A stretch of DNA of 64,000 nucleotides, taken from contig NZ_LT629771.1 of assembly GCF_900105175.1 (NCBI RefSeq), positions 2,232,001 to 2,296,000 on the forward strand, read 5' to 3'. The notes beneath the pieces are model-generated. The model saw nothing but the letters and a program-made list of their open reading frames with translations, was not told where the DNA came from and made no database searches. A program made the translations under genes and the position numbers. Position 1 is the first letter of the stretch; each line of letters starts with the position of its first letter. Source of the stretch: Jiangella sp. DSM 45060. Lineage in GTDB: Bacteria; Actinomycetota; Actinomycetes; Jiangellales; Jiangellaceae. Positions 1 through 64,000 of the stretch are shown piece after piece.

Positions 1-187
1 GGACCAGGCCGTTCTCGGCCTCCAGCTGGCCGTGCATGATCTTGCCCGCCTCGGCCGGGTCGTCGCCGGCGCCGAAGTCGGCGAACGTGCTGAGCTGCAG
101 CTCGCCGCCGAAGACGGACCGGTAGAACTCCAGTGCCTGCCGGGCGTTGTCGCGGAACCCGATGTACGGGTTGAGGCGCGTACTCAT
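1..187 (-). CDS. VOC (PhnB-like) family protein, partial
   Basis: Only the N-terminal 62 codons lie in the window; the rest runs off the left edge. The start is the ATG at 187. The visible protein begins MSTRLNPYIGFRDNARQALE and continues with FYRSVFGGEL, which is the first beta-alpha-beta unit of the vicinal oxygen chelate fold in the PhnB/YjdN group. These are small metal-binding or metal-free proteins of mixed function, and the substrate cannot be told from this fragment. It lies downstream of the DHA2 exporter on the same strand, but a terminator hairpin separates the two, so it is probably transcribed alone. Family assignment is fairly safe; function is open. Confidence 0.75.
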   Translation of the reverse strand, partial: MSTRLNPYIGFRDNARQALEFYRSVFGGELQLSTFADFGAGDDPAEAGKIMHGQLEAENGLV

Positions 188-245
188 GACCGTCCTCCTC
201 GTCGAGACACACCTTCCGGTTCGACACTAGACCCGAACGTGGGAA

Positions 246-275
246 GGCCCCGCCCGGCGAGCGCCGGACGGGGCC
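246..275 (-). terminator. Rho-independent-like terminator after the DHA2 exporter
   Basis: The arms GGCCCCG-C-CCGGCG (246-259) and CGCCGG-A-CGGGGCC (262-275) pair over 13 bp with one internal mismatch and a 2-base loop. The hairpin lies 15 bases past the exporter stop codon and upstream of the VOC gene. There is no U-tract, as is usual in high-GC actinobacteria. Confidence 0.6.
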
Positions 276-290
276 ATCTCGAGTGGTGCG

Positions 291-1853
291 TCAGTGCAGC
301 ATGACCGGCGGCGCCTGGTCGACGTCGCCCTCGCCCTCGCCCTCCGCGCGCGGGTCGGTGCGCAGCTCCTGCTTGCTCCGCGGCAGGAAGAACGCAGGGA
401 TGAGGCAGATCACGACCAGCACGACGCCCACCAGGAAGGTGTCGCCGAACGCGTGCGCGAGCCCCGTCTGCCCGGCCGCCATGACCTCCGGCGGCACCTG
501 GGCGGGGTCGACCACGCCGGTGACGACGCCGTTGTAGGCGGTGGTGGCGTCGTTGCTCAGGATGTGGTTGGTCAGGATGACCGACATGACGGCGGTGCCG
601 ATGGAGCCGCCGGTCTGCTGCACGATGTTCATCAGCGTCGACCCGCGGGCCACCTCGCCGTGGGTGAGGCTGGCCAGCGCGGCCGTCATGATCGGCATCA
701 TCGTCATGCCCATGCCGAGGCCCATGACGAACAGCGAGCCCAGCAGCAGCGAGTACGGCGTGTCGGCCTCGAGCTGGGTGAACGTCCCCATGCCCAGCGC
801 GATGAGCACGATGCCGCCGAGCACCAGCTTGCCGGGTCCGATCTTGTCGGTGAGCCGGCCGGCGATCGGCATGGTGATCATGGCGCCGAGGCCCTGCGGC
901 GCCATCAGAACGCCGGCCATCAGCGTACTCTCGCCGCGGACCTGCAGGAAGTAGCTCGGGAACAGCAGGCCGGCGCCCATGAACGCGACGATGAACAGCG
1001 ACATCGTCACCACGGCGATGGTGAGGTGCCGGTTGAGGAACAGGTGCAGGTCGATCAGCGGGTGGTCCTTGCGCAGCGCGTGGAAGACGAACGCGACCAC
1101 CAGGATCAGGCCGATGATGGCCGGGACCAGCACCTCGGCGTTGTTGACGGTGCCGTGCTCCGGGATGGACGACACACCGTAGAGGAACGCCGCCAGGCCG
1201 GGAGAGAGCAGTGCCATGCCGACGAAGTCGAACGTCTCGGACGGCTGCGGCTGGTCCTTCGGCAGCACCCGGAACGCGGCGATGAAGGCGAAGATGCCGA
1301 TGGGCAGGTTGATCAGGAAGATCCAGTGCCAGGACGCGACGTCGATCAGCCAGCCGCCCAGGATCGGGCCGCCGATCGGGCCGAGCAGCATCGGGATGCC
1401 CAGCACGGCCATGACGCGGCCGATGCGGTCGGGGCCGGCGGCGCGGGTCATGATCGTCATGCCCAGCGGCATCAGCATGCCGCCGCCGAGGCCCTGCAGG
1501 ATGCGGGCGCCGATGAGCGGGCCGATGTCCCAGGCCATGCTGCACAGCACGGAGCCGAGCACGAACAGGACGAGCGACGTCAGGTAGAGCCGCTTGGTGC
1601 CGAACCGGTCCGCGGCCCAGCCGGTGATGGGGATGACCGCGGCCAGGGCGAGGGTGTACGCCGTCATCGTCCACGCGACGGTGGCGTAGCTGGCGCCGAA
1701 CTCGGACTGGAAGGTCGGCAGCGCGACGCTGACGACCGTGACGTCGAGGATCGACATTATGGCGCCGAGCACCACCACACCGGCGACCTTCAGGACGCCG
1801 CGATCGAGCTTGTCGTCGGACCCGGTGTCGGGGGGTCCGGCCGGTGCACTCAT
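291..1853 (-). CDS. MFS drug exporter, DHA2 (EmrB/QacA) family
   Basis: A 520-residue inner-membrane drug:H+ antiporter of the 14-TM DHA2 family. Visible marks are the motif A loop GWAADRFGTKRLY near residue 80 and motif C, GPIGGPILGGWL, near residue 158, which is typical of antiporters. Hydrophobic segments run through the whole length, and a charged acidic tail ends the protein. The start ATG (1853) overlaps the stop of the upstream marR gene by four bases (ATGA), so the two are translationally coupled and form a regulator-exporter operon. Substrates are probably hydrophobic toxic compounds or antibiotics, but specificity cannot be read from sequence. Confidence 0.93.
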   Translation of the reverse strand: MSAPAGPPDTGSDDKLDRGVLKVAGVVVLGAIMSILDVTVVSVALPTFQSEFGASYATVAWTMTAYTLALAAVIPITGWAADRFGTKRLYLTSLVLFVLGSVLCSMAWDIGPLIGARILQGLGGGMLMPLGMTIMTRAAGPDRIGRVMAVLGIPMLLGPIGGPILGGWLIDVASWHWIFLINLPIGIFAFIAAFRVLPKDQPQPSETFDFVGMALLSPGLAAFLYGVSSIPEHGTVNNAEVLVPAIIGLILVVAFVFHALRKDHPLIDLHLFLNRHLTIAVVTMSLFIVAFMGAGLLFPSYFLQVRGESTLMAGVLMAPQGLGAMITMPIAGRLTDKIGPGKLVLGGIVLIALGMGTFTQLEADTPYSLLLGSLFVMGLGMGMTMMPIMTAALASLTHGEVARGSTLMNIVQQTGGSIGTAVMSVILTNHILSNDATTAYNGVVTGVVDPAQVPPEVMAAGQTGLAHAFGDTFLVGVVLVVICLIPAFFLPRSKQELRTDPRAEGEGEGDVDQAPPVMLH

Positions 1854-2314
1854 GAGAGTTGTTCCTCCAGGCGAGATGGTGCGGATGGTTCGACGATCGG
1901 AGCGAGCGCGGCCGCGAGCCGGTCGCGGTCGGCCGGGTCCAGGGACCGGGCGAAGGCCCGCACGGCGTTGTGGCGGGCGTCGTCGATCTCGGTCATGATC
2001 GCCTGGCCGGCGCCGGACAGCGAGACCAGCCGGACGCGGCGGTCCTGCGGGTCCTCACGCCGTTCGACGAGGCCGTGGGCGACCAGGCGGTCGACGTTGC
2101 GACCCGCCGTGGCCAGGGTGAGGTCGAGCCGGTCGGCCAGCTCGTTGATCGGCAGTGCCCCGGCGTGCTGGCCGAGCAGGATGAGGCAGCGGAACTGCGA
2201 GATGGAGAGATCCAGCTCGACCATGGACCGCAGGTCGGAGTCGGCCTTGGTGCACGCCAGCCGCTGGAGGAACGCCTCCAGGGCGGTGGCGAGCTCGAGC
2301 TCGGAGGCGGGCAC
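1850..2314 (-). CDS. MarR family transcriptional regulator
   Basis: A 154-residue winged-helix regulator. The HTH region LPINELADRLDLTLATAGRN and the wing GLVERREDPQDRRVRLVSLS, with the DRR signature, are both clear. The GTG start at 2314 lies 6 bases behind a -10-like TAGTAT, so the mRNA is probably leaderless. The stop overlaps the start of the DHA2 exporter. MarR proteins in this arrangement normally repress their own operon and release DNA on binding a phenolic or drug ligand. A TTGCA-type imperfect palindrome directly upstream is the likely operator. The ligand is unknown. Confidence 0.9.
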   Translation of the reverse strand: MPASELELATALEAFLQRLACTKADSDLRSMVELDLSISQFRCLILLGQHAGALPINELADRLDLTLATAGRNVDRLVAHGLVERREDPQDRRVRLVSLSGAGQAIMTEIDDARHNAVRAFARSLDPADRDRLAAALAPIVEPSAPSRLEEQLS

Positions 2315-2320
2315 CCGAGA

Positions 2321-2340
2321 ATACTAACGCACCTGCAACC
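2321..2340 (-). promoter_or_regulatory. marR promoter and probable MarR operator
   Basis: Read on the minus strand this is GGTTGCAGGTGCGTTAGTAT. TAGTAT is a good -10 placed 6 bases before the GTG start. TTGCA-GG-TGCGT just upstream is close to the TTGCA-NN-TGCAA palindromes bound by MarR proteins that control EmrB-type pumps. The -35 is weak. The operator role is inferred from position and pattern. Confidence 0.5.
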
Positions 2341-2542
2341 ATTGCGGGTGTGAGAGCGATCACGCCCATGCGTCCCCCGGTCCCCGTCCACGCGAGCAAG
2401 CATGACCCCGCGGGACTCCGTCGCGCATCGCATTTTTCCGGCCCCTCCTTCGGCCCCCGTACATCCGAGACGTACGACCCCGCCGGATTGTGACGCGTAC
2501 GCTTGGCCCAGCCGGGCCGCGATCGACGGGGGAGGACCTGCT

Positions 2543-3145
2543 GTGAAGGCGCAGGAGACGGCGGTGCAGACCGACCGGGTGTTCACGATCCCGAACATCC
2601 TGTCGTTCCTGCGGCTGCTGGGCGTGCCGGTGTTCCTCTGGCTGGTGCTGGTGAAGGAGGCCGACACCCTCGCGATCATCCTGCTCGCGGTCTCGGGGTT
2701 CACCGACTACCTCGACGGCTACCTGGCGCGGCGCTGGAACCAGATCAGCCGCGTCGGCCAGCTGCTCGACCCGCTCGCCGACCGCCTCTACATCCTCACC
2801 ACCATCGTCGCGCTGACGCTGCGCGACATCATCCCGCTCTGGTTCACGATCCTGCTGGTCGCCCGCGACGTGTACATGACGGGCATCGTCGCGCTGCTGC
2901 GCGCCCGCCGCGGCATCACCGGGCTGCCCGTCCACTTCCTCGGCAAGTCCGCCACCGCCTGCCTGCTGTACGCGTTCCCGCTGCTGCTGTGGGGCGACGG
3001 CGACGGCACGCTGCCCATGCTGGCCCGGGTGTTCGGCTGGGCGTTCGTCATCTGGGGCGTGGCGCTGTACTGGTGGGCCGCGGTCCTCTACACCGAACAG
3101 ACCCGCAAGGTGCTCGCCACCCCGGCCGCCGGCCGGAATTCCTGA
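2543..3145 (+). CDS. CDP-alcohol phosphatidyltransferase (PgsA-like)
   Basis: A 200-residue multi-span membrane enzyme that transfers a phosphatidyl group from CDP-diacylglycerol to an alcohol. The family signature D-x2-D-G-x2-A-R-x8-G-x3-D-x3-D is complete: D55, D58 in DYLDGYLAR and D76, D80 in GQLLDPLAD. The start chosen is the GTG at 2543 because a strong ribosome site (GGGGGAGG) sits 8 bases upstream; an in-frame ATG at 2402 would add an unlikely polar tail. It heads the block matching Rv1822 (pgsA2) to Rv1832. The acceptor could be glycerol-3-phosphate or another polyol, and the sequence does not decide. Confidence 0.88.
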   Translation: MKAQETAVQTDRVFTIPNILSFLRLLGVPVFLWLVLVKEADTLAIILLAVSGFTDYLDGYLARRWNQISRVGQLLDPLADRLYILTTIVALTLRDIIPLWFTILLVARDVYMTGIVALLRARRGITGLPVHFLGKSATACLLYAFPLLLWGDGDGTLPMLARVFGWAFVIWGVALYWWAAVLYTEQTRKVLATPAAGRNS

Positions 3146-3201
3146 GCGGCCGGCACGGATGTCTGAGTGGAACGTCGTGACGTGCGTGCGAGCATAGGAT
3201 C

Positions 3202-4059
3202 GTGGTGACAGGGCAGGCTCCCCGGGTCCGTCCGCTGCGGCGGCCGGACGAGTCGATGTCGCTGCTCAACGACCTGTTCGCGAAACCGCTCGACCCCGGC
3301 TACGAGGACGCCGCGGCGCGTCGCCGGGCCGCGGGCGAGCGGCCGACGTCGAAGGGCACCTGGCGCTCGCCGGCGCTCGCGATCGGGCTCGTCGCGCTCG
3401 GCCTGTTGCTGACCATGTCGGTGTTGCAGGTGCGCAACACCGCTAGTGTTGTCTCTTCGGAGCGGCAGGGGCTCATCGAGCAGATCCACAACGAGGACGA
3501 GCGCGTCAGCCGGCTGCAGGGCGAGGTCGGCTCCCTGGAGTCCGAGATCGGGCGGCTGGAGAGCGACCTCCTGCAGAACTCCGCGGCCGGGCAGCAGACG
3601 CGGGAGGAAGTCGAGAGCTTGCAGGCGACAACGGGGGCGATTGCCGTGACGGGGCCAGGGGTGGTGGTCACGGTCGACGACGCCGAGGAGCAGAGCGCCG
3701 AGAACGGCACCGACCGCGTGCTCGACCTCGACCTGCGCCAGGTGGTGAACGGGCTCTGGTCGGCCGGAGCCGAGGCCGTCGCCATCAACGGCCAGCGCAT
3801 CACCCCGCTGACGGCCATCCGGTCCGCGCAGAACGTCATCCAGATCAACTACCGGCCCATGAACGCGCCGTACGAGGTCTCCGCCATCGGCGACCCTCGC
3901 ACGCTGGCCCGCGACTTCGGCGACGGCAGCGGCGGCCAGTGGCTGCGCGACGTCGCCTCCAAGAGCGGCATCCAGTACGACGTCGACTCCGAGGAGTCGC
4001 TGACGCTGCCCGCCGGCAACACGCCGCTCGCCTACGCGGTACCGGGGGAGGGCTCGTGA
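3202..4059 (+). CDS. DUF881 family membrane-anchored protein (first copy)
   Basis: 285 residues. A short basic N-terminus containing RPDESMSLLNDLF is followed by one TM segment at about residues 53-73, a coiled coil at about 85-130 rich in heptad Leu/Glu, and then the DUF881 domain (AIAVTGPGVVVTVDD onward). DUF881 proteins flank the small basic protein gene in nearly all actinobacteria and have been linked to the cell envelope or division site, but no biochemical activity is established. The stop overlaps the GTG of the small basic protein (GTGA). The start may be either GTG at 3202/3205 or the ATG at 3256; I keep 3202 because the RPDESMSLL stretch looks family-like. Confidence 0.85.
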   Translation: MVTGQAPRVRPLRRPDESMSLLNDLFAKPLDPGYEDAAARRRAAGERPTSKGTWRSPALAIGLVALGLLLTMSVLQVRNTASVVSSERQGLIEQIHNEDERVSRLQGEVGSLESEIGRLESDLLQNSAAGQQTREEVESLQATTGAIAVTGPGVVVTVDDAEEQSAENGTDRVLDLDLRQVVNGLWSAGAEAVAINGQRITPLTAIRSAQNVIQINYRPMNAPYEVSAIGDPRTLARDFGDGSGGQWLRDVASKSGIQYDVDSEESLTLPAGNTPLAYAVPGEGS

Positions 4060-4388
4060 TCCCACTCGCCGGGCTCCTCGTCGGCATCCTGGCCGGCCTC
4101 GTCTTCGACGTGTCGGTGCCGCTGGAACTGCAGCCCTACCTGCCCATCGCCATCGTCGCCGCGCTCGACGCGGTGTTCGGCGGCATCCGGGCGGTCATCG
4201 AGGGCATCTTCAACGACAAGGTGTTCGTCGTCTCGTTCATCGCCAACGTGCTGATCGCCGCGTTCATCGTGTTCCTCGGCGACCAGCTCGGCGTCGGCTC
4301 GCAGCTGTCGACGGCGGTGATCGTCGTGCTGGGCATCCGCATCTTCACCAACGTCGCGACGATCAGACGGCACATCTTCCATGCCTGA
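4056..4388 (+). CDS. sbp: Small basic protein (Sbp, DUF1290)
   Basis: A 110-residue protein with three predicted TM helices (IPLAGLLVGILAGLVF, YLPIAIVAALDAVFGG and VVSFIANVLIAAFIVFLG), followed by the conserved region GIRIFTNVATIRRHIF. The GTG start at 4056 has a GGGGGAGGG ribosome site and overlaps the stop of the preceding DUF881 gene. Its own stop lies inside the next DUF881 gene. Sbp occurs in actinobacteria and firmicutes between division-related genes; its role is unknown. The three-gene DUF881-sbp-DUF881 unit is probably translated as a coupled set. Confidence 0.9.
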   Translation: MIPLAGLLVGILAGLVFDVSVPLELQPYLPIAIVAALDAVFGGIRAVIEGIFNDKVFVVSFIANVLIAAFIVFLGDQLGVGSQLSTAVIVVLGIRIFTNVATIRRHIFHA

Positions 4389-5358
4389 CCCCACGCCCGG
4401 CCCCGACGACACCGGCCTCGACGGCGCGGCCGCTCCGGCCTCCGCGACCTCGCCGACCTCGCCGGCCTCTCCGGCCGAGCCGGTGGAGACGCCGGAGCCC
4501 GTCGAGCCGCCGGAGCGCGCCGACGAGACGGCCGAGCCCGACCCGCCCGCTGCGCCGCAGCCGTTCGTCCCGGGCACCGGCCGGTTCACCCCGGCGGCGC
4601 CGTCAGGCACCAAGCGGCTCTGGAACGCCGTCCGGCAGCGCCCCGACGGCGGCCAGGTGCTGGTGGCGGTGCTGGTCGCGCTGCTCGGCTTCGGCGCCGT
4701 CCTGCAGGTGCGGGCCGACGACGACGACGCGCTCGCCAACGCCCGCCGCGACGACCTCGTGCAGATCCTCGACGGCCTGCGCCGCCAGGCCGACCGCCTC
4801 GACGACCACGTCGCCGAGCTGGAGTCCGACCGCCGCGACCTCGTCAGCGGCGCCGACACCGAGGCCGCCGCGCTGGAGCAGGCCGAGGAACGGGCCCGCA
4901 GCACCGGCGTGCTGGCCGGCACCATCGCGGCCAGCGGGCCCGGCATCATCATGACGATCAGCGACCCCGACCACGACGTCAACGCCTACACCATGCTGCG
5001 CGCGATCAACGAGCTGCGGGTGGCCGGCGCCGAGGCCATCCAGATGCGCGGCGGCGGCAACGACGCCGCCGTCCGGGTGGTCGCCAGCACCTCGTTCGAG
5101 AACCCGAGCAGCGACGTTCTCACCGTCGGCGGGGTGGAGCTCGAGCCGCCGTACGAGATCGTCGCCATCGGTGAGCCGGGCGAACTGAGCGGCTCGATGA
5201 TGTTCGCCAACGGCGTCGTCGCCAGCATCGAGGGCGACGACGAGGGCGGCGCGCAGGCCACCGTCGACGAGTACGACGACCTCACCGTCGACGTGTTGCA
5301 CGAGCCGCAGGCGCCTCAGTACGCTCGCCCGGCGCCCGAGGACGGCGACGACGAATGA
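4381..5358 (+). CDS. DUF881 family protein (second copy) with long disordered N-terminus
   Basis: 325 residues. The first ~75 are Pro/Ala/Glu-rich and probably disordered. A TM segment follows at about residues 95-110 (VLVAVLVALLGFGAVLQV), then a coiled coil (about 115-165) and the DUF881 domain (IAASGPGIIMTISD). It is paralogous to the copy at 3202. The ATG overlaps the sbp stop by 8 bases, so the three genes are coupled. The acidic proline-rich cytoplasmic tail is absent from the first copy and may bind partner proteins. No enzymatic motif is seen. Confidence 0.88.
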   Translation: MPDPTPGPDDTGLDGAAAPASATSPTSPASPAEPVETPEPVEPPERADETAEPDPPAAPQPFVPGTGRFTPAAPSGTKRLWNAVRQRPDGGQVLVAVLVALLGFGAVLQVRADDDDALANARRDDLVQILDGLRRQADRLDDHVAELESDRRDLVSGADTEAAALEQAEERARSTGVLAGTIAASGPGIIMTISDPDHDVNAYTMLRAINELRVAGAEAIQMRGGGNDAAVRVVASTSFENPSSDVLTVGGVELEPPYEIVAIGEPGELSGSMMFANGVVASIEGDDEGGAQATVDEYDDLTVDVLHEPQAPQYARPAPEDGDDE

Positions 5359-5392
5359 CCCCCAACAGATGCCCTCGAGGAGGCAGAGCCCG

Positions 5393-5779
5393 TTGTATCC
5401 CGACGATCTGAGGTACACCGCGGAACACGAGTGGGTCCGCAGCCCCGGCGAGGCCGAGGGCAGCGTCCGCGTCGGCATCACGCACTTCGCCCAGGAGCAG
5501 CTCGGCGACATCGTGTACGTCCAGCTGCCGGCCGTCGGCGACGCCGTCACCGCGGGCGGCGTCTGCGGTGAGCTCGAGTCGACCAAGAGCGTCAGCGAGC
5601 TGTTCGCGCCGGTCACCGGGACCGTCGTGGCCCGCAACGAGGAGCTCGACGCCGCGCCCGAGCAGGTGAACGCCGACCCCTACGGTGCCGGCTGGATGAT
5701 CGAGATCGTCCCGGCCGATCCAGGGGTCGTCGATCAGCTGCTGACGGCCGCCGACTACCGTTCCCAGGTAGAGGGCTGA
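5393..5779 (+). CDS. gcvH: Glycine cleavage system H protein
   Basis: A lipoyl carrier that shuttles the aminomethyl group between the P, T and L proteins of the glycine cleavage complex. The lipoylated lysine is in ESTKSVSE (about K65). The start is taken as TTG at 5393, giving 128 residues, the usual family length: a GAGGAGG ribosome site ends 9 bases upstream, whereas the ATG at 5369 has none. It sits between DUF881 and garA as in Rv1826. gcvP is about 3.6 kb downstream; gcvT is not in the window. Confidence 0.95.
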   Translation: MYPDDLRYTAEHEWVRSPGEAEGSVRVGITHFAQEQLGDIVYVQLPAVGDAVTAGGVCGELESTKSVSELFAPVTGTVVARNEELDAAPEQVNADPYGAGWMIEIVPADPGVVDQLLTAADYRSQVEG

Positions 5780-5787
5780 CCCGCCGG

Positions 5788-5816
5788 TTGACCCTGGCGG
5801 CGGCCGGTTCTAGGTT
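5788..5816 (+). promoter_or_regulatory. Promoter for garA-ftsR
   Basis: TTGACC (5788-5793), a 17-base spacer, then TAGGTT (5811-5816) make a good housekeeping sigma promoter, about 100 bases before the FHA gene. This suggests garA and the MerR gene form a unit that can be transcribed apart from gcvH. Confidence 0.55.
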
Positions 5817-5918
5817 GCCAACATCTGTAAACCCTCAGGCGCTGGTCGAGAGTGAGTGAGACACTCGTAGCGCCGACGAGTCGAAGCCGGGGGGAGACCC
5901 ACGGCGGGAGGCCAGCTG

Positions 5919-6455
5919 ATGCCGTTCTGCACCCAGTGCGGGCACCAAAACCCGTCCGACGCGAAGTTCTGCTCCAATTGCGGAACCCCGCTGGTCCGGC
6001 CCATGCAGCCGGCCGAGACGGGGGGTGACGCCACGAGCACCATGGCCATGGTGCGCGAGGAGACCGCGCAGGTCGAGCGGGACGACTCCAGCGACCTCGC
6101 GGCGGCCGACCAGGCCGCCGTCGACGCCCTGCCCGAGGGCAGCGCCCTGCTCGTGGTGCTGCGCGGCCCCAACGCGGGCAGCCGGTTCCTGCTCGACACC
6201 GACGTCGTCAGCGCCGGCCGGCACCCCGACTCCGACATCTTCCTCGACGACGTCACCGTCTCGCGGCGGCACGCGGAGTTCCGGCGCATGCCCGGCGGCT
6301 TCGTCGTCTCCGACGTCGGCAGCCTCAACGGCACCTACGTCAACCGCGACCGCATCGACGAGGTCGCGCTGAGCAACGGCGACGAGGTCCAGATCGGCAA
6401 GTACCGCCTGGTCTACTACTCCAGCCAGCACGGGTTCGGAGGCGGGCCCAGGTGA
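5919..6455 (+). CDS. garA: FHA-domain regulator of GarA/OdhI type with zinc ribbon
   Basis: 178 residues. An N-terminal zinc ribbon (CTQCGHQNPSDAKFCSNCG, residues 4-22) is followed by an acidic linker and a C-terminal FHA domain (about 70-160) with the phosphothreonine-binding signatures GRHPDSD, SRRHAEF and NGTYVN. GarA/OdhI switch 2-oxoglutarate dehydrogenase and glutamate metabolism according to phosphorylation by Ser/Thr kinases. The FHA part closely matches mycobacterial GarA. The mycobacterial ETTS phospho-site is not present as such; threonines in ATSTMAMVREE are the likely substitutes. The stop overlaps the next gene (GTGA). Confidence 0.9.
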   Translation: MPFCTQCGHQNPSDAKFCSNCGTPLVRPMQPAETGGDATSTMAMVREETAQVERDDSSDLAAADQAAVDALPEGSALLVVLRGPNAGSRFLLDTDVVSAGRHPDSDIFLDDVTVSRRHAEFRRMPGGFVVSDVGSLNGTYVNRDRIDEVALSNGDEVQIGKYRLVYYSSQHGFGGGPR

Positions 6456-7192
6456 GTCCCGCCGAGGGGAACTCGGCGCGTGCCTCCGGGCCGGCGCGGC
6501 GCGACGCCGCGCCGGCCGGACAGACGATGAGCATCGGTGAAGTGCTCGCCCAGCTGCGGCCCGACTTCGCCGACGTCAGCATCTCCAAGATCCGGTTCCT
6601 CGAGACAGAGGGCCTGGTCGAGCCGCAGCGCTCGCCGTCGGGCTACCGCCGCTTCACCCACGACGACGTCGCCCGGCTGCGCTACGTCCTCACCGTCCAG
6701 CGCGACCACTACCTGCCGCTGCGGGTCATCAAGGAGCAGCTCGAGCAGCTCGACCGCGGCATGGAGCTGGTCACCGAGGGCAGCACCGTCACGCCGTACA
6801 CCGCGGCCGCGGCGGCCAACGACGAGGTGCTGCTGCCGCGCGCGTCGCTGCTGGAGGCCGCCGCCATCTCCGACGAGCTGCTGACCGAGCTCGAGTCGTA
6901 CGGCATGGTGACGGCGCGCCGTGGCGGCACGTACGACGCCGACGCCCTCCTGGTCGCCCGCACGGCCGCCGAGCTGGCCCAGTACGGGCTGCAGCCGCGG
7001 CACCTGCGCTCCGTCCGGACCGCCGCCGAACGGCAGGTCGGGCTGGTCGAGCAGGTCGTGTCGCCGATGTTCCGCCAGCGCGGCGCCGACTCCCGCGGCC
7101 GCGCCGAAGAGACCGCCGCCGACGTCGCCCGGCTCACCGTCCGGCTGCACGCGGCGCTCGTCGACGCGGGCACGCGCCGGCTGTCGCGCTGA
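6452..7192 (+). CDS. ftsR: MerR family regulator, FtsR type
   Basis: 246 residues. A MerR-type helix-turn-helix (residues 26-95, including ISKIRFLETEGLVEPQR and SGYRRFTHDDVARLRYV) is followed by a long helical C-terminal domain with no obvious metal-binding cysteines. The gene corresponds by position to Rv1828 and to C. glutamicum ftsR, an activator of ftsZ. The GTG start at 6452 overlaps the garA stop. An ATG at 6527 is an alternative start that would drop a low-complexity tail. Control of cell division genes is inferred from orthology and synteny. Confidence 0.85.
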   Translation: MSPAEGNSARASGPARRDAAPAGQTMSIGEVLAQLRPDFADVSISKIRFLETEGLVEPQRSPSGYRRFTHDDVARLRYVLTVQRDHYLPLRVIKEQLEQLDRGMELVTEGSTVTPYTAAAAANDEVLLPRASLLEAAAISDELLTELESYGMVTARRGGTYDADALLVARTAAELAQYGLQPRHLRSVRTAAERQVGLVEQVVSPMFRQRGADSRGRAEETAADVARLTVRLHAALVDAGTRRLSR

Positions 7193-7253
7193 CGCCGTCC
7201 GCGGGCCGGTTCTGGCTCGGGCCGGGGCCCGTTGCGGGGGTAGTGTTGAAGGC

Positions 7254-7730
7254 GTGCGCGAGCTAGACGTCGTGGGCGTCCGAGTGGAGATGCCCTCCAA
7301 CCAGCCCATCGTCCTTCTGCGTGAGGTGGGTGGTGACCGTTTCCTGCCCATCTGGATCGGCGCCGTCGAGGCCACGGCCATCGCGTTCGCCCAGCAGGGC
7401 GTCGTGCCACCGCGGCCCATGACGCACGACCTGTTCAAGGACGTGCTCGACGCCGCCGGCATCACGCTCGAGCAGGTGCGCATCACCGAGGTGCGCGACA
7501 ACACCTACTACGCCGAGCTCGTGCTGTCCGGCGGGCTCGAGGTCAGCTCGCGCCCGTCCGACTCCATCGCGCTGGCGCTGCGCACCGGGTCGCCCATCTA
7601 CGCGTCCGAGCCGCTGCTCGACGAAGCCGGCGTCCTCATGGCCGACCCCGACTCCGAGGAGCAGGAGGACGAGGTCGCCCGGTTCCGCCAGTTCCTCGAC
7701 GAGGTCACGCCCGAGGACTTCAGCGGCTGA
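7254..7730 (+). CDS. Bifunctional nuclease family protein (DUF151)
   Basis: 158 residues with the full BFN/DUF151 domain (VVLLREVGGDRFLPIWIGAV at the N-terminus, SRPSDSIALALRTGSPIY in the middle) and an acidic tail. Plant relatives show DNase/RNase activity, but the bacterial role is unproven. The GTG at 7254 is preceded by TAGTGT (7241-7246), which fits a leaderless or near-leaderless transcript. The gene lies between two MerR genes as Rv1829 does. An 800-base gap rich in repeats follows. Confidence 0.88.
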   Translation: MRELDVVGVRVEMPSNQPIVLLREVGGDRFLPIWIGAVEATAIAFAQQGVVPPRPMTHDLFKDVLDAAGITLEQVRITEVRDNTYYAELVLSGGLEVSSRPSDSIALALRTGSPIYASEPLLDEAGVLMADPDSEEQEDEVARFRQFLDEVTPEDFSG

Positions 7731-7780
7731 CCGGGGGTCGCGTTCGCCTTCGGCCTCGGCCGCACGCCCGGGTCGGCCTG

Positions 7781-8168
7781 CGGCGGGGCGGGTGGTCAGT
7801 GTGGGTGGGTGGTGCGGGCGGGGTGACGGAGCCGCCAACAGTTGGCGCTGAGGTCAACCCGCGCGCTCGGGTGGCCGGGAATGGTCGGTGGCCGCTGGTG
7901 TGGGGGTGGCGGCCACGGCGGCGGCGGGGCGGGTGGTCAGTGTGGGTGGGTGGTGCGGGCGTGGTGACGGAGCCGCCAACAGTTGGCGCTGAGGTCAACC
8001 CGCGTGATCGGGTGGCCGGGCTGGCCGGTGGCCGTGGGTGCGGGGGTGGCGGCCACAGCGGCGGGGCGGGTGGCCAATGCGGGTGGCCATTGCGGGTGGG
8101 TGGTGCGGGCGAGGTGACGGAGCCGCCAACAGTTGGCGCTGAGGTCAACCCGCGCGCTTGGGTGGCCG
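7781..8168. repeat. Tandem array of ~141-bp units with palindromic core
   Basis: Three copies start near 7781, 7922 and 8059. Each contains the same core: GGTGACGGAGC, then the perfect odd palindrome CGCCAAC-A-GTTGGCG (centres 7840, 7981 and 8131), then CTGAGGTCAACCCGCG. The flanking GGTGAC and GTCAACC can extend the hairpin imperfectly. The third copy carries a ~13-base insertion and ends early. The core is almost invariant while the flanks vary, suggesting that the core is the selected or mobile part. Function is unknown. Confidence 0.85.
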
Positions 8169-8418
8169 ACCCGGCGGGCACCCGGCACCCAGTCACCCCG
8201 GCGGTGACGGTGGGCGGCACCCCCGATGCACCGGGCACTCTTCGGCGGCTCGGGCGGCGACGGCGGGGCGGCATCCCGGCACCCCGGCACTCCAGCACCC
8301 CGGCACCCCGGCTTCCCGCGCGGCATCCCGCGCTCCGGGCCGCGCCCCGGGCAAACCCACCTGACACCCCGGGTGCGGGTGTTACTCGTGTGACTGATGT
8401 GATTTCTGTCTAGAGCTG

Positions 8419-8478
8419 AAGTCGAGCTTGAGACTTGCCGCGTGTTGCATTGACCGCCGTGGGGCCCGGCCCTAACGT
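8419..8478 (+). promoter_or_regulatory. Promoter and probable operator of the second merR gene
   Basis: TTGACC (8450-8455), a 17-base spacer and TAACGT (8473-8478) form a promoter about 50 bases before the GTG at 8529. Upstream, AAGTC (8419-8423) and GACTT (8432-8436) form an inverted repeat around GAGCTTGA. Such a site is a plausible binding place for one of the two neighbouring MerR proteins, probably for autoregulation. Confidence 0.55.
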
Positions 8479-8528
8479 CACTGGTGTAAGACGACGTCGC
8501 AATCGGCACGGACCACGAAGGGGTCGGC

Positions 8529-9140
8529 GTGAGCGCAGACAGCACATCCGGTACCGGCACGGCAGGTGACGCCGGTCGTACCGCCGCCGCGGGCCGCGCC
8601 GCTACCCGGCAGGGCCTGCTGTTCGAGGGCATGGTCGGCCCGGTCCCCGAGGACGTCGGCTACCGCGGCCCGACGGCCTGCAGCGCCGCCGGCATCACGT
8701 ACCGCCAGCTCGACTACTGGGCCCGCACCGGGCTGGTCGAGCCGAGCATCCGCAGCGCGGCCGGGTCCGGCAGCCAGCGGCTGTACTCGTTCCGCGACAT
8801 CCTGGTGCTCAAGATCGTGAAGCGGCTGCTCGACACCGGCGTCTCGCTGCAGCAGATCCGCCAGGCGGTGCAGCACCTGCGCGACCGCGGGGTCGAGGAC
8901 CTCGCCGGCATCACGCTGATGAGCGACGGCGCCAGCGTCTACGAGTGCACGTCCGCCGACGAGGTGGTCGACCTCGTGCAGGGCGGCCAGGGCGTCTTCG
9001 GCATCGCCGTCGGCCGGGTGTGGCGCGAGATCGAGGCCACCCTCGTCGAGCTGCCGGCCGAGAAGCCCGGCGAGCCGCCGGCAGAGCACCCCGGCGACCA
9101 GCTCGCCGCCCGCCGCCGCGCCCGCGCCGCGGGGGAGTAG
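8529..9140 (+). CDS. MerR family transcriptional regulator (second copy)
   Basis: 203 residues. The helix-turn-helix lies at about residues 45-115 (AAGITYRQLDYWARTGLVEP, then RLYSFRDILVLKIVKRLLD), followed by a helical region and an Ala/Arg/Glu tail. Its position matches Rv1830. It is a distant paralogue of the FtsR-like gene 1.3 kb upstream. No cysteine-based metal site is visible, so it is not a classical metal sensor. It may act with the first MerR protein on division or metabolic genes; targets are not deducible here. Confidence 0.85.
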   Translation: MSADSTSGTGTAGDAGRTAAAGRAATRQGLLFEGMVGPVPEDVGYRGPTACSAAGITYRQLDYWARTGLVEPSIRSAAGSGSQRLYSFRDILVLKIVKRLLDTGVSLQQIRQAVQHLRDRGVEDLAGITLMSDGASVYECTSADEVVDLVQGGQGVFGIAVGRVWREIEATLVELPAEKPGEPPAEHPGDQLAARRRARAAGE

Positions 9141-9161
9141 CCCTCCGAACAGAGCGACGAA

Positions 9162-9196
9162 CGAGCGCCCGTCCCGGCCATCGGGGCGGGCGTTCG
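9162..9196 (+). terminator. Terminator after second merR gene
   Basis: CGAGCGCCCGTCCCG (9162-9176) pairs with CGGGGCGGGCGTTCG (9182-9196): 15 bp with two G-T wobbles and a 5-base loop, 22 bases past the stop. There is no U-tract. It insulates merR from the riboswitch-controlled gcvP. Confidence 0.65.
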
Positions 9197-9229
9197 CGCG
9201 TCGGCGTCGCAGCCCGAGCGGTGGCGAGC

Positions 9230-9400
9230 TATGCTGACGGCGAGCTGTGGACCCGGGCCGGGAGAGTTCTCGCACCACGCGGTGTGAGGCGCCGAAGGGG
9301 CAACATCCCCGCCAACCTCTCAGGCAGCAAGGACCGGTCGGGCGAGGCCACTCTGAAGTCGTGTCTGCGGCGACAGAGGGGGAGCGAACTCGCCCATACG
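9230..9400 (+). promoter_or_regulatory. Glycine riboswitch controlling gcvP
   Basis: A -10-like TATGCT (9230-9235) precedes a leader with the glycine aptamer hallmarks: GGGAGAG (9259-9266), GGCGCCGAAGGGGCAA (about 9288-9303) and CCTCTCAGGCAGCAAGGAC (9316-9334). One aptamer is complete. The following ACTCTG ... CAGAGGGGGAG looks like a reduced second (ghost) aptamer, so this is a singlet-type arrangement rather than a full tandem. It ends close to the AGGAG ribosome site (9407-9411) of gcvP. Glycine binding is expected to switch gcvP expression on. Confidence 0.88.
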
Positions 9401-9419
9401 TGTCCGAGGAGCTCCGCCG

Positions 9420-12272
<2,853 letters not shown>

Positions 12273-12392
12273 CCCCGGCCCGACCCCCCACCCGAAGTCC
12301 AGGGTCCGCGTCCGACTGAGGTCGTACGTGCCGCGCCGCCGCGCCACGTAGGGTCGGATGTACCACTCGGCGAACGGAGAACACGGGGGACC

Positions 12393-13088
12393 ATGAACGA
12401 CGCGATCATCGAGGCCGCCCGCGACGTCATGGGGTCGCCCTGGGTCTACGTGGTGCTGTTCGCCATCTCCGCCATCGACGGCTTCTTCCCGGCCGTGCCC
12501 AGCGAGACGCTGGTCATCACGGCCGGCGTGTTCGCCGCGGCCGACGGCGTGCCGAACCTGCTGTTCGTCATCCTGGCGGCCGCGGCCGGCGCGTTCGTCG
12601 GCGACCACATCTCGTACTTCATCGGCCGCACCGCGGGCACCAGGGTCAGACACCGCATCGAGGGCGGCAAGAAGTCGGGCGCGATGTTCGCCTGGGCCGG
12701 TCGCCAGCTCGAGGAACGCGGCGGCGTCATCCTCATCGTGGCGCGCTACATCCCGGGCGGCCGCACGGCGGTCACGCTCACCTGCGGCACGGTCGAGTAC
12801 CCGCTGCGCAAGTTCTCCTTCTTCGACGCCATCGCGGCGCTGTCGTGGGGTGTCTACTCCGGCATGATCGGTTACGTCGGCGGGCACGCGTTCGAGGACA
12901 ACCCGCTGCTCGGGCTGGGCGTCGGGCTCGGCATCGCGCTGACCATCACCGGCCTGGTCGAGCTGATCCGGCATCGCATCGGCGTGCGCAACCGCCGGCG
13001 CGCCGAACAGGCCGGGGCGGCCGAGTCCGCGCCCGGCGCGGAGGGGTCACCGGAGTCGCCGGGGGAGAAGCCGCAGGAGCTGGTCTGA
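12393..13088 (+). CDS. DedA family membrane protein (first copy)
   Basis: 231 residues with 4-5 hydrophobic segments and the DedA signatures FPAVPSETLVITAG (residues ~31-44), GDHISYFIGR and ARYIPGGRTAVTLTCG. DedA proteins recycle lipid carriers such as undecaprenyl phosphate across the membrane or support membrane energisation. The C-terminus is a charged Glu/Pro-rich tail. A GGGGGA ribosome site precedes the ATG. The end overlaps the putative CTG start of the histidine kinase gene, suggesting one transcription unit with the two-component system. Confidence 0.9.
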   Translation: MNDAIIEAARDVMGSPWVYVVLFAISAIDGFFPAVPSETLVITAGVFAAADGVPNLLFVILAAAAGAFVGDHISYFIGRTAGTRVRHRIEGGKKSGAMFAWAGRQLEERGGVILIVARYIPGGRTAVTLTCGTVEYPLRKFSFFDAIAALSWGVYSGMIGYVGGHAFEDNPLLGLGVGLGIALTITGLVELIRHRIGVRNRRRAEQAGAAESAPGAEGSPESPGEKPQELV

Positions 13089-14266
13089 GCACCACGGCCG
13101 CGGCGCCGCCGCGGCCGTGGCTGCGCGGCGTCGTCGACGTCGCGTGGCGGCGCACGGCCGGGATCAGTCTGGGCGCGGTGTCGGCGTTCGCGTCGCTCGG
13201 GCTGCTGCTGGTCACCGGCGTGGCGCTGCTGCCGGTCGCGGCCGCGCGGGGCGCCCGCGGCCGGGTGCTGACGGCGGCCGCGCGGCCGGCGCACCGGCTG
13301 GTCGGCTGGGAACGGCGGCGGCTGCGGCTCTGGTTCGGCACCCCGACGCCGGACCACACCGGCCGGCCACTGGCCTACCTCGCCGCGCGCACCGTCGTCG
13401 GGCTGCTGGGCGCGGCGATCCTGCTGCTCGTCGTCTGGGGCGTGGTGACGGTCGCGGTGACGGTGCGGATGTGGCTGGTCGGCAGCCCGTTCGACGGCGA
13501 GGGCGAGCCGGTCACCGGGCTGACCATCCTGTCGCTGATCCTGCCCGGCGCCGTGCTGCTCTACATCGCCGTGCAGGGACTGGCCGGCGTCGTCGGGCTG
13601 GATCGGCGGGCGGCGCGACGGTTCCTCGGGCCGACGGAGTCCGAGGTGCTGCGGCGGCGCATCGACGAACTGGCCGAGTCGCGGGCCGGCGTCGTCGCGG
13701 TGGTCGACGCGGAACGCCGGCGCATCGAGCGTGACCTGCACGACGGTGTCCAGCAGCGGCTGGTCGCGCTCGGCCTGCTGCTGGGGCGGGCGCGGCGGGC
13801 GGCGGACCGGGAGCGTGGCGACGAGCTGCTGCGGGCGGCGCATGAGGAGTCGCAGCGGGTGCTGGCCGACCTCCGCGCCGTCGCCTGGCGGGTGTATCCG
13901 GCGGCGCTGGACAGCCTCGGGCTGGAGGAGGCGCTGGCGGCGGTCGCCGACGGCGCCGGGGCGAAGCTGTCGTACGCGGCCGGCTCCCCGCCCGAGCCGG
14001 TCGCGACCGCCGTCTACTTCGTCGTCGCCGAGGCCGCCACCAACGCCGTCAAGCACGCCGGGGCGTCGTCGCTGCACCTCGACGTGTGGCGCTCGGGCGC
14101 CGCGGTGCGGGTGCGGGTGACCGACGACGGCGCGGGTGGCGCCGATCCGGACGGCGGCGGGCTGGCCGGGCTGCGCCGCCGGGTCGCCGCGCTGGACGGC
14201 CGGTTCGCCGTCGAGTCGCCGCCCGGGCGCGGCACGGTCGTGGAGGCGGAGCTGCCGTGCGAGTGA
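13085..14266 (+). CDS. NarL-type sensor histidine kinase
   Basis: 393 residues from the proposed start. An N-terminal membrane sensor region holds two to four TM segments (SLGLLLVTGVALLPVAAARG, VVGLLGAAILLLVVWGVVTV and ILSLILPGAVLLYIAVQGL). Then come a HisKA_3 dimerisation domain with the phospho-accepting His in ERDLHDGVQQRL (about H219) and a compact HATPase (EAATNAVKHAG, DDGAGG, GLAGLRRR). The only in-frame ATG (12845) lies deep inside dedA. The frame has an AGGAG at 13075-13079 followed by CTG at 13085 overlapping the dedA stop, so CTG may be the start; a GTG at 13178 would cut the first TM region. The stop overlaps the regulator gene by 10 bases. Confidence 0.85.
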   Translation: MSTTAAAPPRPWLRGVVDVAWRRTAGISLGAVSAFASLGLLLVTGVALLPVAAARGARGRVLTAAARPAHRLVGWERRRLRLWFGTPTPDHTGRPLAYLAARTVVGLLGAAILLLVVWGVVTVAVTVRMWLVGSPFDGEGEPVTGLTILSLILPGAVLLYIAVQGLAGVVGLDRRAARRFLGPTESEVLRRRIDELAESRAGVVAVVDAERRRIERDLHDGVQQRLVALGLLLGRARRAADRERGDELLRAAHEESQRVLADLRAVAWRVYPAALDSLGLEEALAAVADGAGAKLSYAAGSPPEPVATAVYFVVAEAATNAVKHAGASSLHLDVWRSGAAVRVRVTDDGAGGADPDGGGLAGLRRRVAALDGRFAVESPPGRGTVVEAELPCE

Positions 14267-14901
14267 TGCTGGCCGAGGACTCCGTGCTGCTGCGCGTGGG
14301 GTTGGCGAAGCTGCTGCGCGACGAGGGCCACGAGGTGGTCGCGTCGGTGGGCGACGCGGACGCGCTGCTGGCCGCTGTCGCCGCCGACCGGCCCGACGTC
14401 GTGGTCGCGGACGTCCGGATGCCGCCGTCGCACACCGACGAAGGGCTGCGGGCGGCGCTGCGGATCAAGGCCGAGTGGCCGGGGGTCGCGATCCTGGTGC
14501 TGTCGCAGTACGTCGAGCGGCGCTACGCCACGGAGCTGTTCGAGACGCACACCGAGGGCGTCGGCTACCTGCTCAAGGACCGTGTCGCCCACGTCGGCGA
14601 CTTCCTCGACGCGCTGGAGCGGGTGGGCGCCGGGGGAGCGGCCTACGACGCCGAGGTGGTGCGCCGGCTGATCGCCCGCACCTCCCACGGCGACCCGCTG
14701 CGCCGGCTCACCCCGCGCGAGCGCGACGTACTGGAGCTGATGGCGCAGGGCCACACCAACGCGGCGATCGCCGGCCGGCTGCACGTGTCGCAGAGCGCCG
14801 TCGAGAAGCACGCCAACGCGATCTTCGACAAGCTGGAGCTGACCTCCGCCGGCGGCTACAGCCGCCGGGTGCTGGCGGTGCTGCGCTACATCGGGTCCTG
14901 A
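14257..14901 (+). CDS. NarL/LuxR-type response regulator
   Basis: 214 residues. The receiver domain has acidic residues E7/D8, phospho-acceptor D52 (VVVADVRMPP) and the switch lysine in GYLLKDRV. The C-terminal LuxR helix-turn-helix is LTPRERDVLELMAQG ... SQSAVEKHANAIFDKL. The GTG start at 14257 overlaps the kinase gene by 10 bases, so they are a cognate pair. The 3' end overlaps the oppositely oriented second dedA gene by 16 bases. Targets are unknown; the flanking dedA genes are candidates. Confidence 0.92.
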   Translation: MRVMLAEDSVLLRVGLAKLLRDEGHEVVASVGDADALLAAVAADRPDVVVADVRMPPSHTDEGLRAALRIKAEWPGVAILVLSQYVERRYATELFETHTEGVGYLLKDRVAHVGDFLDALERVGAGGAAYDAEVVRRLIARTSHGDPLRRLTPRERDVLELMAQGHTNAAIAGRLHVSQSAVEKHANAIFDKLELTSAGGYSRRVLAVLRYIGS

Positions 14902-15566
14902 CGGCCCGCGCGGTACCGGGCCCGCTCGCGGTCGCGCCGGTTGGACCGGAGCCGGAAGATCACGAACGCCGCCACCGCGACGACCACCGCCGCGATGACC
15001 GCGTACTGCAGGATGCCGATGTACTGCTCGACGGAGTCCCAGTTCTGCCCCAGCTGGTAGCCGAGCAGGATGAACACGCTGTTCCAGATGGCGCTGCCGA
15101 GCGCGGTGAACGCCAGGAAGATCGGCAGCGACATGCGTTCGACGCCGGCCGGGATGGAGATGAAGCTGCGGAAGATCGGGATCATGCGGCCGAAGAAGAT
15201 GGTCTTCACGCCGTGCTTGCCGAACCACGCCTCCGCCTTGTCGACGTCGCTCATCTTCACCAGCGGCAGCGCCGCCAGGATGGAGCGGGTGCGGTCGCGC
15301 CCCACCGCCGCGCCCACGGCGTACCAGATCAGCGCCCCGACCACCGAGCCGACCGTCGTCCAGATGATCGCCGCCGCCAGGTTCATGTCGCCGCGGCTCG
15401 CGGTGAAGCCCGCCAGTGGCAGGATGACCTCGCTGGGCAGCGGCGGGAACAGGTTCTCGGCGGCGATGGCGAGGCCGGCGCCGACCGCCCCCATGGTGTC
15501 CATGAGGTCGACGGCCCAGCCGGCCAGGCCGGTCAGCTCGGTTTCCGGGGAGAGGCGGATGTTCAC
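14886..15566 (-). CDS. DedA family membrane protein (second copy)
   Basis: 226 residues with the DedA pattern: ENLFPPLPSEVILPLAGF (about 38-55), GALIWYAVG, FFGRMIPIFRSFISIPAG and a last TM segment (YAVIAAVVVAVAAFVIF) before a basic tail. It is only distantly similar to the copy at 12393 and is convergent with the response regulator, sharing 16 bases at the 3' ends. A role in lipid-carrier recycling is inferred from the family. Two unlike DedA genes bracketing one two-component system is notable. Confidence 0.9.
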   Translation of the reverse strand: MNIRLSPETELTGLAGWAVDLMDTMGAVGAGLAIAAENLFPPLPSEVILPLAGFTASRGDMNLAAAIIWTTVGSVVGALIWYAVGAAVGRDRTRSILAALPLVKMSDVDKAEAWFGKHGVKTIFFGRMIPIFRSFISIPAGVERMSLPIFLAFTALGSAIWNSVFILLGYQLGQNWDSVEQYIGILQYAVIAAVVVAVAAFVIFRLRSNRRDRERARYRAGRQDPM

Positions 15567-15754
15567 GACTCGACGGTACGGGATTCGGGCGGGGCGGCGC
15601 GATGAAGGTCACCGCCGGTATCGTCCTGTGGCTTTCCTCAGGGTGGGCGGTCTGGGAGGGAAAGCGCATTCGGCGCGCCTCACCGGGTCTGCGGTGCTGC
15701 GCCGGTACCGTCGCACCTGCCGGGTTCTGATGGATTCGTCCTGACTGAGGTGGG

Positions 15755-16561
15755 GTGGTGCCGGTGTCCCGAGAGCTCCGTGCTGCCCTGATTCTCTGCC
15801 TCATCGTCGGGGTCATCGTCGGCGCCGCCCGCAGCGAGCCGCCCGGCAGCACGTCCGCCGCCGCCGAGACCACCCAGCAGGCCGCGCCGAAGACGCCGGT
15901 CCGGCTGTTGTCGCTGGTCCCGGCCGCCGAGGGCGGCAAGCCTCCCGTCGCCGAGGTCGACGACGCCGGCACCCGCCGCCTCACCGGCCGCGACGGCGCC
16001 ACCGTCGCCCTCACCTTCGACGACGGCCCGCACCCCGAGCAGACCCCGCAGGTGCTGCGCATCCTGCGCCAGTACGAGATCAAGGCGACGTTCTGCCTGG
16101 TCGGCGAGATGGCGCGGCTGTACCCGAAGCTCGTCCAGGAGATCGCCGACGGGGGCCACCGGCTCTGCGACCACACCGTCAGCCACGACACCTCGCTGCC
16201 TGACCGCGACCCCGATGTCATCGACGACGAGATCGCCGGCACCCTCGCCGCCATCGACGACGCCGTCCCGGGCGTCGCGGTCCCGTTCTTCCGCGCGCCG
16301 GGCGGCAACTTCGCCGCCAACGTCAACGAGGTCGCCGCCGGGCACGACCAGGTACCCCTCGGCTGGAGCGTCGACCCTGGCGACTGGCGCAAACCCGGCG
16401 CCCGCGCCATCCACGACTACGTGGCCGAGCACATCCACCCCGGCGCCATCGTCCTCCTGCACGACGGCGGCGGCGACCGCGCGGGCACGGTGGCGGCCCT
16501 GCCGGCGATCATCGAGACCCTGCGCGCCGCCGGCTACGAGTTCGTCCTTCCCCGCGGCTGA
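15755..16561 (+). CDS. Polysaccharide deacetylase, membrane-anchored or secreted
   Basis: 268 residues. An N-terminal hydrophobic segment (AALILCLIVGVIVGAARS, residues 9-26) acts as signal or anchor; a linker follows, then a NodB homology domain. All five carbohydrate esterase 4 motifs are visible: TFDDGPH, HTVSHD (metal-binding His pair), RAPGG, VDPGDW and LLHDGG. It should remove N-acetyl groups from peptidoglycan or another envelope or external glycan outside the cell. The GTG at 15755 (or 15758) is used. It stands alone between the second dedA gene (divergent) and the HhH pair. Confidence 0.92.
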   Translation: MVPVSRELRAALILCLIVGVIVGAARSEPPGSTSAAAETTQQAAPKTPVRLLSLVPAAEGGKPPVAEVDDAGTRRLTGRDGATVALTFDDGPHPEQTPQVLRILRQYEIKATFCLVGEMARLYPKLVQEIADGGHRLCDHTVSHDTSLPDRDPDVIDDEIAGTLAAIDDAVPGVAVPFFRAPGGNFAANVNEVAAGHDQVPLGWSVDPGDWRKPGARAIHDYVAEHIHPGAIVLLHDGGGDRAGTVAALPAIIETLRAAGYEFVLPRG

Positions 16562-16637
16562 GAGTCTGTGACACCCTGACCGGTATGACCATGGGGGCCT
16601 TGGGCATCAGGAGTCGGCCGGTACGAAGGTCGCGCGG

Positions 16638-17312
16638 GTGATCGGACACGGGCTCTGGATCCTCATCCCGATCCTCAGCTTCACGTTGCTGTCGTGGCTG
16701 CCTGCGACGCAGGCATGGTGGCGGTCGCGCAGCGCTTTGTGGGCGGCCGTCGCGCTGCTCTTGCTGCTCGGCACGGTGACCTTCGTCGCCAGCACCGTCT
16801 CCGCCGAACCGGGGGACGCGATCGGTGCGCTGATCATCGCGCTGGGGATCGGCGGCGTAGTCGCGGCCGCATTCGCTCGTCCGGTCGTCTTCGGACATCG
16901 TGCGGACGTCCAGCACCGGCCCGTCGTGACACGCCAGCAGCCGGTGCCACCGGACCGGATCACGGCCGACCCGGCGGTCCAGGACGTTCTTCGACGCCGC
17001 GAGCGGCGCAACCGGGCGCGAGAGATCGCGACCCAAGATCTGGCCATGGCGTACGAGCTGGCCATCGGCAGGCCGGATCTGCCGAGGTCGTTCGACGACG
17101 GCGGTCTGGTCGACCTGAACAACGTCACCGCGGACGGGCTCGTGAGCGTCCTGCGCTGGGATCGTGCCGTCGCCGAGACGTACGCGACGGCTCGGGACAT
17201 CCGCGGCGGCTACGTCACCTGGGACGAGGTGAACGCACTGTCAGGGCTGGAGCCGTCCATGGTCGAGCGCGATGCCGAGCGCCTGATCCTGCTGCCGTGG
17301 CGAGCGCGGTGA
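16638..17312 (+). CDS. Membrane protein with C-terminal helix-hairpin-helix-like domain (copy 1)
   Basis: 224 residues. Two or three N-terminal TM segments (LWILIPILSFTLLSWLPA, LWAAVALLLLLGTVTFVAS and AIGALIIALGIGGVVAAAF) are followed by a cytosolic basic linker and a C-terminal ComEA/HhH-like region (GGLVDLNNVTADGLVSVL ... GGYVTWDEVNALSGL). HhH domains bind DNA without sequence specificity or mediate protein contacts. The function of this membrane-tethered form is not known. It is followed 31 bases later by a shorter paralogue. The start is GTG 16638. Confidence 0.75.
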   Translation: MIGHGLWILIPILSFTLLSWLPATQAWWRSRSALWAAVALLLLLGTVTFVASTVSAEPGDAIGALIIALGIGGVVAAAFARPVVFGHRADVQHRPVVTRQQPVPPDRITADPAVQDVLRRRERRNRAREIATQDLAMAYELAIGRPDLPRSFDDGGLVDLNNVTADGLVSVLRWDRAVAETYATARDIRGGYVTWDEVNALSGLEPSMVERDAERLILLPWRAR

Positions 17313-17343
17313 CCGCCGGCCGTCATGTGGCATCCTTGCGCCC

Positions 17344-17961
17344 GTGCGGCGCGTCTTCCGGGTGATCGGCCAGGGCCTCTGGGTGCTCATGCCGGTCTAC
17401 ACCGTCGGGATCCTCGGCTGGCTGCCCGCGGCCCAGGCATGGTGGCGCACCCGGACGTCCGGCTGGCTGGCGGCGACCGCCGCGCTGGCGGTGGGTGGTG
17501 GCGGCATGCTGCTGCGGTACGCGCTGGGGTCGGAGAATGACGTGTTCGTGATGATCTTCCTGGCGACCGCCGTCGCCGGGGTCGGGGCGGCGCTGAAGGC
17601 CCGCCCGGTGGTGTTCCGACGCCGCGAGGAGACGGTCGAGCTGCCGCCGTACGAAGGCCCCGCCGCCATCGAGGACCATCCGGCCGTCCGCGAGGTCCTC
17701 GCCGGGCGGGAGCGGCGCCGGCAGGCCCGCGAGATCGTCGCCCGCGACCCGGCCATGGCGCACGAGCTGGGCATCGGGCGGCCGGGCGCCGGCCGCGACT
17801 ACGACGACGGCGGGCTGGTCGACCTCAACAACGCGGACGCCGGCGAGCTGGCGACGGCGCTGGGCTGGCCGCGCGAGACGGCCGAGGAGTTCGTGCTGGC
17901 GCCGGCGCTGCTGGACCGCGACGCCGAGCGGGTGGTCGTCCTGCCGTATCGAACGAAGTGA
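17344..17961 (+). CDS. Membrane protein with shortened helix-hairpin-helix-like domain (copy 2)
   Basis: 205 residues, paralogous to the preceding gene over the whole N-terminal membrane part (GLWVLMPVYTVGILGWLPAA matches the first copy) and the linker with DPAMAHELGIGRPG. The C-terminal HhH-like part keeps DDGGLVDLNNADAGELATAL but lacks about 20 residues that in copy 1 include TWDEVNALSGL, so one hairpin appears to be lost. The stop is 7 bases from the next gene, suggesting an operon. Function is unknown. Confidence 0.72.
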   Translation: MRRVFRVIGQGLWVLMPVYTVGILGWLPAAQAWWRTRTSGWLAATAALAVGGGGMLLRYALGSENDVFVMIFLATAVAGVGAALKARPVVFRRREETVELPPYEGPAAIEDHPAVREVLAGRERRRQAREIVARDPAMAHELGIGRPGAGRDYDDGGLVDLNNADAGELATALGWPRETAEEFVLAPALLDRDAERVVVLPYRTK

Positions 17962-17968
17962 GGAGCCG

Positions 17969-18595
17969 ATGACCACGGAGGAGAGCCGGTCCGACCGGTG
18001 GCTGCGCATCGCGGCGGACGCCGCCTCGTCGGCCGGTGAGGCTCGGGCGACGCTGTCGCGCGAGCTGGCCGAGGGGCTGGCCGGCGTGGTGCGCCGCGCG
18101 CGCATCCCGTTGCTGATCGTCGGGCTGCTGCCGCTGATCCCGGCGCTGCTGGTCGCGATCGAGGCGGCGGTGCTGGGCGGCTACCCCGGCCTGGTGTTCC
18201 TGGCCATCGCGGTCGCCGGCGCGTCGCCCGGCCTGGCGCTGCTGTGGCGACGGCGCCGGCTGCTGCGCGCCGCCGACCCGCCCGAGGAGCTGGCGGCCGA
18301 GCTCGGCGAGGCCTACGACATCGCCGGGGCGTGGGCGCGGGCGGGCGACGCGCTGGAACAGGTGCAGACGGCCGGCCCGGGGCTTCGTGGCGCCCGGCAG
18401 GCGGCTCGCGGCCTGTGGGCCGGCTTCCAGCTGTCCAGGGACATGTTCGAACGGTTCTCCGAGCTCCCTCGCGTGGCCCCCTTCCTGCCCGTGTCGTTGC
18501 AGTTCACCGGCTCTCTCTGCCTCGCCTCGGTGGTCTCGGCGGTCGTGACGGGCGCGATCGGCGTGGCCGGTCTGGCCCTCGTGGCGGTCGCCTGA
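17969..18595 (+). CDS. Hypothetical membrane protein
   Basis: 208 residues, not recognised. An N-terminal amphipathic stretch is followed by two close TM segments (IPLLIVGLLPLIPALLVAI and YPGLVFLAIAVAGASPGL), a basic loop, a long helical soluble part, and a last TM segment (SVVSAVVTGAIGVAGLALVA). It lies 7 bases after the second HhH-membrane gene with a short ribosome site (GAGGAG), so it is probably cotranscribed with that pair. No catalytic motif is seen. Confidence 0.7.
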   Translation: MTTEESRSDRWLRIAADAASSAGEARATLSRELAEGLAGVVRRARIPLLIVGLLPLIPALLVAIEAAVLGGYPGLVFLAIAVAGASPGLALLWRRRRLLRAADPPEELAAELGEAYDIAGAWARAGDALEQVQTAGPGLRGARQAARGLWAGFQLSRDMFERFSELPRVAPFLPVSLQFTGSLCLASVVSAVVTGAIGVAGLALVAVA

Positions 18596-18614
18596 CGAAA
18601 TCCGCTCCGCCCCC

Positions 18615-18650
18615 TTGACGGTGACCCGGGTCACGTGGTTAAACGTATAA
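18615..18650 (+). promoter_or_regulatory. lacI promoter with two nested palindromes
   Basis: TTGACG (18615-18620) and TTAAAC (18639-18644), 18 bases apart, give a start site at about the ATG 18653, so the transcript would be leaderless. The spacer is filled by the perfect 14-bp palindrome GTGACCCGGGTCAC (18621-18634), matching the GTGA-N6-TCAC form of CRP-family sites. The -10 overlaps TTAAACGTATAA (18639-18650), a LacI-type operator centred on ACGT. Confidence 0.6.
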
Positions 18651-18652
18651 GC

Positions 18653-19675
18653 ATGACGCGTTCGAGACAACCCACCTCCCGCGACGTGGCCGCGCTGGCC
18701 GGCGTTTCGGTCGCGACCGTCTCGTACGTCATGAACGGGCGCACCGACCGCCGCATCCCGGCCGAGACGCGCGACCGCGTGCTCGAGGCGGCCGGGCGCC
18801 TCGCGTACGCGCCCAACCGGTCCGCGCGCAGCCTGCGCAACCGGCGCACCGAGCAGGTCTGCCTCGTCGTCGGCTCGATCGGCGTGCCGGCCTACGACCA
18901 GCTGGCCCAGGACATCCACGACCGGGCCGACGAGGCCGGCTACGGCGTGCTCACCATCGTCGTGAACTCGCCGGCCCGGGCGGCCAAGGCGGTCGAGCTG
19001 CTGCAGCAGCGCATCGCCGACGGCGCCGTCATCGCGCCCGACATCCGGTTCCTGGACGGTGCGGAGTTGACCGGCCTCGCCCGCGGCGGCCTGCCGATGG
19101 TCGTCATGAGCAACACCGCGCCACCCGACGGCTTCGACGTCGTCCGGGCGCCGCAGACGCCGGCCTGCGACGCCGCGTTCGACCACCTCTTCGGCGCCGG
19201 GCGCCGCCGGGTCGCGTTCGTCGGCCACCGCTACGAGGTCGACGACCCGAGCTCGTCCGAGCGCATGTCCGCCTACCTCGCCGCGCTCGAGCGCCACGGC
19301 GCCGAGCCCGACCCGTCGCTCGTCGTGACCGGCGCCGACGACCGCGTCGCCGCCTACCACGCCGTCACCGCCCTGCTCGACCGTCCCGACCCGCCCGACG
19401 CCGTGTTCGCGGCGTCGGCCCGGGCCGGCGTCAGCGCCATCTGGGCGGCCCGCGACGCCGGGGCCGGCGTGCCCGGCGAGCTGGCCGTCGTCGGCGCCGG
19501 CAACCTGCCGGAGAGCCTCATCACCCGCCCGGCCCTCAGCACCGTCGGGCCGGCCACGGAGGACGACTTCACCGAGGTCGCCCGCCTGCTGTTCGACCGC
19601 ATCGACGCCGGCGTGCCGGAGCGGGGCCGCGAGCTGAGCGACCCCTGGGCGTTCCACCCCCGCGGCTCCAGCTGA
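18653..19675 (+). CDS. LacI family transcriptional regulator
   Basis: 340 residues. The N-terminal LacI helix-turn-helix (SRDVAALAGVSVATVSYVMN) and hinge helix (YAPNRSARSLRNRRTEQVC) are followed by a periplasmic-binding-protein-like effector domain. The start is the ATG at 18653, not the GTG at 18635, because it sits directly behind the promoter and has no ribosome site. The gene heads an ABC sugar transporter and sulfatase cluster, so it probably represses that cluster and itself until a sugar ligand binds. A LacI-type palindrome covers its own -10. Confidence 0.92.
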   Translation: MTRSRQPTSRDVAALAGVSVATVSYVMNGRTDRRIPAETRDRVLEAAGRLAYAPNRSARSLRNRRTEQVCLVVGSIGVPAYDQLAQDIHDRADEAGYGVLTIVVNSPARAAKAVELLQQRIADGAVIAPDIRFLDGAELTGLARGGLPMVVMSNTAPPDGFDVVRAPQTPACDAAFDHLFGAGRRRVAFVGHRYEVDDPSSSERMSAYLAALERHGAEPDPSLVVTGADDRVAAYHAVTALLDRPDPPDAVFAASARAGVSAIWAARDAGAGVPGELAVVGAGNLPESLITRPALSTVGPATEDDFTEVARLLFDRIDAGVPERGRELSDPWAFHPRGSS

Positions 19676-19713
19676 GCCCTGCCCGGCCGCCTCCCCAGAG
19701 AGGAGCACCGTCA

Positions 19714-21012
19714 ATGGCGACACCCCGACCCACTCGACGTCAACTGCTGCACTGGACCGGTGCCGGCGCGGTCGCCGGGCTGACCGCGCCCTGGCTGAGC
19801 GGCTGCTCCGGCGCGCCGTCGTCCGACGCGTCCGCGGGCGGCGACGGGGGCGGCGGCGACTTCACCGTCTACTGGAACGCCGGCCACGCCTACGCCGCGT
19901 ACGACGAGGTCATCGCGGCGTTCGAGGAGGAGCACGGCGTCACCGTCAACTTCCAGAAGTACCAGTGGGACGACCTGCGCACCCGGTTGCTGTCCGACCT
20001 CGCCTCCGGCAACGCGCCGGACGTCGTCGAGGAGCCGGGCGGCTGGGTCCAGGAGTTCGCGATCAGCGGCGACGCACTGTCGCTGCAGTCCTACGTCGAC
20101 GCCGACGGCGCGGACATGGGCTACCCGGACGACTGGCAGCCGCGGACCATCTCGCGCAACTCCTACGAGGGCGAGGTGTACGGCGTCCAGCTGCACCTCA
20201 CCTGCACCATGCTGCTGTACAACCGCGCGCTGCTGGACGCCGCCGGCGTCGAGGTCCCGACGACGTGGGACGACTTCCTCACCGCGGCTCAGGCCCTGAC
20301 CGGCGACCGCGTGCACGGCGTCGCGCTCAACCAGGACTCGACGTACGCCTGGCCGTGGCTGCTGCAGAGCGGCGTGAAGTACTACGACGTGAGCAGCGGC
20401 GGGGTGCTGGTGCCGAACGAGAAGGCGATCGAGGCGCTGCAGTTCCAGGCCGATCTCGTGCACGTGCACGGCGTCGCGCCGGTGCCGACGCCGGGCACCG
20501 ACTACTCCGGGCCGCAGAAGCTGCTGTCGGCCGGCCGCGCCGCCATGATCCTCACCGGCCCGTGGGACCTCGGCCCGATCGCGGAGGCCAGCCCCGACCT
20601 CGACCTCGGCATCGCGCCCGCCCTGACGAACGACGTCCAGGCGACGGTGCAGGCCGGCACCAGCGTATTCGTGCCGGCGAAGGCGAAGAACCCGGACCTG
20701 TCGTGGGACTTCGTCAAGCGCATCACCGCCCTCGACGTCGAACGGGCGGCCACCGAGGAGGTGGGCATGCTGATGCCGCGGCTGTCGTGGGCCGCCGACC
20801 CGGTGGTCCAGGACGACGAGCGGCTGGCGGCGTTCGCGCAGGGCTTCGAGTACGCCGTCGACACCAGCGAGGAGCTGCGGCTGACGGGGAAGAGCGGCGA
20901 GGTCATCGAGCTGTTCACGGTGCTCTACCAGGACGTCGTCATGAACAACACGCCCGCCGCGCAGGCGCTGGAGACGTTCACCGCCGCGGCGGAGAAGGCC
21001 ATCGCCGGATGA
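19714..21012 (+). CDS. ABC transporter sugar-binding lipoprotein
   Basis: 432 residues. The N-terminus has a twin arginine (TRRQLLHWTG) and a lipobox ending LSGC (Cys31), suggesting Tat export and lipid anchoring outside the membrane. The rest is a cluster B/MalE-type solute-binding fold (PDVVEEPGGWVQEF, AAMILTGPWDLGPI). It delivers a carbohydrate, possibly sulfated given the sulfatase downstream, to the two permeases that follow. The stop overlaps the first permease by four bases. No ATPase gene is in the cluster, so a shared MsiK-like ATPase is likely. Confidence 0.92.
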   Translation: MATPRPTRRQLLHWTGAGAVAGLTAPWLSGCSGAPSSDASAGGDGGGGDFTVYWNAGHAYAAYDEVIAAFEEEHGVTVNFQKYQWDDLRTRLLSDLASGNAPDVVEEPGGWVQEFAISGDALSLQSYVDADGADMGYPDDWQPRTISRNSYEGEVYGVQLHLTCTMLLYNRALLDAAGVEVPTTWDDFLTAAQALTGDRVHGVALNQDSTYAWPWLLQSGVKYYDVSSGGVLVPNEKAIEALQFQADLVHVHGVAPVPTPGTDYSGPQKLLSAGRAAMILTGPWDLGPIAEASPDLDLGIAPALTNDVQATVQAGTSVFVPAKAKNPDLSWDFVKRITALDVERAATEEVGMLMPRLSWAADPVVQDDERLAAFAQGFEYAVDTSEELRLTGKSGEVIELFTVLYQDVVMNNTPAAQALETFTAAAEKAIAG

Positions 21013-21947
21013 GTGCCCCCGTCACGACGGCGCCCGCGGCGGCCGGCGCCCCGCCGCCGGTGCGCCGTCGCGGGCCGTTCGCGCGCTCGCTGCACCGCCG
21101 CTACGTCGTCACCGCGTACCTGTTCCTGCTGCCGGCGTTCGCGTTCTTCGGGCTGATGTTCTACCTGCCCATCGGGAACATCCTGGCCAACTCGTTCCGC
21201 ACCGGCCCGCAGGCCGACGTCTACGCCGGGCTGGACAACTACACGCGGGCGTTCGAGGACGCGGCGGTGCGCAACTCGTTCACCGTCACGCTGGTCTTCG
21301 GGGCGGCGACGACCGTCGGCGCCATCGTCATCGGGCTGGCGCTGGCGCTGCTGCTCAACCAGAAGCTGCGCGGACGGGTGGTGTTCCGGGCCGCACTGCT
21401 GGTGCCGTACCTGACGTCGGTGGCGATCATCGGCCTGCTGTGGCGCAACATCCTGGACCCGCAACTGGGCATCCTCAACCGGGTGCTCGCCGACCTCGGG
21501 CTGCCCACCCAGACCTGGCTGAACACGCACCCGCTGGCCACCATCGTCGGCGTCACGCTGTGGATGACGGTCGGCTACACGATGGTGCTGTTCCTGGCCG
21601 GCCTGCAGAGCATCCCGGAGGAGTACCACGAGGCCGCGCTGGTCGACGGCGCCGGGGCGTGGCAGCGGTTCTGGCGCATCACGCTGCCGCTGCTGGCGCC
21701 GACGACGTTGTTCGTGTCGGTGATGGCGGTGATCAGCGGGCTGCAGGCGTTCGGGCAGGCGTACATCATCACCGGCGGCGGGCCGGCCGGCCGCACCGAC
21801 CTCTACATCTTCCACGTCTTCAACGTCGCGTTCACCTCGCGCGACTTCGGCTACGCGTCGGCGCTGTCGTTCCTGCTGTTCCTCGTCATCGTCGTCGCGA
21901 CGGTGGTGCAGCTGCGGGCCGGGCGCAAGGGTGAGGTGCAGTACTGA
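21009..21947 (+). CDS. ABC sugar transporter permease 1 (MalF type)
   Basis: 312 residues with six TM segments and the EAA loop EYHEAALVDGAGAWQRF-WRITLPLL near residues 210-235, which contacts the ATPase. A proline- and arginine-rich N-terminal tail precedes TM1 (VTAYLFLLPAFAFFGLMFYL). The ATG at 21009 overlaps the binding-protein stop (ATGA), and the stop shares one base with the next permease. It is the first half of the carbohydrate uptake channel. Confidence 0.93.
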   Translation: MSAPVTTAPAAAGAPPPVRRRGPFARSLHRRYVVTAYLFLLPAFAFFGLMFYLPIGNILANSFRTGPQADVYAGLDNYTRAFEDAAVRNSFTVTLVFGAATTVGAIVIGLALALLLNQKLRGRVVFRAALLVPYLTSVAIIGLLWRNILDPQLGILNRVLADLGLPTQTWLNTHPLATIVGVTLWMTVGYTMVLFLAGLQSIPEEYHEAALVDGAGAWQRFWRITLPLLAPTTLFVSVMAVISGLQAFGQAYIITGGGPAGRTDLYIFHVFNVAFTSRDFGYASALSFLLFLVIVVATVVQLRAGRKGEVQY

Positions 21948-22777
21948 TGGCCGCGACGCGGTCCCGGCCGGTCGCCCGGGTGGCGGGCTACGTCGTCCTG
22001 ACGGTGGCCGCCGCGGTGACCGTCCTGCCGCTGCTGTACATGGCGGCGCTGTCGCTGCAGACCGAGGCCGAGACGCTGGCCGCGAACCCGGTGCTCTGGC
22101 CGGAGTCGCCGCAATGGGGCAACTACGCCGAGCTGTTCGAGCGGGCGCCGTTCGCGCACTTCATCGCGAACAGCCTGATCGTGGCCGGCGGCATCACCGT
22201 GGCGCACCTGGTGTTCGACCCGCTGATCGGGTACGTGTTCGCCAAGTTCCGGTTCCCGCTGCGCAACACGCTGTTCCTGCTGCTGCTGACGACCCTGATG
22301 ATCCCGCTGTTCGTGCGGATGATCCCGCTGTACGTCATGATGTCGGACCTCGGCTGGCTGGACACCCACCAGGCGCTGATCGTCCCGTTCCTGATGGACG
22401 CGTTCGGCATCTTTCTGATGCGCCAGTTCATCCAGCCGATCCCGGACGACCTCATCCACGCCGCCCGCATCGACGGCGCGTCCGAGCTGCGGATCTACCT
22501 GCGGGTGATCCTGCCGCAGGTGAAGCCGGCGCTGGCGGTGCTGGGGTTGTTCACGTTCGTGTTCCAGTGGAACGAGTTCCTGTGGCCGCTGGTGGCGACG
22601 TCGAGCGAGGAGATGCGGACGATCCCGGTCGGGCTGACGCTGTTCAACCAGGAGTACTTCACGCTCTGGCACCTCACCGCGGCCGGATCGGTCATCCTGT
22701 TCGTCCCGACCGTGCTGCTGTTCCTGTTCAGCCAGCGCTACTTCGTCCGCGGCATCACGCTCAGCGGCCTGAAATGA
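21947..22777 (+). CDS. ABC sugar transporter permease 2 (MalG type)
   Basis: 276 residues with six TM segments. The EAA loop is DLIHAARIDGASELRIYLRV followed by ILPQVKP. It has the typical C-terminus of CUT1 inner permeases (FLFSQRYFVRGITLSGLK). It is translationally coupled to permease 1 (TGATG). Together they form the membrane pore for the lipoprotein at 19714. The sulfatase begins 13 bases downstream, so the operon is binding protein-permease-permease-sulfatase. Confidence 0.93.
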   Translation: MAATRSRPVARVAGYVVLTVAAAVTVLPLLYMAALSLQTEAETLAANPVLWPESPQWGNYAELFERAPFAHFIANSLIVAGGITVAHLVFDPLIGYVFAKFRFPLRNTLFLLLLTTLMIPLFVRMIPLYVMMSDLGWLDTHQALIVPFLMDAFGIFLMRQFIQPIPDDLIHAARIDGASELRIYLRVILPQVKPALAVLGLFTFVFQWNEFLWPLVATSSEEMRTIPVGLTLFNQEYFTLWHLTAAGSVILFVPTVLLFLFSQRYFVRGITLSGLK

Positions 22778-22790
22778 GGAGTCCCACTCG

Positions 22791-24245
22791 ATGTCCCAGC
22801 AGCCCGGCCGTCCGAACGTCGTGGTTGTCCTCACCGACCAGCAGCGCTGGGACTCCACCGGGGTGCACGGCAACCCGCTCGGCCTGACCCCGGAGTTCGA
22901 CCGGCTGGCCACCCACGGCACGCACGTCGCGCAGGCGTTCGCCGCCAACCCGGTGTGCGCGCCGTCGCGGGCGGCGCTGCAGACCGGCCGGTACGGCACC
23001 GCGTCGGGCGTCTTCCGCAACGCGCTGCCGCTGCCCGCGGACACCCGGACGCTGGCCGACCACTTCGGCGCGGCCGGCTATCGCACCGGCTACATCGGCA
23101 AGTGGCACCTGGCCGGCGCCGAGCCCGTCCCGCCGGAGCAGCGCGGCGGCTACGGGTCCTGGCTGGGCGCCAACCTGCTGGAGTTCAGCTCCGACGACCA
23201 CCGCACGGTGGTGTTCGACAACGACGGCGTGCCGGTGCTGCTGCCCGGGTACCGGTCCGACGCGCTGGTCGACGCCGCCATCCGGTTCGTCGGGGACTGT
23301 GCCGGTGTGCCGCCGGCGCTCGGCGGGCCGGCGCGGCGCGACCCGTTCTTCCTGTTCCTGTCGCTGATCGAGCCGCACCACCAGAACGAGGTCGACTCCT
23401 ACCCGGCGCCGGAGGGGTACGAGCAGCGCTACCAGGGCCGCTGGGTGCCACCTGACCTCGCCGCGCTGTCCGGCGCCGGCGGCACCGCGCACCAGCACCT
23501 CGGCGGCTACTGGGGGCAGATCCGGCGGGTCGACGAGGGACTCGGCCGGCTGCTGGACGCGCTGCGCAGCCTCGACCTGCTCGACGACACCATCGTGGCG
23601 TTCACCTCCGACCACGGCTGTCACTTCAAGACCCGCAACGGCGAGTACAAGCGGTCCTGCCACGACGCCTCGATCCGGGTGCCGCTGGCGCTGCGCGGGC
23701 CTGGGTTCGACGGCGGCGGACGGGTGTCGCGGCCGGTCAGCGGCGTGGACCTCGCTCCGACGCTGCTCGAGGCGGCCGGGCTGCCGGTGCCGGACACCAT
23801 GCAGGGCCGCTCGTTCCTGCCGCTGGTGCGCGACCCCGGTGCCGCCGCCGACTGGCCCGACGACGTGTTCGTGCAGGTCAGCGAGTCGGAGGTGGGCCGG
23901 GTGCTGCGCACGTCGCGGTGGAAGTACTACGTCGTCGCGCCCGACGCCGACCCGTGGCACGACGCCGCCGCCGGGCGCTACGTCGAGGCCGCCCTGCACG
24001 ACCTCACGCACGACCCGTACGAGCTGGTCAACCTCGTCGGCGCCGAGTCGCACCGCGGGGTCGCCGCCGAGCTGCGACGGCGGCTGGCCGAGCGGATGGT
24101 CGCGGCGGGGGAGGCCGAGCCCGTCATCGACCCCGCGCCGCCGGCGCCGCCCGCCGTCCAGCGCGACGTCGACCCGTCCGTCCGGACGCTGCCGTGGCCG
24201 CCGGCCCGGCTCGGTCACCAGCCGCCGCGCCCGCCGTCGCACTGA
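22791..24245 (+). CDS. Sulfatase (arylsulfatase/sugar sulfatase family, Cys type)
   Basis: 484 residues of the alkaline-phosphatase/sulfatase fold. The formylglycine motif is C56-A-P-S-R-A-A (C-x-P-S-R), the kind matured by an aerobic formylglycine-generating enzyme. Metal ligands are visible in VVLTDQQRWD and FTSDHGCHF. There is no signal peptide, so the enzyme is probably cytoplasmic and desulfates a sugar after import by the preceding transporter. The C-terminus is a long proline-rich tail. The substrate is unknown; no glycoside hydrolase accompanies it. Confidence 0.92.
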   Translation: MSQQPGRPNVVVVLTDQQRWDSTGVHGNPLGLTPEFDRLATHGTHVAQAFAANPVCAPSRAALQTGRYGTASGVFRNALPLPADTRTLADHFGAAGYRTGYIGKWHLAGAEPVPPEQRGGYGSWLGANLLEFSSDDHRTVVFDNDGVPVLLPGYRSDALVDAAIRFVGDCAGVPPALGGPARRDPFFLFLSLIEPHHQNEVDSYPAPEGYEQRYQGRWVPPDLAALSGAGGTAHQHLGGYWGQIRRVDEGLGRLLDALRSLDLLDDTIVAFTSDHGCHFKTRNGEYKRSCHDASIRVPLALRGPGFDGGGRVSRPVSGVDLAPTLLEAAGLPVPDTMQGRSFLPLVRDPGAAADWPDDVFVQVSESEVGRVLRTSRWKYYVVAPDADPWHDAAAGRYVEAALHDLTHDPYELVNLVGAESHRGVAAELRRRLAERMVAAGEAEPVIDPAPPAPPAVQRDVDPSVRTLPWPPARLGHQPPRPPSH

Positions 24246-24347
24246 ACCTTCGGCCGTTGGCCCGTGGCCGGTCACCTGGCGTTCGGAAACGTCGTCCAGG
24301 TTGAGTCTCGCAGCACTCCGTGCACCCCCACTTGACCGGAGGACACC

Positions 24348-26051
24348 ATGGCGAGACGCAGCGGACGGCTGATCGGCGCCGGCATCACGGCGACCGTGGC
24401 CGGGCTGGGCGCGACCGGCCTCGGATTGGCCGGCGCCGAGACCGCACCCGAGACCGAGACGGCCACCGGCGTCGTCTACGAGGACGCCAACCGCAACGGC
24501 GAGCGCGACGGCGGCGAGGCCGGCGTGCCGGACGTGTCGGTGTCGAACGGCCGCGACGTCGTACGCACCGACGCGCACGGCCGCTACCGCCTGAGCGTCG
24601 ACGACGAGACCGTGATCTTCGTCAGCAAGCCGGCCGGCTGGATGGTGCCGGTCAACGACGTGCAGCTGCCGCAGTTCTACTACAAGCACTTCCCGGACGG
24701 CAGCCCGTACGAGCTGCGCTACGGCGGCGTCGACCCGACCGGCCCGCTGCCCGCGTCCGTCGACTTCCCGCTGCACCGCGACGACTCCGTCGACGAGCAG
24801 TTCTCGGCGCTGGCGTTCGCCGACCCGCAGACGTCGAACACCGGGCAGATCGACACCATGGCGATCGACGTCATCGCCGGCATCGTCGGCAACACCGACG
24901 CCCGCTTCGGCCTCACCGTCGGCGACATCGTCAACGACCCGCTGGACCTGTTCGCGCCGCACAACTCCGCCGTCGCGCGGATCGGGATCCCGTGGTGGAA
25001 CACGCCCGGCAACCACGACCAGGACTACGACGCGCCCACCGACGCGAACGCCACCGACACCTACAAGGAGACGTTCGGGCCGACGGACTACTCGTTCGAC
25101 TACGGCCGGGTGCACTTCGTGCTGATGGACAACGTCCGGCACCAGGGACCGGACCACGGCTACATCGGGTACCTGAACGACGAGCAGCTGCAGTGGCTGC
25201 AGAACGACCTGGCACACGTGCCGGACGACCGGCTCATCGTCATCGGGACGCACATCCCGCTGGCCACCGACGCCACCGCGTCCGACGGCGTCAACACCAC
25301 CAACCTCACCGAGCTGTTCGACGTCCTCGAGGGCCGCGAGCACGTCTACACGATCTCCGGCCACGACACCAGCAACAGCTGGCAGATGTACATGGGCGAG
25401 GAGCACGGCTGGTACGGCCCGAAGGACTTCCACCACCAGGTGCTGGCCGAGGTGCGCGGCAGCGGCTGGAACACCGGCCCGCGCGACTCGCGGGGCATCC
25501 AGGCGGCGGACATGTCCGACGGCAACCCGAACGGGCACTACGAGCTGTTCTTCTCCGGCAACGAGTACCGGGCCCAGTTCCGGCCGGCCAGCCTGCCGGA
25601 GGACTACCAGATCCGGCTCACCTTCGACGGCGGCTGGGGCGACGAGGTCCGCATCCCCGGCGGCGTCAGCGGGGTGGACGGCTTCGCGCCGGGTGAGGTG
25701 GAGTTCGCGGCGCGCGACTGGACGGGTTCCGGCGTCCAGCGGCCGACGGTGACGGCCAACGTGTTCGACGGCGGCTCGCGGCACACCGTCGAGGTGAGCG
25801 TCGACGGCGGCCCGTTCGCTCCGATGACGCACCTCGCGCCGCAGAACGACCCGTACATCTCGGTGCTCCGGTCGACGCTCACCGGCAGCCTGCGCCCGGC
25901 CGCCCCCGAGCCGTCGTCGCACCTGTGGTCGTACGTGCTGCCCCGCGGGCTGCGCCTCGGCGAGCACACCGTCACCGTCCGCAGCACCGACCCCTACGGC
26001 CGGGTCTCGACCACCGACGAGACCGTCACCGTGGTGGACGGGCGTCCCTGA
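24348..26051 (+). CDS. Secreted calcineurin-like metallophosphoesterase
   Basis: 567 residues. A signal-like N-terminus (RLIGAGITATVAGLGATGLG) is followed by a small beta domain of the SdrD-B or metallophosphatase N-terminal type (VVYEDANRNGERDGGEAGV, about 42-100), the calcineurin-like domain (about 150-345) and a C-terminal beta domain. Metal motifs are FADPQ (Asp kept, the usual His of DxH is Gln), GDIVND, GNHD, GTHIP and a final GHD. A promoter-sized gap separates it from the sulfatase. It probably hydrolyses a phosphoester outside the cell. Confidence 0.9.
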   Translation: MARRSGRLIGAGITATVAGLGATGLGLAGAETAPETETATGVVYEDANRNGERDGGEAGVPDVSVSNGRDVVRTDAHGRYRLSVDDETVIFVSKPAGWMVPVNDVQLPQFYYKHFPDGSPYELRYGGVDPTGPLPASVDFPLHRDDSVDEQFSALAFADPQTSNTGQIDTMAIDVIAGIVGNTDARFGLTVGDIVNDPLDLFAPHNSAVARIGIPWWNTPGNHDQDYDAPTDANATDTYKETFGPTDYSFDYGRVHFVLMDNVRHQGPDHGYIGYLNDEQLQWLQNDLAHVPDDRLIVIGTHIPLATDATASDGVNTTNLTELFDVLEGREHVYTISGHDTSNSWQMYMGEEHGWYGPKDFHHQVLAEVRGSGWNTGPRDSRGIQAADMSDGNPNGHYELFFSGNEYRAQFRPASLPEDYQIRLTFDGGWGDEVRIPGGVSGVDGFAPGEVEFAARDWTGSGVQRPTVTANVFDGGSRHTVEVSVDGGPFAPMTHLAPQNDPYISVLRSTLTGSLRPAAPEPSSHLWSYVLPRGLRLGEHTVTVRSTDPYGRVSTTDETVTVVDGRP

Positions 26052-26063
26052 CGGACCACCCGC

Positions 26064-27266
26064 TCAGCGGGCCGGACGGCCACGCCGTCCGGCCCGCGCG
26101 GCGAAGTCGTCGAGCGCCGTCAGGATCTCCGGGGCCTGCCAGTACCGGCCGCGGCGCCGCCCGGAGAACTCCGTGATGACGCCGGCCTCCTCGAGCTGCC
26201 GGATGGCGGCGTGCGTGTTCGCCGACGTGGTGCCGAGCTCGGACTGGGCCATGGCCGCGTCGATGACCGGCTGACGCACCAGGAGGTCGGCCAGCCGCCA
26301 GACGGCGGAGTCGCGGCGTGCTCTGATCCGTGCGCCCCACCGGTCCCGGGCAGCGTCGAGGTCCGCGGTCAGCTGACGTCCGTTGCCGACGGCGATGAGC
26401 GCGGCCTCGGCCATCGCGCCGACGATCGGCACCGGATCGCCGTCGCGGAAGGCGGTCAGCGCGGCGAAGTAGCCGTCGGTGTCGGTGAGCAGGCCGGCCG
26501 ACACCGGTACCGTGACGTTCCTGGTGAGGCCGCTGGCCCGCAGCATGGCGTGGATCAGCGCCCGCCCCGTGCGGCCGTTGCCGTCAGTGAACGGGTGGAT
26601 GGTCTCGAACTGCGCGTGCGCGAGCGCGGCATGAACGAGTGCGGGAACGTCGTCGCGGTGGACGAACGTCATGAGGTCGTCGATCGCCGCGCGGACCCGC
26701 GCGTGATGAGGCGGCACGAAGGCCGCCTCGTGCGGCCCGACGTTCGTGCCGCCGATCCACACCTGCTCGTCGCGCCACCGGCCGGGGGAGTGCTCCTGAT
26801 CGTGCGCCATCAGCGCCGCGTGCATCGCGAGGACCGCGTCGGCGCTCAGCCGGTCGGCGAGGTCGATGGCCGCTTCCATGGCCCGGACGTTCGCCACGAT
26901 GCGCGCCGCGTTGGACCGGCTGCCGTCGTCGAGCTCGGCAAGGGCGATGGCCCGGGCGCCGGAGGTGAGGTTCTCGATCTGCGACGACGACGCCGACTCC
27001 GAGCGGAGCAGCAACGCGCCGAACGGCGCCATGCCGGCCCCGACCTCGACGTCGTACCTGGCGATCTCGACGGAGGCCTCGTCGGCCAGGGCCAGCACCG
27101 CCGACGGCAGGGCGACGTCGGCGGTGGCGATGGGCGGGACGACGGCAGCGTGGTAAAGGCCGCTGTGGCGCTCGCGGAGCCGCCGTGACACCAGCTCGGG
27201 CGGCAGGGTGGAGCGCCAGGGGTGCGCCTCCCAGCCGATCGCCGGCCACGCGGTATCCGATGCCAT
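26064..27266 (-). CDS. Fic domain protein with C-terminal winged helix
   Basis: 400 residues. The Fic core motif HPFTDGNGRTGR (224-235) is complete, with the catalytic His224, so AMP transfer to a target hydroxyl is possible. The inhibitory motif S-S-Q-I-E-N (94-99) lies N-terminal, making this a class II Fic protein held off by Glu98. The last ~70 residues (AMAQSELGTTSANTHAAIRQ, LEEAGVITEFSGRRRGRYW) form a winged helix. A 14-bp-arm palindrome sits 7 bases before the start and may be its operator. The target protein is unknown. A stand-alone Fic like this is not an obvious toxin-antitoxin system. Confidence 0.93.
   Translation of the reverse strand: MASDTAWPAIGWEAHPWRSTLPPELVSRRLRERHSGLYHAAVVPPIATADVALPSAVLALADEASVEIARYDVEVGAGMAPFGALLLRSESASSSQIENLTSGARAIALAELDDGSRSNAARIVANVRAMEAAIDLADRLSADAVLAMHAALMAHDQEHSPGRWRDEQVWIGGTNVGPHEAAFVPPHHARVRAAIDDLMTFVHRDDVPALVHAALAHAQFETIHPFTDGNGRTGRALIHAMLRASGLTRNVTVPVSAGLLTDTDGYFAALTAFRDGDPVPIVGAMAEAALIAVGNGRQLTADLDAARDRWGARIRARRDSAVWRLADLLVRQPVIDAAMAQSELGTTSANTHAAIRQLEEAGVITEFSGRRRGRYWQAPEILTALDDFAARAGRRGRPAR
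26067..26097. terminator. Bidirectional terminator between phosphoesterase and fic
   Basis: GCGGGCCGGACGGC (26067-26080), loop CAC, and GCCGTCCGGCCCGC (26084-26097) form a perfect 14-bp stem. It starts 15 bases after the phosphoesterase stop and lies within the last codons of the convergent fic gene, so it can serve both directions. Confidence 0.7.
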
Positions 27267-27273
27267 GACGCCA

Positions 27274-27309
27274 GCTTAGCATCGGTTCATGCTGTAACCG
27301 ATGCTAAGC
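27274..27309 (-). promoter_or_regulatory. Large perfect palindrome between tldE and fic
   Basis: GCTTAGCATCGGTT (27274-27287) and AACCGATGCTAAGC (27296-27309) are perfect 14-base arms around CATGCTGT. The sequence is much richer in A+T than its surroundings. It ends 7 bases before the fic start codon region and 7 bases after the tldE stop. It could be the fic operator, bound by the protein's own winged helix, or a terminator for tldD-tldE; the lack of a GC-rich stem favours an operator. Confidence 0.6.
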
Positions 27310-27316
27310 CGTGACG

Positions 27317-28696
27317 TCAGGAGGCCTGCGACACCGACGACATGTTGAAGTCGGGCACCCGCAGGGCCGGCATCGCCGTGCGCGGGAAGTAGTCGCCCCA
27401 CTCGCGGCTGAACGTCGGCACCGTGGCGCCGGCCGCGGTGAAGCGGTCGAGCAGCGCCACCGGGCTCTCGTTGAACCGGTAGTTGTTCACCGCGCCGGTG
27501 ACCTCGCCGTTCTCGACGAGGTAGACGCCGTCGCGGGTGAGGCCGGTGAGCAGCAGCGTCTGCGGGTCGACGGCGCGGATGTACCACAGGCAGGTGAGCA
27601 GCAGGCCGCGCTCGACGCCGGCCGCGAGGTCGTCGACGCCGCCGGTGGCGCCGTCGACGGTGAGGCCGAGGTTGTCGACGGCGGGGGTGACGGGCAGGCC
27701 GGTCAGCCCGGCGGAGTGGCGGGTCTGCAGCAGCGCCCGCAGCGTGCCGTCGTCGATCCAGGACGTGCGCCCGACCGGCAGGCCGTTGTCGAACACGCTC
27801 GACTCGGCCGACGACGCGTGCACGTACACCGACGACGCGCACTCCAGGCCCGGCGCGGTGGGGTCGGACCACAGCGACACCGGGTGCTTCGACAGCCGCT
27901 CGCCGACCCGCGTGGCGCCGCCCGGCGCGGAGTACACCGACTGGCCGTCGGCGGCGTCGCGGGCGCTCATCGTCCAGTAGGCGTAGATCATCAGGTCCGC
28001 GACGGCGGTCGGCGGCAGCACGGTGTCGTAGCGGCCGGCCGGCAGCTCGACCGTCCGCTGCGCCCAGCCCAGCCGCTTGGTCAGCTCGGCGTCGAGCGCG
28101 GTGACGTCGACGTCGGCGAGGTCGCGCGAGGACTGGCCGACCCACGCCGAGCGGCTCTTGTCGGCGGACTTGCCGGTGATGCCGATGTGCCCGGTCGGCT
28201 GCTCGTGCCGGGCCCGCAGGCCCGTCGACGAGCCGAGGTACGTGGTGCGCACGCCGTGCTCGAGGTAGCCATAGAGCAGCCGCCGCTCGTCGTCGGCGCG
28301 GCTGAACGCGTCGCCGAGGGCGGGCGCGATGTGCGCGAACACCGCGGGCGAGGTCTCGCCGGGCGGGTCGGCCCAGCCCGGGCCGGCGTCGCCGGGCACC
28401 AGCGGCTGGGCGTCCTCGGCCGGGCCGTTGTCGCGGGCGGCCTGCTCGGCGGCGCGGACCAGTGGCTCGAGGCCCTCGGGCGTGACGGCGCTGCGGGCGA
28501 CCACGCCGGACGCGGTGCCGCTGGCGCCCTCGACGGTCGCGATGACGGTGACCGACCGGTCGCGGGTGACGCCGTTCGTCGTCAGCGCGTTGGTGGCCCA
28601 GCGCAGGTTCGCCGTCGACCCCTCGTCGACCAGCACGATCGTGCCGCTGGCCTTCGACAGCTCGAGGCAGCGCTCGACGATCTCCTGGGGCGTCAC
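27317..28696 (-). CDS. tldE: TldE/PmbA family protein (metallopeptidase partner subunit)
   Basis: 459 residues, the non-metal partner of the TldD/TldE heterodimeric protease that degrades unfolded or leader peptides. It has the family fold throughout ([14 protein letters not shown] near the N-terminus; [20 protein letters not shown] and [20 protein letters not shown] later) and lacks an HExxxH motif, as expected for TldE. The GTG start at 28696 overlaps the tldD stop (GTGA). In other bacteria the pair matures modified peptides such as microcin B17; no obvious precursor peptide gene is next to it here. Confidence 0.93.
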
Positions 28697-30219
28697 TGGC
28701 CACCCTCCTCGGCGGTGTTGAGCACGCGGATGTCGCGGAACAGGGCGGACGGGGCGCCGTGCGAGACCGGCGCGATCTGGCCCGGCTGGGCCTTGCCGCA
28801 GTTGAACGCCCCGCCCAGTACGTACGTCTGCGGGCCGCCGACCGCGGCCATGGAGCCCCAGAAGTCGGTCGTCGTGGCCTGGTAGGCGACGTCGCGCAGC
28901 TGGCCGTCCAGCTCGCCGCCGCGGATGCGGTAGAACCGCTGGCCGGTGAACTGGAAGTTGTAGCGCTGCATGTCGATGGACCACGACTTGTCGCCGACGA
29001 CGTACACGCCGTCGTCGACCTGTCCGATCAGTTCCTCCGTCGACGGTCCGCCGTCGGCCGGCTGCAGCGACACGTTCGCCATGCGCTGCACCGGCACGTG
29101 GCCGGGGGAGTCGGCGAACGCGCAGCCGTTGGAGCGGCTGGTGCCCAGCGCGCTGGCGTTGGCGGCGGCCATCGCGCGGTCGAGCTGATAGCCGACGAGC
29201 GTGCCGCCGTTGACGATGTCCCACCGCTGCGACGCCACGCCCTCGTCGTCGTAGCCGATGGTGGACAGGCCGTGCGGGGTGGTGCGGTCGCCGGTGACGT
29301 GCATGATCGGCGAGCCGTAGCGCAGCGTCCACAGCTGGTCGAGGGTGGCGAACGAGGTGCCGGCGTAGTTGGCCTCGTAGCCGAGCGCGCGGTCGAGCTC
29401 GGTGGCGTGGCCGATGGACTCGTGGATCGTCAGCCACAGGTTCGTGGGGTCGATGACGAGGTCGTAGCGGCCGGACCGGACGCTCGGCGCGGCGAACTTC
29501 TCCGCCAGCAGCGGCCCCAGCTCGTCGAGCGCGGCGCCCCAGTCGACGACGCCGTCGGCGCCGGTGGCGTACTCCCAGCCGCGGCCGGCGGGTGCGGCGA
29601 GCGTGCGCATGGTCTCGAACCGGCCGGTCTCGGGGTCGACCTTGACCGCCTCGAAGACCGGGTGCAGCCGGACCCGCTGCTGGGTGGTGACGGTGCCGCG
29701 GGTGTCCGCGTAGAACTTGTTCTCCTGCACCTGCTGCAGCTGCGCGGTGACGTGGTCGACGTCGTCCTGGGCGAGGACGCGGACGGACTGGCCGACCATG
29801 CGGTCGATCTTCTCGGTGTCGGCGACCTCGAACGGGTTGATCTCGTACGCCGACACCCACGTGACGTCGGGATGGACGGGCTCGTCGGCCAGCTCGGTGC
29901 GAGCCGGGCTGAGCCGGCGCGAGACCTTCGCGAGGTCGACCGCCTTCTCGGCCGTCTTCGCGGCGTCGTCGATGGTGAGGTCGACGGTGGCGGCGAACCC
30001 CCACGTCCCCTCGTGCAGGACGCGCACCGCGAACCCGACGTCCTCACCGTCGCGGCTGCCCTCGAGCTTGCCGTCGCGGAAGGAGAGGTCCTGGGAGCGG
30101 ATGCGCTCGAGCCGGAAGTCGGCGTGCTCGACGCCGAGCTCGCGGGCCCGCTGCAACGCGGCGTCGGCCAGCGAGCGCATCGGCAGGGCGATGAAGGCTG
30201 GATCGATCTCGTGCGGCAC
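28693..30219 (-). CDS. tldD: TldD metalloprotease subunit
   Basis: 508 residues, the catalytic subunit of the TldD/TldE protease. The zinc motif [13 protein letters not shown] (HExxxH) lies near residue 265, and a later conserved cysteine segment is [10 protein letters not shown]. The GTG at 30219 lies 6 bases behind TAGGCT (30226-30231 read on the minus strand), so it is probably leaderless and the first gene of a tldD-tldE operon. Substrates are short or unfolded peptides reaching the narrow inner chamber. Confidence 0.94.
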
Positions 30220-30266
30220 CCTGCGAGCCTAGACCAGCGCCCGGGCGGCGAGCACGGGCATTGCCG

Positions 30267-30428
30267 TCAGCCCGCGAACGGGTCGAGCACGCTCACCCCG
30301 GCGTACTCGATGTCGCACGGCAGTTCGTGCGCGCGTTCGGCGACGATCTGCGGCCCCTCGTCGATCGCCTTGCGCAGCAACTCGCTGAGCCGCTGCTTGG
30401 CATCTTGGACGGGCCATCGGGATTCCAT
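30267..30428 (-). pseudogene. Remnant of a Phd/VapC-type toxin-antitoxin module
   Basis: A 53-codon frame from ATG 30428. The first ~33 residues ([25 protein letters not shown]) look like the N-terminal DNA-binding half of a Phd/YefM antitoxin. The last ~18 ([15 protein letters not shown]) look instead like the C-terminal end of a PIN-domain toxin, where an aromatic-GV-xx-hydrophobic-DP-F pattern is common. The simplest reading is a deletion that joined the start of the antitoxin gene to the end of the toxin gene in frame. Whether the fusion is expressed or still binds an operator is unknown. Confidence 0.5.
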
Positions 30429-30521
30429 CCAGACGGACTGGACAGAATTCGGCCGGCAAGGCAAACGCCGGCAGGCGGACGCCGGTCGGGACGGGCGGGC
30501 GGAGCGTGGGAGAATCCGAGC

Positions 30522-31717
30522 ATGCTCAGATGGCTGACAGCGGGGGAGTCGCACGGCCCGGCCCTGGTCGCGATCCTCGAGGGACTTCCGGCCGGGGTCG
30601 AGGTCACGACCGCCGACGTCGACGCGGCGCTGGCGCGGCGGCGGCTCGGGTACGGCCGTGGCGCCCGCATGAAGTTCGAGGCCGACGCCGTCACGCTGGT
30701 CGGCGGGGTGCGGCACGGCCGGACCATGGGCGGCCCCGTCGCCATCGAGGTGGGCAACACCGAGTGGCCCAAGTGGGAGCAGGTCATGTCGGCCGACCCG
30801 GTCGACCCCGAGGTGCTCGACGGGCTGGCGCGCAACGCGCCGCTGACCCGCCCGCGCCCCGGCCACGCCGACCTCGCCGGCATGCAGAAGTACGGCTTCG
30901 ACGAATCGCGACCGGTGCTCGAGCGGGCCAGCGCCCGCGAGACCGCCGCCCGGGTGGCCCTCGGCGCCGTCGCGTCGGCGTTCCTGCGCCAGGCCTACGG
31001 CGTCCGGCTGGTCAGCCACACGGTCGAGCTGGGCACGGTCGCGGTGCCGGCCGGCTCGCCGCTGCCCGGGCCCGACGACGTCGACTACCTCGACGCCGAC
31101 CCGCTGCGCTGCTTCGACGTCGACACCAGCAAGCTCATGGTGGCCGAGGTCGACGCCGCGCACGACGAGGGCGACACCCTGGGCGGCGTCGTCGAGGTGG
31201 TCGTCACCGGCCTGCCGCCGGGCGTCGGCAGCTACGTGCACGGCGACCGCAAGCTCGACGCGCGGCTGGCCGGCGCGCTCATGGGCATCCAGGCCATCAA
31301 GGGCGTCGAGGTCGGCGACGGCTTCGAGCTGGCGCGCACCCGCGGGTCCAAGGCGCAGGACGAGATCATGCCGGTCGACGGCGGGGGCGTGCGGCGCACG
31401 TCGGGGCGCTCCGGCGGCATCGAGGGCGGCATGTCCACCGGCGAGACGCTGCGGGTCCGCGCCGCGATGAAGCCGATCTCGACGGTGCCGCGCGCGCTGC
31501 GCACCGTCGACACCGCCACCGGCGAGGTCGCCAAGGCGCACCACCAGCGCTCCGACGTCGCCGCCGTGCCCGCCGCCGGTGTCGTCGCCGAGGCCATGGT
31601 CGCGCTGGTCGTGGCCGAGCTGGCGCTGGAGAAGTTCGGCGGCGACTCCGTCGCCGAGACCGCACGCAACCTGCGCGCGTACCTCGACGCCATCCCGTCG
31701 CGGCTGGAAGTGCGCTG

Positions 31718-31718
<1 letters not shown>
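30522..31718 (+). CDS. aroC: Chorismate synthase
   Basis: 398 residues. The enzyme converts 5-enolpyruvylshikimate-3-phosphate to chorismate with reduced FMN, the last step of the shikimate pathway. Signatures are [18 protein letters not shown] at the N-terminus, [14 protein letters not shown] in the middle, and [17 protein letters not shown]. The ATG 30522 lies 6 bases after GAGAAT and lacks a ribosome site, so it may be leaderless; upstream in-frame starts would overlap the toxin-antitoxin remnant. The stop overlaps aroK by one base. Confidence 0.97.
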
Positions 31719-33299
<1,581 letters not shown>

Positions 33300-33310
33300 C
33301 CGTCGCAGGT

Positions 33311-33326
33311 AGGGGCGACGGCCCCT
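33311..33326. terminator. Weak hairpin between aroB and the convergent oxidase-like gene
   Basis: AGGGGC (33311-33316), loop GACG, GCCCCT (33321-33326), 11 bases after the aroB stop and between convergent genes. The stem is short (6 bp), so termination here is a guess. Confidence 0.35.
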
Positions 33327-33384
33327 CCCGGTACCGACACGACTGACGGCCGATCGCCGGGGTAGCGCTCTACTGCGTCGCGAG

Positions 33385-33903
33385 CTAGTCCGAGGGCCGC
33401 TCCCAGCGCCACCGGGTGGGGTTGTAGTCCTCGCCCTCGGCCGACCCGTAGCCGAACCCCTTCGACGGCGTCAGCGCGTAGACGTCGAACGGGCCCGGCC
33501 CGGCCGTGGGCGCACCCTCGGCGTGGAAGGCGCCGTCGTGGATCTCGACCGGCCAGTCGTACTGGTCGAGATAGCGGGCGGCCGCCGCCCGCAGCACCGG
33601 TTCGTCGCGCACCGGCACGGCCCGGCCCTCGACGGCGAGGTCGATGCCGGCGGCGTTGACGGACACCACGCACCGGGCGTCGGCGGCGAGGTTGCGCCCG
33701 GCGACGCTGCCCGGCCACGCGGCGAAGTGGAACCGGCCGGCGACGACCACGCCCAGGATGGGCACCACGTGAGGCCGGCCGCCGGGACGCACCGTCGACA
33801 GCCAGTACGTGTCGGCCGCGGCCAGCGCCGCCACCGCGTCGGCCCACGGCCTGGTGCCGGAGCCGTCGCTGACCATCGAGCTGGTCTGCGGTTCATCGCT
33901 CAT
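33385..33903 (-). CDS. Pyridoxamine 5'-phosphate oxidase-like flavin/F420 split-barrel protein
   Basis: 172 residues. A split beta-barrel of the PNPOx-like superfamily: YWLSTVRPGGRPHVVPI at about residues 34-50 is the typical first strands with the R-P-G-G-x-P-H-V pattern, and VSVNAAGIDLAVEGRAVPV follows. Members bind FMN, F420 or haem, and the cofactor cannot be named. The start is taken as ATG 33903, which lies 7 bases behind CAGGAT; ATG 33912 and GTG 33939 are alternatives. It is divergent from the aldo/keto reductase and interrupts the aro block. Confidence 0.78.
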   Translation of the reverse strand: MSDEPQTSSMVSDGSGTRPWADAVAALAAADTYWLSTVRPGGRPHVVPILGVVVAGRFHFAAWPGSVAGRNLAADARCVVSVNAAGIDLAVEGRAVPVRDEPVLRAAAARYLDQYDWPVEIHDGAFHAEGAPTAGPGPFDVYALTPSKGFGYGSAEGEDYNPTRWRWERPSD

Positions 33904-33970
33904 GATCGCCATCCTGGCACCGGCCACCGACAACGTCACCCGGCCCGCGCGCGCCGGATAGGCTCACCGG

Positions 33971-34888
33971 GTGGAGTACATCGACATCGGCGGGTCGGGG
34001 CTGCGCGGCTCGGCCGTCGCGCTCGGCTGCATGCGCATCGACCAGTTGCCCGAGGGCGAGGTCGCGAGCCTCGTCGGCGCCGCCGCCGACGCCGGCATCA
34101 CGATGTTCGACCACGCCGACATCTACGGCGGCGGCCGCTGCGAGGAGGTGTTCGGCGCGGCGCTGGCGCAGACCGGCCTGCGGCGCGAGGACATCGTCGT
34201 CCAGACGAAGTGCGGCATCCGCGACGGTTTCTTCGACTTCTCAGCCGAGCACATCCGCACGTCCGTCGAGGGGTCGCTGCGCCGCCTGGGCACCGACTAC
34301 GTCGACCTGCTGCTCCTGCACCGCCCGGACACCCTGATGGAGCCCGACGAGGTCGCGGCGGCCTTCGACGACCTCGTGACGGCGGGCAAGGTGCGCCACG
34401 TCGGGGTCAGCAACCAGAACCCGGCCCAGCTGGAGCTGCTGCGCGCCCACGTCCGGCAGCCGCTGATCGCGAACCAGCTGCAGTTCGGCCTCGCGCACAC
34501 CGCGCTGGTCGACTCCGGCCTCAACGTCAACACCGGCTTCGACGCCGGTGTGGTCCGCGACGGCGGCGCGCTGGAGTACTGCCGGCTGCACGGCATCACC
34601 ATCCAGCCGTGGTCGGTGCTGCAGCACGGCCACATCGCCGGGACGTTCCTCACCGACCCCGGCTTCCGCGAGCTGAACGACGCGCTGGCGGGCGTCGCCG
34701 CCGAGCACGGCACCACGCCGGGCACCATCGCCGTCGCGTGGATCCTGCGCCACCCGGCCCGCATGCAGCCGGTCGTCGGCACGACGAAGCCGGCCCGGGT
34801 CGCCGAACTGGCCCGCGCGGCGCACATCGAGCTCGACCGCGAGACCTGGTACGCGCTCTACCGGGCGGCGGGCAACCGGCTCCCCTGA
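33971..34888 (+). CDS. Aldo/keto reductase (YdhF-like)
   Basis: 305 residues, a TIM-barrel NADPH-dependent oxidoreductase. The catalytic tetrad can be placed: Asp and Tyr in DHADIYGGG, Lys in VQTKCGIRDG and His in LLLLHRPDTL. The C-terminal cofactor site is VVGTTKPARV. The GTG at 33971 is 6 bases after TAGGCT (33959-33964), so the message is probably leaderless. Substrate unknown. It lies between aroB and aroQ, perhaps as an insertion in that block. Confidence 0.92.
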   Translation: MEYIDIGGSGLRGSAVALGCMRIDQLPEGEVASLVGAAADAGITMFDHADIYGGGRCEEVFGAALAQTGLRREDIVVQTKCGIRDGFFDFSAEHIRTSVEGSLRRLGTDYVDLLLLHRPDTLMEPDEVAAAFDDLVTAGKVRHVGVSNQNPAQLELLRAHVRQPLIANQLQFGLAHTALVDSGLNVNTGFDAGVVRDGGALEYCRLHGITIQPWSVLQHGHIAGTFLTDPGFRELNDALAGVAAEHGTTPGTIAVAWILRHPARMQPVVGTTKPARVAELARAAHIELDRETWYALYRAAGNRLP

Positions 34889-34908
34889 GGCACCGATAGG
34901 GTCGGGCC

Positions 34909-35343
34909 GTGACGACGCGCGTACTGGTGCTCAACGGTCCCAACCTCGGTCGCCTGGGGTCCCGCGAGCCTGACGTCTACGGCAGCACGACGTTCGCCGG
35001 GCTGGTGGAGCGGTGCCGCAAGACCGCCGCCGGTCTCGGCCTCGACGCCGACGTGCGGCAGACCGACGACGAGGCGGAACTGGTGCACTGGCTGCACGAG
35101 GCCGCCGAAGCGGGCACGCCGGTCGTGCTCAACCCGGCCGCGTTCACGCACTACTCCTACGCGCTGCGCGACGCGTGCGCGCAGCTGCGGGCGCCGCTGA
35201 TCGAGGTGCACATCTCGAACCCGGCGGCACGCGAGGAGTTCCGCCACACCAGCGTCGTTGCCTCCGTCGCCACCGGCACGGTCGCCGGGTTCGGGCTGGG
35301 CTCGTACGACCTCGCGCTGCGCGCCGTCGCCGACCTCGTCTGA
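34909..35343 (+). CDS. aroQ: 3-dehydroquinate dehydratase, type II
   Basis: 144 residues, the length of the dodecameric type II enzyme, which forms 3-dehydroshikimate. Signatures: [18 protein letters not shown] with the catalytic Tyr, [15 protein letters not shown] and [17 protein letters not shown] with the catalytic His. The GTG 34909 follows TAGGGT (34897-34902) by 6 bases, so it can be transcribed as a leaderless message apart from the aldo/keto reductase. It ends 3 bases from a convergent gene. Confidence 0.96.
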
Positions 35344-35346
35344 GCG

Positions 35347-35976
35347 TCACATCCGGTCGACGATCTCCTTCGCCCGCCGCAGGTCCAGCTCGGGGGCGTT
35401 CTCGAGCAGCAGCTTGATCGCCTGGATCTTCTTGCCCTGAGCGACCAGCGCCTGCACCCGCCCCATCACCTCGTCGGTCGGGTCGGCAGCCGGGCCGGCG
35501 ACGTCGAGCGCGGCGACGACGCCGGACTCCTCCATGCGCTCGACGGTGTCCTTGGCCTGCTTGAGACCGAGGCCGGTGTGCTCGCGCAGCACCTTGATGG
35601 CCTGGATCTTCTTGCCCTGCGCGACCAGCTGCTGGATGTGCGCCATCGCCTCGGGCGTGACGGCGTCGGCGGACGGCCGCGCCGGCGCGGCGGGCGCGGG
35701 CAGCCCGGCCTGCAGCCGATCGACGTACTCCTTGGCGTCCTTGAGTCCGAAGCCGGTCCGCTCGCGGACCAGCTTGACGGCGGGGATCAGCCTGCCCTCG
35801 GCGAGCAGGGCGCGGACGGCGTCGTCGAGGTCCGGGCGGTCCAGGACGGCCGCCGGGGCGGAGCTCGCAGGCGGCGTCGCGCCCGCCGCGTCGACGCGGG
35901 CCCGCCGCAGGACGATGCCGAACCCGAGCACCAGCGCGGCACCGAACGCGATGACGACGATCAGCCAGAGGTCCAC
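35347..35976 (-). CDS. Membrane-anchored protein with three L7/L12 C-terminal-like repeats
   Basis: 209 residues. One N-terminal TM helix (LWLIVVIAFGAALVLGFGI), a short linker, then three copies of a ~40-residue helical hairpin like the C-terminal domain of ribosomal protein L7/L12. Each has the core LxxxG+xIxAIKxLRExTGLGLKxAKExV: about residues 52-90 (AVKLVRERTGFGLKDAKEYV), 112-150 (AIKVLREHTGLGLKQAKDTV) and 170-209 (AIKLLLENAPELDLRRAKEI). In the ribosome this surface recruits translation GTPases; its role on a membrane is unknown. The GTG lies 6 bases after TACGGT (minus strand 35988-35983), so it is leaderless. Confidence 0.85.
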   Translation of the reverse strand: MDLWLIVVIAFGAALVLGFGIVLRRARVDAAGATPPASSAPAAVLDRPDLDDAVRALLAEGRLIPAVKLVRERTGFGLKDAKEYVDRLQAGLPAPAAPARPSADAVTPEAMAHIQQLVAQGKKIQAIKVLREHTGLGLKQAKDTVERMEESGVVAALDVAGPAADPTDEVMGRVQALVAQGKKIQAIKLLLENAPELDLRRAKEIVDRM

Positions 35977-35992
35977 GCGACGACCGTACCGG

Positions 35993-36439
35993 TCAGATGG
36001 CGACGAACCCGAGATCCGCGGCCGCAGCGCGCTGGGCGGGATCGTGCGAGGCGAAACCGACCCGCTCGCCGGAGCGGACCAGCGGCCGCGCGGCGAGGTC
36101 GGCGATGGCCAGGTGCATGGCGTCGAACGCGCGGATGCCGAACCGGCGCACCAGCACCCGGGCGGTGTTCTCGGTGTCGAGGGCGTCGGCCCGGATCAGC
36201 GCGATGGGCCCGGTGGGGGAGACCTCCTCGTACAGCTTGGCCAGCAGCGTGTCGACGTCGCCGAGGCGGCGGGTGCGCGCGGCCCGGACCAGCGCCGACG
36301 ACGCCTCGAGCAGCGCCAGCGTGGACGTGACGAGCAGCGTGCGGCCCTCGATCAGCCCGCGCGCGACCGCGTGGCGCGGCTCGTCGGCGAGGTAGGAGCG
36401 CACCAGCACCGAGGAGTCGACGTAGGTGAGCATGCTCAT
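35993..36439 (-). CDS. vapC: VapC-type PIN-domain toxin
   Basis: 148 residues of the PIN fold, probably an endoribonuclease. The acidic residues are in place: D8 (TYVDSSVLV), E45 (LLEASSALV) and D106 (RAFDAMHLAIADL). The ATG overlaps the antitoxin stop by four bases, the normal order of a vapBC module (antitoxin first). The target RNA is unknown, though tRNA or rRNA is typical of the family. The module lies between two L7/L12-repeat membrane proteins. Confidence 0.9.
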   Translation of the reverse strand: MSMLTYVDSSVLVRSYLADEPRHAVARGLIEGRTLLVTSTLALLEASSALVRAARTRRLGDVDTLLAKLYEEVSPTGPIALIRADALDTENTARVLVRRFGIRAFDAMHLAIADLAARPLVRSGERVGFASHDPAQRAAAADLGFVAI

Positions 36440-36741
36440 CGGCCGTCGGCCCAGAGCTCGTCGACGACCGGGCCGACGCCCTCGGTGTCCTTCAGCGCGC
36501 GGACGAACTGCGCAGGCGGGACGGACGGCGCCGGGCTCTCGACGAGGACGCCGAGGTCGCGGGCCTTCTCGCGCAGCTCGAGGCGGCGCACGTCGATGTC
36601 GTCGTCGGACGGGGGAGGCGGCGGCGCGGCGGCGGAGAGCACCTTGTTGGCCAGCGCGTTGATGGAGACGCCTTCACGCTGGGCGCGCGCGGCCAGCCGC
36701 CGGTGGAGATCGTCGGGGATCCGCAGCAGCAACTGACGCAT
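36436..36741 (-). CDS. vapB: VapB-type ribbon-helix-helix antitoxin
   Basis: 101 residues. The N-terminus (MRQLLLRIPDDLHRRLAARA, then QREGVSINALANKVL) is a ribbon-helix-helix DNA-binding domain of the HicB/Arc-like kind. A proline-rich hinge follows, and an acidic C-terminal tail probably wraps the VapC toxin. The ATG 36741 coincides with the expected transcription start behind TATCAT, so the message is leaderless. The inverted repeat at 36752-36774 is the likely autoregulatory operator. Confidence 0.88.
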   Translation of the reverse strand: MRQLLLRIPDDLHRRLAARAQREGVSINALANKVLSAAAPPPPPSDDDIDVRRLELREKARDLGVLVESPAPSVPPAQFVRALKDTEGVGPVVDELWADGR

Positions 36742-36747
36742 GCCCGG

Positions 36748-36774
36748 ATGATATCACCGGCACGTGTCGTGATA
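36748..36774 (-). promoter_or_regulatory. vapBC promoter and operator
   Basis: On the minus strand TATCAT (36753-36748) is a -10 ending 6 bases before the vapB ATG, with TTGCTA as a possible -35. TATCAC (36752-36757) and GTGATA (36769-36774) are inverted arms with CACGTG at the centre, overlapping the -10. Repression by the VapBC complex is expected. Confidence 0.6.
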
Positions 36775-36781
36775 GCAAGGG

Positions 36782-37261
36782 TCAGAGCGCGTCGAGGAAC
36801 CGCCGGGCGTCGCGGCTGTTCATGCCGGTGCGCTCGCGCAGCAGCCTGATGGCGGCCGTGCGGCGCAGGCGGTCCTGGCTGACCAGCCGGCGCAGCGTGG
36901 CCAGCAGTTCAGCGTCGATGGCGCCGCGGCGGCGGGCCGGGGTGGCCGGCGCGGTGCTGTCGGGCTCGGGCTCCGGGAACACCTGGCCCGCCTGAAGCGC
37001 GTACACGATGGCGGTAGCCTGCGGGTGTGGGAGGTGTGCCCGCTTCTGCAGGTTTTTGACGGCTTGGTCGGTATTGCCGCGTGAGGCGACATCGCGAACC
37101 TCGTCCTGCAACTCGCGGGGGAGACGCACACCGGGGGGCGGCGTCAAGGACGAAGACAAGGTGCGTGCGGTGGTTGTCTCGGGCCCACGCCGAATGACGA
37201 GAAAGCTCATGACGAGGGCCAGGATGACGATGACGACAAGGCCTAGGATGAGCATGATCAT
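36782..37261 (-). CDS. Membrane-anchored protein with L7/L12-like hairpins (second)
   Basis: 159 residues. One N-terminal TM helix (LILGLVVIVILALVMSFLVI), then two degenerate hairpins similar to those of the gene at 35347: about residues 50-90 (GNTDQAVKNLQKRAHL) and 118-159 (LRRLVSQDRLRRTAAIRLL, RERTGMNSRDARRFLDAL). The ATG (37261) lies by the intergenic region shared with pepP. It is probably a diverged relative of the three-repeat protein on the other side of vapBC. Function unknown. Confidence 0.72.
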   Translation of the reverse strand: MIMLILGLVVIVILALVMSFLVIRRGPETTTARTLSSSLTPPPGVRLPRELQDEVRDVASRGNTDQAVKNLQKRAHLPHPQATAIVYALQAGQVFPEPEPDSTAPATPARRRGAIDAELLATLRRLVSQDRLRRTAAIRLLRERTGMNSRDARRFLDAL

Positions 37262-37359
37262 GAGCGTAGTCGAGCACTGATCAACTGCGAAGCACCCGTC
37301 TCAATTATTGAAATACGACAGCATCGATGCAGGTCAGAGTGGATGGAGAGGGACACAAG

Positions 37360-38469
37360 ATGGCGGAGACCCACGCGAGACGACGCGCCGAACTGGCTCG
37401 GAAGCTGGTTGATGACAAGCTCGACGCGGCGCTAGTCACAAGCCTGGTCAACGTCCGCTATCTCACCGGCCTCGACAGCAGTAACGCGGCATTGCTCCTG
37501 ACCTCGGACGGTTCGGCCGTGCTCGCCACGGATAGCCGTTATTCTACGGCCGCGAAGGCCGTCGCAGAAGACGTCGAGCTGGTGGTCGAACGGGGTGTCG
37601 CGACGTCCCTCGCCACGCGTGCGGCGAAGGCCGGGGGGAGTCTACGGCTGGGCGTCGAGGAACAGGCCGTCACCCTCGAGCTGTGGGAGTCGATGCGTGC
37701 GGCGCTCGACGCCGAGGCGGGCACGGTCGAGACCGTCCACCTCGGCCGGGCGGTCGAGCAGCTGCGCGCCGTCAAGGACGAGGACGAGCTGGGCCTGCTG
37801 GCGCAGGCGTGCGCCATCTCCTGCCGGGCGCTGGAGGACCTCTGGGCCGCGGGCGGGTTCGCCGGGAGGACGGAGAAGGAGATCGCACGCGACCTCGAGT
37901 GGCGCATGTTCGGCCACGGCGCCGACGCCGTCGCGTTCGAGACCATCGTCGCGACCGGCCCCAACAGCGCCGTCCCGCACCACCGGCCGACCGAGCGCGT
38001 CGTCGAGCGCGGCGACCTGCTGAAGATCGACTTCGGCGCCGCCTACCGCGGCTACCACGCCGACTGCACCCGCACCTCCGTCGTCGGGGCCGAGCCGCAG
38101 GACTGGCAGCGCGAGATCTACGACCTCGTCGCCGCCGCCCAGCAGGCCGGCGTCGACACCGTCGCCGTCGGCGCCGAGTGCATGTCCGTCGACCACGCCA
38201 GCCGTGCGATCATCGACGACGCCGGGTACAAGGAGAACTTCGGGCACGGCACCGGGCACGGCGTCGGCCTCGAGGTGCACGAGGCGCCGACGCTCGGTTA
38301 CTCGGCGGCGGGTACACTGGCCGATCGCATGGCTGTGACCGTCGAGCCCGGGATCTACCTGCCCGGCCGCGGCGGCGTCCGCATCGAGGACACGCTGGCG
38401 GTTCGAGCCTCCGGCGCATCCGAACTGTTCACGCCCACCACCAAGGACCTGCTGATCCTGGACGCCTGA
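37360..38469 (+). CDS. pepP: Xaa-Pro aminopeptidase/dipeptidase (M24 family)
   Basis: 369 residues. A creatinase-like N-terminal domain precedes the pita-bread metalloprotease fold. Metal ligands: two Asp in [16 protein letters not shown], His in [14 protein letters not shown], Glu in [11 protein letters not shown] and Glu in [11 protein letters not shown]. It cleaves N-terminal residues next to proline. The ATG at 37360 has an AGAGGG ribosome site; the ATG at 37327 would add 11 residues. The upstream divergent gap is AT-rich and holds the small palindrome TCAATTATTGA (37301-37311). Position next to efp matches Rv2535c (pepQ). Confidence 0.93.
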
Positions 38470-38509
38470 CGCGGCCGGGACCCCGAGACGACAGAAGGCA
38501 TCGAACGAC

Positions 38510-39070
38510 GTGGCGACGACCAACGACCTCAAGAACGGCATCGTGCTCAACCTCGACGGGCAACTGTGGAGCGTGGTGGAGTTCCAGCACGTCAAGCCCG
38601 GCAAGGGTGGCGCCTTCGTGCGGACGAAGCTGAAGAACGTCCTCTCCGGCAAGGTGGTCGACAAGACCTTCAACGCGGGCGTCAAGGTCGAGACCGCCAA
38701 CGTCGACCGCCGCGAGATGACCTACCTCTACCGCGACGCCGACGACTTCGTGTTCATGGACACCCAGAGCTACGAGCAGACGCACGTCTCCGCCGCCGTC
38801 GTCGGCGACGCCGCGAACTTCATGCTCGAGAACCAGGACGCCACGGTCGGCCTGCACGACGGCACCCCGCTGTTCGTCGAGCTCCCGGCGTCGGTCGTGC
38901 TCACCATCGAGTACACCGAGCCGGGCCTGCAGGGCGACCGCTCCACCGGCGGCAACAAGCCGGCCCGGCTCGAGACCGGCTACGAGGTGCAGGTGCCGCT
39001 GTTCATCACCAGTGGCGAGAGGGTCAAGGTCGACACCCGCGACGGTTCGTACCTCGGCCGCGCCGGCTGA
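38510..39070 (+). CDS. efp: Elongation factor P
   Basis: 186 residues with three beta-barrel domains. It relieves ribosomes stalled at polyproline. The tip loop is [15 protein letters not shown] with Lys32 at the position that is modified in some phyla; no modification gene is seen in the window. The C-terminal signature is [23 protein letters not shown] start at 38510 with an AGAAGG-type site. It lies 40 bases after pepP and 12 before nusB. Confidence 0.97.
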
Positions 39071-39082
39071 CGAGGCCGACGC

Positions 39083-39493
39083 ATGCCCGCCCGGAGCCGT
39101 GCCCGTAAGCGCGCTCTCGACATCCTGTACGAGTCCGAGCTGCGCGGGCTGACGCTCGGCGCGACCCTGGCGCACCGCATGGCCACGGCCGAGCAGCCGC
39201 TGCACGAGTACACCGTCCAGCTGGTCGAGGGCGTCATCGCGCACCGCGACCGCATCGACGATCTGATCTCGACCTACTCCGAGGGCTGGACGCTGGAGCG
39301 CATGCCCGCGGTCGACCGCAACGTGCTGCGCATCGGCGTCTACGAGGTCCTCTACCGCGACGACGTGCCCGACCCGGTGGCGCTGGACGAGGCGGTCACG
39401 CTGGCCCGCGACCTCTCGACGGATCAGTCACCGACGTTCGTCAACGGCCTGCTCGGCCGGCTGGTCGCCATCAAGCCGAGCCTGAGCGCGTAA
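39083..39493 (+). CDS. nusB: Transcription antitermination factor NusB
   Basis: 136 residues, all-helical. It binds boxA RNA with S10 (NusE) during rRNA transcription. Signatures: RARKRALDILYESELRG near the start, and MPAVDRNVLRIGVYEVLYRD followed by DEAVTLARDLSTDQSPTFVNG. ATG at 39083, 12 bases after efp. The bldD/pyrR genes that often follow nusB in actinomycetes are not here; an ECF41 operon takes their place. Confidence 0.96.
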   Translation: MPARSRARKRALDILYESELRGLTLGATLAHRMATAEQPLHEYTVQLVEGVIAHRDRIDDLISTYSEGWTLERMPAVDRNVLRIGVYEVLYRDDVPDPVALDEAVTLARDLSTDQSPTFVNGLLGRLVAIKPSLSA

Positions 39494-39509
39494 CCGCGTC
39501 CTCCGCCCG

Positions 39510-39536
39510 TGTCACAGCGGCCCGGGCTGTCTTGTC
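39510..39536 (+). promoter_or_regulatory. ECF41-type promoter for the epimerase-sigma operon
   Basis: TGTCACA (39510-39516), 16 bases, then TGTC (39533-39536). The reported ECF41 target promoter is TGTCACA-N16-CGTC, so the -35 is exact and the -10 differs by one base. It lies 43 bases before the epimerase ATG, implying that the sigma factor controls its own operon. Confidence 0.75.
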
Positions 39537-39579
39537 TCAGATCTCGAGGACGGATTCCGAGATCGGGACGGTGAGGGTC

Positions 39580-40500
39580 ATGCGGGTGTTCGTGGCGGGC
39601 GGCACGGGTGTCGTGGGGCGGCGGCTGGTTCCGCAGCTGGTGGCTCGGGGTCACCAGGTGACGGCCACGGCGACGACGCCGGGCAAGCTGGCACTGCTGG
39701 AGCAACTGGGCGCCGACGCGGTGCTGATGGACGGGCTGGACGCGGCGTCGGTCGGCGAGGCTGTGGCGGCGGCCCGCCCCGACGCGATCACGCACCAGAT
39801 GACCGCCATCGGCGGCAAGGCCGACATGAAGCACATGGACCGGTGGTTCGCCACCACCAACCGGCTGCGCACCGAGGGCACCGACCACCTGCTGGCCACC
39901 GCCGAGGCGACCGGGGTGTCCAACGTCGTCGCGCAGAGCTACGGCGGGTGGAACGGCATCCGCCGGGGCGGCTGGGTCAAGACCGAGGAGGACCCGGTCG
40001 ACCTGTGGGAGGGCACGGTCGCGCACCCGGTCATGGCGGCGGCCCGCCACCTCGAGGAGGCGGTCGTCAAGGCGGGCGGCGCGGCGCTGCGGTTCGGCTG
40101 GCTCTACGGTCCGGGTGCCATGGACTCCCTGGTCGGGCCCGTGCGCAAGCGGCAGTTCCCGATCGTCGGAGGCGGCGCCGGCCACACCTCGTGGCTGCAC
40201 GTCGACGACGCGGCGAGTGCTACCGTGCTGGCCCTGGAGCAGCAGGCCGAGGGGGTGTTCAACATCGTCGACGACGAACCCGCCTCGGCCGCCGTCTGGC
40301 TGCCCTACCTGGCCGGGGCCGCCGGTGCGAAACCGCCGATGCGGATCCCGTCGTGGCTGGCCCGGCCGCTGGCCGGCGACGCGGTGGTGGGGTTGATGAC
40401 CGAGGGACGCGGCTTCTCCAACGCCAAGGCCAAGCGGCAGCTCGGCTGGCAGCCGCGCTACCCGTCCTGGCGCCAGGGCTTCAAGGCCGAGCTGGCGTGA
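39580..40500 (+). CDS. NAD-dependent epimerase/dehydratase family protein
   Basis: 306 residues of the extended short-chain dehydrogenase fold. The NAD(P)-binding glycine motif is FVAGGTGVVGRRLVPQL. The substrate domain ends with an atypical-SDR C-terminus (GRGFSNAKAKRQLGWQPRYP). ATG at 39580 with a GTGAGGG site. The classical YxxxK is not obvious, so activity may be atypical. It precedes an ECF41 sigma factor with stop/start overlap; such oxidoreductase or epimerase (COE) partners are the rule for ECF41. The true substrate is unknown. Confidence 0.88.
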   Translation: MRVFVAGGTGVVGRRLVPQLVARGHQVTATATTPGKLALLEQLGADAVLMDGLDAASVGEAVAAARPDAITHQMTAIGGKADMKHMDRWFATTNRLRTEGTDHLLATAEATGVSNVVAQSYGGWNGIRRGGWVKTEEDPVDLWEGTVAHPVMAAARHLEEAVVKAGGAALRFGWLYGPGAMDSLVGPVRKRQFPIVGGGAGHTSWLHVDDAASATVLALEQQAEGVFNIVDDEPASAAVWLPYLAGAAGAKPPMRIPSWLARPLAGDAVVGLMTEGRGFSNAKAKRQLGWQPRYPSWRQGFKAELA

Positions 40501-41420
40501 GGCGGGTCGAGGAGTTCGAGCAGCTGCGGCCGCTGCTGTTCGCGATCGCCTACCGGCTCCTCGGCAGCGTGGCCGAGGCCGAGGACGCGGTCCAGGAGAC
40601 CTGGCTGCGCTACCAGGCGTCACCGACCCAGCCCGTCTCGGTCAAGGCCTACCTGTCGGCCACGGTGACCCGCATCTCGATCAACGTGCTGCGATCGGCC
40701 CGCGTGCGGCGGGAGGAGTACGTCGGGCCGTGGTTCCCCGAGCCGCTGCTGGCCGACCCCTACTCCGACCCCGAGCGCTCCGCGGAGCTGGCCGACTCGA
40801 TCTCGATGGCGGCCCTGGTGGTGCTCGAACGGCTGACCCCTCTCGAGCGGGCCGTCTTCGTGCTGCGCGAGGTGTTCGGCGTCGGCTTCGCCGAGATCGC
40901 CTCGACGGTGGGGCGCTCGGAGGCGGCGTGCCGCCAGCTCGCCGTGCGGGCGCGCCGTCACATGGACGAGGGCCGGCCCCGGTTCGAGGCCGACCGCGGC
41001 CAGCGCGAGGAACTCGCCGCCCGGTTCTTCGACGCCTGCCGGGACGGCGCCGTGGACCGGCTGCGGGACCTGCTCGCCGCCGACGTCCAGATGGTCGGCG
41101 ACAGCGGCGGCAAGGCACCGCAGTGGGGCCAGGGCGTCTTCGGCGCCGAGCACGTGGCCCGGATGCTCGCCGGGTTCGCCCCGGCCTTCACCAAGACCGG
41201 CGTCGTCGTGACGCCGCACGAGGTCAACGGCCAGCCCGGCGCGATCTTCCGCGACCGCGACGGCAAGGTCGTCAACACGTTGGCGCTCGACATCGTCGAC
41301 GGGCGGATCCAGACGATCCGCGCGGTGGTCAACCCCGACAAGCTCCGGCACCTGGGCCCGGTGGCCGACGCCCGGGCGGTCGTCCGCGAGGCGAACCGGG
41401 CCCGCCGGCCGGCGGACTGA
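40497..41420 (+). CDS. sigJ: ECF41 (SigJ-like) RNA polymerase sigma factor
   Basis: 307 residues. Sigma region 2 (LLFAIAYRLLGSVAEAEDAV, QETWLRY) and region 4 (LTPLERAVFVLREVFGVGFA) are followed by a C-terminal SnoaL-like domain that replaces a separate anti-sigma factor. All three ECF41 marks are recognisable: WFPEP in the linker (family WLPEP), DSGGK (family DGGGK) and NPDKL near the end. GTG start at 40497 overlaps the epimerase stop. The C-terminal domain probably senses a small molecule, perhaps the epimerase product. Confidence 0.93.
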   Translation: MRRVEEFEQLRPLLFAIAYRLLGSVAEAEDAVQETWLRYQASPTQPVSVKAYLSATVTRISINVLRSARVRREEYVGPWFPEPLLADPYSDPERSAELADSISMAALVVLERLTPLERAVFVLREVFGVGFAEIASTVGRSEAACRQLAVRARRHMDEGRPRFEADRGQREELAARFFDACRDGAVDRLRDLLAADVQMVGDSGGKAPQWGQGVFGAEHVARMLAGFAPAFTKTGVVVTPHEVNGQPGAIFRDRDGKVVNTLALDIVDGRIQTIRAVVNPDKLRHLGPVADARAVVREANRARRPAD

Positions 41421-41443
41421 CCCTGGGGCGTGCGGCGTGGCGC

Positions 41444-41869
41444 TCAGCCGTCGTCGGGACGGCGGCGCAGGCGTTTGGTCTCGCCGGTGCGGCGCTTCTG
41501 CTCCACCCGGCGGGCCCGGGCCGACCGCGACGGCTTCGTGGGGCGGCGCGGCGGCGGTGGCGGGCGCAGCGCGTCGTCCAGCAGCCCGGCCAGCCGGTCC
41601 GCGGCCGCCTCGCGGTTGCGCAGTTGCGATCGGTGCTCCGACGCGACCACCGTCAGCACGCCGTCGACGAGGCGGTGCCGCAGCCGCTCGGTCAGCCGGT
41701 CGCGCTGCGCCGGGCTGAGCACCCGTGAGCCGGCGACGGAGAAGGACAGCTCGACCCGTGAGTCGGTGGTGTTGACGCCCTGCCCGCCGGGCCCGCCGGC
41801 TCGGGAGAACCGCCACGACAGCTCGTCGTCGGGGATGACGAGCGTCTCGCGGACTCGGACCGGCGCCAC
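41444..41869 (-). CDS. arfB: Alternative ribosome-rescue factor ArfB (YaeJ)
   Basis: 141 residues. The class I release-factor core has the GGQ motif in RAGGPGGQGVNTTDSRVEL, and a basic, proline-containing C-terminal tail (TKPSRSARARRVEQKRRTGE) fits the empty mRNA channel of stalled ribosomes. It hydrolyses peptidyl-tRNA on non-stop complexes. The GTG 41869 is 6 bases after GAGAAT (minus strand 41881-41876), supporting a leaderless start. Divergent from the flavoprotein gene. Confidence 0.93.
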   Translation of the reverse strand: MAPVRVRETLVIPDDELSWRFSRAGGPGGQGVNTTDSRVELSFSVAGSRVLSPAQRDRLTERLRHRLVDGVLTVVASEHRSQLRNREAAADRLAGLLDDALRPPPPPRRPTKPSRSARARRVEQKRRTGETKRLRRRPDDG

Positions 41870-41981
41870 CTGCCCATTCTCTCCCGTCACGACCGGCCGC
41901 AACCGCACCCACGCGCCGTAGACTCGCCACCAAGCGGCCGGCGGGCACGTCCGGCCGCCACCTTCGGGGGGAGGTGCCGGC

Positions 41982-43697
41982 GTGGCCATGTCCGTCCAGC
42001 CTGACCACCGGCGACCGGCGCTGCTCGTCATCGAGCACGAGCACGACGCCGCCGGGCAGGACCGCATCGCCGACCAGCTGCGGCGGCGCTACGGCGGCGA
42101 CTACGACGTCGTCGACGAACGCAGCGACGCGGCCGGGCTGACGACGCTGGAGTCGCTGCGCGACCGCGGACTGCAGGTCGCGCTGGTCCTGTGCGACCGC
42201 CCGGCCGGCGGCCCGGCCGCCACGGACACCGTCTTCGCGCAGGTCAAGCAGCTCTACCCGGAGGCGAAGCGGGCGCTCGTCGTCGACTGGGGCGCGTGGG
42301 CCGACCGCGAGACCGCCGAGGCCATCCACAGGCTGATCGCGCTGGGCCGCATCGACTACTACGCGCTGCGGCCGTGGCACTCGCCGGACGAGTACTTCCA
42401 CCGCACGGTCACCGAGTTCCTGCTCGAGTGGGAGCGGGCGGTCTCCGTCGTCCCGCGCGAGGTGACGGTGGTCGCGCAGCGCTGGTCGCCGCGCGCCCAC
42501 GAGCTGCGCAGCCTGCTGGTCCGCAACGGCGTCCAGCACCAGTTCCACGCCTCCGACACCGACGAGGGCCGCGTGGCGCTCGCTGCGGCCGGCCTGGCGG
42601 ACGTGACGGCGCCGGTGGTGCTGCTGCACGACGGCCGGGTGCTGGTCGACCCCACGAACAGCCAGCTCGCCGACGCGTACGGGGTGAGCACGACCCTCGG
42701 GGACGAGACCGACTTCGACGTCATCGTCGTCGGCGCCGGGCCGGCCGGGCTCGCGGCCGCCGTCTACGCGTCGTCGGAGGGACTGCGCACGCTGGTGGTG
42801 GAGCGCGAGTCGATCGGCGGGCAGGCCGGGTCCAGCTCGCTGATCCGCAACTACCTCGGCTTCGCCCGCGGCATCAGCGGCGCCGAGCTGGCCCAGCGCG
42901 CCTACCAGCAGGCCTGGGTCTTCGGCACGACGTTCCTGCTGATGCGCGAGCTGGTCGGCCTCACACCCGAGGACGGCTGGCACGTGCTGACGGCGGCCGA
43001 CGGGCAGCAGGCCCGGGGCCGCGCCGTGGTCCTGGCCACCGGCGTCAGCTACCGGCGCATCGGCCTGCCGGCGCTGGAGGCGTTCGAGGGCGCCGGGGTG
43101 TACTACGGCGCGTCGGTGTCGGAGGCGCGGGCCATGCTGGGCCAGCCGGTGTACGTCGTCGGTGGCGGGAACTCGGCCGGGCAGGCCGCCATGCACCTGT
43201 CCCGCTATGCCGCGTCGGTGACCCTGCTCGTCCGCGGCGCGTCGCTGGCCGACAGCATGTCCCGGTACCTCGTCGACGCCATCGAGGCGGCCGGCGTGCG
43301 GGTGCGGCTGCGCACCGAGGTCGTCGACGGCGGCGGCACCGGCCGGCTGGCGTGGCTGGAGCTGCGCGACCGCGACACCGGCGAGACCCGCACCGAGCCG
43401 GCGGCCGGGCTGTTCGTGCTGATCGGCGCCGAGCCGCACACCGCCTGGCTGCCCGAACGCATCGAACGCGACCAGTGGGGCTACCTGCTCACCGGCGCCG
43501 ACGTCATGGACAGCCACGCCGCGCGGCGCTGGCCGCTGCAGCGCCAGCCGCTGATGCTCGAGACCTGCGTCCCGGGCGTGTTCGCCGTCGGCGACGTCCG
43601 CCGCCGGTCGGTGAAGCGGGTTGCGTCCGCCGTCGGGGAGGGGTCGGTGGTGATCCAGCAGGTGCACCAGGTGCTCGCCGCCGCGGACCGCCCGTGA
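41982..43697 (+). CDS. FAD-dependent oxidoreductase with receiver-like and glutaredoxin-like N-terminal domains
   Basis: 571 residues. Residues 1-150 resemble a response-regulator receiver, but the usual switch lysine motif (KPW) is RPW (IDYYALRPW) and the Asp loop is changed (LVLCDRPAGG). Residues ~165-235 look glutaredoxin-like without CxxC (RWSPRAHEL). Residues ~245-571 are thioredoxin-reductase-like: FAD site VVGAGPAGLAAAVYAS, NAD site VVGGGNSAGQAAMHLS and a final GVFAVGDVR. The redox CxxC is missing (GASVSEARA in its place), so it is not a thioredoxin reductase. Translationally coupled to a membrane adenylate cyclase. Confidence 0.88.
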   Translation: MAMSVQPDHRRPALLVIEHEHDAAGQDRIADQLRRRYGGDYDVVDERSDAAGLTTLESLRDRGLQVALVLCDRPAGGPAATDTVFAQVKQLYPEAKRALVVDWGAWADRETAEAIHRLIALGRIDYYALRPWHSPDEYFHRTVTEFLLEWERAVSVVPREVTVVAQRWSPRAHELRSLLVRNGVQHQFHASDTDEGRVALAAAGLADVTAPVVLLHDGRVLVDPTNSQLADAYGVSTTLGDETDFDVIVVGAGPAGLAAAVYASSEGLRTLVVERESIGGQAGSSSLIRNYLGFARGISGAELAQRAYQQAWVFGTTFLLMRELVGLTPEDGWHVLTAADGQQARGRAVVLATGVSYRRIGLPALEAFEGAGVYYGASVSEARAMLGQPVYVVGGGNSAGQAAMHLSRYAASVTLLVRGASLADSMSRYLVDAIEAAGVRVRLRTEVVDGGGTGRLAWLELRDRDTGETRTEPAAGLFVLIGAEPHTAWLPERIERDQWGYLLTGADVMDSHAARRWPLQRQPLMLETCVPGVFAVGDVRRRSVKRVASAVGEGSVVIQQVHQVLAAADRP

Positions 43698-45070
43698 CCG
43701 GCCCGGCCGAGACCCCGTCGCGCGCCGTCCCACGGCCGTGGGCCGCCGCCCTGCTGGTCGCGCCCGTCGCCGGGCTGGTCGTGCTGCTGGCCCGGCCGGC
43801 GTGGGACGTGATGTGGCAGCACCACCGGGCGCACTTCTGGCTGGTGCTCGGCGCCGCCGCGGTCAGCGCGGCGCTGGCGTACGCGACGGGGACGGCGGCG
43901 CGGCGGCGCAACGACGCGCGGGTGTTCCTGGTCTCGCTGGCGTTCCTGGCCGCTGCCGGGTTCCTCGGCCTGCACGCGCTGGCGACGCCCGGCGTGCTGC
44001 TGGACGGCTCGAACGCCGGGTTCGCGCTGGCGACGCCGGTCGGGCTGCTGGTGGCGGCGGTGTTCGCGGCCGTCTCGGCGACCGAACTGGGCGGCGGCCG
44101 GGCGCACGCGGTGATGCGGCGGTCCGCGCTGATCCGCGGCGCCCTGCTGGCGGTGATGGTGCTGTGGGGCGCGGCGTCGGTGGGCGGGCTGGCGCCGCTG
44201 GACGACCCCGCGCCGCCGGAACGGGCGTCCGGGCCGCTGGTCTGGCTCGCGGTGGCCGCGCTCGTGCTGTACCTGTTCGCCGTCGTCCGGTACCTGCGGC
44301 TGCCCAGCCACCCGGGCTCGGTGACGCTGCTGCTGGCGATGGCGTCCGCGTTCGTGTTGCTGGCGGAGGCGTCGGTGGCGGTGGCGCTCGGCCGGAACTG
44401 GCACGCCAGCTGGTGGGAGTGGCACCTGCTGATGCTCGCCGCGTTCGCGCTGGTCGCCGTCAGCGCGCAGCGCCAGTGGTACGAGGAGCGGTTCGCCGGC
44501 CTCTACCTCGGCGAGACCGCGCGGGCGACCCGCGAGGTGTCCATCCTCTTCGCGGACCTGCAGGGGTTCACGTCGTTCTCCGAGCGGAACCGCCCCGAGG
44601 ACGTCACCGAGATGCTCAACGCGTACTTCACCAGCGCCATCCCGCCCGTCGTCGAGCGGCACGGCGGCACCGTCGACCGGCTGGTCGGCGACGCGCTCAT
44701 GGTGACGTTCAACCGCGACGGCGGCCAGCCCGATCACGCGCGGCGGGCGGCCGCGGCCGGGCTGGCGATCCAGGAGGTGACGGCGGCGGTCGCGGGCGCG
44801 CATCCCGGCTGGCCGCGCTTCCGCGTCGGCGTCAACACCGGCGAGGTCGCCGTCGGGATCCTCGGCACCGCCGGGGGCCGCACGTTCACCGTCATCGGAG
44901 ACGCCGTCAACCTCGCCGCCCGGCTGGAGAGCGCCGCGCCCGTCGGCGGCGTGCTGATCGGCGCCGAGACCGCGCGGCAGCTGGCCGGCGCGCGGACCGA
45001 GCGGGTCGAGGGCCTGGAGGTCAAGGGCAAGACCGGCGTCGTCGAGGCGTACCGCCTGCTGGGACTCTGA
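43694..45070 (+). CDS. Membrane class III adenylate/guanylate cyclase
   Basis: 458 residues. About six or seven TM segments occupy residues 15-270, followed by a class III catalytic domain. Metal aspartates are D288 (LFADLQGFTSF) and D333 (DRLVGDALMVTF). The transition-state Asn and Arg are in GDAVNLAARLES, and a substrate-binding Lys in GLEVKGKTGVVE points to adenine. It should make cAMP as a homodimer. GTG 43694 overlaps the flavoprotein stop, so the two are made together and may act in one signalling route. Confidence 0.92.
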   Translation: MTGPAETPSRAVPRPWAAALLVAPVAGLVVLLARPAWDVMWQHHRAHFWLVLGAAAVSAALAYATGTAARRRNDARVFLVSLAFLAAAGFLGLHALATPGVLLDGSNAGFALATPVGLLVAAVFAAVSATELGGGRAHAVMRRSALIRGALLAVMVLWGAASVGGLAPLDDPAPPERASGPLVWLAVAALVLYLFAVVRYLRLPSHPGSVTLLLAMASAFVLLAEASVAVALGRNWHASWWEWHLLMLAAFALVAVSAQRQWYEERFAGLYLGETARATREVSILFADLQGFTSFSERNRPEDVTEMLNAYFTSAIPPVVERHGGTVDRLVGDALMVTFNRDGGQPDHARRAAAAGLAIQEVTAAVAGAHPGWPRFRVGVNTGEVAVGILGTAGGRTFTVIGDAVNLAARLESAAPVGGVLIGAETARQLAGARTERVEGLEVKGKTGVVEAYRLLGL

Positions 45071-45092
45071 GCGGCCGGGCTACCCTCGCAGG

Positions 45093-45404
45093 GTGCGTCG
45101 AGATGCCCTGCCCTTCTACCGCGTCATGGCCTACACCACCGGCGTGGTGCTGCTCCTGCTCTGCACAGCGATGTTCGTCCGCTACGGCCCGCCCGGCGAC
45201 GCCACCATGAGCCGCACGGTCTCGCCGATCCACGGCTGGCTCTACGTCATCTACCTGGTCGCGACCGGCCTGCTGGTGCACCAGCGCGGCTGGAAGGCCA
45301 GCTGGGCGGTGCTCATCGGGCTGGCCGGCACGGTGCCGTTCGCGTCGTTCTTCGCCGAGCGGTTCGTGGTCAGGAAGGCGCGTGAGACGGAGCGGGTGCG
45401 CTGA
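45093..45404 (+). CDS. DUF3817 family membrane protein
   Basis: 103 residues with three TM segments (VMAYTTGVVLLLLCTAMFV, IHGWLYVIYLVATGLLV and WAVLIGLAGTVPFASFFAE). DUF3817 proteins are widespread in actinobacteria with no known function. The GTG 45093 is 6 bases after TACCCT (45081-45086), so it is probably leaderless and separate from the cyclase. The last 35 bases overlap the end of the convergent SURF1 gene. Confidence 0.85.
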   Translation: MRRDALPFYRVMAYTTGVVLLLLCTAMFVRYGPPGDATMSRTVSPIHGWLYVIYLVATGLLVHQRGWKASWAVLIGLAGTVPFASFFAERFVVRKARETERVR

Positions 45405-46188
45405 CGTCGTCGCCGTCCTGCTCCTCCGCGGCCGCGGCCTCGGCCTTGCGGCGGGTGCGGACGCCGTTGCGGACGATGCTCACCCAGAAGATCACCGCCG
45501 CCAGCGCGAACACCCACCACTGGGCCCAGTAGGAGAGGTTCTGCCACGGGCTGACGTCGCGGATGGGCGCGACGGCGTCGACGTCGAGCGCGACGGGCGC
45601 GGCGGCCGGCTCGGGCGACTCCTCGCGCAGCAGCAGGTACCCGTGCAGGGCGGTGGACTCGCTCACGCCGGCCCGCTGGGCCAGCTGGTCCGGCGCGATG
45701 TAGGGAACGCGGCCCTCGTCGACCTGCTGCCCGGTGCGGACGGTCGCGTGGTCGGGCGTCTCGGGCGGCAGCAGGTAGCCGGTGACGGTGACCTCGCCGG
45801 ACGGGACGGCCACGCCGGCGTCGTCGGGATCGTCGACCCAGCCGCGCAGCACCGGCACCACCATGCCGTCGTCCGTCAGCAGCGGCGTGACAACGAACGA
45901 GCCGAGCGTGCCGTCGTGCACCCGGCCGGGGACGAGCTGCTGCTGGGCGGCGACGTACGTGCCGGAGGCGACGGCCTGCCGGTCGGCGGAGTCGCCCAGC
46001 TCGGCGCCGGGCGCGGCCAGCTCGGCGACGGCGACCGGCTCGCGGTCGCGCAGTTCGTGCCGTCCGCTGCTGTCCTGGTAGACGTCGGCCTGCCACCAGC
46101 CGAGCAGCAGGCAACCCGCGACCGCCGCCACCGCGACGACGTGTAACAGCAGCCAGCGTGGCGTCAGCAGGAACCGGTACACACTCAC
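45370..46188 (-). CDS. SURF1 family protein
   Basis: 272 residues with the SURF1 plan: an N-terminal TM helix (WLLLHVVAVAAVAGCLLLGW), an extracytoplasmic domain of about 180 residues (PVLRGWVDDPDD is the conserved GW region) and a C-terminal TM helix (AQWWVFALAAVIFWVSIV) before a basic tail. SURF1 helps assemble cytochrome c oxidase, inserting haem a in subunit I. GTG start at 46188. Convergent overlap of 35 bases with DUF3817. Confidence 0.9.
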   Translation of the reverse strand: MSVYRFLLTPRWLLLHVVAVAAVAGCLLLGWWQADVYQDSSGRHELRDREPVAVAELAAPGAELGDSADRQAVASGTYVAAQQQLVPGRVHDGTLGSFVVTPLLTDDGMVVPVLRGWVDDPDDAGVAVPSGEVTVTGYLLPPETPDHATVRTGQQVDEGRVPYIAPDQLAQRAGVSESTALHGYLLLREESPEPAAAPVALDVDAVAPIRDVSPWQNLSYWAQWWVFALAAVIFWVSIVRNGVRTRRKAEAAAAEEQDGDDVSAPAPSHAPS

Positions 46189-46368
46189 ACCGTAGCCGCC
46201 GGGTGGGTGGCCCGGTGCGTGCGGGGGAGCGGCGGTGGGCAAGATCAGACATTTATGTCCGGATGGGCCAATGATCGCCGTCGCCGGTTGGGTAGGCTTC
46301 GAACAGTCTCGTTCGGGGGACGGGCAACGTGCACCCTGGTGAACGATCACGATGGAGAGAAGATCGAG

Positions 46369-47130
46369 ATGAGCCGACCGCACCCGCTGAGCGCGATGAA
46401 GGAGTGGGAGTGGTCGCAGGCATGGGAGCAGCAGCAGGAGATCGTCGATCGGCTGCACGCCAAGCGCGGCTCGTGGCTGCCCAACGTCGTCGAGAAGCGT
46501 CCCTGGGGCGCCGTCCGGTGGACCTCGGGACGGCCCACGCATGCGGCCACGTCCGGTCAGGCGGTCCCCGAGACGTTCGCGGTGCTGCGGCCCGGGCTGA
46601 ACGACCAGCCGCTGCGTGACCGCGTCGCCGAGGCGCTCGCCCAGCCGGCCCCCATGTTCCAGGTCGTCGGCATCGGGCTGCGCCGCCACCAGCTGATCCC
46701 GGCCATCGCCGGCGCGGCGGCCGGGGCGGTGCTGCTGATCGTGCTGGCGCTGCTGCTCGGCCTCGGCGCCGTCGGCGCCATCCTCGGCCTGCTCATCGGC
46801 GTCGCCGGCGGCGGCGTGGGCGGCGCGGCGCTCGGCCAGTACCTGTTCGACCGCGAGCGCGACGCCGTCCTCAAGGAGGGCGAGCGCGTCCGCGTCGTCA
46901 CCGGCCGCTACGCCCCCACCTCCTGGTCCCGCCTCGTCGACGCGACCACCGGCCTCGAGACCGCCGCCACTGCCGCGGCCGACGACCAGACCGGCAACGC
47001 GGTGCAGACGGCGCTCTGGGAGGCGGCGGGTCTGCTGCTGCGCTCCTCCGACCACACCGGCGTCGAGGTCCTGGCCGACGGCATGGAGCGGCTGGCCCAA
47101 GCCCACCGCGGCATCAGCGGCGGCCGCTGA
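46369..47130 (+). CDS. Hypothetical membrane protein with glycine-rich hairpin
   Basis: 253 residues, not recognised. A Trp/Gln/Glu-rich helical N-terminus (MKEWEWSQAWEQQQEIVDRL) is followed by a globular linker, a glycine-zipper-like TM hairpin near residues 118-158 (AAGAVLLIVLALLLGLGAVG then AILGLLIGVAGGGVGGAALG), and a soluble C-terminal helical part. ATG 46369 has a GGAGAGAAG site; upstream in-frame starts give unlikely sequence. A TAGGCT at 46293-46298 may be its -10. Glycine zippers often act in membrane insertion or oligomerisation. Confidence 0.7.
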   Translation: MSRPHPLSAMKEWEWSQAWEQQQEIVDRLHAKRGSWLPNVVEKRPWGAVRWTSGRPTHAATSGQAVPETFAVLRPGLNDQPLRDRVAEALAQPAPMFQVVGIGLRRHQLIPAIAGAAAGAVLLIVLALLLGLGAVGAILGLLIGVAGGGVGGAALGQYLFDRERDAVLKEGERVRVVTGRYAPTSWSRLVDATTGLETAATAAADDQTGNAVQTALWEAAGLLLRSSDHTGVEVLADGMERLAQAHRGISGGR

Positions 47131-47148
47131 CCGATCGCCCTCGCGCCG

Positions 47149-47250
47149 ACCGACCGCACGCTGGCCGACCGCACGCTGGCCGACCGCACGCTGGCCGACC
47201 GCACGCTGGCCGACCGCACGCTGGCCGACCGCACGCTGGCCGACCGCACG
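47149..47250. repeat. 15-bp tandem minisatellite
   Basis: The unit CTGGCCGACCGCACG occurs six times in perfect tandem (47161-47250), preceded by a partial copy (47149-47160) and followed by a decayed one (CTGACCGGCC). There are no spacers, so this is not CRISPR. Perfect identity implies recent slippage. It lies just past the stop of the membrane protein gene. Confidence 0.9.
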
Positions 47251-47453
47251 CTGACCGGCCGTCGGCGGGATCGACCCGGCCGGCGGATCGGCGCGGGTTC
47301 GTGGCGCGACGTAGTCGGTGCCCGCCCGTAGGGTGGGCCCCACCCGGGCCGGGAGGGGTCTACCTACCACCGCGCGACGCCTGCGCAGTGTCGTTGCTGA
47401 ACCCCGCGTGGCTTTCGGCACCGTGCGGCTGCGGCCCGGCCCGCTCGCCATGA

Positions 47454-47497
47454 TCATCAACCTTTTGTGCTGCTATGACAACGCAGAAGGTTGATGA
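47454..47497. repeat. Palindromic intergenic element
   Basis: TCATCAACCTTTTG (47454-47467) faces CAGAAGGTTGATGA (47484-47497): 14 pairs with one G-T wobble, extended inward by GTG/CGC. The A+T-rich sequence contrasts with its surroundings and it resembles a dispersed palindromic element rather than a terminator, since no gene ends beside it. Confidence 0.65.
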
Positions 47498-47508
47498 AAC
47501 TCGCAGGC

Positions 47509-47761
47509 GGCCAGTGGACCGGGGCCAGCAGCGAAGCCGGTAGCCGAACCGACCGACGCAGGCCAGAGGTGGCCAGCGGACCGCGACGAGCGGCGGAGCC
47601 GGTAGCCGACTCACGAGCGCACCCGGCGGCGGCCAGCGGACCGGGACCCGCAGCGAGCCGGCAGCCGAACCGACGCAAGCCAGAGGCGGCCAGCGGACCG
47701 CGACGAGCAGCGGAGCCGGTAGCCGAAACACCGCCCAGCAACGGTGAGAGGCCAGCGGACC
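47509..47761. repeat. Five ~60-bp degenerate tandem repeats
   Basis: GGCCAG(C/T)GGACC recurs at 47509, 47571, 47631, 47688 and 47750, spacing 62, 60, 57 and 62 bases. Most copies continue with a CGACGAGCAGCGGAGCC-like stretch and GGTAGCCGA. Copies 2 and 4 are the most alike. No coding sense is apparent. Confidence 0.8.
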
Positions 47762-47969
47762 CGAACCCGAGCAGAGCTGGAAGCCGGGCCCATTTTCGGC
47801 CGGCCCCCTGACGCTGCTTGAACGGGAGCGCGGGTGGCCGGGTCAAGCGGTCCTCCATCGCGCGAAGCGCCCAACCACGAGGTCCGCTTGAGGCGGCCAC
47901 CCGCGCCCCCGACACTGGAGAGCAGCAGGGGCAGGCCCACGCGGCAACCCCAAAGAACGAGCGCCCCGC

Positions 47970-49520
47970 CTACCCGGACACCGGCCCGCGGATCTCCAGC
48001 ACCGACTCGATGGTGTCGGCTTCGGCGGCCGGTTTGTCGGGACGGTGCCGCAGGACGCGGGCGAACCGCAGCGCCACCCCGGCCGGATAGCGGGGCGACG
48101 TCTGGACGCCGTCGAAGGCGATCTCGACCAGCAGCTCCGGCCGCACCTGGACCACCCAGCCGTCGGTGGGCCCGGACGCCAGCGCCTGCAGCTCGGCCGT
48201 CTGCCACGTCAGCATGGCGTCGGTGAGCCCCTTGAACGTCTTGCCGAGCATGACCCACCCGCCGGCCGGGCCGTACGCGCCGGACGGGTCGCGCGCGCCG
48301 AGGTGCAGGTTGGACAGCCACCCCTGCCGCCGCCCGTGACCCCACTCGGCGGCGAGGATCGCGAGGTCGAGGGTGTGCCGCGGCTTCACCTTCAGCCAGC
48401 CGGCCCCGCGCCGCCCCGCCTCGTAGGGGACGTCGAGGCCCTTGACGATGACGCCCTCGTGGCCCTGGGCGATGGCGTCGTCGAAGAAGGCCCGCGCCTC
48501 GGGGACGGAGGCCGTGACCAGCCGCGGCACCCGAAGCGGCGCGGGCACGACGGAGGACAGCGCGGCCCAGCGCTCGGTGCCGGGCGCGCCGATGAGGTCG
48601 GCGCCGTCGACGTGGAGGGCGTCGAAGACGAAGAGGGACAGCGGCACCTTGGCCCGCGCCGCCGCGACGTCGACCCGGCTGCTGACGCGCGAGCCGGTGC
48701 GCTGGAACGGCAGCGGCCGGCCGGCCGGGCCTAGCGCGATGGTCTCGCCGTCGAGCACCACGGACCGGACGGGCAGCGCCAGCGCCGCCTCGACCAGCTC
48801 GGGCACGTTGGCGGTGATGTCGTCGAGCGTGCGGGTGAACACGGCGACGTCGCTGCCGTCGCGGTGGATCTGCACCCGGACGCCGTCGACCTTCCACTCG
48901 ACGGCGGCCTCGCCGGTGCGCCCCAGCGCCTCGGTGATGTCGGGCGCGGGGGAGGCCAGCATGGGCCGCAGCGGCGACCCGACCGTCAGCCGGAAGGACG
49001 CCAGCCCGTCGGCCCCCGACGCCAGCACGGCGGCCGCGACGGGCACCAGCGCCCCCGCGACGGTGACGGCCCGGCGCACGTCGACGGCCGGTACGGACGA
49101 GGCGCGCGCGACGGCCTCGGTCAGGACGCCGTCGAGCGCTCCCTGGCGCAGCTCACCGGAGACCAGCCCGGCCAGCAGCCGCTGCTCGGACGCGGTGGCG
49201 CGGGCCATCAGCTCCCGGAACCGCTCGCGCCGCGCTGCGGTGGAGCCCTTCCCCGACAGCTCGGCCAGAGCGCCGAACGAGGCGTCGACCTCCAGCACCG
49301 ACAGCGACGCCGACGAGGACGGCGGCGGCAGGTCGCGCAGCGACGCGTAGCCGAGGCCGGTGCGCCGCTGCCGCAGCTCTCCGGCGAGGTAGCTGGCGAC
49401 CACCGCGGCCTCGCCGGGCGCGGCCCGGCGCAGGCAGCCGGCGAGCAGGTCGGTCTTCGCCAGCCGCCCGGAGACCCCGGCGACGGCGGCGGAGGTGTCG
49501 GCGACGTCCTTCAGCAGCAC
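47970..49520 (-). CDS. ATP-dependent DNA ligase (LigB type)
   Basis: 516 residues, similar in length to mycobacterial LigB. A helical N-terminal DNA-binding domain leads to the adenylation domain with nucleotidyl lysine in EWKVDGVRVQIH (about residue 222), then VVLDGETIAL, FVFDALHVDG, EGVIVKGLD and motif V WLKVKPRHTLDLAIL, then an OB domain. It joins DNA nicks with ATP, alongside the essential NAD ligase. Start GTG 49520; longer in-frame starts are unlikely because a terminator stem lies at 49554-49592. Confidence 0.92.
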   Translation of the reverse strand: MLLKDVADTSAAVAGVSGRLAKTDLLAGCLRRAAPGEAAVVASYLAGELRQRRTGLGYASLRDLPPPSSSASLSVLEVDASFGALAELSGKGSTAARRERFRELMARATASEQRLLAGLVSGELRQGALDGVLTEAVARASSVPAVDVRRAVTVAGALVPVAAAVLASGADGLASFRLTVGSPLRPMLASPAPDITEALGRTGEAAVEWKVDGVRVQIHRDGSDVAVFTRTLDDITANVPELVEAALALPVRSVVLDGETIALGPAGRPLPFQRTGSRVSSRVDVAAARAKVPLSLFVFDALHVDGADLIGAPGTERWAALSSVVPAPLRVPRLVTASVPEARAFFDDAIAQGHEGVIVKGLDVPYEAGRRGAGWLKVKPRHTLDLAILAAEWGHGRRQGWLSNLHLGARDPSGAYGPAGGWVMLGKTFKGLTDAMLTWQTAELQALASGPTDGWVVQVRPELLVEIAFDGVQTSPRYPAGVALRFARVLRHRPDKPAAEADTIESVLEIRGPVSG

Positions 49521-49553
49521 GATCCCAGTCTGCCCGCCGGCACTGACAAACGG

Positions 49554-49592
49554 CGACGCCCCCAGAGCACGCACCAGGCTCTGGGGGCGTCG
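49554..49592 (-). terminator. Strong terminator after the HtrA-like gene
   Basis: CGACGCCCCCAGAGC (49554-49568) and GCTCTGGGGGCGTCG (49578-49592) form a perfect 15-bp stem with a 9-base loop, 23 bases past the protease stop and upstream of the ligase start. Confidence 0.8.
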
Positions 49593-49614
49593 GTCTCCCG
49601 GACGACGGCGTGGT

Positions 49615-50985
49615 TCAGCTGCTCTGCGCGTCACTGCCCAGGGTCACCGTGGCGGTGTGCTCCTGGCCATCGCGGACGTACGTGAGCTCGATGTCGTCGC
49701 CGGGACGGTGCGACCGGACGGCCGCGATCAGGGAGGTCGCGTCGGTGACGACGCGGTCGCCGACGTGGGTGACGACGTCACCCTCCTGCAGCCCGGCCTC
49801 GGCACCGGCGCTGCCCTCGTTGACCTGGGCGATCTCGGCGCCGCGGACGTCGCCCCGGGCATCGCCGACGCCCACGCCGATCTGCGCGTGGGTCGGCTGG
49901 TCGCCGTTGCGCAGCTCCTCGATGATCGGCTTGGCCTGGTCGATCGGGATGGAGAAGCCCAGGCCGATCGAGCCGTTGCCGCTGCCGGTGGTGAGGATCG
50001 CGCTGTTGATGCCGACCACCTGGCCGTCCATGTTCACCAGCGGCCCGCCCGAGTTGCCCGGGTTGATCGGCGCGTCGGTCTGGACGGCGTCGATGACGGA
50101 GTTCACGCCGGCCTGCGGCTGGCCCTCGCTGCTGGCCGCCATCGGGCGGTTCAGCGCGGACACGATGCCGGTGGTGACGGTGCCGTCGAGGCCGAGCGGC
50201 GAGCCGATCGCCACTACCTGCTGGCCGACGGAGAGGTCGCCGGAGTTGCCGAGCTCGGCCGCCTGCAGGCCGGAGACGTCCCGCGCCTTGATGACGGCGA
50301 GGTCGGTGAGCGGGTCGGTCCCCACGACCTCGGCCTCGGCGGTGGTGCCGTCGGAGAACGTCACCTGGACGGTGCCGCCCTCGCCGACGCTCTCGACCAC
50401 GTGGTTGTTCGTGACGATCTCGCCGTCGGAGGAGATGATGAAGCCGGTGCCACCGGCCTCACCGAACTGGCTCTGCGCGCTGATCGACACCACGCTCGGC
50501 AGCACGTCGGCGGCGACGGCCGAGACGCCCGTCAGGTCCGACGCCTGCTGGCTGTTGCCGCTGGTGTTGCTGAGGTCGCTGCGGGTGACGGCGTCGTTGC
50601 CGTTGCCGCCGTCGTCGTCGTTGACGTAGGCCGCGACACCGGCTCCGGCCGCGCCACCGATGATCGCGCCGAGCGCGACGCCTGCCAGCACGAGCGGCGC
50701 GCGACGGCGCTTCGGCTCGGGCTTGCGGTCGCCGTCGCCGAGCACGGGCTCGTGCGGCGGCGGGGAGCCGGCGGCGCCGGCCTCGGTGGGCTCGGCCGCG
50801 GCGGGCTGCTCGCCGGCCGTCGGCGGTGTGCTCCAGCCGCTGCGCGGGAGCTCGGTGGTGGGAGCCTGAGCAGGCGCGGCGCCGGCCGGGGTCCCCGCGG
50901 GCGGCGGGGGCACGGGTGCGGTCGGCAGCGTCGTGGTGCTGGCCGAGCCCTGGGGCTCGCCGGAGGTGCGGTTCACGTCGTCCAT
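49615..50985 (-). CDS. pepD: HtrA/DegP-like serine protease with PDZ domain (PepD-like)
   Basis: 456 residues. A long Pro/Ala-rich cytoplasmic tail, one TM helix (PLVLAGVALGAIIGGAAGAG, about 95-115), a trypsin-like domain with the triad His (VTNNHVVES), Asp (DPLTDLAVI) and Ser (PINPGNSGGPL), and a C-terminal PDZ domain (IAQVNEGSAGAEAGLQEGD). It should degrade or refold damaged extracytoplasmic proteins. It follows the MprA/MprB-like pair as pepD does in mycobacteria, with a direct-repeat operator between. Start ATG 50985; the ribosome site is poorly spaced, so the start is less sure. Confidence 0.92.
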   Translation of the reverse strand: MDDVNRTSGEPQGSASTTTLPTAPVPPPPAGTPAGAAPAQAPTTELPRSGWSTPPTAGEQPAAAEPTEAGAAGSPPPHEPVLGDGDRKPEPKRRRAPLVLAGVALGAIIGGAAGAGVAAYVNDDDGGNGNDAVTRSDLSNTSGNSQQASDLTGVSAVAADVLPSVVSISAQSQFGEAGGTGFIISSDGEIVTNNHVVESVGEGGTVQVTFSDGTTAEAEVVGTDPLTDLAVIKARDVSGLQAAELGNSGDLSVGQQVVAIGSPLGLDGTVTTGIVSALNRPMAASSEGQPQAGVNSVIDAVQTDAPINPGNSGGPLVNMDGQVVGINSAILTTGSGNGSIGLGFSIPIDQAKPIIEELRNGDQPTHAQIGVGVGDARGDVRGAEIAQVNEGSAGAEAGLQEGDVVTHVGDRVVTDATSLIAAVRSHRPGDDIELTYVRDGQEHTATVTLGSDAQSS

Positions 50986-51007
50986 GTCTCCACCGTGCCC
51001 GGCGTCT

Positions 51008-51025
51008 CTGAGAGCAGGCTGAGAG
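51008..51025 (-). promoter_or_regulatory. Probable MprA box before the HtrA-like gene
   Basis: On the minus strand CTCTCAG-CCTG-CTCTCAG: two identical 7-base direct repeats 11 bases apart, about one helical turn, in the gap between the kinase stop and the protease start. OmpR-class regulators bind such direct repeats, and MprA boxes have this form. The same pattern occurs before the regulator gene. Confidence 0.65.
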
Positions 51026-52528
51026 TCAGTCAAGAGCAGCCGAAGAAGCGGCCGGCAGCCGCATCGTCAGGCGCGCGCCGCCCGACGGGGCCCGTCCGGC
51101 CTCGACGCTGCCGCCGTGCCGCTCGGCCGCCGCTTTGACGATGGCCAGCCCCAGCCCGGACCCGGGCAGCCCGCGCGCCTCCGACGACCGGTAGAAGCGG
51201 TCGAAGACGCGGGGGAGGTCCTCGTCGGCGATGCCCGGTCCCTCGTCGCAGACGTCGAGGACGCCGTCGTGCAGGGTGACGGTGACGGTGCCGTGCGGCG
51301 GGCTGAACTTGGCGGCGTTGTCGAGCAGGTTGGTGGCCGCGCGGCCGAGCTGGGTGGCGTCGCCGGCGACGACCCAGCTCCGCAGGTCGGCGGAGAACGC
51401 GACGCCCGGCGCGCGGCGGCGCACCCGGCTGAGCGCGTCGCGGACCACGTCGGCGACGTCGACCTGTTCGTGCGACGCGGCCGGCGCGTCCTCGCGGGAC
51501 AGCTCGACGAGGTCGCCGACCAGCGTGGACAGCTCGACGGCCTGGGCGCGGGTGTCGGCGATCAGCTGGGCGCGATCGGCGTCGGACAACCCGCCGCTGG
51601 CCTCGCTCTGCGCCAGCAGGTCGAGGTTGGTGCGCATGCTGGTCAGGGGGGTGCGCAGCTCGTGCCCGGCGTCGGCGACCAGCCGCGACTGGCGCAGCCG
51701 GGCCTCGCTCAGCGCCGCCAGCATGGCGTTGAAGGCGTGCGCGAGGCGGGCGATCTCGTCGCTTCCGGTGACCTCGATCGGCTCGAGCTGTCCCGTGGCG
51801 GCGACGTGCTCGGCGGCCTGGGTGAGCTGGCGGACGGGGCGCAGCCCGGCCCGCGCGATGGACAGCCCGGCCCAGGTGGCGAGCACGATGCCGACGCCGC
51901 CGGCGATGAACGACACCAGCCGCAGGCGGTCGAGCAGCTGCTCGGTCTGGGCGGTCGGCTGGCCGAGCACCAGCGCGAACCCCGGCTGGCCCGGCACGGC
52001 GACGACGCGGTAGCTGTCGCCGGCGAGGTCGGCGGTGCGGACGCTCTCGCGGCTCTCGCCGCGGGCGACCGCGAGCTCCTGGTCGCCCATGGGCGGGGTG
52101 GTGTCGACGCCGCGAGCGATGACGGCCGTGCCGTTGGCCTGGAGCAGCGCGATGCGGACGTCGGTGGCCACGATGGCCGCGCCGGGGATGTCGGCCAGCT
52201 GCTGAGGGTCGCCGAGCGTGGTCGAGACGGCGCTGCGGGCGCGGTCGAGCAGGTTCTGGTCGACGCTCGACTGCAGCTGCGACGACACCGTCAGGTAGGC
52301 CGCCAGCGCCGTCAGCGTGACGGCCAGGCCGACGCCGAGGGCGGCCAGCGCGCCGACCCGGGTGCGCAGCGACAGCCGGGACGCGAACCCGGTGGACTGC
52401 GCGTCGGGCGGCGGACCGGACGGCGCGCCGTCGGGCGGACCCGGCGGCACGGACGAGCGCCTGGCCGGCGGCGGGGGTGGGACGGCGTTCGACGGCGACC
52501 AGACGCGGCGGGCGGCGTCGCTGGTCAC
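51026..52528 (-). CDS. mprB: MprB-like sensor histidine kinase
   Basis: 500 residues. A Pro-rich N-terminus, TM1 ([20 protein letters not shown]), an extracytoplasmic sensor of about 130 residues, TM2 ([20 protein letters not shown]), a HAMP domain, HisKA with His289 ([13 protein letters not shown]) and HATPase boxes ([30 protein letters not shown]). The GTG 52528 overlaps the regulator stop (GTGA). With the downstream HtrA-like protease it reproduces the mycobacterial MprAB-PepD envelope stress system. Confidence 0.92.
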
Positions 52529-53214
52529 GGCGGATCCTCGCGGGCGACGTAACCGACCCCGCGGACGGTGTGGATGAGCCGCGGCTCGCCCTGTTCCTCG
52601 GTCTTGCGGCGCAGGTACCCGACGTACACCTCGAGCGAGTTCGCCGTGGTCGGGAAGTCGTAGCCCCACACCTCCTCGAGGATGCGGTCGCGGGTGAGCA
52701 CCTGCCGCGGGTGCCGCAGCAGCAGCTCGAGCAGCGAGAACTCGGTGCGGGTGAGCCGGATGGCGCGGCCGCCGCGGGTGACGTCGCGGGTGCCGGGGTC
52801 GAGGACGAGGTCGCCCATGCGCAGCTGCGGGCCGGTCGACGGGTCGGCGGCGGGCGCGGCCCGGCGCAGCAGCGCCCGCAGCCGGGCCAGCAGCTCCTCG
52901 AGCGCGAACGGCTTGGGCAGGTAGTCGTCGGCGCCGGCGTCGAGCCCGGACACGCGGTCGGAGACCTCGTCGCGAGCCGTGAGCATGAGGATGGGGAGGT
53001 CGTTGCCGGCGGCACGCAGCGCGCGGCAGGTGGCGAGGCCGTCGAGGCGCGGCATCATGATGTCGAGGACGACGGCGTCGGGCGGATCGGTGCTGATGGC
53101 GCGCAGCGCCTCCTCGCCGTCGCCGGCGAGGTCGATCTGGTAGCCGTTGAACGCCAGCGACCGGCGCAGCGACTCGCGCACGCCGGGATCGTCGTCGACG
53201 ACAAGTACTCGCAT
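52525..53214 (-). CDS. mprA: MprA-like OmpR-family response regulator
   Basis: 229 residues. The receiver domain has D51 as phospho-acceptor ([13 protein letters not shown]) and the switch lysine in [14 protein letters not shown]. The OmpR-type winged helix contains [16 protein letters not shown] ... [20 protein letters not shown]. It is the first gene of the regulator-kinase-protease unit. A direct repeat of the same type as before the protease lies 23-40 bases upstream of its start, so it is probably autoregulated. Confidence 0.94.
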
Positions 53215-53236
53215 GCCCTCAGTCTGCCCGTCCGAC

Positions 53237-53254
53237 GTGAGAAACGCCTGAGAG
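53237..53254 (-). promoter_or_regulatory. Probable MprA box before the regulator gene
   Basis: On the minus strand CTCTCAG-GCGT-TTCTCAC: two 7-base direct repeats (two mismatches) 11 bases apart, 23 bases upstream of the mprA ATG at 53214. Same layout as 51008-51025. Confidence 0.6.
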
Positions 53255-53272
53255 CGGCGGAAGAACGACGAC

Positions 53273-53304
53273 GGCGGGCGGCCTCCCGAAGGAGACCGCC
53301 CGCC
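53273..53304 (-). terminator. Terminator after the secreted beta-helix gene
   Basis: GGCGGGCGG-C-CTCC (53273-53286), loop CGAA, GGAG-A-CCGCCCGCC (53291-53304): 13 pairs with one mismatch and a stable tetraloop, 30 bases past the stop at 53335. Confidence 0.75.
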
Positions 53305-53334
53305 GCCGGTGTGTCAGTGACGGATGGCCCGGGT

Positions 53335-54291
53335 TCAGCTGAACGCGGGGCCCGCCGCCTCGGCCGCGTCGGACGCGACCGTGGAACGCGCCTCGGCGTC
53401 GGCCTTGGCCTGCGCCTTGCGGTCCGCCGCCACGTCGGACGGAACCGCCGCGGTGCGGGAACGCGCCGCCGCGGCAGCCGCCGCGCCGGAGTTGTCCTCG
53501 CCGCGGACGCGGTTGTTCTCGGCGACGACGGTGCCCGTGTTGCCCGAGACGTTGAAGTCGCCACGGACCACGTTGTCGGACACGTACACGTCGGCGCTGT
53601 TGTCGGTGATGCTGAGGTTGCCGCCGAAGGCGTTGTAGCCGCACCCGGTCAGCGGGGCCGACGCGCCGATCTGGAGGATCTCGCCGCTGCCGCTGAACGA
53701 GGCATCGCCGTCGATCTCCGACAGGCACAGGACGCCGCCCTGCTCGGCGCCGGTCACCGAGTAGGTGCCCTCGATGACGGTGTCGTACACGTCGGTCAGG
53801 GTGTCGCCGGTGGTCGCGAGGTTCCGGGTGACCCAGCCACTCTCGATGAAGGTCTCACCGTTCGTGGAGGTGACGCTGCGGGCGTGGTCCGAGCCGACCG
53901 AGTAGAAGAACCCGGAGTCGGTGGCGGTGACGTTGTTGCCGAGCGTGCTGTTCTCGGTGTACGCGCCGTACGCCGCGCTCAGGACGGTGCTGCCGCTGAC
54001 CGAGGTGCCGACGACGTCAGCGAAGCCGTTCGCCAGGACGCGGACGTTGCCGTTGACGGTCGCACCGTCGAGCAGCAGGTTCGCGTCGGCACGAACGGTC
54101 ACGTTGCCGTTGATGACGACGTTGGTCAGCTCGCACGACTTGCCGGCGGCCACGACGAGGTCACCGGGGACGGTGACGTCGGCTGCGACGCCGTCACAGA
54201 ACGTGGTCAGCGCGGCCTGGGACGGCGCGGCGAACCCGACGGCCATGAGGCCGGCGGCTGCCGCCGTCAGGGCGATCTTGCGGTAGCGCAT
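53335..54291 (-). CDS. Secreted repetitive beta-helix-like protein
   Basis: 318 residues, not assigned to a named family. A Sec signal peptide (YRKIALTAAAAGLMAVGFAA, cleavage near PSQA-A) is followed by about 210 residues of short beta-strand repeats of the kind VVINGNVTVRADANLLLDGA and ATVNGNVRVLANGFADVVGT, typical of a right-handed beta-helix. The C-terminus is a long Ala/Arg/Asp helical tail. ATG 54291 with a GAGAGGAG site. A TTGACA at 54444-54439 (minus strand) may be its -35. No enzymatic residues are evident; a surface or matrix role is possible. Confidence 0.75.
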   Translation of the reverse strand: MRYRKIALTAAAAGLMAVGFAAPSQAALTTFCDGVAADVTVPGDLVVAAGKSCELTNVVINGNVTVRADANLLLDGATVNGNVRVLANGFADVVGTSVSGSTVLSAAYGAYTENSTLGNNVTATDSGFFYSVGSDHARSVTSTNGETFIESGWVTRNLATTGDTLTDVYDTVIEGTYSVTGAEQGGVLCLSEIDGDASFSGSGEILQIGASAPLTGCGYNAFGGNLSITDNSADVYVSDNVVRGDFNVSGNTGTVVAENNRVRGEDNSGAAAAAAARSRTAAVPSDVAADRKAQAKADAEARSTVASDAAEAAGPAFS

Positions 54292-54512
54292 GTGCGCTCC
54301 TCTCTGCGGATGCTGCGGATGATCCGGAGGCTCTGTGCGCAAGGATTCAGTTGTCGAGACCGAGCCGAAGCGACAGACACCCCCTACTCCTGCCGGAGAC
54401 TTGGTACGACGTGCACTCTTTCCGGGAAATGACGATCATGTCAAGGTTTAGCCCGTATTTCGGGGCACTTGTCGACATGAGTTCGCCTCGCCGACACGAG
54501 AGAAACCGGCGT

Positions 54513-55430
54513 TCATTGCGGCGACATTTGTCCGACGTGTCGCGCGCGGTCGAGGTGGTCCTGAGCCCGGACCAGGACGTCCAGGACCCGGGCGCCGAAT
54601 TCCAGGCCGTACGGATGCGCCGGGGCGCCGGGCCGGGCGGCAGCCGTCAGCTCGGTGATCGCCGTGCTGAGCGCGTCGACGACGGTGGTGTGCGGGTCGG
54701 GGAGCACGGCGTGCCCGGCGCCGCCCCACACGCGCGCGTAGAAGAGACGGGCCGCGGCGGGGAGGTTCTGGGAGACGCTGACGGTGCTGGAGGCGCCGCC
54801 GCGGTGGCCGAGCACGAGGTGGAGGGTGCCCAGCGGGTCCTCGTGCGCGGCGACCGTCTCGACCGGCTCCAGGAGGTTCAGCAGGATCGACAGCGCATGC
54901 GGCCCGAGGTCCCAGAGCCCGCCGTCGCGCTCCAGCCGCCACGGCGTGGAGAAGGCGCCGTGCTCGCGCTGCACCGAGCCCAGCGTCAGCGCCGTGCCGC
55001 CCTCCCACGGGTGCTCGACCGCGGCGGCCTGGCAGGACGCCAGCCAGTCGCGCACCTCGGGCCGGTACAGCTGGGTGAAGAACACTGCGCTGGCCACGCC
55101 GGACGCCGCGGCCGCGTCGGTGAGTGCACGGCCGGTGGCGGCGTCGTGCGCGATCGGCTTCTCCAGCAGCAGGTGCTTGCCGGCGGACGCGGCGGCCGTG
55201 GCATACCCGGCCTGGACGTCGGGCGGGACGGAGAACTCGACGGCGTCGACGTCGGACAGCAGCTCCTCGAAGGATCCGTACGCCCGCACACCGAACTCGT
55301 CGGCCAGCGCGGCCGTGCGGGCCGGGTCGCGGCCCCAGACGCCGGCGAACGTGACGTCCGCCGTCGCCGCGAGCGCGGGCGCGTGGGTCACGCGGGCCCA
55401 GTGTCCGGTGCCGACCAGTCCGAAGCGCAT
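54513..55430 (-). CDS. Gfo/Idh/MocA family oxidoreductase
   Basis: 305 residues. An N-terminal Rossmann domain (RFGLVGTGHWARVTHAPALA) and the family motif LLLEKPIAHDAATGRAL with the catalytic EKP are followed by the C-terminal alpha/beta domain (GGLWDLGPHALSILLNLL, GxxxDxGxH-like). It oxidises or reduces a sugar-like substrate with NAD(P). The ATG 55430 lies 8 bases after TAGTGT (minus strand 55444-55439), suggesting a leaderless start; the open frame continues upstream only by chance. Divergent from the GNAT fusion gene. Confidence 0.9.
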   Translation of the reverse strand: MRFGLVGTGHWARVTHAPALAATADVTFAGVWGRDPARTAALADEFGVRAYGSFEELLSDVDAVEFSVPPDVQAGYATAAASAGKHLLLEKPIAHDAATGRALTDAAAASGVASAVFFTQLYRPEVRDWLASCQAAAVEHPWEGGTALTLGSVQREHGAFSTPWRLERDGGLWDLGPHALSILLNLLEPVETVAAHEDPLGTLHLVLGHRGGASSTVSVSQNLPAAARLFYARVWGGAGHAVLPDPHTTVVDALSTAITELTAAARPGAPAHPYGLEFGARVLDVLVRAQDHLDRARHVGQMSPQ

Positions 55431-55496
55431 GGAAGGGGACACTACCGGCGCGTCGGCACCCGCCCGCGCGGCCGTCCGGCGGCTAGCCTGAACACC

Positions 55497-58136
55497 GTGG
55501 ACGAAGCGGCGGTCTATCCCGCGCACTGGGAGGCCGACGTCGTGCTGTCCGACGGCGCGACGGCGCACCTGCGGCCCATCGTGCCAGCCGACGCCGAGCG
55601 GCTGGTCGAGTTCTACGCGCGCGTCAGCGACCGCTCCAAGTACTACCGCTTCTTCGCCCCCTACCCGACGCTGACCGGCCGCGACGTCGAGCGGTTCACG
55701 AACGTCGACCACCGCGACCGGGTGGCGCTGATCCTGCTCATCGGCGACGCCATGATCGCCGTCGGCCGGTACGAGCGGCTGGACGACACCGACGCCGAGG
55801 TGTCGTTCCTGGTCGAGGACGAGCACCAGGGCCGCGGCGTGGGCAGCGTGCTGCTGGAGCACCTCGCCCAGGCCGCCCGCGAGCGCGGCGTGCGCCGGTT
55901 CGTCGCCGACATCCTGCCGGCGAACCACAAGATGATCGACGTCTTCGCCGACGCCGGCTACACCGTCGACAACAGCTACGAGGACGGCGTCGTCCACGTG
56001 GAGTTCGAGATCGCCCCGACCGGCAGCTCGCTTGAGGTCATGGCGGCGCGCGAGCACCGGGCCGAGGCGCGCTCGATCGAGCGGCTGCTGACGCCGCGGT
56101 CGGTCGCGGTCGTCGGCGCCAGCCGCTGGCGCGAGAAGATCGGCCAGACGCTGGTCCGCAACCTCGTGCTGGGCGGCTTCACCGGCCCGGTCTACGCGGT
56201 CAACCGCGAGGCGACGGCGATCACCGGCCTGCCGGCCTACAAGAGCGTCCGCGACGTCCCCGGCGAGATCGACCTCGCGCTGGTCGCCGTCCCCGCCGAC
56301 GCAGTCGCCGAGGTGGTCCTCGACTGCGCCGCGAAGGGCGTGCGCGGGCTGGTCGTGGTGTCGTCCGGGTTCGCCGAGACGGGCGAGCCGGTGGGCCGGT
56401 CGCGGCAGGCCGAGCTGGTCCGGCTGGCCCGGGCCCACGGCATGCGCATCGTCGGGCCGAACTGCCTGGGCATCGTCAACACCGACCCCGTGTTCTCGCT
56501 GAACGCGTCGCTGGCCACCACGCTGCCGCCGGCCGGGCGCGTCGGGTTCTTCGCCCAGTCCGGCGCGCTGGGCAGCGCCATCCTCGCCGACGGCGCCGCC
56601 CGCGGCCTGGGCGTGTCGACGTTCGTGTCGGCCGGCAACCGCGCCGACGTGTCCGGCAACGACCTGCTGCAGTACTGGCGCGACGACCCCGCCACCGAGG
56701 TTGTCCTGCTGTACCTCGAATCGCTGGGCAACCCGCGCAAGTTCTCCCGGCTGTCCCGCGCGGTCGCCGAGGTCAAGCCGGTGGTGGCGGTCAAGAGCGG
56801 ACGGTCCACCCAGGGCGTGCCGCTCGGGCACACCGTCCGGCCGATCGAGGCGCCGGCCGACGCGCTGGACGCGATGTTCCGGCAGTCCGGAGTCGTCCTG
56901 GTCGACACCATCCCGGAGATGTTCGACGTCGCGCAGGTGCTGGCGTTCCAGCCGCTGCCCACCGGCCGCACGGTCGCCGTCATGGGCAACTCCGGCGCCC
57001 TGTGCCTGCTGGCCGCCGACGCCGCCGTCAGCGCCGGTCTGGACGTCTACGGCGACCCGGTCGGCTTCGGCGCCGGCGCCACTGCCGACGACTACCGCAA
57101 GGCGCTGCGCACGTTCGTCGACGAGCCCGCCGTCAGCTCCATCCTCGTCGTCTACGCGCCGGCCGTCGACGGGCCCGGCGGCGAGGACGTCGCCGCGGCG
57201 CTGGCCGAGGTCACGGCGGCCGGGAAGCCGGTCGTCACGACGTTCCAGGGCCAGCGCGGCGTCCGCGGCCCGGCCGGGGTGCCGTCGTACCCGTCGCCCG
57301 AGGAGGCCGCCCGGGCGCTCGGCCACGCCACCGCGTACGCCGAGTGGCGCCGGCGCAGCCACGGCAAGGTGCCGCGGCTCGAGGGCTGCGACGCCGCGGG
57401 CGCGCGCAAGCTGGCCCGCGGCGCGCTGAGCGCGGTCGGCACCGACCCGCAGACCGGCGCCGACCTCCCGCCCGCGCGGCTACGTGAGCTGCTCGCCGCC
57501 TACGGCGTCGACCTGCTGCCCATGGTCGACGCGCCGACGCTCGACGCCGCGCTGGGCGCCCTGGACGTCCTGGGCGGCGAGGTGGTGCTGAAGGCGACGT
57601 CGCCGCGGCTGCGGCACCGGCCCGACCTCGCCGCCGTCTGGCGCAACATCGACACCGCCGACGAGATGCGCGACGCCTGGGCGACCATGGCGCAGACGCT
57701 GGCCGACCCCGTCGAGGCCGGGTTCGTGGTGCAGCCGATGGCGCCGGGCGGGGTGCCGGTGTCGATCCGGGCCTGGGAGGACCCCCTGTTCGGCCCGGTG
57801 GTCTCGTTCGGGCTGTCCGGCGTGGCGTCGGAGCTGCTGGGGGACCGGTCGTACCGCATCCCGCCGCTCACCGACCGCGACGCGGCCGAGATGGTGCGGG
57901 AGGTGAAGGCGGCCGCCTTGCTCATGGGCTACCACGGCGGCATCATGGCCGACCTGGGTGCGGTCGAGGACCTCGTGCACCGCATGTCGCGGCTGGTCGA
58001 CGAGGTGCCGGAGGTCGGCTCCGTGGAGCTCGACCCGGTGCTCGCCGGCGAGTCCGGCCTGACGGTCGTCAACGGCTCCGCCCGGGTCGCCGCCCCGGCC
58101 GGGCGACAGGACTGGTACACCCGGCGACTGCCGTGA
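55497..58136 (+). CDS. GNAT acetyltransferase fused to NDP-forming acyl-CoA synthetase (Pat/AcsCD-like)
   Basis: 879 residues. Order: GNAT domain (about 20-175; acetyl-CoA loop EDEHQGRGVGSVLLEHL), CoA-binding domain (about 195-320; RSVAVVGASRWREKIGQTL), ligase domains (IVGPNCLGIVNT, FFAQSGALGSAILADG) and a C-terminal ATP-grasp (VVLKATSPRLRHRPDLAAVW). The family includes protein lysine acetyltransferases that switch acyl-CoA synthetases off. The phospho-histidine expected for acid-CoA ligation is not obvious, so the ligase part may be regulatory. GTG 55497 is 7 bases after TAGCCT, so leaderless. Confidence 0.9.
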   Translation: MDEAAVYPAHWEADVVLSDGATAHLRPIVPADAERLVEFYARVSDRSKYYRFFAPYPTLTGRDVERFTNVDHRDRVALILLIGDAMIAVGRYERLDDTDAEVSFLVEDEHQGRGVGSVLLEHLAQAARERGVRRFVADILPANHKMIDVFADAGYTVDNSYEDGVVHVEFEIAPTGSSLEVMAAREHRAEARSIERLLTPRSVAVVGASRWREKIGQTLVRNLVLGGFTGPVYAVNREATAITGLPAYKSVRDVPGEIDLALVAVPADAVAEVVLDCAAKGVRGLVVVSSGFAETGEPVGRSRQAELVRLARAHGMRIVGPNCLGIVNTDPVFSLNASLATTLPPAGRVGFFAQSGALGSAILADGAARGLGVSTFVSAGNRADVSGNDLLQYWRDDPATEVVLLYLESLGNPRKFSRLSRAVAEVKPVVAVKSGRSTQGVPLGHTVRPIEAPADALDAMFRQSGVVLVDTIPEMFDVAQVLAFQPLPTGRTVAVMGNSGALCLLAADAAVSAGLDVYGDPVGFGAGATADDYRKALRTFVDEPAVSSILVVYAPAVDGPGGEDVAAALAEVTAAGKPVVTTFQGQRGVRGPAGVPSYPSPEEAARALGHATAYAEWRRRSHGKVPRLEGCDAAGARKLARGALSAVGTDPQTGADLPPARLRELLAAYGVDLLPMVDAPTLDAALGALDVLGGEVVLKATSPRLRHRPDLAAVWRNIDTADEMRDAWATMAQTLADPVEAGFVVQPMAPGGVPVSIRAWEDPLFGPVVSFGLSGVASELLGDRSYRIPPLTDRDAAEMVREVKAAALLMGYHGGIMADLGAVEDLVHRMSRLVDEVPEVGSVELDPVLAGESGLTVVNGSARVAAPAGRQDWYTRRLP

Positions 58137-58168
58137 GGCAGCGGCCACGAGCGTGGGAAGATGGAGGA

Positions 58169-58750
58169 ATGGCGGATACAGGGACGCGTGAGGGTCTTCG
58201 CCTGGCCATCCAGGAGGCCGGCTATTACCCCGATCTCGTCGCGGACATGCTCGAGACCTCGCTGGCCGGCGAGGCCGTCGACTCCTACGTCGTGCACCAC
58301 GAGCCGCACTTCGACCGCGACGAGTTGCGCCGGCACGTCAGCGTGCTGGTCCTCACCCCGACGAGGCTGATCGTCGGCCACACCGACGAGTACCCCTCCG
58401 ACGACACCCACGACGTGCCGTACGCCACCACGTCCACCGAGGCGGTGCCGCTCGACCGCGTCACGTCGGTGGTGGTCAGCCGCACCGTCACCGCGCCCGC
58501 CTCCTACCGCACCGGCGCACCGGCGCTCGACGTCGTGCTCACGGTCGGCTGGGGCGCCATGAGCCGCATCGACCTCGAGCCCGCCACCTGCGGCGACCCC
58601 GAGTGCGAGGCCGACCACGGCTACACCGGCGCGCTGACGTCCGACGACTTCACGCTGCGGGTCAGCGAGGCCGGCGACGGCAGCGGCCGGGTCCGCGACC
58701 TCCTGACGTTCGCCCGCGCGCTGTCCGCCGCCACCATCAGCGTGCGGTGA
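58169..58750 (+). CDS. DUF5998 family protein
   Basis: 193 residues, a conserved actinobacterial protein of unknown function. The N-terminus MADTGTREGLRLAIQEAGYY matches the family pattern, and a CGDPECEADHGYTG segment holds Cys/His residues. The start is the ATG 58169: GGAGGA directly abuts it, too close to act as a ribosome site, but GAAGAT (58157-58162) lies 6 bases upstream, fitting a leaderless message. The GTG 58133 overlapping the previous stop is an alternative. The next gene starts 3 bases after its stop. Confidence 0.8.
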   Translation: MADTGTREGLRLAIQEAGYYPDLVADMLETSLAGEAVDSYVVHHEPHFDRDELRRHVSVLVLTPTRLIVGHTDEYPSDDTHDVPYATTSTEAVPLDRVTSVVVSRTVTAPASYRTGAPALDVVLTVGWGAMSRIDLEPATCGDPECEADHGYTGALTSDDFTLRVSEAGDGSGRVRDLLTFARALSAATISVR

Positions 58751-58753
58751 CCG

Positions 58754-59860
58754 GTGCCGCTGCCGCGTTACGGCGAGGACGCCCTCGCTGACCTCCTGCC
58801 GTCCGTGCTGGCCGCCCTCGGCGTACCCGACGAGATCGACGTGCTGGGACTGCCGCCGGCCCGCCGCTACTGCATCCTGCTGGTCGACGCGCTCGGCTGG
58901 AACCTGCTGCGCGCCCACCCGGCGCAGGCGCCGTTCCTGACGTCGCTGACCGGCCGGTCCATCACCGCCGGCACGCCCACCACCACGGCCACCAGCCTGG
59001 CCAGCCTCGGCACCGGGCTGCCGCCGGGCAAGCACGGCATCGTCGGCTACACCTCGCGGGTGCCGGGCGGCGACGGCATCTTCAACGCGCTCAAGTGGGA
59101 TCCGCCGCTGGACCCGCTGACGTACCAGCCGTACCCGTCGCTGTTCGACCGCGCCGCGCGGGCCGGGGTGGCGACGACCGTCATCGGGCAGAGCAGCTTC
59201 CGCGACACCGGGCTGACCCGCGCCGCCATGGGCGGCCCGTTCCGCTCCGCCAACACCTACGGCCAGCGGGTCGCGGCCGCCGTCGAGGGGTCGTCCGGCG
59301 CCACGCCGTCGCTGGTGTACGTCTACGACGGCGACCTCGACTACACCGGCCACCAGCACGGCTGGCGCTCCGCCGCCTGGCGCTACCAGCTGGCCATGGT
59401 CGACCGCTTCGCCGAGCAGCTCTACGACGAGCTGCCGCCCGAGACCGTCCTCGTCGTCACCGCCGACCACGGCATGGTCGACGTCGAGCCCGACCGCCGG
59501 ATCGACGTCGACGACGTGCCTGCGCTGCGCGAGGGCGTGGCGCTGGTGGCCGGCGAGGCCCGGTTCCGGCACGTCTACGCCGCCTCCTCGGGAGTGGCCG
59601 ACGACGTCGCCGCCGCGTGGCGGTCGGTGCTGGGCGACCGCGCCGCGGTGCTGACCCGCGCCGACGCCATCGCGGCCGGCTGGTTCGGCGCGGTGGAGGC
59701 GCGGGTGGCCGAGCGCATCGGCGACGTCGTCGCCAGCGTGCACGGCGACTGCGCGGTCGAGCGGCGCAGTGTGTTCCCCGTCGAGACCCGGCTGCGCGGC
59801 CTACACGGCGCGCTGACCGACGACGAGTTGATGGTGCCGTTGCTGGTCGGGGAGGCGTGA
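58754..59860 (+). CDS. Alkaline phosphatase superfamily phosphodiesterase
   Basis: 368 residues of the nucleotide pyrophosphatase/phosphodiesterase type. Metal and nucleophile motifs: LLVDALGWN, GTPTTTATSLASLGTG (Thr nucleophile region), DGDLDYTGHQHG and VVTADHGMVDV. There is no signal peptide, so it is cytoplasmic. It likely hydrolyses a phosphodiester or nucleotide; the substrate is unknown. It lies 3 bases after DUF5998 and 7 before tdk, a common actinobacterial order. Confidence 0.9.
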   Translation: MPLPRYGEDALADLLPSVLAALGVPDEIDVLGLPPARRYCILLVDALGWNLLRAHPAQAPFLTSLTGRSITAGTPTTTATSLASLGTGLPPGKHGIVGYTSRVPGGDGIFNALKWDPPLDPLTYQPYPSLFDRAARAGVATTVIGQSSFRDTGLTRAAMGGPFRSANTYGQRVAAAVEGSSGATPSLVYVYDGDLDYTGHQHGWRSAAWRYQLAMVDRFAEQLYDELPPETVLVVTADHGMVDVEPDRRIDVDDVPALREGVALVAGEARFRHVYAASSGVADDVAAAWRSVLGDRAAVLTRADAIAAGWFGAVEARVAERIGDVVASVHGDCAVERRSVFPVETRLRGLHGALTDDELMVPLLVGEA

Positions 59861-59867
59861 TCCCGGC

Positions 59868-60515
59868 GTGGCGGAGCTGACGTTCTTCACCGGGACCATG
59901 GACTGCGGCAAGTCGACGCTGGCGCTGCAGACCGACTACAACCACCGCCGCCGCGGGCTGTCCGGGCTGCTGCTGACCTCGCACGACCGCGCCGGCGAGG
60001 CGACAGTGTCCAGCCGGCTGGGGTTGTCCGCCGACGCCGTCGAGGTCACTCCGTCGACGCAGCTGTGGGCGCTGGTGGCGGCCCGGCTGACGTCCGGCGC
60101 CCGCATCGACTACGTCATCGCCGACGAAGCCCAGTTCTACACGTCCGAGCAGGTCGACGACCTTGGCCGCATGGCCGACGAGCTGGACGTCCCGGTGTAT
60201 GCGTTCGGCATCCTCACCGACTTCCGCACCCGGCTGTTCCCGGGGTCGGCGCGGCTGGTCGAGCTCGCCGACCGCGTCGAGACCCTGCAGGTCGAGGCGC
60301 TGTGCTGGTGCGGGCGGCGGGCGACGCACAACGCCCGCACGGTCGGCGGCATCATGGTGACGGAGGGCGAGCAGGTGGTCGTCGGCGACACCGACGGCGC
60401 GGGCGTGGTCGGCTACGAGGTGCTGTGCCGGCACCACCACCGCCGCCGCATGACCGCCGTCAGCGCCCGGGTCGCCGAGACCGGCGCCGAGCCGCTCCCG
60501 TTCGCCGCCGGCTGA
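59868..60515 (+). CDS. tdk: Thymidine kinase (type II)
   Basis: 215 residues. P-loop GTMDCGKSTLALQ, the DEAQF motif in VIADEAQFYTSEQVDDL, and the lasso/zinc region with Cys in ALCWCGRRATHNART and a later CRHHH. It phosphorylates thymidine with ATP in pyrimidine salvage. GTG start at 59868, 7 bases after the phosphodiesterase stop. Convergent with the gene at 60538. Confidence 0.95.
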   Translation: MAELTFFTGTMDCGKSTLALQTDYNHRRRGLSGLLLTSHDRAGEATVSSRLGLSADAVEVTPSTQLWALVAARLTSGARIDYVIADEAQFYTSEQVDDLGRMADELDVPVYAFGILTDFRTRLFPGSARLVELADRVETLQVEALCWCGRRATHNARTVGGIMVTEGEQVVVGDTDGAGVVGYEVLCRHHHRRRMTAVSARVAETGAEPLPFAAG

Positions 60516-60537
60516 GGTCGTCACGGACGACGTCCGG

Positions 60538-60993
60538 TCAGATGCTGACCCAGCTGGTGACGACGGCCGGGCGGGCGTCGTCCTCGAAGCGGCAGCTGAC
60601 CGAGATGGGGCCGGGCGCGACCGGCGCGGCCCGGAACCGGCCGTCGGCGTCGGTGGTGACGGTGACGACGCCGTCGACGTGGCGCACCTCGACCGTGGCC
60701 GGCGCCGGCGCGACGATCTGGCCCATGACGCGGTGTGCGCCGGCCTCGCGGGTGACCTCGAGGACCACGACGGTGTCGCCGGAGGTGAACGTCAGCAGCC
60801 GCGGCGCCTCGGTGCCCGAGCGGACGGCGGCGGCCGGCTCGGCGCTGGAGTCGCCGACGAGCTCGGCCAGTTCGGCGTCGGCCGTACGCCACACCAGGCT
60901 CGCCTTGGCGATGTCGACCAGCCGCCGCGGCGGCGGGTCGGTGGCCTCGATGATCTCGCGGAGCTGGTCGACCAGGTGGTCGTCGTCAGCCAT
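60538..60993 (-). CDS. Sigma-factor-associated hypothetical protein
   Basis: 151 residues. An N-terminal helical part (RRLVDIAKASLVWRTADAEL, AELVGDSS) is followed by a beta-rich half (LLTFTSGDTVVVLEVTREAG, then TTDADGRFRAAPVAPGPI) like a carboxypeptidase-regulatory-type fold. Proteins of this type follow an ECF-like sigma factor in many actinomycetes, often with a CHAT-domain gene next; here the cluster ends at the convergent tdk. It starts 11 bases after the sigma stop. It may regulate the sigma factor, but this is inference from context. Confidence 0.7.
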   Translation of the reverse strand: MADDDHLVDQLREIIEATDPPPRRLVDIAKASLVWRTADAELAELVGDSSAEPAAAVRSGTEAPRLLTFTSGDTVVVLEVTREAGAHRVMGQIVAPAPATVEVRHVDGVVTVTTDADGRFRAAPVAPGPISVSCRFEDDARPAVVTSWVSI

Positions 60994-61004
60994 GGATGCC
61001 CCCT

Positions 61005-61637
61005 TCAGCGCCGGCCCGTGCGCGGGCGGGCGCTGGCCGGGCCGGTGTCGTTCGTCTCGCGGGCGGTCTCGGTGCCGCCGGTGTCGTCGCCGTCGTGGAT
61101 GATGCGGCGCAGGTGGTCGAGGCAGCGCTGCCGCGTGGGTCCGACGCTGCCGACGGGCATGTCGAGCTCCGCGGCGACGTCGGCGTAGCGCGGGTCGGCA
61201 GCGGCGACCGTGAGCCGCAGGAGGTCCTGGCAGCGTGGCCGCAGCCGCTGGAACGCGCGCAGTACCGCGACCTGCTCCTCGCGGGCGAGCAGCGCCTCGA
61301 CCGGGCCGGGATCTGGGGTAGCGGCATCGTCAGCGCGATCGGCGACGTGGAGGTCGGGCAGCTCGGTGCCGACCTTGCGCAGCAGCCGCAGGCACTCGCG
61401 GCGCGCGGTGGTGACCAGCCAGGCCGCCAGCCGCTCCGGTTGGGCCAGCCGGCCGAGGTGCTCGACCAGCCGCAGCCAGGTGCTCTGGAACGCGTCCTCG
61501 GCGTCGCCGCCGTGCAGCCGATGGCTGCGGACCACCGCCCACACCAGCGACGCGTGGTCGTCGACCAGGCGGTCCCAGGCGCGTTGATCGCCCCTGGACG
61601 CCGCCTCGACCAGCTCACTGACGGACAGTTCGGCCAC
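61005..61637 (-). CDS. ECF-type RNA polymerase sigma factor
   Basis: 210 residues. Region 2 is LVDDHASLVWAVVRSHRLHG then GDAEDAFQSTWLRLVEHLG. Region 4 is LRPRCQDLLRLTVAAADPRY then DVAAELDMPVGSVGPTRQRC, an HTH. A ~30-residue polar tail follows. The GTG 61637 lies 7 bases after TATACT (minus strand), so the message is probably leaderless. No anti-sigma factor of the usual kind is next to it; the partner at 60538 may take that place. Confidence 0.88.
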   Translation of the reverse strand: MAELSVSELVEAASRGDQRAWDRLVDDHASLVWAVVRSHRLHGGDAEDAFQSTWLRLVEHLGRLAQPERLAAWLVTTARRECLRLLRKVGTELPDLHVADRADDAATPDPGPVEALLAREEQVAVLRAFQRLRPRCQDLLRLTVAAADPRYADVAAELDMPVGSVGPTRQRCLDHLRRIIHDGDDTGGTETARETNDTGPASARPRTGRR

Positions 61638-61644
61638 CGCCCCG

Positions 61645-61672
61645 AGTATAGATGCAGGTAGATCGCCGTCAG
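61645..61672 (-). promoter_or_regulatory. Promoter of the sigma factor gene
   Basis: On the minus strand CTGACG (61672-61667), a 16-base spacer, then TATACT (61650-61645), 7 bases before the GTG start. The rest of the 489-base gap (to 62126) shows no other gene or convincing site except the hairpin at 62091-62120. Confidence 0.55.
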
Positions 61673-62090
61673 TGACGGGCACGCGCCCCCGGGCGTGGCG
61701 AACCACGCCCTGCCCACGTACCCGTCACCCCCCGTTGTGCCGATCATCGCAGCAGCCCCCCGGCTTCACAGACGTTGTACGAGCAGACGTCGTGGACGCC
61801 TGCGTCGCCTGGCTGCGAGGATCTCGACGACGCGGTTTCTCGAAAGAGCCCGCCACGGTTCCAAGGGAGCGAGGCCGCCGCGCACGGGCTGGTCGGGTGC
61901 GGCCGGACGTCGTGCTGGTGTCATGGCCGCCTCCCCTAGGTGTGCGCGACACGGCCGGAGGTTCCTGGTCCGTGGAACGCCGACTGGTGGCCTAGCTCGG
62001 CGTTCACAGATACAGAGCGCGAAGCGGCCGCCCAGATACGTGCGAAGGGGAAATTTCTCGGATTTCTTCGTTTCCGCAGGTCAGGCCTTG

Positions 62091-62120
62091 GGGGAGCGGG
62101 CGGCGTCCCGCCCGCTCCCC
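62091..62120 (-). terminator. Terminator after the large metallophosphoesterase gene
   Basis: GGGGAGCGGGCGG (62091-62103), loop CGTC, CCGCCCGCTCCCC (62108-62120): a perfect 13-bp stem 6 bases past the stop at 62127. Confidence 0.8.
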
Positions 62121-62126
62121 GTCCGG

Positions 62127-64000
62127 TCAGCCCTGCGCCGGCGCCGCCTCAGGCGCTGCCTCGGCGCCCGTCAGGGGCACCTCGACGGCGCCGCCGGGCG
62201 CGTTGGACTCGACGACGAGGTCCGCGCTCGTGCGTCCACCGGCGGCCGGCGGCGTGAACCGGACCGCCACGTCGCACGAGGCGCCCGGCGCGACCGGCGC
62301 CGCGGTGCACGCCCGCGCGTCGGCCACCGCGAACGCGTCCGCCGTCACCGTCAGCCCGGACACCGTCAGCGGCCGGTCGCCGGTGTTCGTCAGCGTCACC
62401 GGACGCACCGCGGCGTCGGCCGCCACGGCGGTGAACACCGGCGCGTCCGCGTCGACCCGGGCACCCGGACCGGCGGCGGCCACCACCCGGACCGTCGTCC
62501 GTCCCGTCACCGGCGCCAGCGACTCGTCGCCGGTGTAGGGGCGCATGGAGTCGGCGGTGACCTCCAGCGTCACCTCGCCGGTGCGCAGGCCGGTCAGCTG
62601 CCGCGTCACCGGGTCCAGGATCGCCACCTTGCCCTGGTCGCGGGCCCGGCGGACGGCCTGCTCGCCGGAGCCGACGGCCAGGCCGTCGTCGCCGGACCAG
62701 CGCACGGACATCGGGTAGGCCAGCGGCACGACCCGGCTGCCCGGCAGCACGCCGGACGGTTGGACGACGTGCCCGCCGACGGTCACCGCGTGGCCCGCCT
62801 CGACCGTCTCCGGCGCCTCGACGACGACCTGCTGGGCGAACGCGCGGACGTTGGCGTTGAGCCACTGCTGCGCGCCGGACCCGTCGCGGTCGACGTTCCA
62901 CTCGACCCAGCCGGTGAAGCCGCCGCGGTCCGGGGTGCCGTACGGCGCCTTGCCCGACGACGGGTGCACGACGTACTGGACGCCCTCCTGCCGCTGGACG
63001 TTCGTGATCTGGGCGTGCGAGCCGACCATCGCGGCGCCCTTGTTGCTGCCGGACCGGAAATCGGCCAGCAGCCGTTCGACCAGCTGGACCTCCATGCGGT
63101 CGCCGAGCTGGCTGGACTTCGTCTCCGCCGGGTCGTCGACGGGGTGGTGGGCGAAGACCATGACGTTGCTGACGGCGTCGTCCTCGGCGGCGGTCGCCAG
63201 CGCCTCCTCGAGCATCGGCAGCTGGTCCCAGTCCGAGCCGCGCAGGCTGCCCAGCGCGCTGTTGAGCAGGATGAACCGGGTGCCCTTGTGGTCGAAGGTC
63301 CGGTATGGACGGCCGAACTCGGCCTCCCACGCGTCCAGCGTCGACTGCGTGTTGCCCACGCCGTAGGACTCGTGGTTGCCCGGCACGTAGTAGCAGGGGA
63401 CGGTGTCGGGGTCGTCGTCCGGCTCGGCGCCGACGGCGACGAGGTCGCAGCCGCCCTCTTCCAACGTCTGGCGGGCCAGCGCGAGGTCCTCGGGCAGGCC
63501 GCGGTCGACGATGTCGCCGTTGAGCACGACGAGGTCCGGCTCCTCGGCGCGGATGCGGTGCAGCGCGGCGACGGCGACCTGCGTGAGGTCCGGCGACGCG
63601 GCGGTGAACTGGACGTCGGAGAGCGTGGCGAAGGACCAGTCGGCGCCCGGCTGCGGCCGCCCGTCGGCGGACACCAGCGGGTCGGCGCGCAGCGGCTCCT
63701 GCGGGGGCAGGTCGATCTGCGACGGGACGTCCGCCTCCAGCCCGCCGATGACGAACCGGCCAGGCACTTGCTGGTCGACGGCGGTGTTGATGCCCTGGAA
63801 CGAGTTGAACCGGATCGGGAACACCGCCGTCGACGGGATGGTGAACGTCGCGTACTGCCACTCGTCCGACGGCTGCAGGCCGGTGCCGTAGACGCCGATC
63901 GAGGTGCCCTCGGCGTCCCAGAAGCCGGCGTAGGTCAGTCCGCTCGGCACGAACACGTCCGACTTGAGCTTGAGCCGGACCCGCAGCGGCTGGCCCGGGA
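62127..64000 (-). CDS. Secreted metallophosphoesterase with C-terminal beta domains, partial
   Basis: The frame runs off the right edge; 624 codons are visible and the start lies outside (an internal GTG at 63956 is not the likely start). A beta-rich N-terminal part is followed by the calcineurin-like domain: LSDVQF (Gln at the usual His), LNGDIVDRG, YYVPGNHESYG, FAHHPVDD and GSHAQITNVQ. Then come an Ig-like region and a C-terminal ASPM/SPD-2-type beta domain (RPVTLTNTGDRPLTVSGL, ASCDVAVRFTPPAAGG). It is probably exported and acts on an extracellular phosphoester. Confidence 0.85.
   Translation of the reverse strand, partial: PGQPLRVRLKLKSDVFVPSGLTYAGFWDAEGTSIGVYGTGLQPSDEWQYATFTIPSTAVFPIRFNSFQGINTAVDQQVPGRFVIGGLEADVPSQIDLPPQEPLRADPLVSADGRPQPGADWSFATLSDVQFTAASPDLTQVAVAALHRIRAEEPDLVVLNGDIVDRGLPEDLALARQTLEEGGCDLVAVGAEPDDDPDTVPCYYVPGNHESYGVGNTQSTLDAWEAEFGRPYRTFDHKGTRFILLNSALGSLRGSDWDQLPMLEEALATAAEDDAVSNVMVFAHHPVDDPAETKSSQLGDRMEVQLVERLLADFRSGSNKGAAMVGSHAQITNVQRQEGVQYVVHPSSGKAPYGTPDRGGFTGWVEWNVDRDGSGAQQWLNANVRAFAQQVVVEAPETVEAGHAVTVGGHVVQPSGVLPGSRVVPLAYPMSVRWSGDDGLAVGSGEQAVRRARDQGKVAILDPVTRQLTGLRTGEVTLEVTADSMRPYTGDESLAPVTGRTTVRVVAAAGPGARVDADAPVFTAVAADAAVRPVTLTNTGDRPLTVSGLTVTADAFAVADARACTAAPVAPGASCDVAVRFTPPAAGGRTSADLVVESNAPGGAVEVPLTGAEAAPEAAPAQG

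Follow-up and report, generated by a model that had tools for sequence, protein, structure and literature searches.

The hairpin formed by helices 4 and 5 of the C-terminal domain (CTD) of ribosomal protein bL12 is a conserved positive patch, reported to be the factor-binding site and to bind IF2, EF-Tu, EF-G, and RF3 (PMC6753160). Sequences derived from bL12 are also seen in other protein contexts. Among phages, proteins carrying bL12 domains reportedly preserve the residues that contact the factors, and E. coli ribosomes were found to contain peptides from one such protein, although recovery of a tagged phage bL12 protein with ribosomes failed (PMC6375957); for bacterial conflict proteins, a full-domain L12/ClpS insertion has been described (PMC7159879). 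In a review from 2023 on extra-ribosomal functions, the passages on bL12 treat it only as a stalk component and in autoregulation (PMC10931766), and the terms "membrane-anchored" and "inner membrane" are absent from that review. A literature search, in which subscription journals were thinly covered, yielded no paper on the family PRK06771 or on membrane-anchored or non-ribosomal L12-hairpin proteins.

Here we analyze two proteins, P1 and P2, encoded in a 64,000-nucleotide stretch of Jiangella sp. DSM 45060 DNA (the window), which spans positions 2232001–2296000 of a 7.49-Mb contig. P1 is similar to the bL12 CTD (PF00542, TIGR00855) in the helix 4–helix 5 hairpin sequence, the charged surface, and the flexible tether. 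Both proteins differ from bL12 in having no predicted strands, in the loss of the second half of the CTD, in the repetition of the unit, and in a putative membrane helix instead of the bL12 N-terminal domain, to which no match is seen. With the phage proteins they share bL12-derived sequence in a new context; the phage proteins differ in that one was found in ribosome fractions and in that the relevant passages make no mention of membrane-anchored repeats (PMC6375957). The family NF005269/PRK06771 ("hypothetical protein," 97 positions) aligns at model positions 1–94 with residues 1–89 of P1, membrane segment included; P1 differs in having three units, and the scores (81.8 bits for the whole of P1, 12.9 for P2) are both under the cut-off of 90.

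Organization of the Locus

The locus consists of the following features.

35347–35976, minus strand: P1, 209 aa, GTG start; predicted membrane helix, then three L12-hairpin units
35905–35976, minus strand: predicted N-terminal membrane helix of P1, residues 1–24, then RRAR (from sequence; low-confidence AlphaFold2 helix 3–31)
35707–35832, minus strand: P1 unit 1, residues 49–90 (AlphaFold2 helices 47–59, 63–74, 78–89; 19.1 bits)
35524–35652, minus strand: P1 unit 2, residues 109–151, the nearest to L12 of the P1 copies (30.9 bits)
35350–35472, minus strand: P1 unit 3, residues 169–209, degraded hairpin (9.4 bits; AlphaFold2 helices 166–179, 183–193, 199–208)
35993–36439, minus strand: VapC-like PIN-domain toxin (PF01850, 40.4 bits)
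36436–36741, minus strand: VapB-like ribbon-helix-helix antitoxin (PF05534, 34.1 bits, cut-off 21; PF22513, 26.9 bits, just missing the cut-off of 27)
36782–37261, minus strand: P2, 159 aa, the conserved paralogue; predicted membrane helix, then two diverged units
37190–37261, minus strand: predicted membrane helix of P2, residues 1–24 (AlphaFold2 helix 2–23)
36992–37117, minus strand: P2 unit 1, residues 49–90 (AlphaFold2 helices 49–60, 64–75, 79–90; alignment of relatives)
36788–36913, minus strand: P2 unit 2, residues 117–158 (AlphaFold2 helices 117–129, 131–145, 149–158; alignment of relatives; hhalign to the unit profile)
37360–38469, plus strand: pepQ (M24 peptidase), transcribed away from P2; ATG at 37360 is the probable start, rather than 37327
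38510–39070, plus strand: efp (elongation factor P), 3′ of pepQ (NF001810, 260.8 bits)

A first-pass annotation of the window had placed membrane-anchored L12-hairpin repeat proteins around a VapBC module, and both ORFs are indeed present on the minus strand. The genes P2, vapB, vapC, and P1 point away from pepQ–efp and converge on aroQ. Since the gaps are short (40 nt between P2 and vapB, 16 nt between vapC and P1) and vapB and vapC overlap by 4 nt, the spacing suggests a single P2–vapB–vapC–P1 transcript. No sigma-70-type promoter was found in 35300–37400, no RNA element matched at the gathering threshold within 34800–38600, and PADLOC models of anti-phage defense gave no match up to E 1. 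At the pepQ start assigned here, 37360, the relative L065 has a stop codon 5′ of the corresponding Met.

Hairpin Repeats of P1

P1 matches the Pfam family Ribosomal_L12 (PF00542) with 65.7 bits (E 4.8e-18), above the gathering cut-off of 25.9; its match to TIGR00855 (57.0 bits) is under the equivalog cut-off of 84.4, and P2 has no match there up to E 1. We also built a ribosomal L12 model of 67 positions from the CTDs of 30 actinobacterial ribosomal L12 proteins, including that of the genome itself. With this model P1 scores 60.7 bits in total, as three domains of 19.1, 30.9, and 9.4 bits, and none of 2000 shuffles of the P1 tail reaches this score, the top shuffle having 9.8. Sequence comparison thus confirms, beyond chance, that P1 carries repeats of the bL12 helix 4–5 hairpin behind a predicted membrane helix. 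Six PHROGs families match P1 at E < 0.01, each of unknown function.

The copies read AVKLVRERTGFGLKDAK (copy 1), AIKVLREHTGLGLKQAK (copy 2), and AIKLLLENAPELDLRRAK (copy 3). The initial description of three well-kept copies holds for their number and for the first two; the third is degraded (9.4 bits), and is better preserved in relatives (e.g., L062, L063, and L066). Unit 2 scores 86.3 bits with a profile of the unit that includes this very copy. The P1 of L070 has two units rather than three.

Residue retention was counted in 32 units from 11 P1 sequences. In E. coli bL12 numbering, and with K70, R73, and K84 taken by us as contact positions, Lys is seen at position 70 in 31/32 units and at position 84 in 29/32, Arg at position 73 in 25/32, and positions 66, 69, and 80 are hydrophobic in all 32. 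The hairpins have a net charge of +2 to +6, compared to +2 for the hairpin of the genome's own L12; the whole P1 tail is near neutral (+1). Both P1 and P2 have one N-terminal hydrophobic helix followed by RR, and hence, by the positive-inside rule, the units of both proteins would be cytoplasmic.

Predicted Fold of the Units

The P1 matches cover only positions 10–36 of the 67-position model, while nine ribosomal L12 proteins, used as a control, cover positions 1–67 with 101–115 bits. Seven other proteins with the unit behave like P1, matching about positions 10–36 only (outer limits 5–40) with 16–34 bits; one further pair of unit proteins, in L244, is undetected by this model. The second half of the L12 domain consists of a strand, a helix, and a strand. 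The P1 units are separated by only 17–18 residues, therefore this half has no room in P1.

In AlphaFold2 models, built from an input of seven to eight close relatives, each unit of P1 and P2 forms three helices and no strand. The pLDDT values are mostly 75–91 for the P1 units and 51–86 for those of P2, with unit 2 of P2 lower (51–76), and the linkers have low confidence. The pTM values are low (0.29 for P1, 0.37 for P2), hence the mutual arrangement of the units is not predicted. The units of both proteins, as judged from sequence coverage and these models, probably represent the L12 hairpin without the full L12 CTD. The likeness to the L7/L12 CTD proposed in the first-pass annotation stands for the hairpin sequence; no strands are predicted, the second half of the domain is missing, and the all-helical prediction departs to this extent from the CTD fold.

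Foldseek searches gave best E-values of only 0.76 (P1) and 0.49 (P2), on which we rejected a TPR or homeodomain reading; L12 is absent among the matches listed, which proves nothing. VIA-align Z-scores of up to 7.6 (P1) and 6.3 (P2), a level common for helical models, were obtained for small helical parts, chiefly of one eukaryotic large-ribosomal-subunit chain. Two more candidates were rejected: descent of the TGxGL motif from an EF-Ts/UBA-like source (neither P1 nor P2 matches a Pfam family of UBA or EF-Ts up to E 1), and the effector-associated domain EAD11 (E 0.036 and 0.065 for the two proteins, below the cut-off).

Units of P2

P2 is invisible to the ribosomal models: it scores −0.0 bits with the ribosomal L12 model, which 103 of 2000 shuffles equal, and has no match to PF00542 up to E 1 (gathering cut-off 25.9). 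The unit profile combines P1 copies with relatives found on plasmids of Streptomyces and Streptantibioticus, in a Fusobacterium, in a phage, and on a viral contig; it has no P2 row. Here P2 scores 15.0 bits; none of 2000 shuffles is as high, the best having 6.2. The two degenerate copies noticed at first sight in P2 are thus recovered. Unit 2 aligns to the unit profile with hhalign probability 95.5, and the profile–profile alignment of P2 with P1 (probability 97.4, E 1e-11) spans the membrane helix and two units. The two proteins are, on this similarity, paralogues.

The P2 orthologues of two sister genera (L075–L080) have two clearer units (E 6e-11 to 7e-8, set size 1000), the remaining orthologues score weaker with the same profile (E 7e-7 to 0.011), and those of L073 and L074 have a single detected unit each. 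Unit 2 ends beside the stop codon in all 11 aligned relatives. Unit 1 has lost the TGLGLK turn; unit 2 has Ser, Thr, Asn, Gly, Val, or Ala at position 80 and retains the basic residues. The net charge of the cytoplasmic part of P2 is +8.

Conservation and Selection

P2 was detected in 20 of the 22 family genomes, its own included, the two misses being genomes of 75% and 81% completeness. None was found in the other 295 genomes of the phylum sample, with 12 candidates scored in most genomes. The loci of 19 relatives all contain P2 (with an N gap in L080), while 17 have vapBC and ten have P1; seven P2 relatives with species names are Jiangella, with 81–96% identity. P1 at the locus was found only in Jiangella; it is absent from Jiangella L072 and from the eight loci of other genera. 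A search for P1 elsewhere in the family genomes yielded P2 itself and short ORFs, of which two were checked; these, from two other genera (L051 and L052), match the full ribosomal L12 model with 115 and 112 bits, and are ribosomal L12.

The dN/dS ratios, obtained by simple counting for the window against eight of the ten P1-bearing Jiangella relatives, are 0.09–0.19 for P2, 0.43–0.64 for P1, 0.03–0.27 for vapC, 0 to 0.22 for vapB, 0.06–0.19 for aroQ, and 0.07–0.32 for efp; the comparison of pepQ with L065 was left out due to the upstream stop. P2 is under purifying selection, as are its housekeeping neighbors. Since its dN/dS is lower and its range wider, P2, the member called degenerate, is held the more firmly by selection, while P1, with its good L12 copies, is fast-evolving and lineage-specific. 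Within P1, pooled over nine relatives, identity is 73–81% in the units, 83% in the membrane helix, and 40–66% in the linkers; one linker has dN/dS of 1.38, and the units 0.46–0.53.

The pepQ–efp Neighborhood

The nearby efp gene had been offered as a functional clue. Among 60 genomes of the class, 43 had a match to pepQ, and the best 30 loci were taken, four of which belong to the family, including that of the window. In all 26 loci outside the family efp is downstream of pepQ, at 150 nt or less in 25 and as a partial match at 1320 nt in one. Neither P1, P2, vapB, nor vapC has a match at E 1e-5 beside these 26 loci (flank up to 1.5 kb, less in a few). Due to this linkage outside the family without P1, P2, or vapBC, the adjacency of efp is an inherited regional trait, uninformative on the function of P1 and P2, and the clue is lost.

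In two mycobacterial-looking loci (L167 and L170), the opposite strand upstream of pepQ encodes a protein with four hydrophobic segments, which we take, by the M. tuberculosis gene order, to be LucB/Rv2536. LucB (Rv2536/MSMEG_3032) is reported to be part of the lipid transporter Mce1, as a subunit (PMC9882608). As far as these two loci indicate, the gene resembles P2 in position, both being membrane-protein genes that lie upstream of pepQ–efp on the other strand; LucB has four membrane helices and no units, and P2 one helix. An orthologous relationship is ruled out by this architecture, and LucB is a positional analogue, not a homologue.

Possible Functions

The reading that we prefer, at a probability of about one half, is that P1 and P2 are membrane-tethered multivalent docking tails for a protein partner; it fits units that are conserved, linkers that are less so, and a membrane helix ahead of both. 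Both would be single-pass inner-membrane paralogues, with cytoplasmic tails of three or two three-helix units on flexible linkers, each unit consisting of one extra helix and the bL12 CTD helix-turn-helix hairpin, minus the beta strands. The membrane helix would fix the protein and the fast-evolving linkers would supply reach; the conserved positive hairpin faces may bind the partner, several units giving avidity. P2 would be the older, constrained component, and P1 a genus-level expansion with more units. Cytoplasmic orientation, docking, and multivalency are what we infer from these features. Other actinomycetes have proteins built alike, with a membrane helix or coiled coil at the N terminus and one or two units after it, which supports docking tails. 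Points against this reading are that the wider family shows no common gene neighborhood, that the models come from few sequences and have low pTM, and that the structural matches are at a level common for helical models. The higher dN/dS of P1 would also fit weak constraint, and its units, at 0.46–0.53, are not strongly constrained either.

A more specific proposal, which we consider unlikely, is that the units mimic L12 and dock onto the G domains of IF2, EF-Tu, EF-G, RF3, or LepA; this would keep translation factors, or ribosomes, at the membrane. The surface to which the first-pass annotation ascribed the recruitment of translation factors in the stalk lies in bL12 helices 4 and 5 (PMC6753160). 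The retention of K70, R73, and K84 and of the hydrophobic positions 66, 69, and 80 in the P1 units is consistent with such binding, as is the behavior of the phage proteins, which are reported to keep the contact residues, peptides of one of them being found in ribosomes; on the other side stands the failed ribosome recovery of the tagged phage protein (PMC6375957). The patch residues, however, could be retained for folding, and with the strands missing the hairpin would sit on another scaffold. The constrained member, P2, is off the L12 pattern at position 80 of unit 2 and at the TGLGLK turn of unit 1, which argues against GTPase binding as the function of the P1–P2 pair; the adjacency of efp adds nothing. 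The broader notion of a bacterial family of membrane-tethered mini-stalks, in which bL12-derived hairpins on three-helix units catch translation GTPases or ribosomes at the inner membrane and P1 is a three-armed member, would be a slightly less probable extension. With a translation GTPase as the partner, the recruiting surface of the stalk would be reused at the membrane.

Self-association, in which the units bind one another without any outside ligand and so cluster P1 and P2 or a membrane partner, seems quite improbable. It is suggested by the presence of two paralogues with the same unit in one putative operon, and by a second tandem pair of unit proteins in L244; the pTM values of 0.29 and 0.37, from monomer predictions only, give no confident packing of unit on unit.

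There is a further, very doubtful, possibility, in which P1 and P2 are a working part of VapBC, e.g., a membrane anchor for the antitoxin or toxin. The VapBC pair itself looks intact: the PIN toxin gene overlaps the ribbon-helix-helix antitoxin gene by 4 nt, as in VapBC toxin–antitoxin systems, and, by inspection, what we take to be the acidic residues of the PIN pattern are present. It is old and under purifying selection at the P2/P1 site, adjoins P2 in 17 of the 19 relatives' loci, and is spaced for co-transcription. However, P2 occurs without vapBC in L073 and L074, vapBC occurs without P1 in L072 and L075–L080, and the family VapB and VapC models have no match near nine other loci with unit genes. 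The VapBC partnership suggested at the outset is thus not supported, though a regulatory link with P1 and P2 may exist inside the family.

The L12 motif reportedly resembles DNA-binding proteins. Membrane-bound helix-turn-helix DNA-binding tails are hardly credible nevertheless, as the helix-turn-helix form of the hairpin, the +8 charge of the cytoplasmic part of P2, and the weak matches of P1 to MerR_1 (E 0.049) and FtsK_gamma (E 0.12) and of P2 to the double homeodomain 6e8c (E 0.49) are set against all three matches being below threshold, a near-neutral (+1) P1 tail, and P1 exceeding the threshold for L12 but for no Pfam family of DNA-binding proteins.

Returning to the docking tails, the Jiangella pair would present the L12 hairpin as a module that stands and repeats by itself, apart from the remainder of the L12 domain, and the conserved gene P2 may serve as a handle for finding the partner of the hairpin.

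Other Proteins With the Unit

The unit is also seen, after a membrane helix or a coiled coil, on Streptomyces and Streptantibioticus plasmids and in five more genomes of the phylum (L240–L244), hand-picked among the matches listed. By eye, L240, L243, and L244 have an N-terminal hydrophobic helix, and L241 and L242 look coiled-coil only. In L244 two membrane-helix proteins are encoded in tandem, one with a single unit and the other with two, close to the genes of SSB and ribosomal L9. A scan of 20 hand-picked ORFs around these five loci, two of them the L244 unit genes, gave no lead and no common neighborhood; the neighbors belong to the SSB, ribosomal L9, thioesterase, tRNA synthetase, PaaX, HTH, and FtsX families.

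The Streptomyces plasmid proteins resemble P1 and P2 in having a membrane helix and then a unit of the same sequence type, and differ in having one unit, a coiled-coil-like spacer, and other neighbors (partition genes, NZ_CP108357). One single-unit protein from a Streptomyces plasmid (WP_329391534.1) is named "ribosomal protein L7/L12," with a match to ribosomal L12 in the hairpin only; as this one record indicates, membrane-helix proteins with one L12 hairpin can be automatically filed under that name. Beyond these, a Fusobacterium record has two units ahead of hydrophobic segments, and a Stenotrophomonas phage encodes a small protein with one unit.

Genomic neighbourhood of pepQ-efp

The slot upstream of pepQ-efp, on the opposite strand (window 36782-37360; also loci L167 and L170), holds membrane-protein genes that are unrelated between actinomycetes. 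Its occupant in Jiangellaceae is P2, the membrane-helix protein with two diverged L12-hairpin units; in two mycobacterium-like genomes (L167, L170) it is a four-helix protein, probably LucB/Rv2536. Several other actinomycete loci have less than 100 nt between the end of aroQ and pepQ. The pepQ ORF is listed from 37327, which probably lies 11 codons ahead of the true start (window 37327-37360), since in a relative, L065, a stop precedes the Met corresponding to 37360.

Proteins with L12-hairpin units

In one Jiangella, P1, the membrane-helix protein with three units in the window, has two units, not three (L070:5700-6185, minus strand); hence, the unit number of P1 is variable within the genus. 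Units were also seen in the following proteins.

L244:3429-4477, minus strand, another actinomycete: two membrane-helix proteins encoded in tandem, one carrying a single unit and the other two units
L178 and L179, 2761-3225, plus strand, viral metagenome contigs: cysteine-containing protein with one well-kept unit
L206:3974-5131, plus strand, Fusobacterium vincentii: protein with two units ahead of hydrophobic segments

Near the L244 pair lie ssb and ribosomal L9 genes, and no vapBC match was found there. The F. vincentii source record is labelled a plasmid and is 2.1 Mb long; given this length, it is perhaps a mislabelled chromosome.
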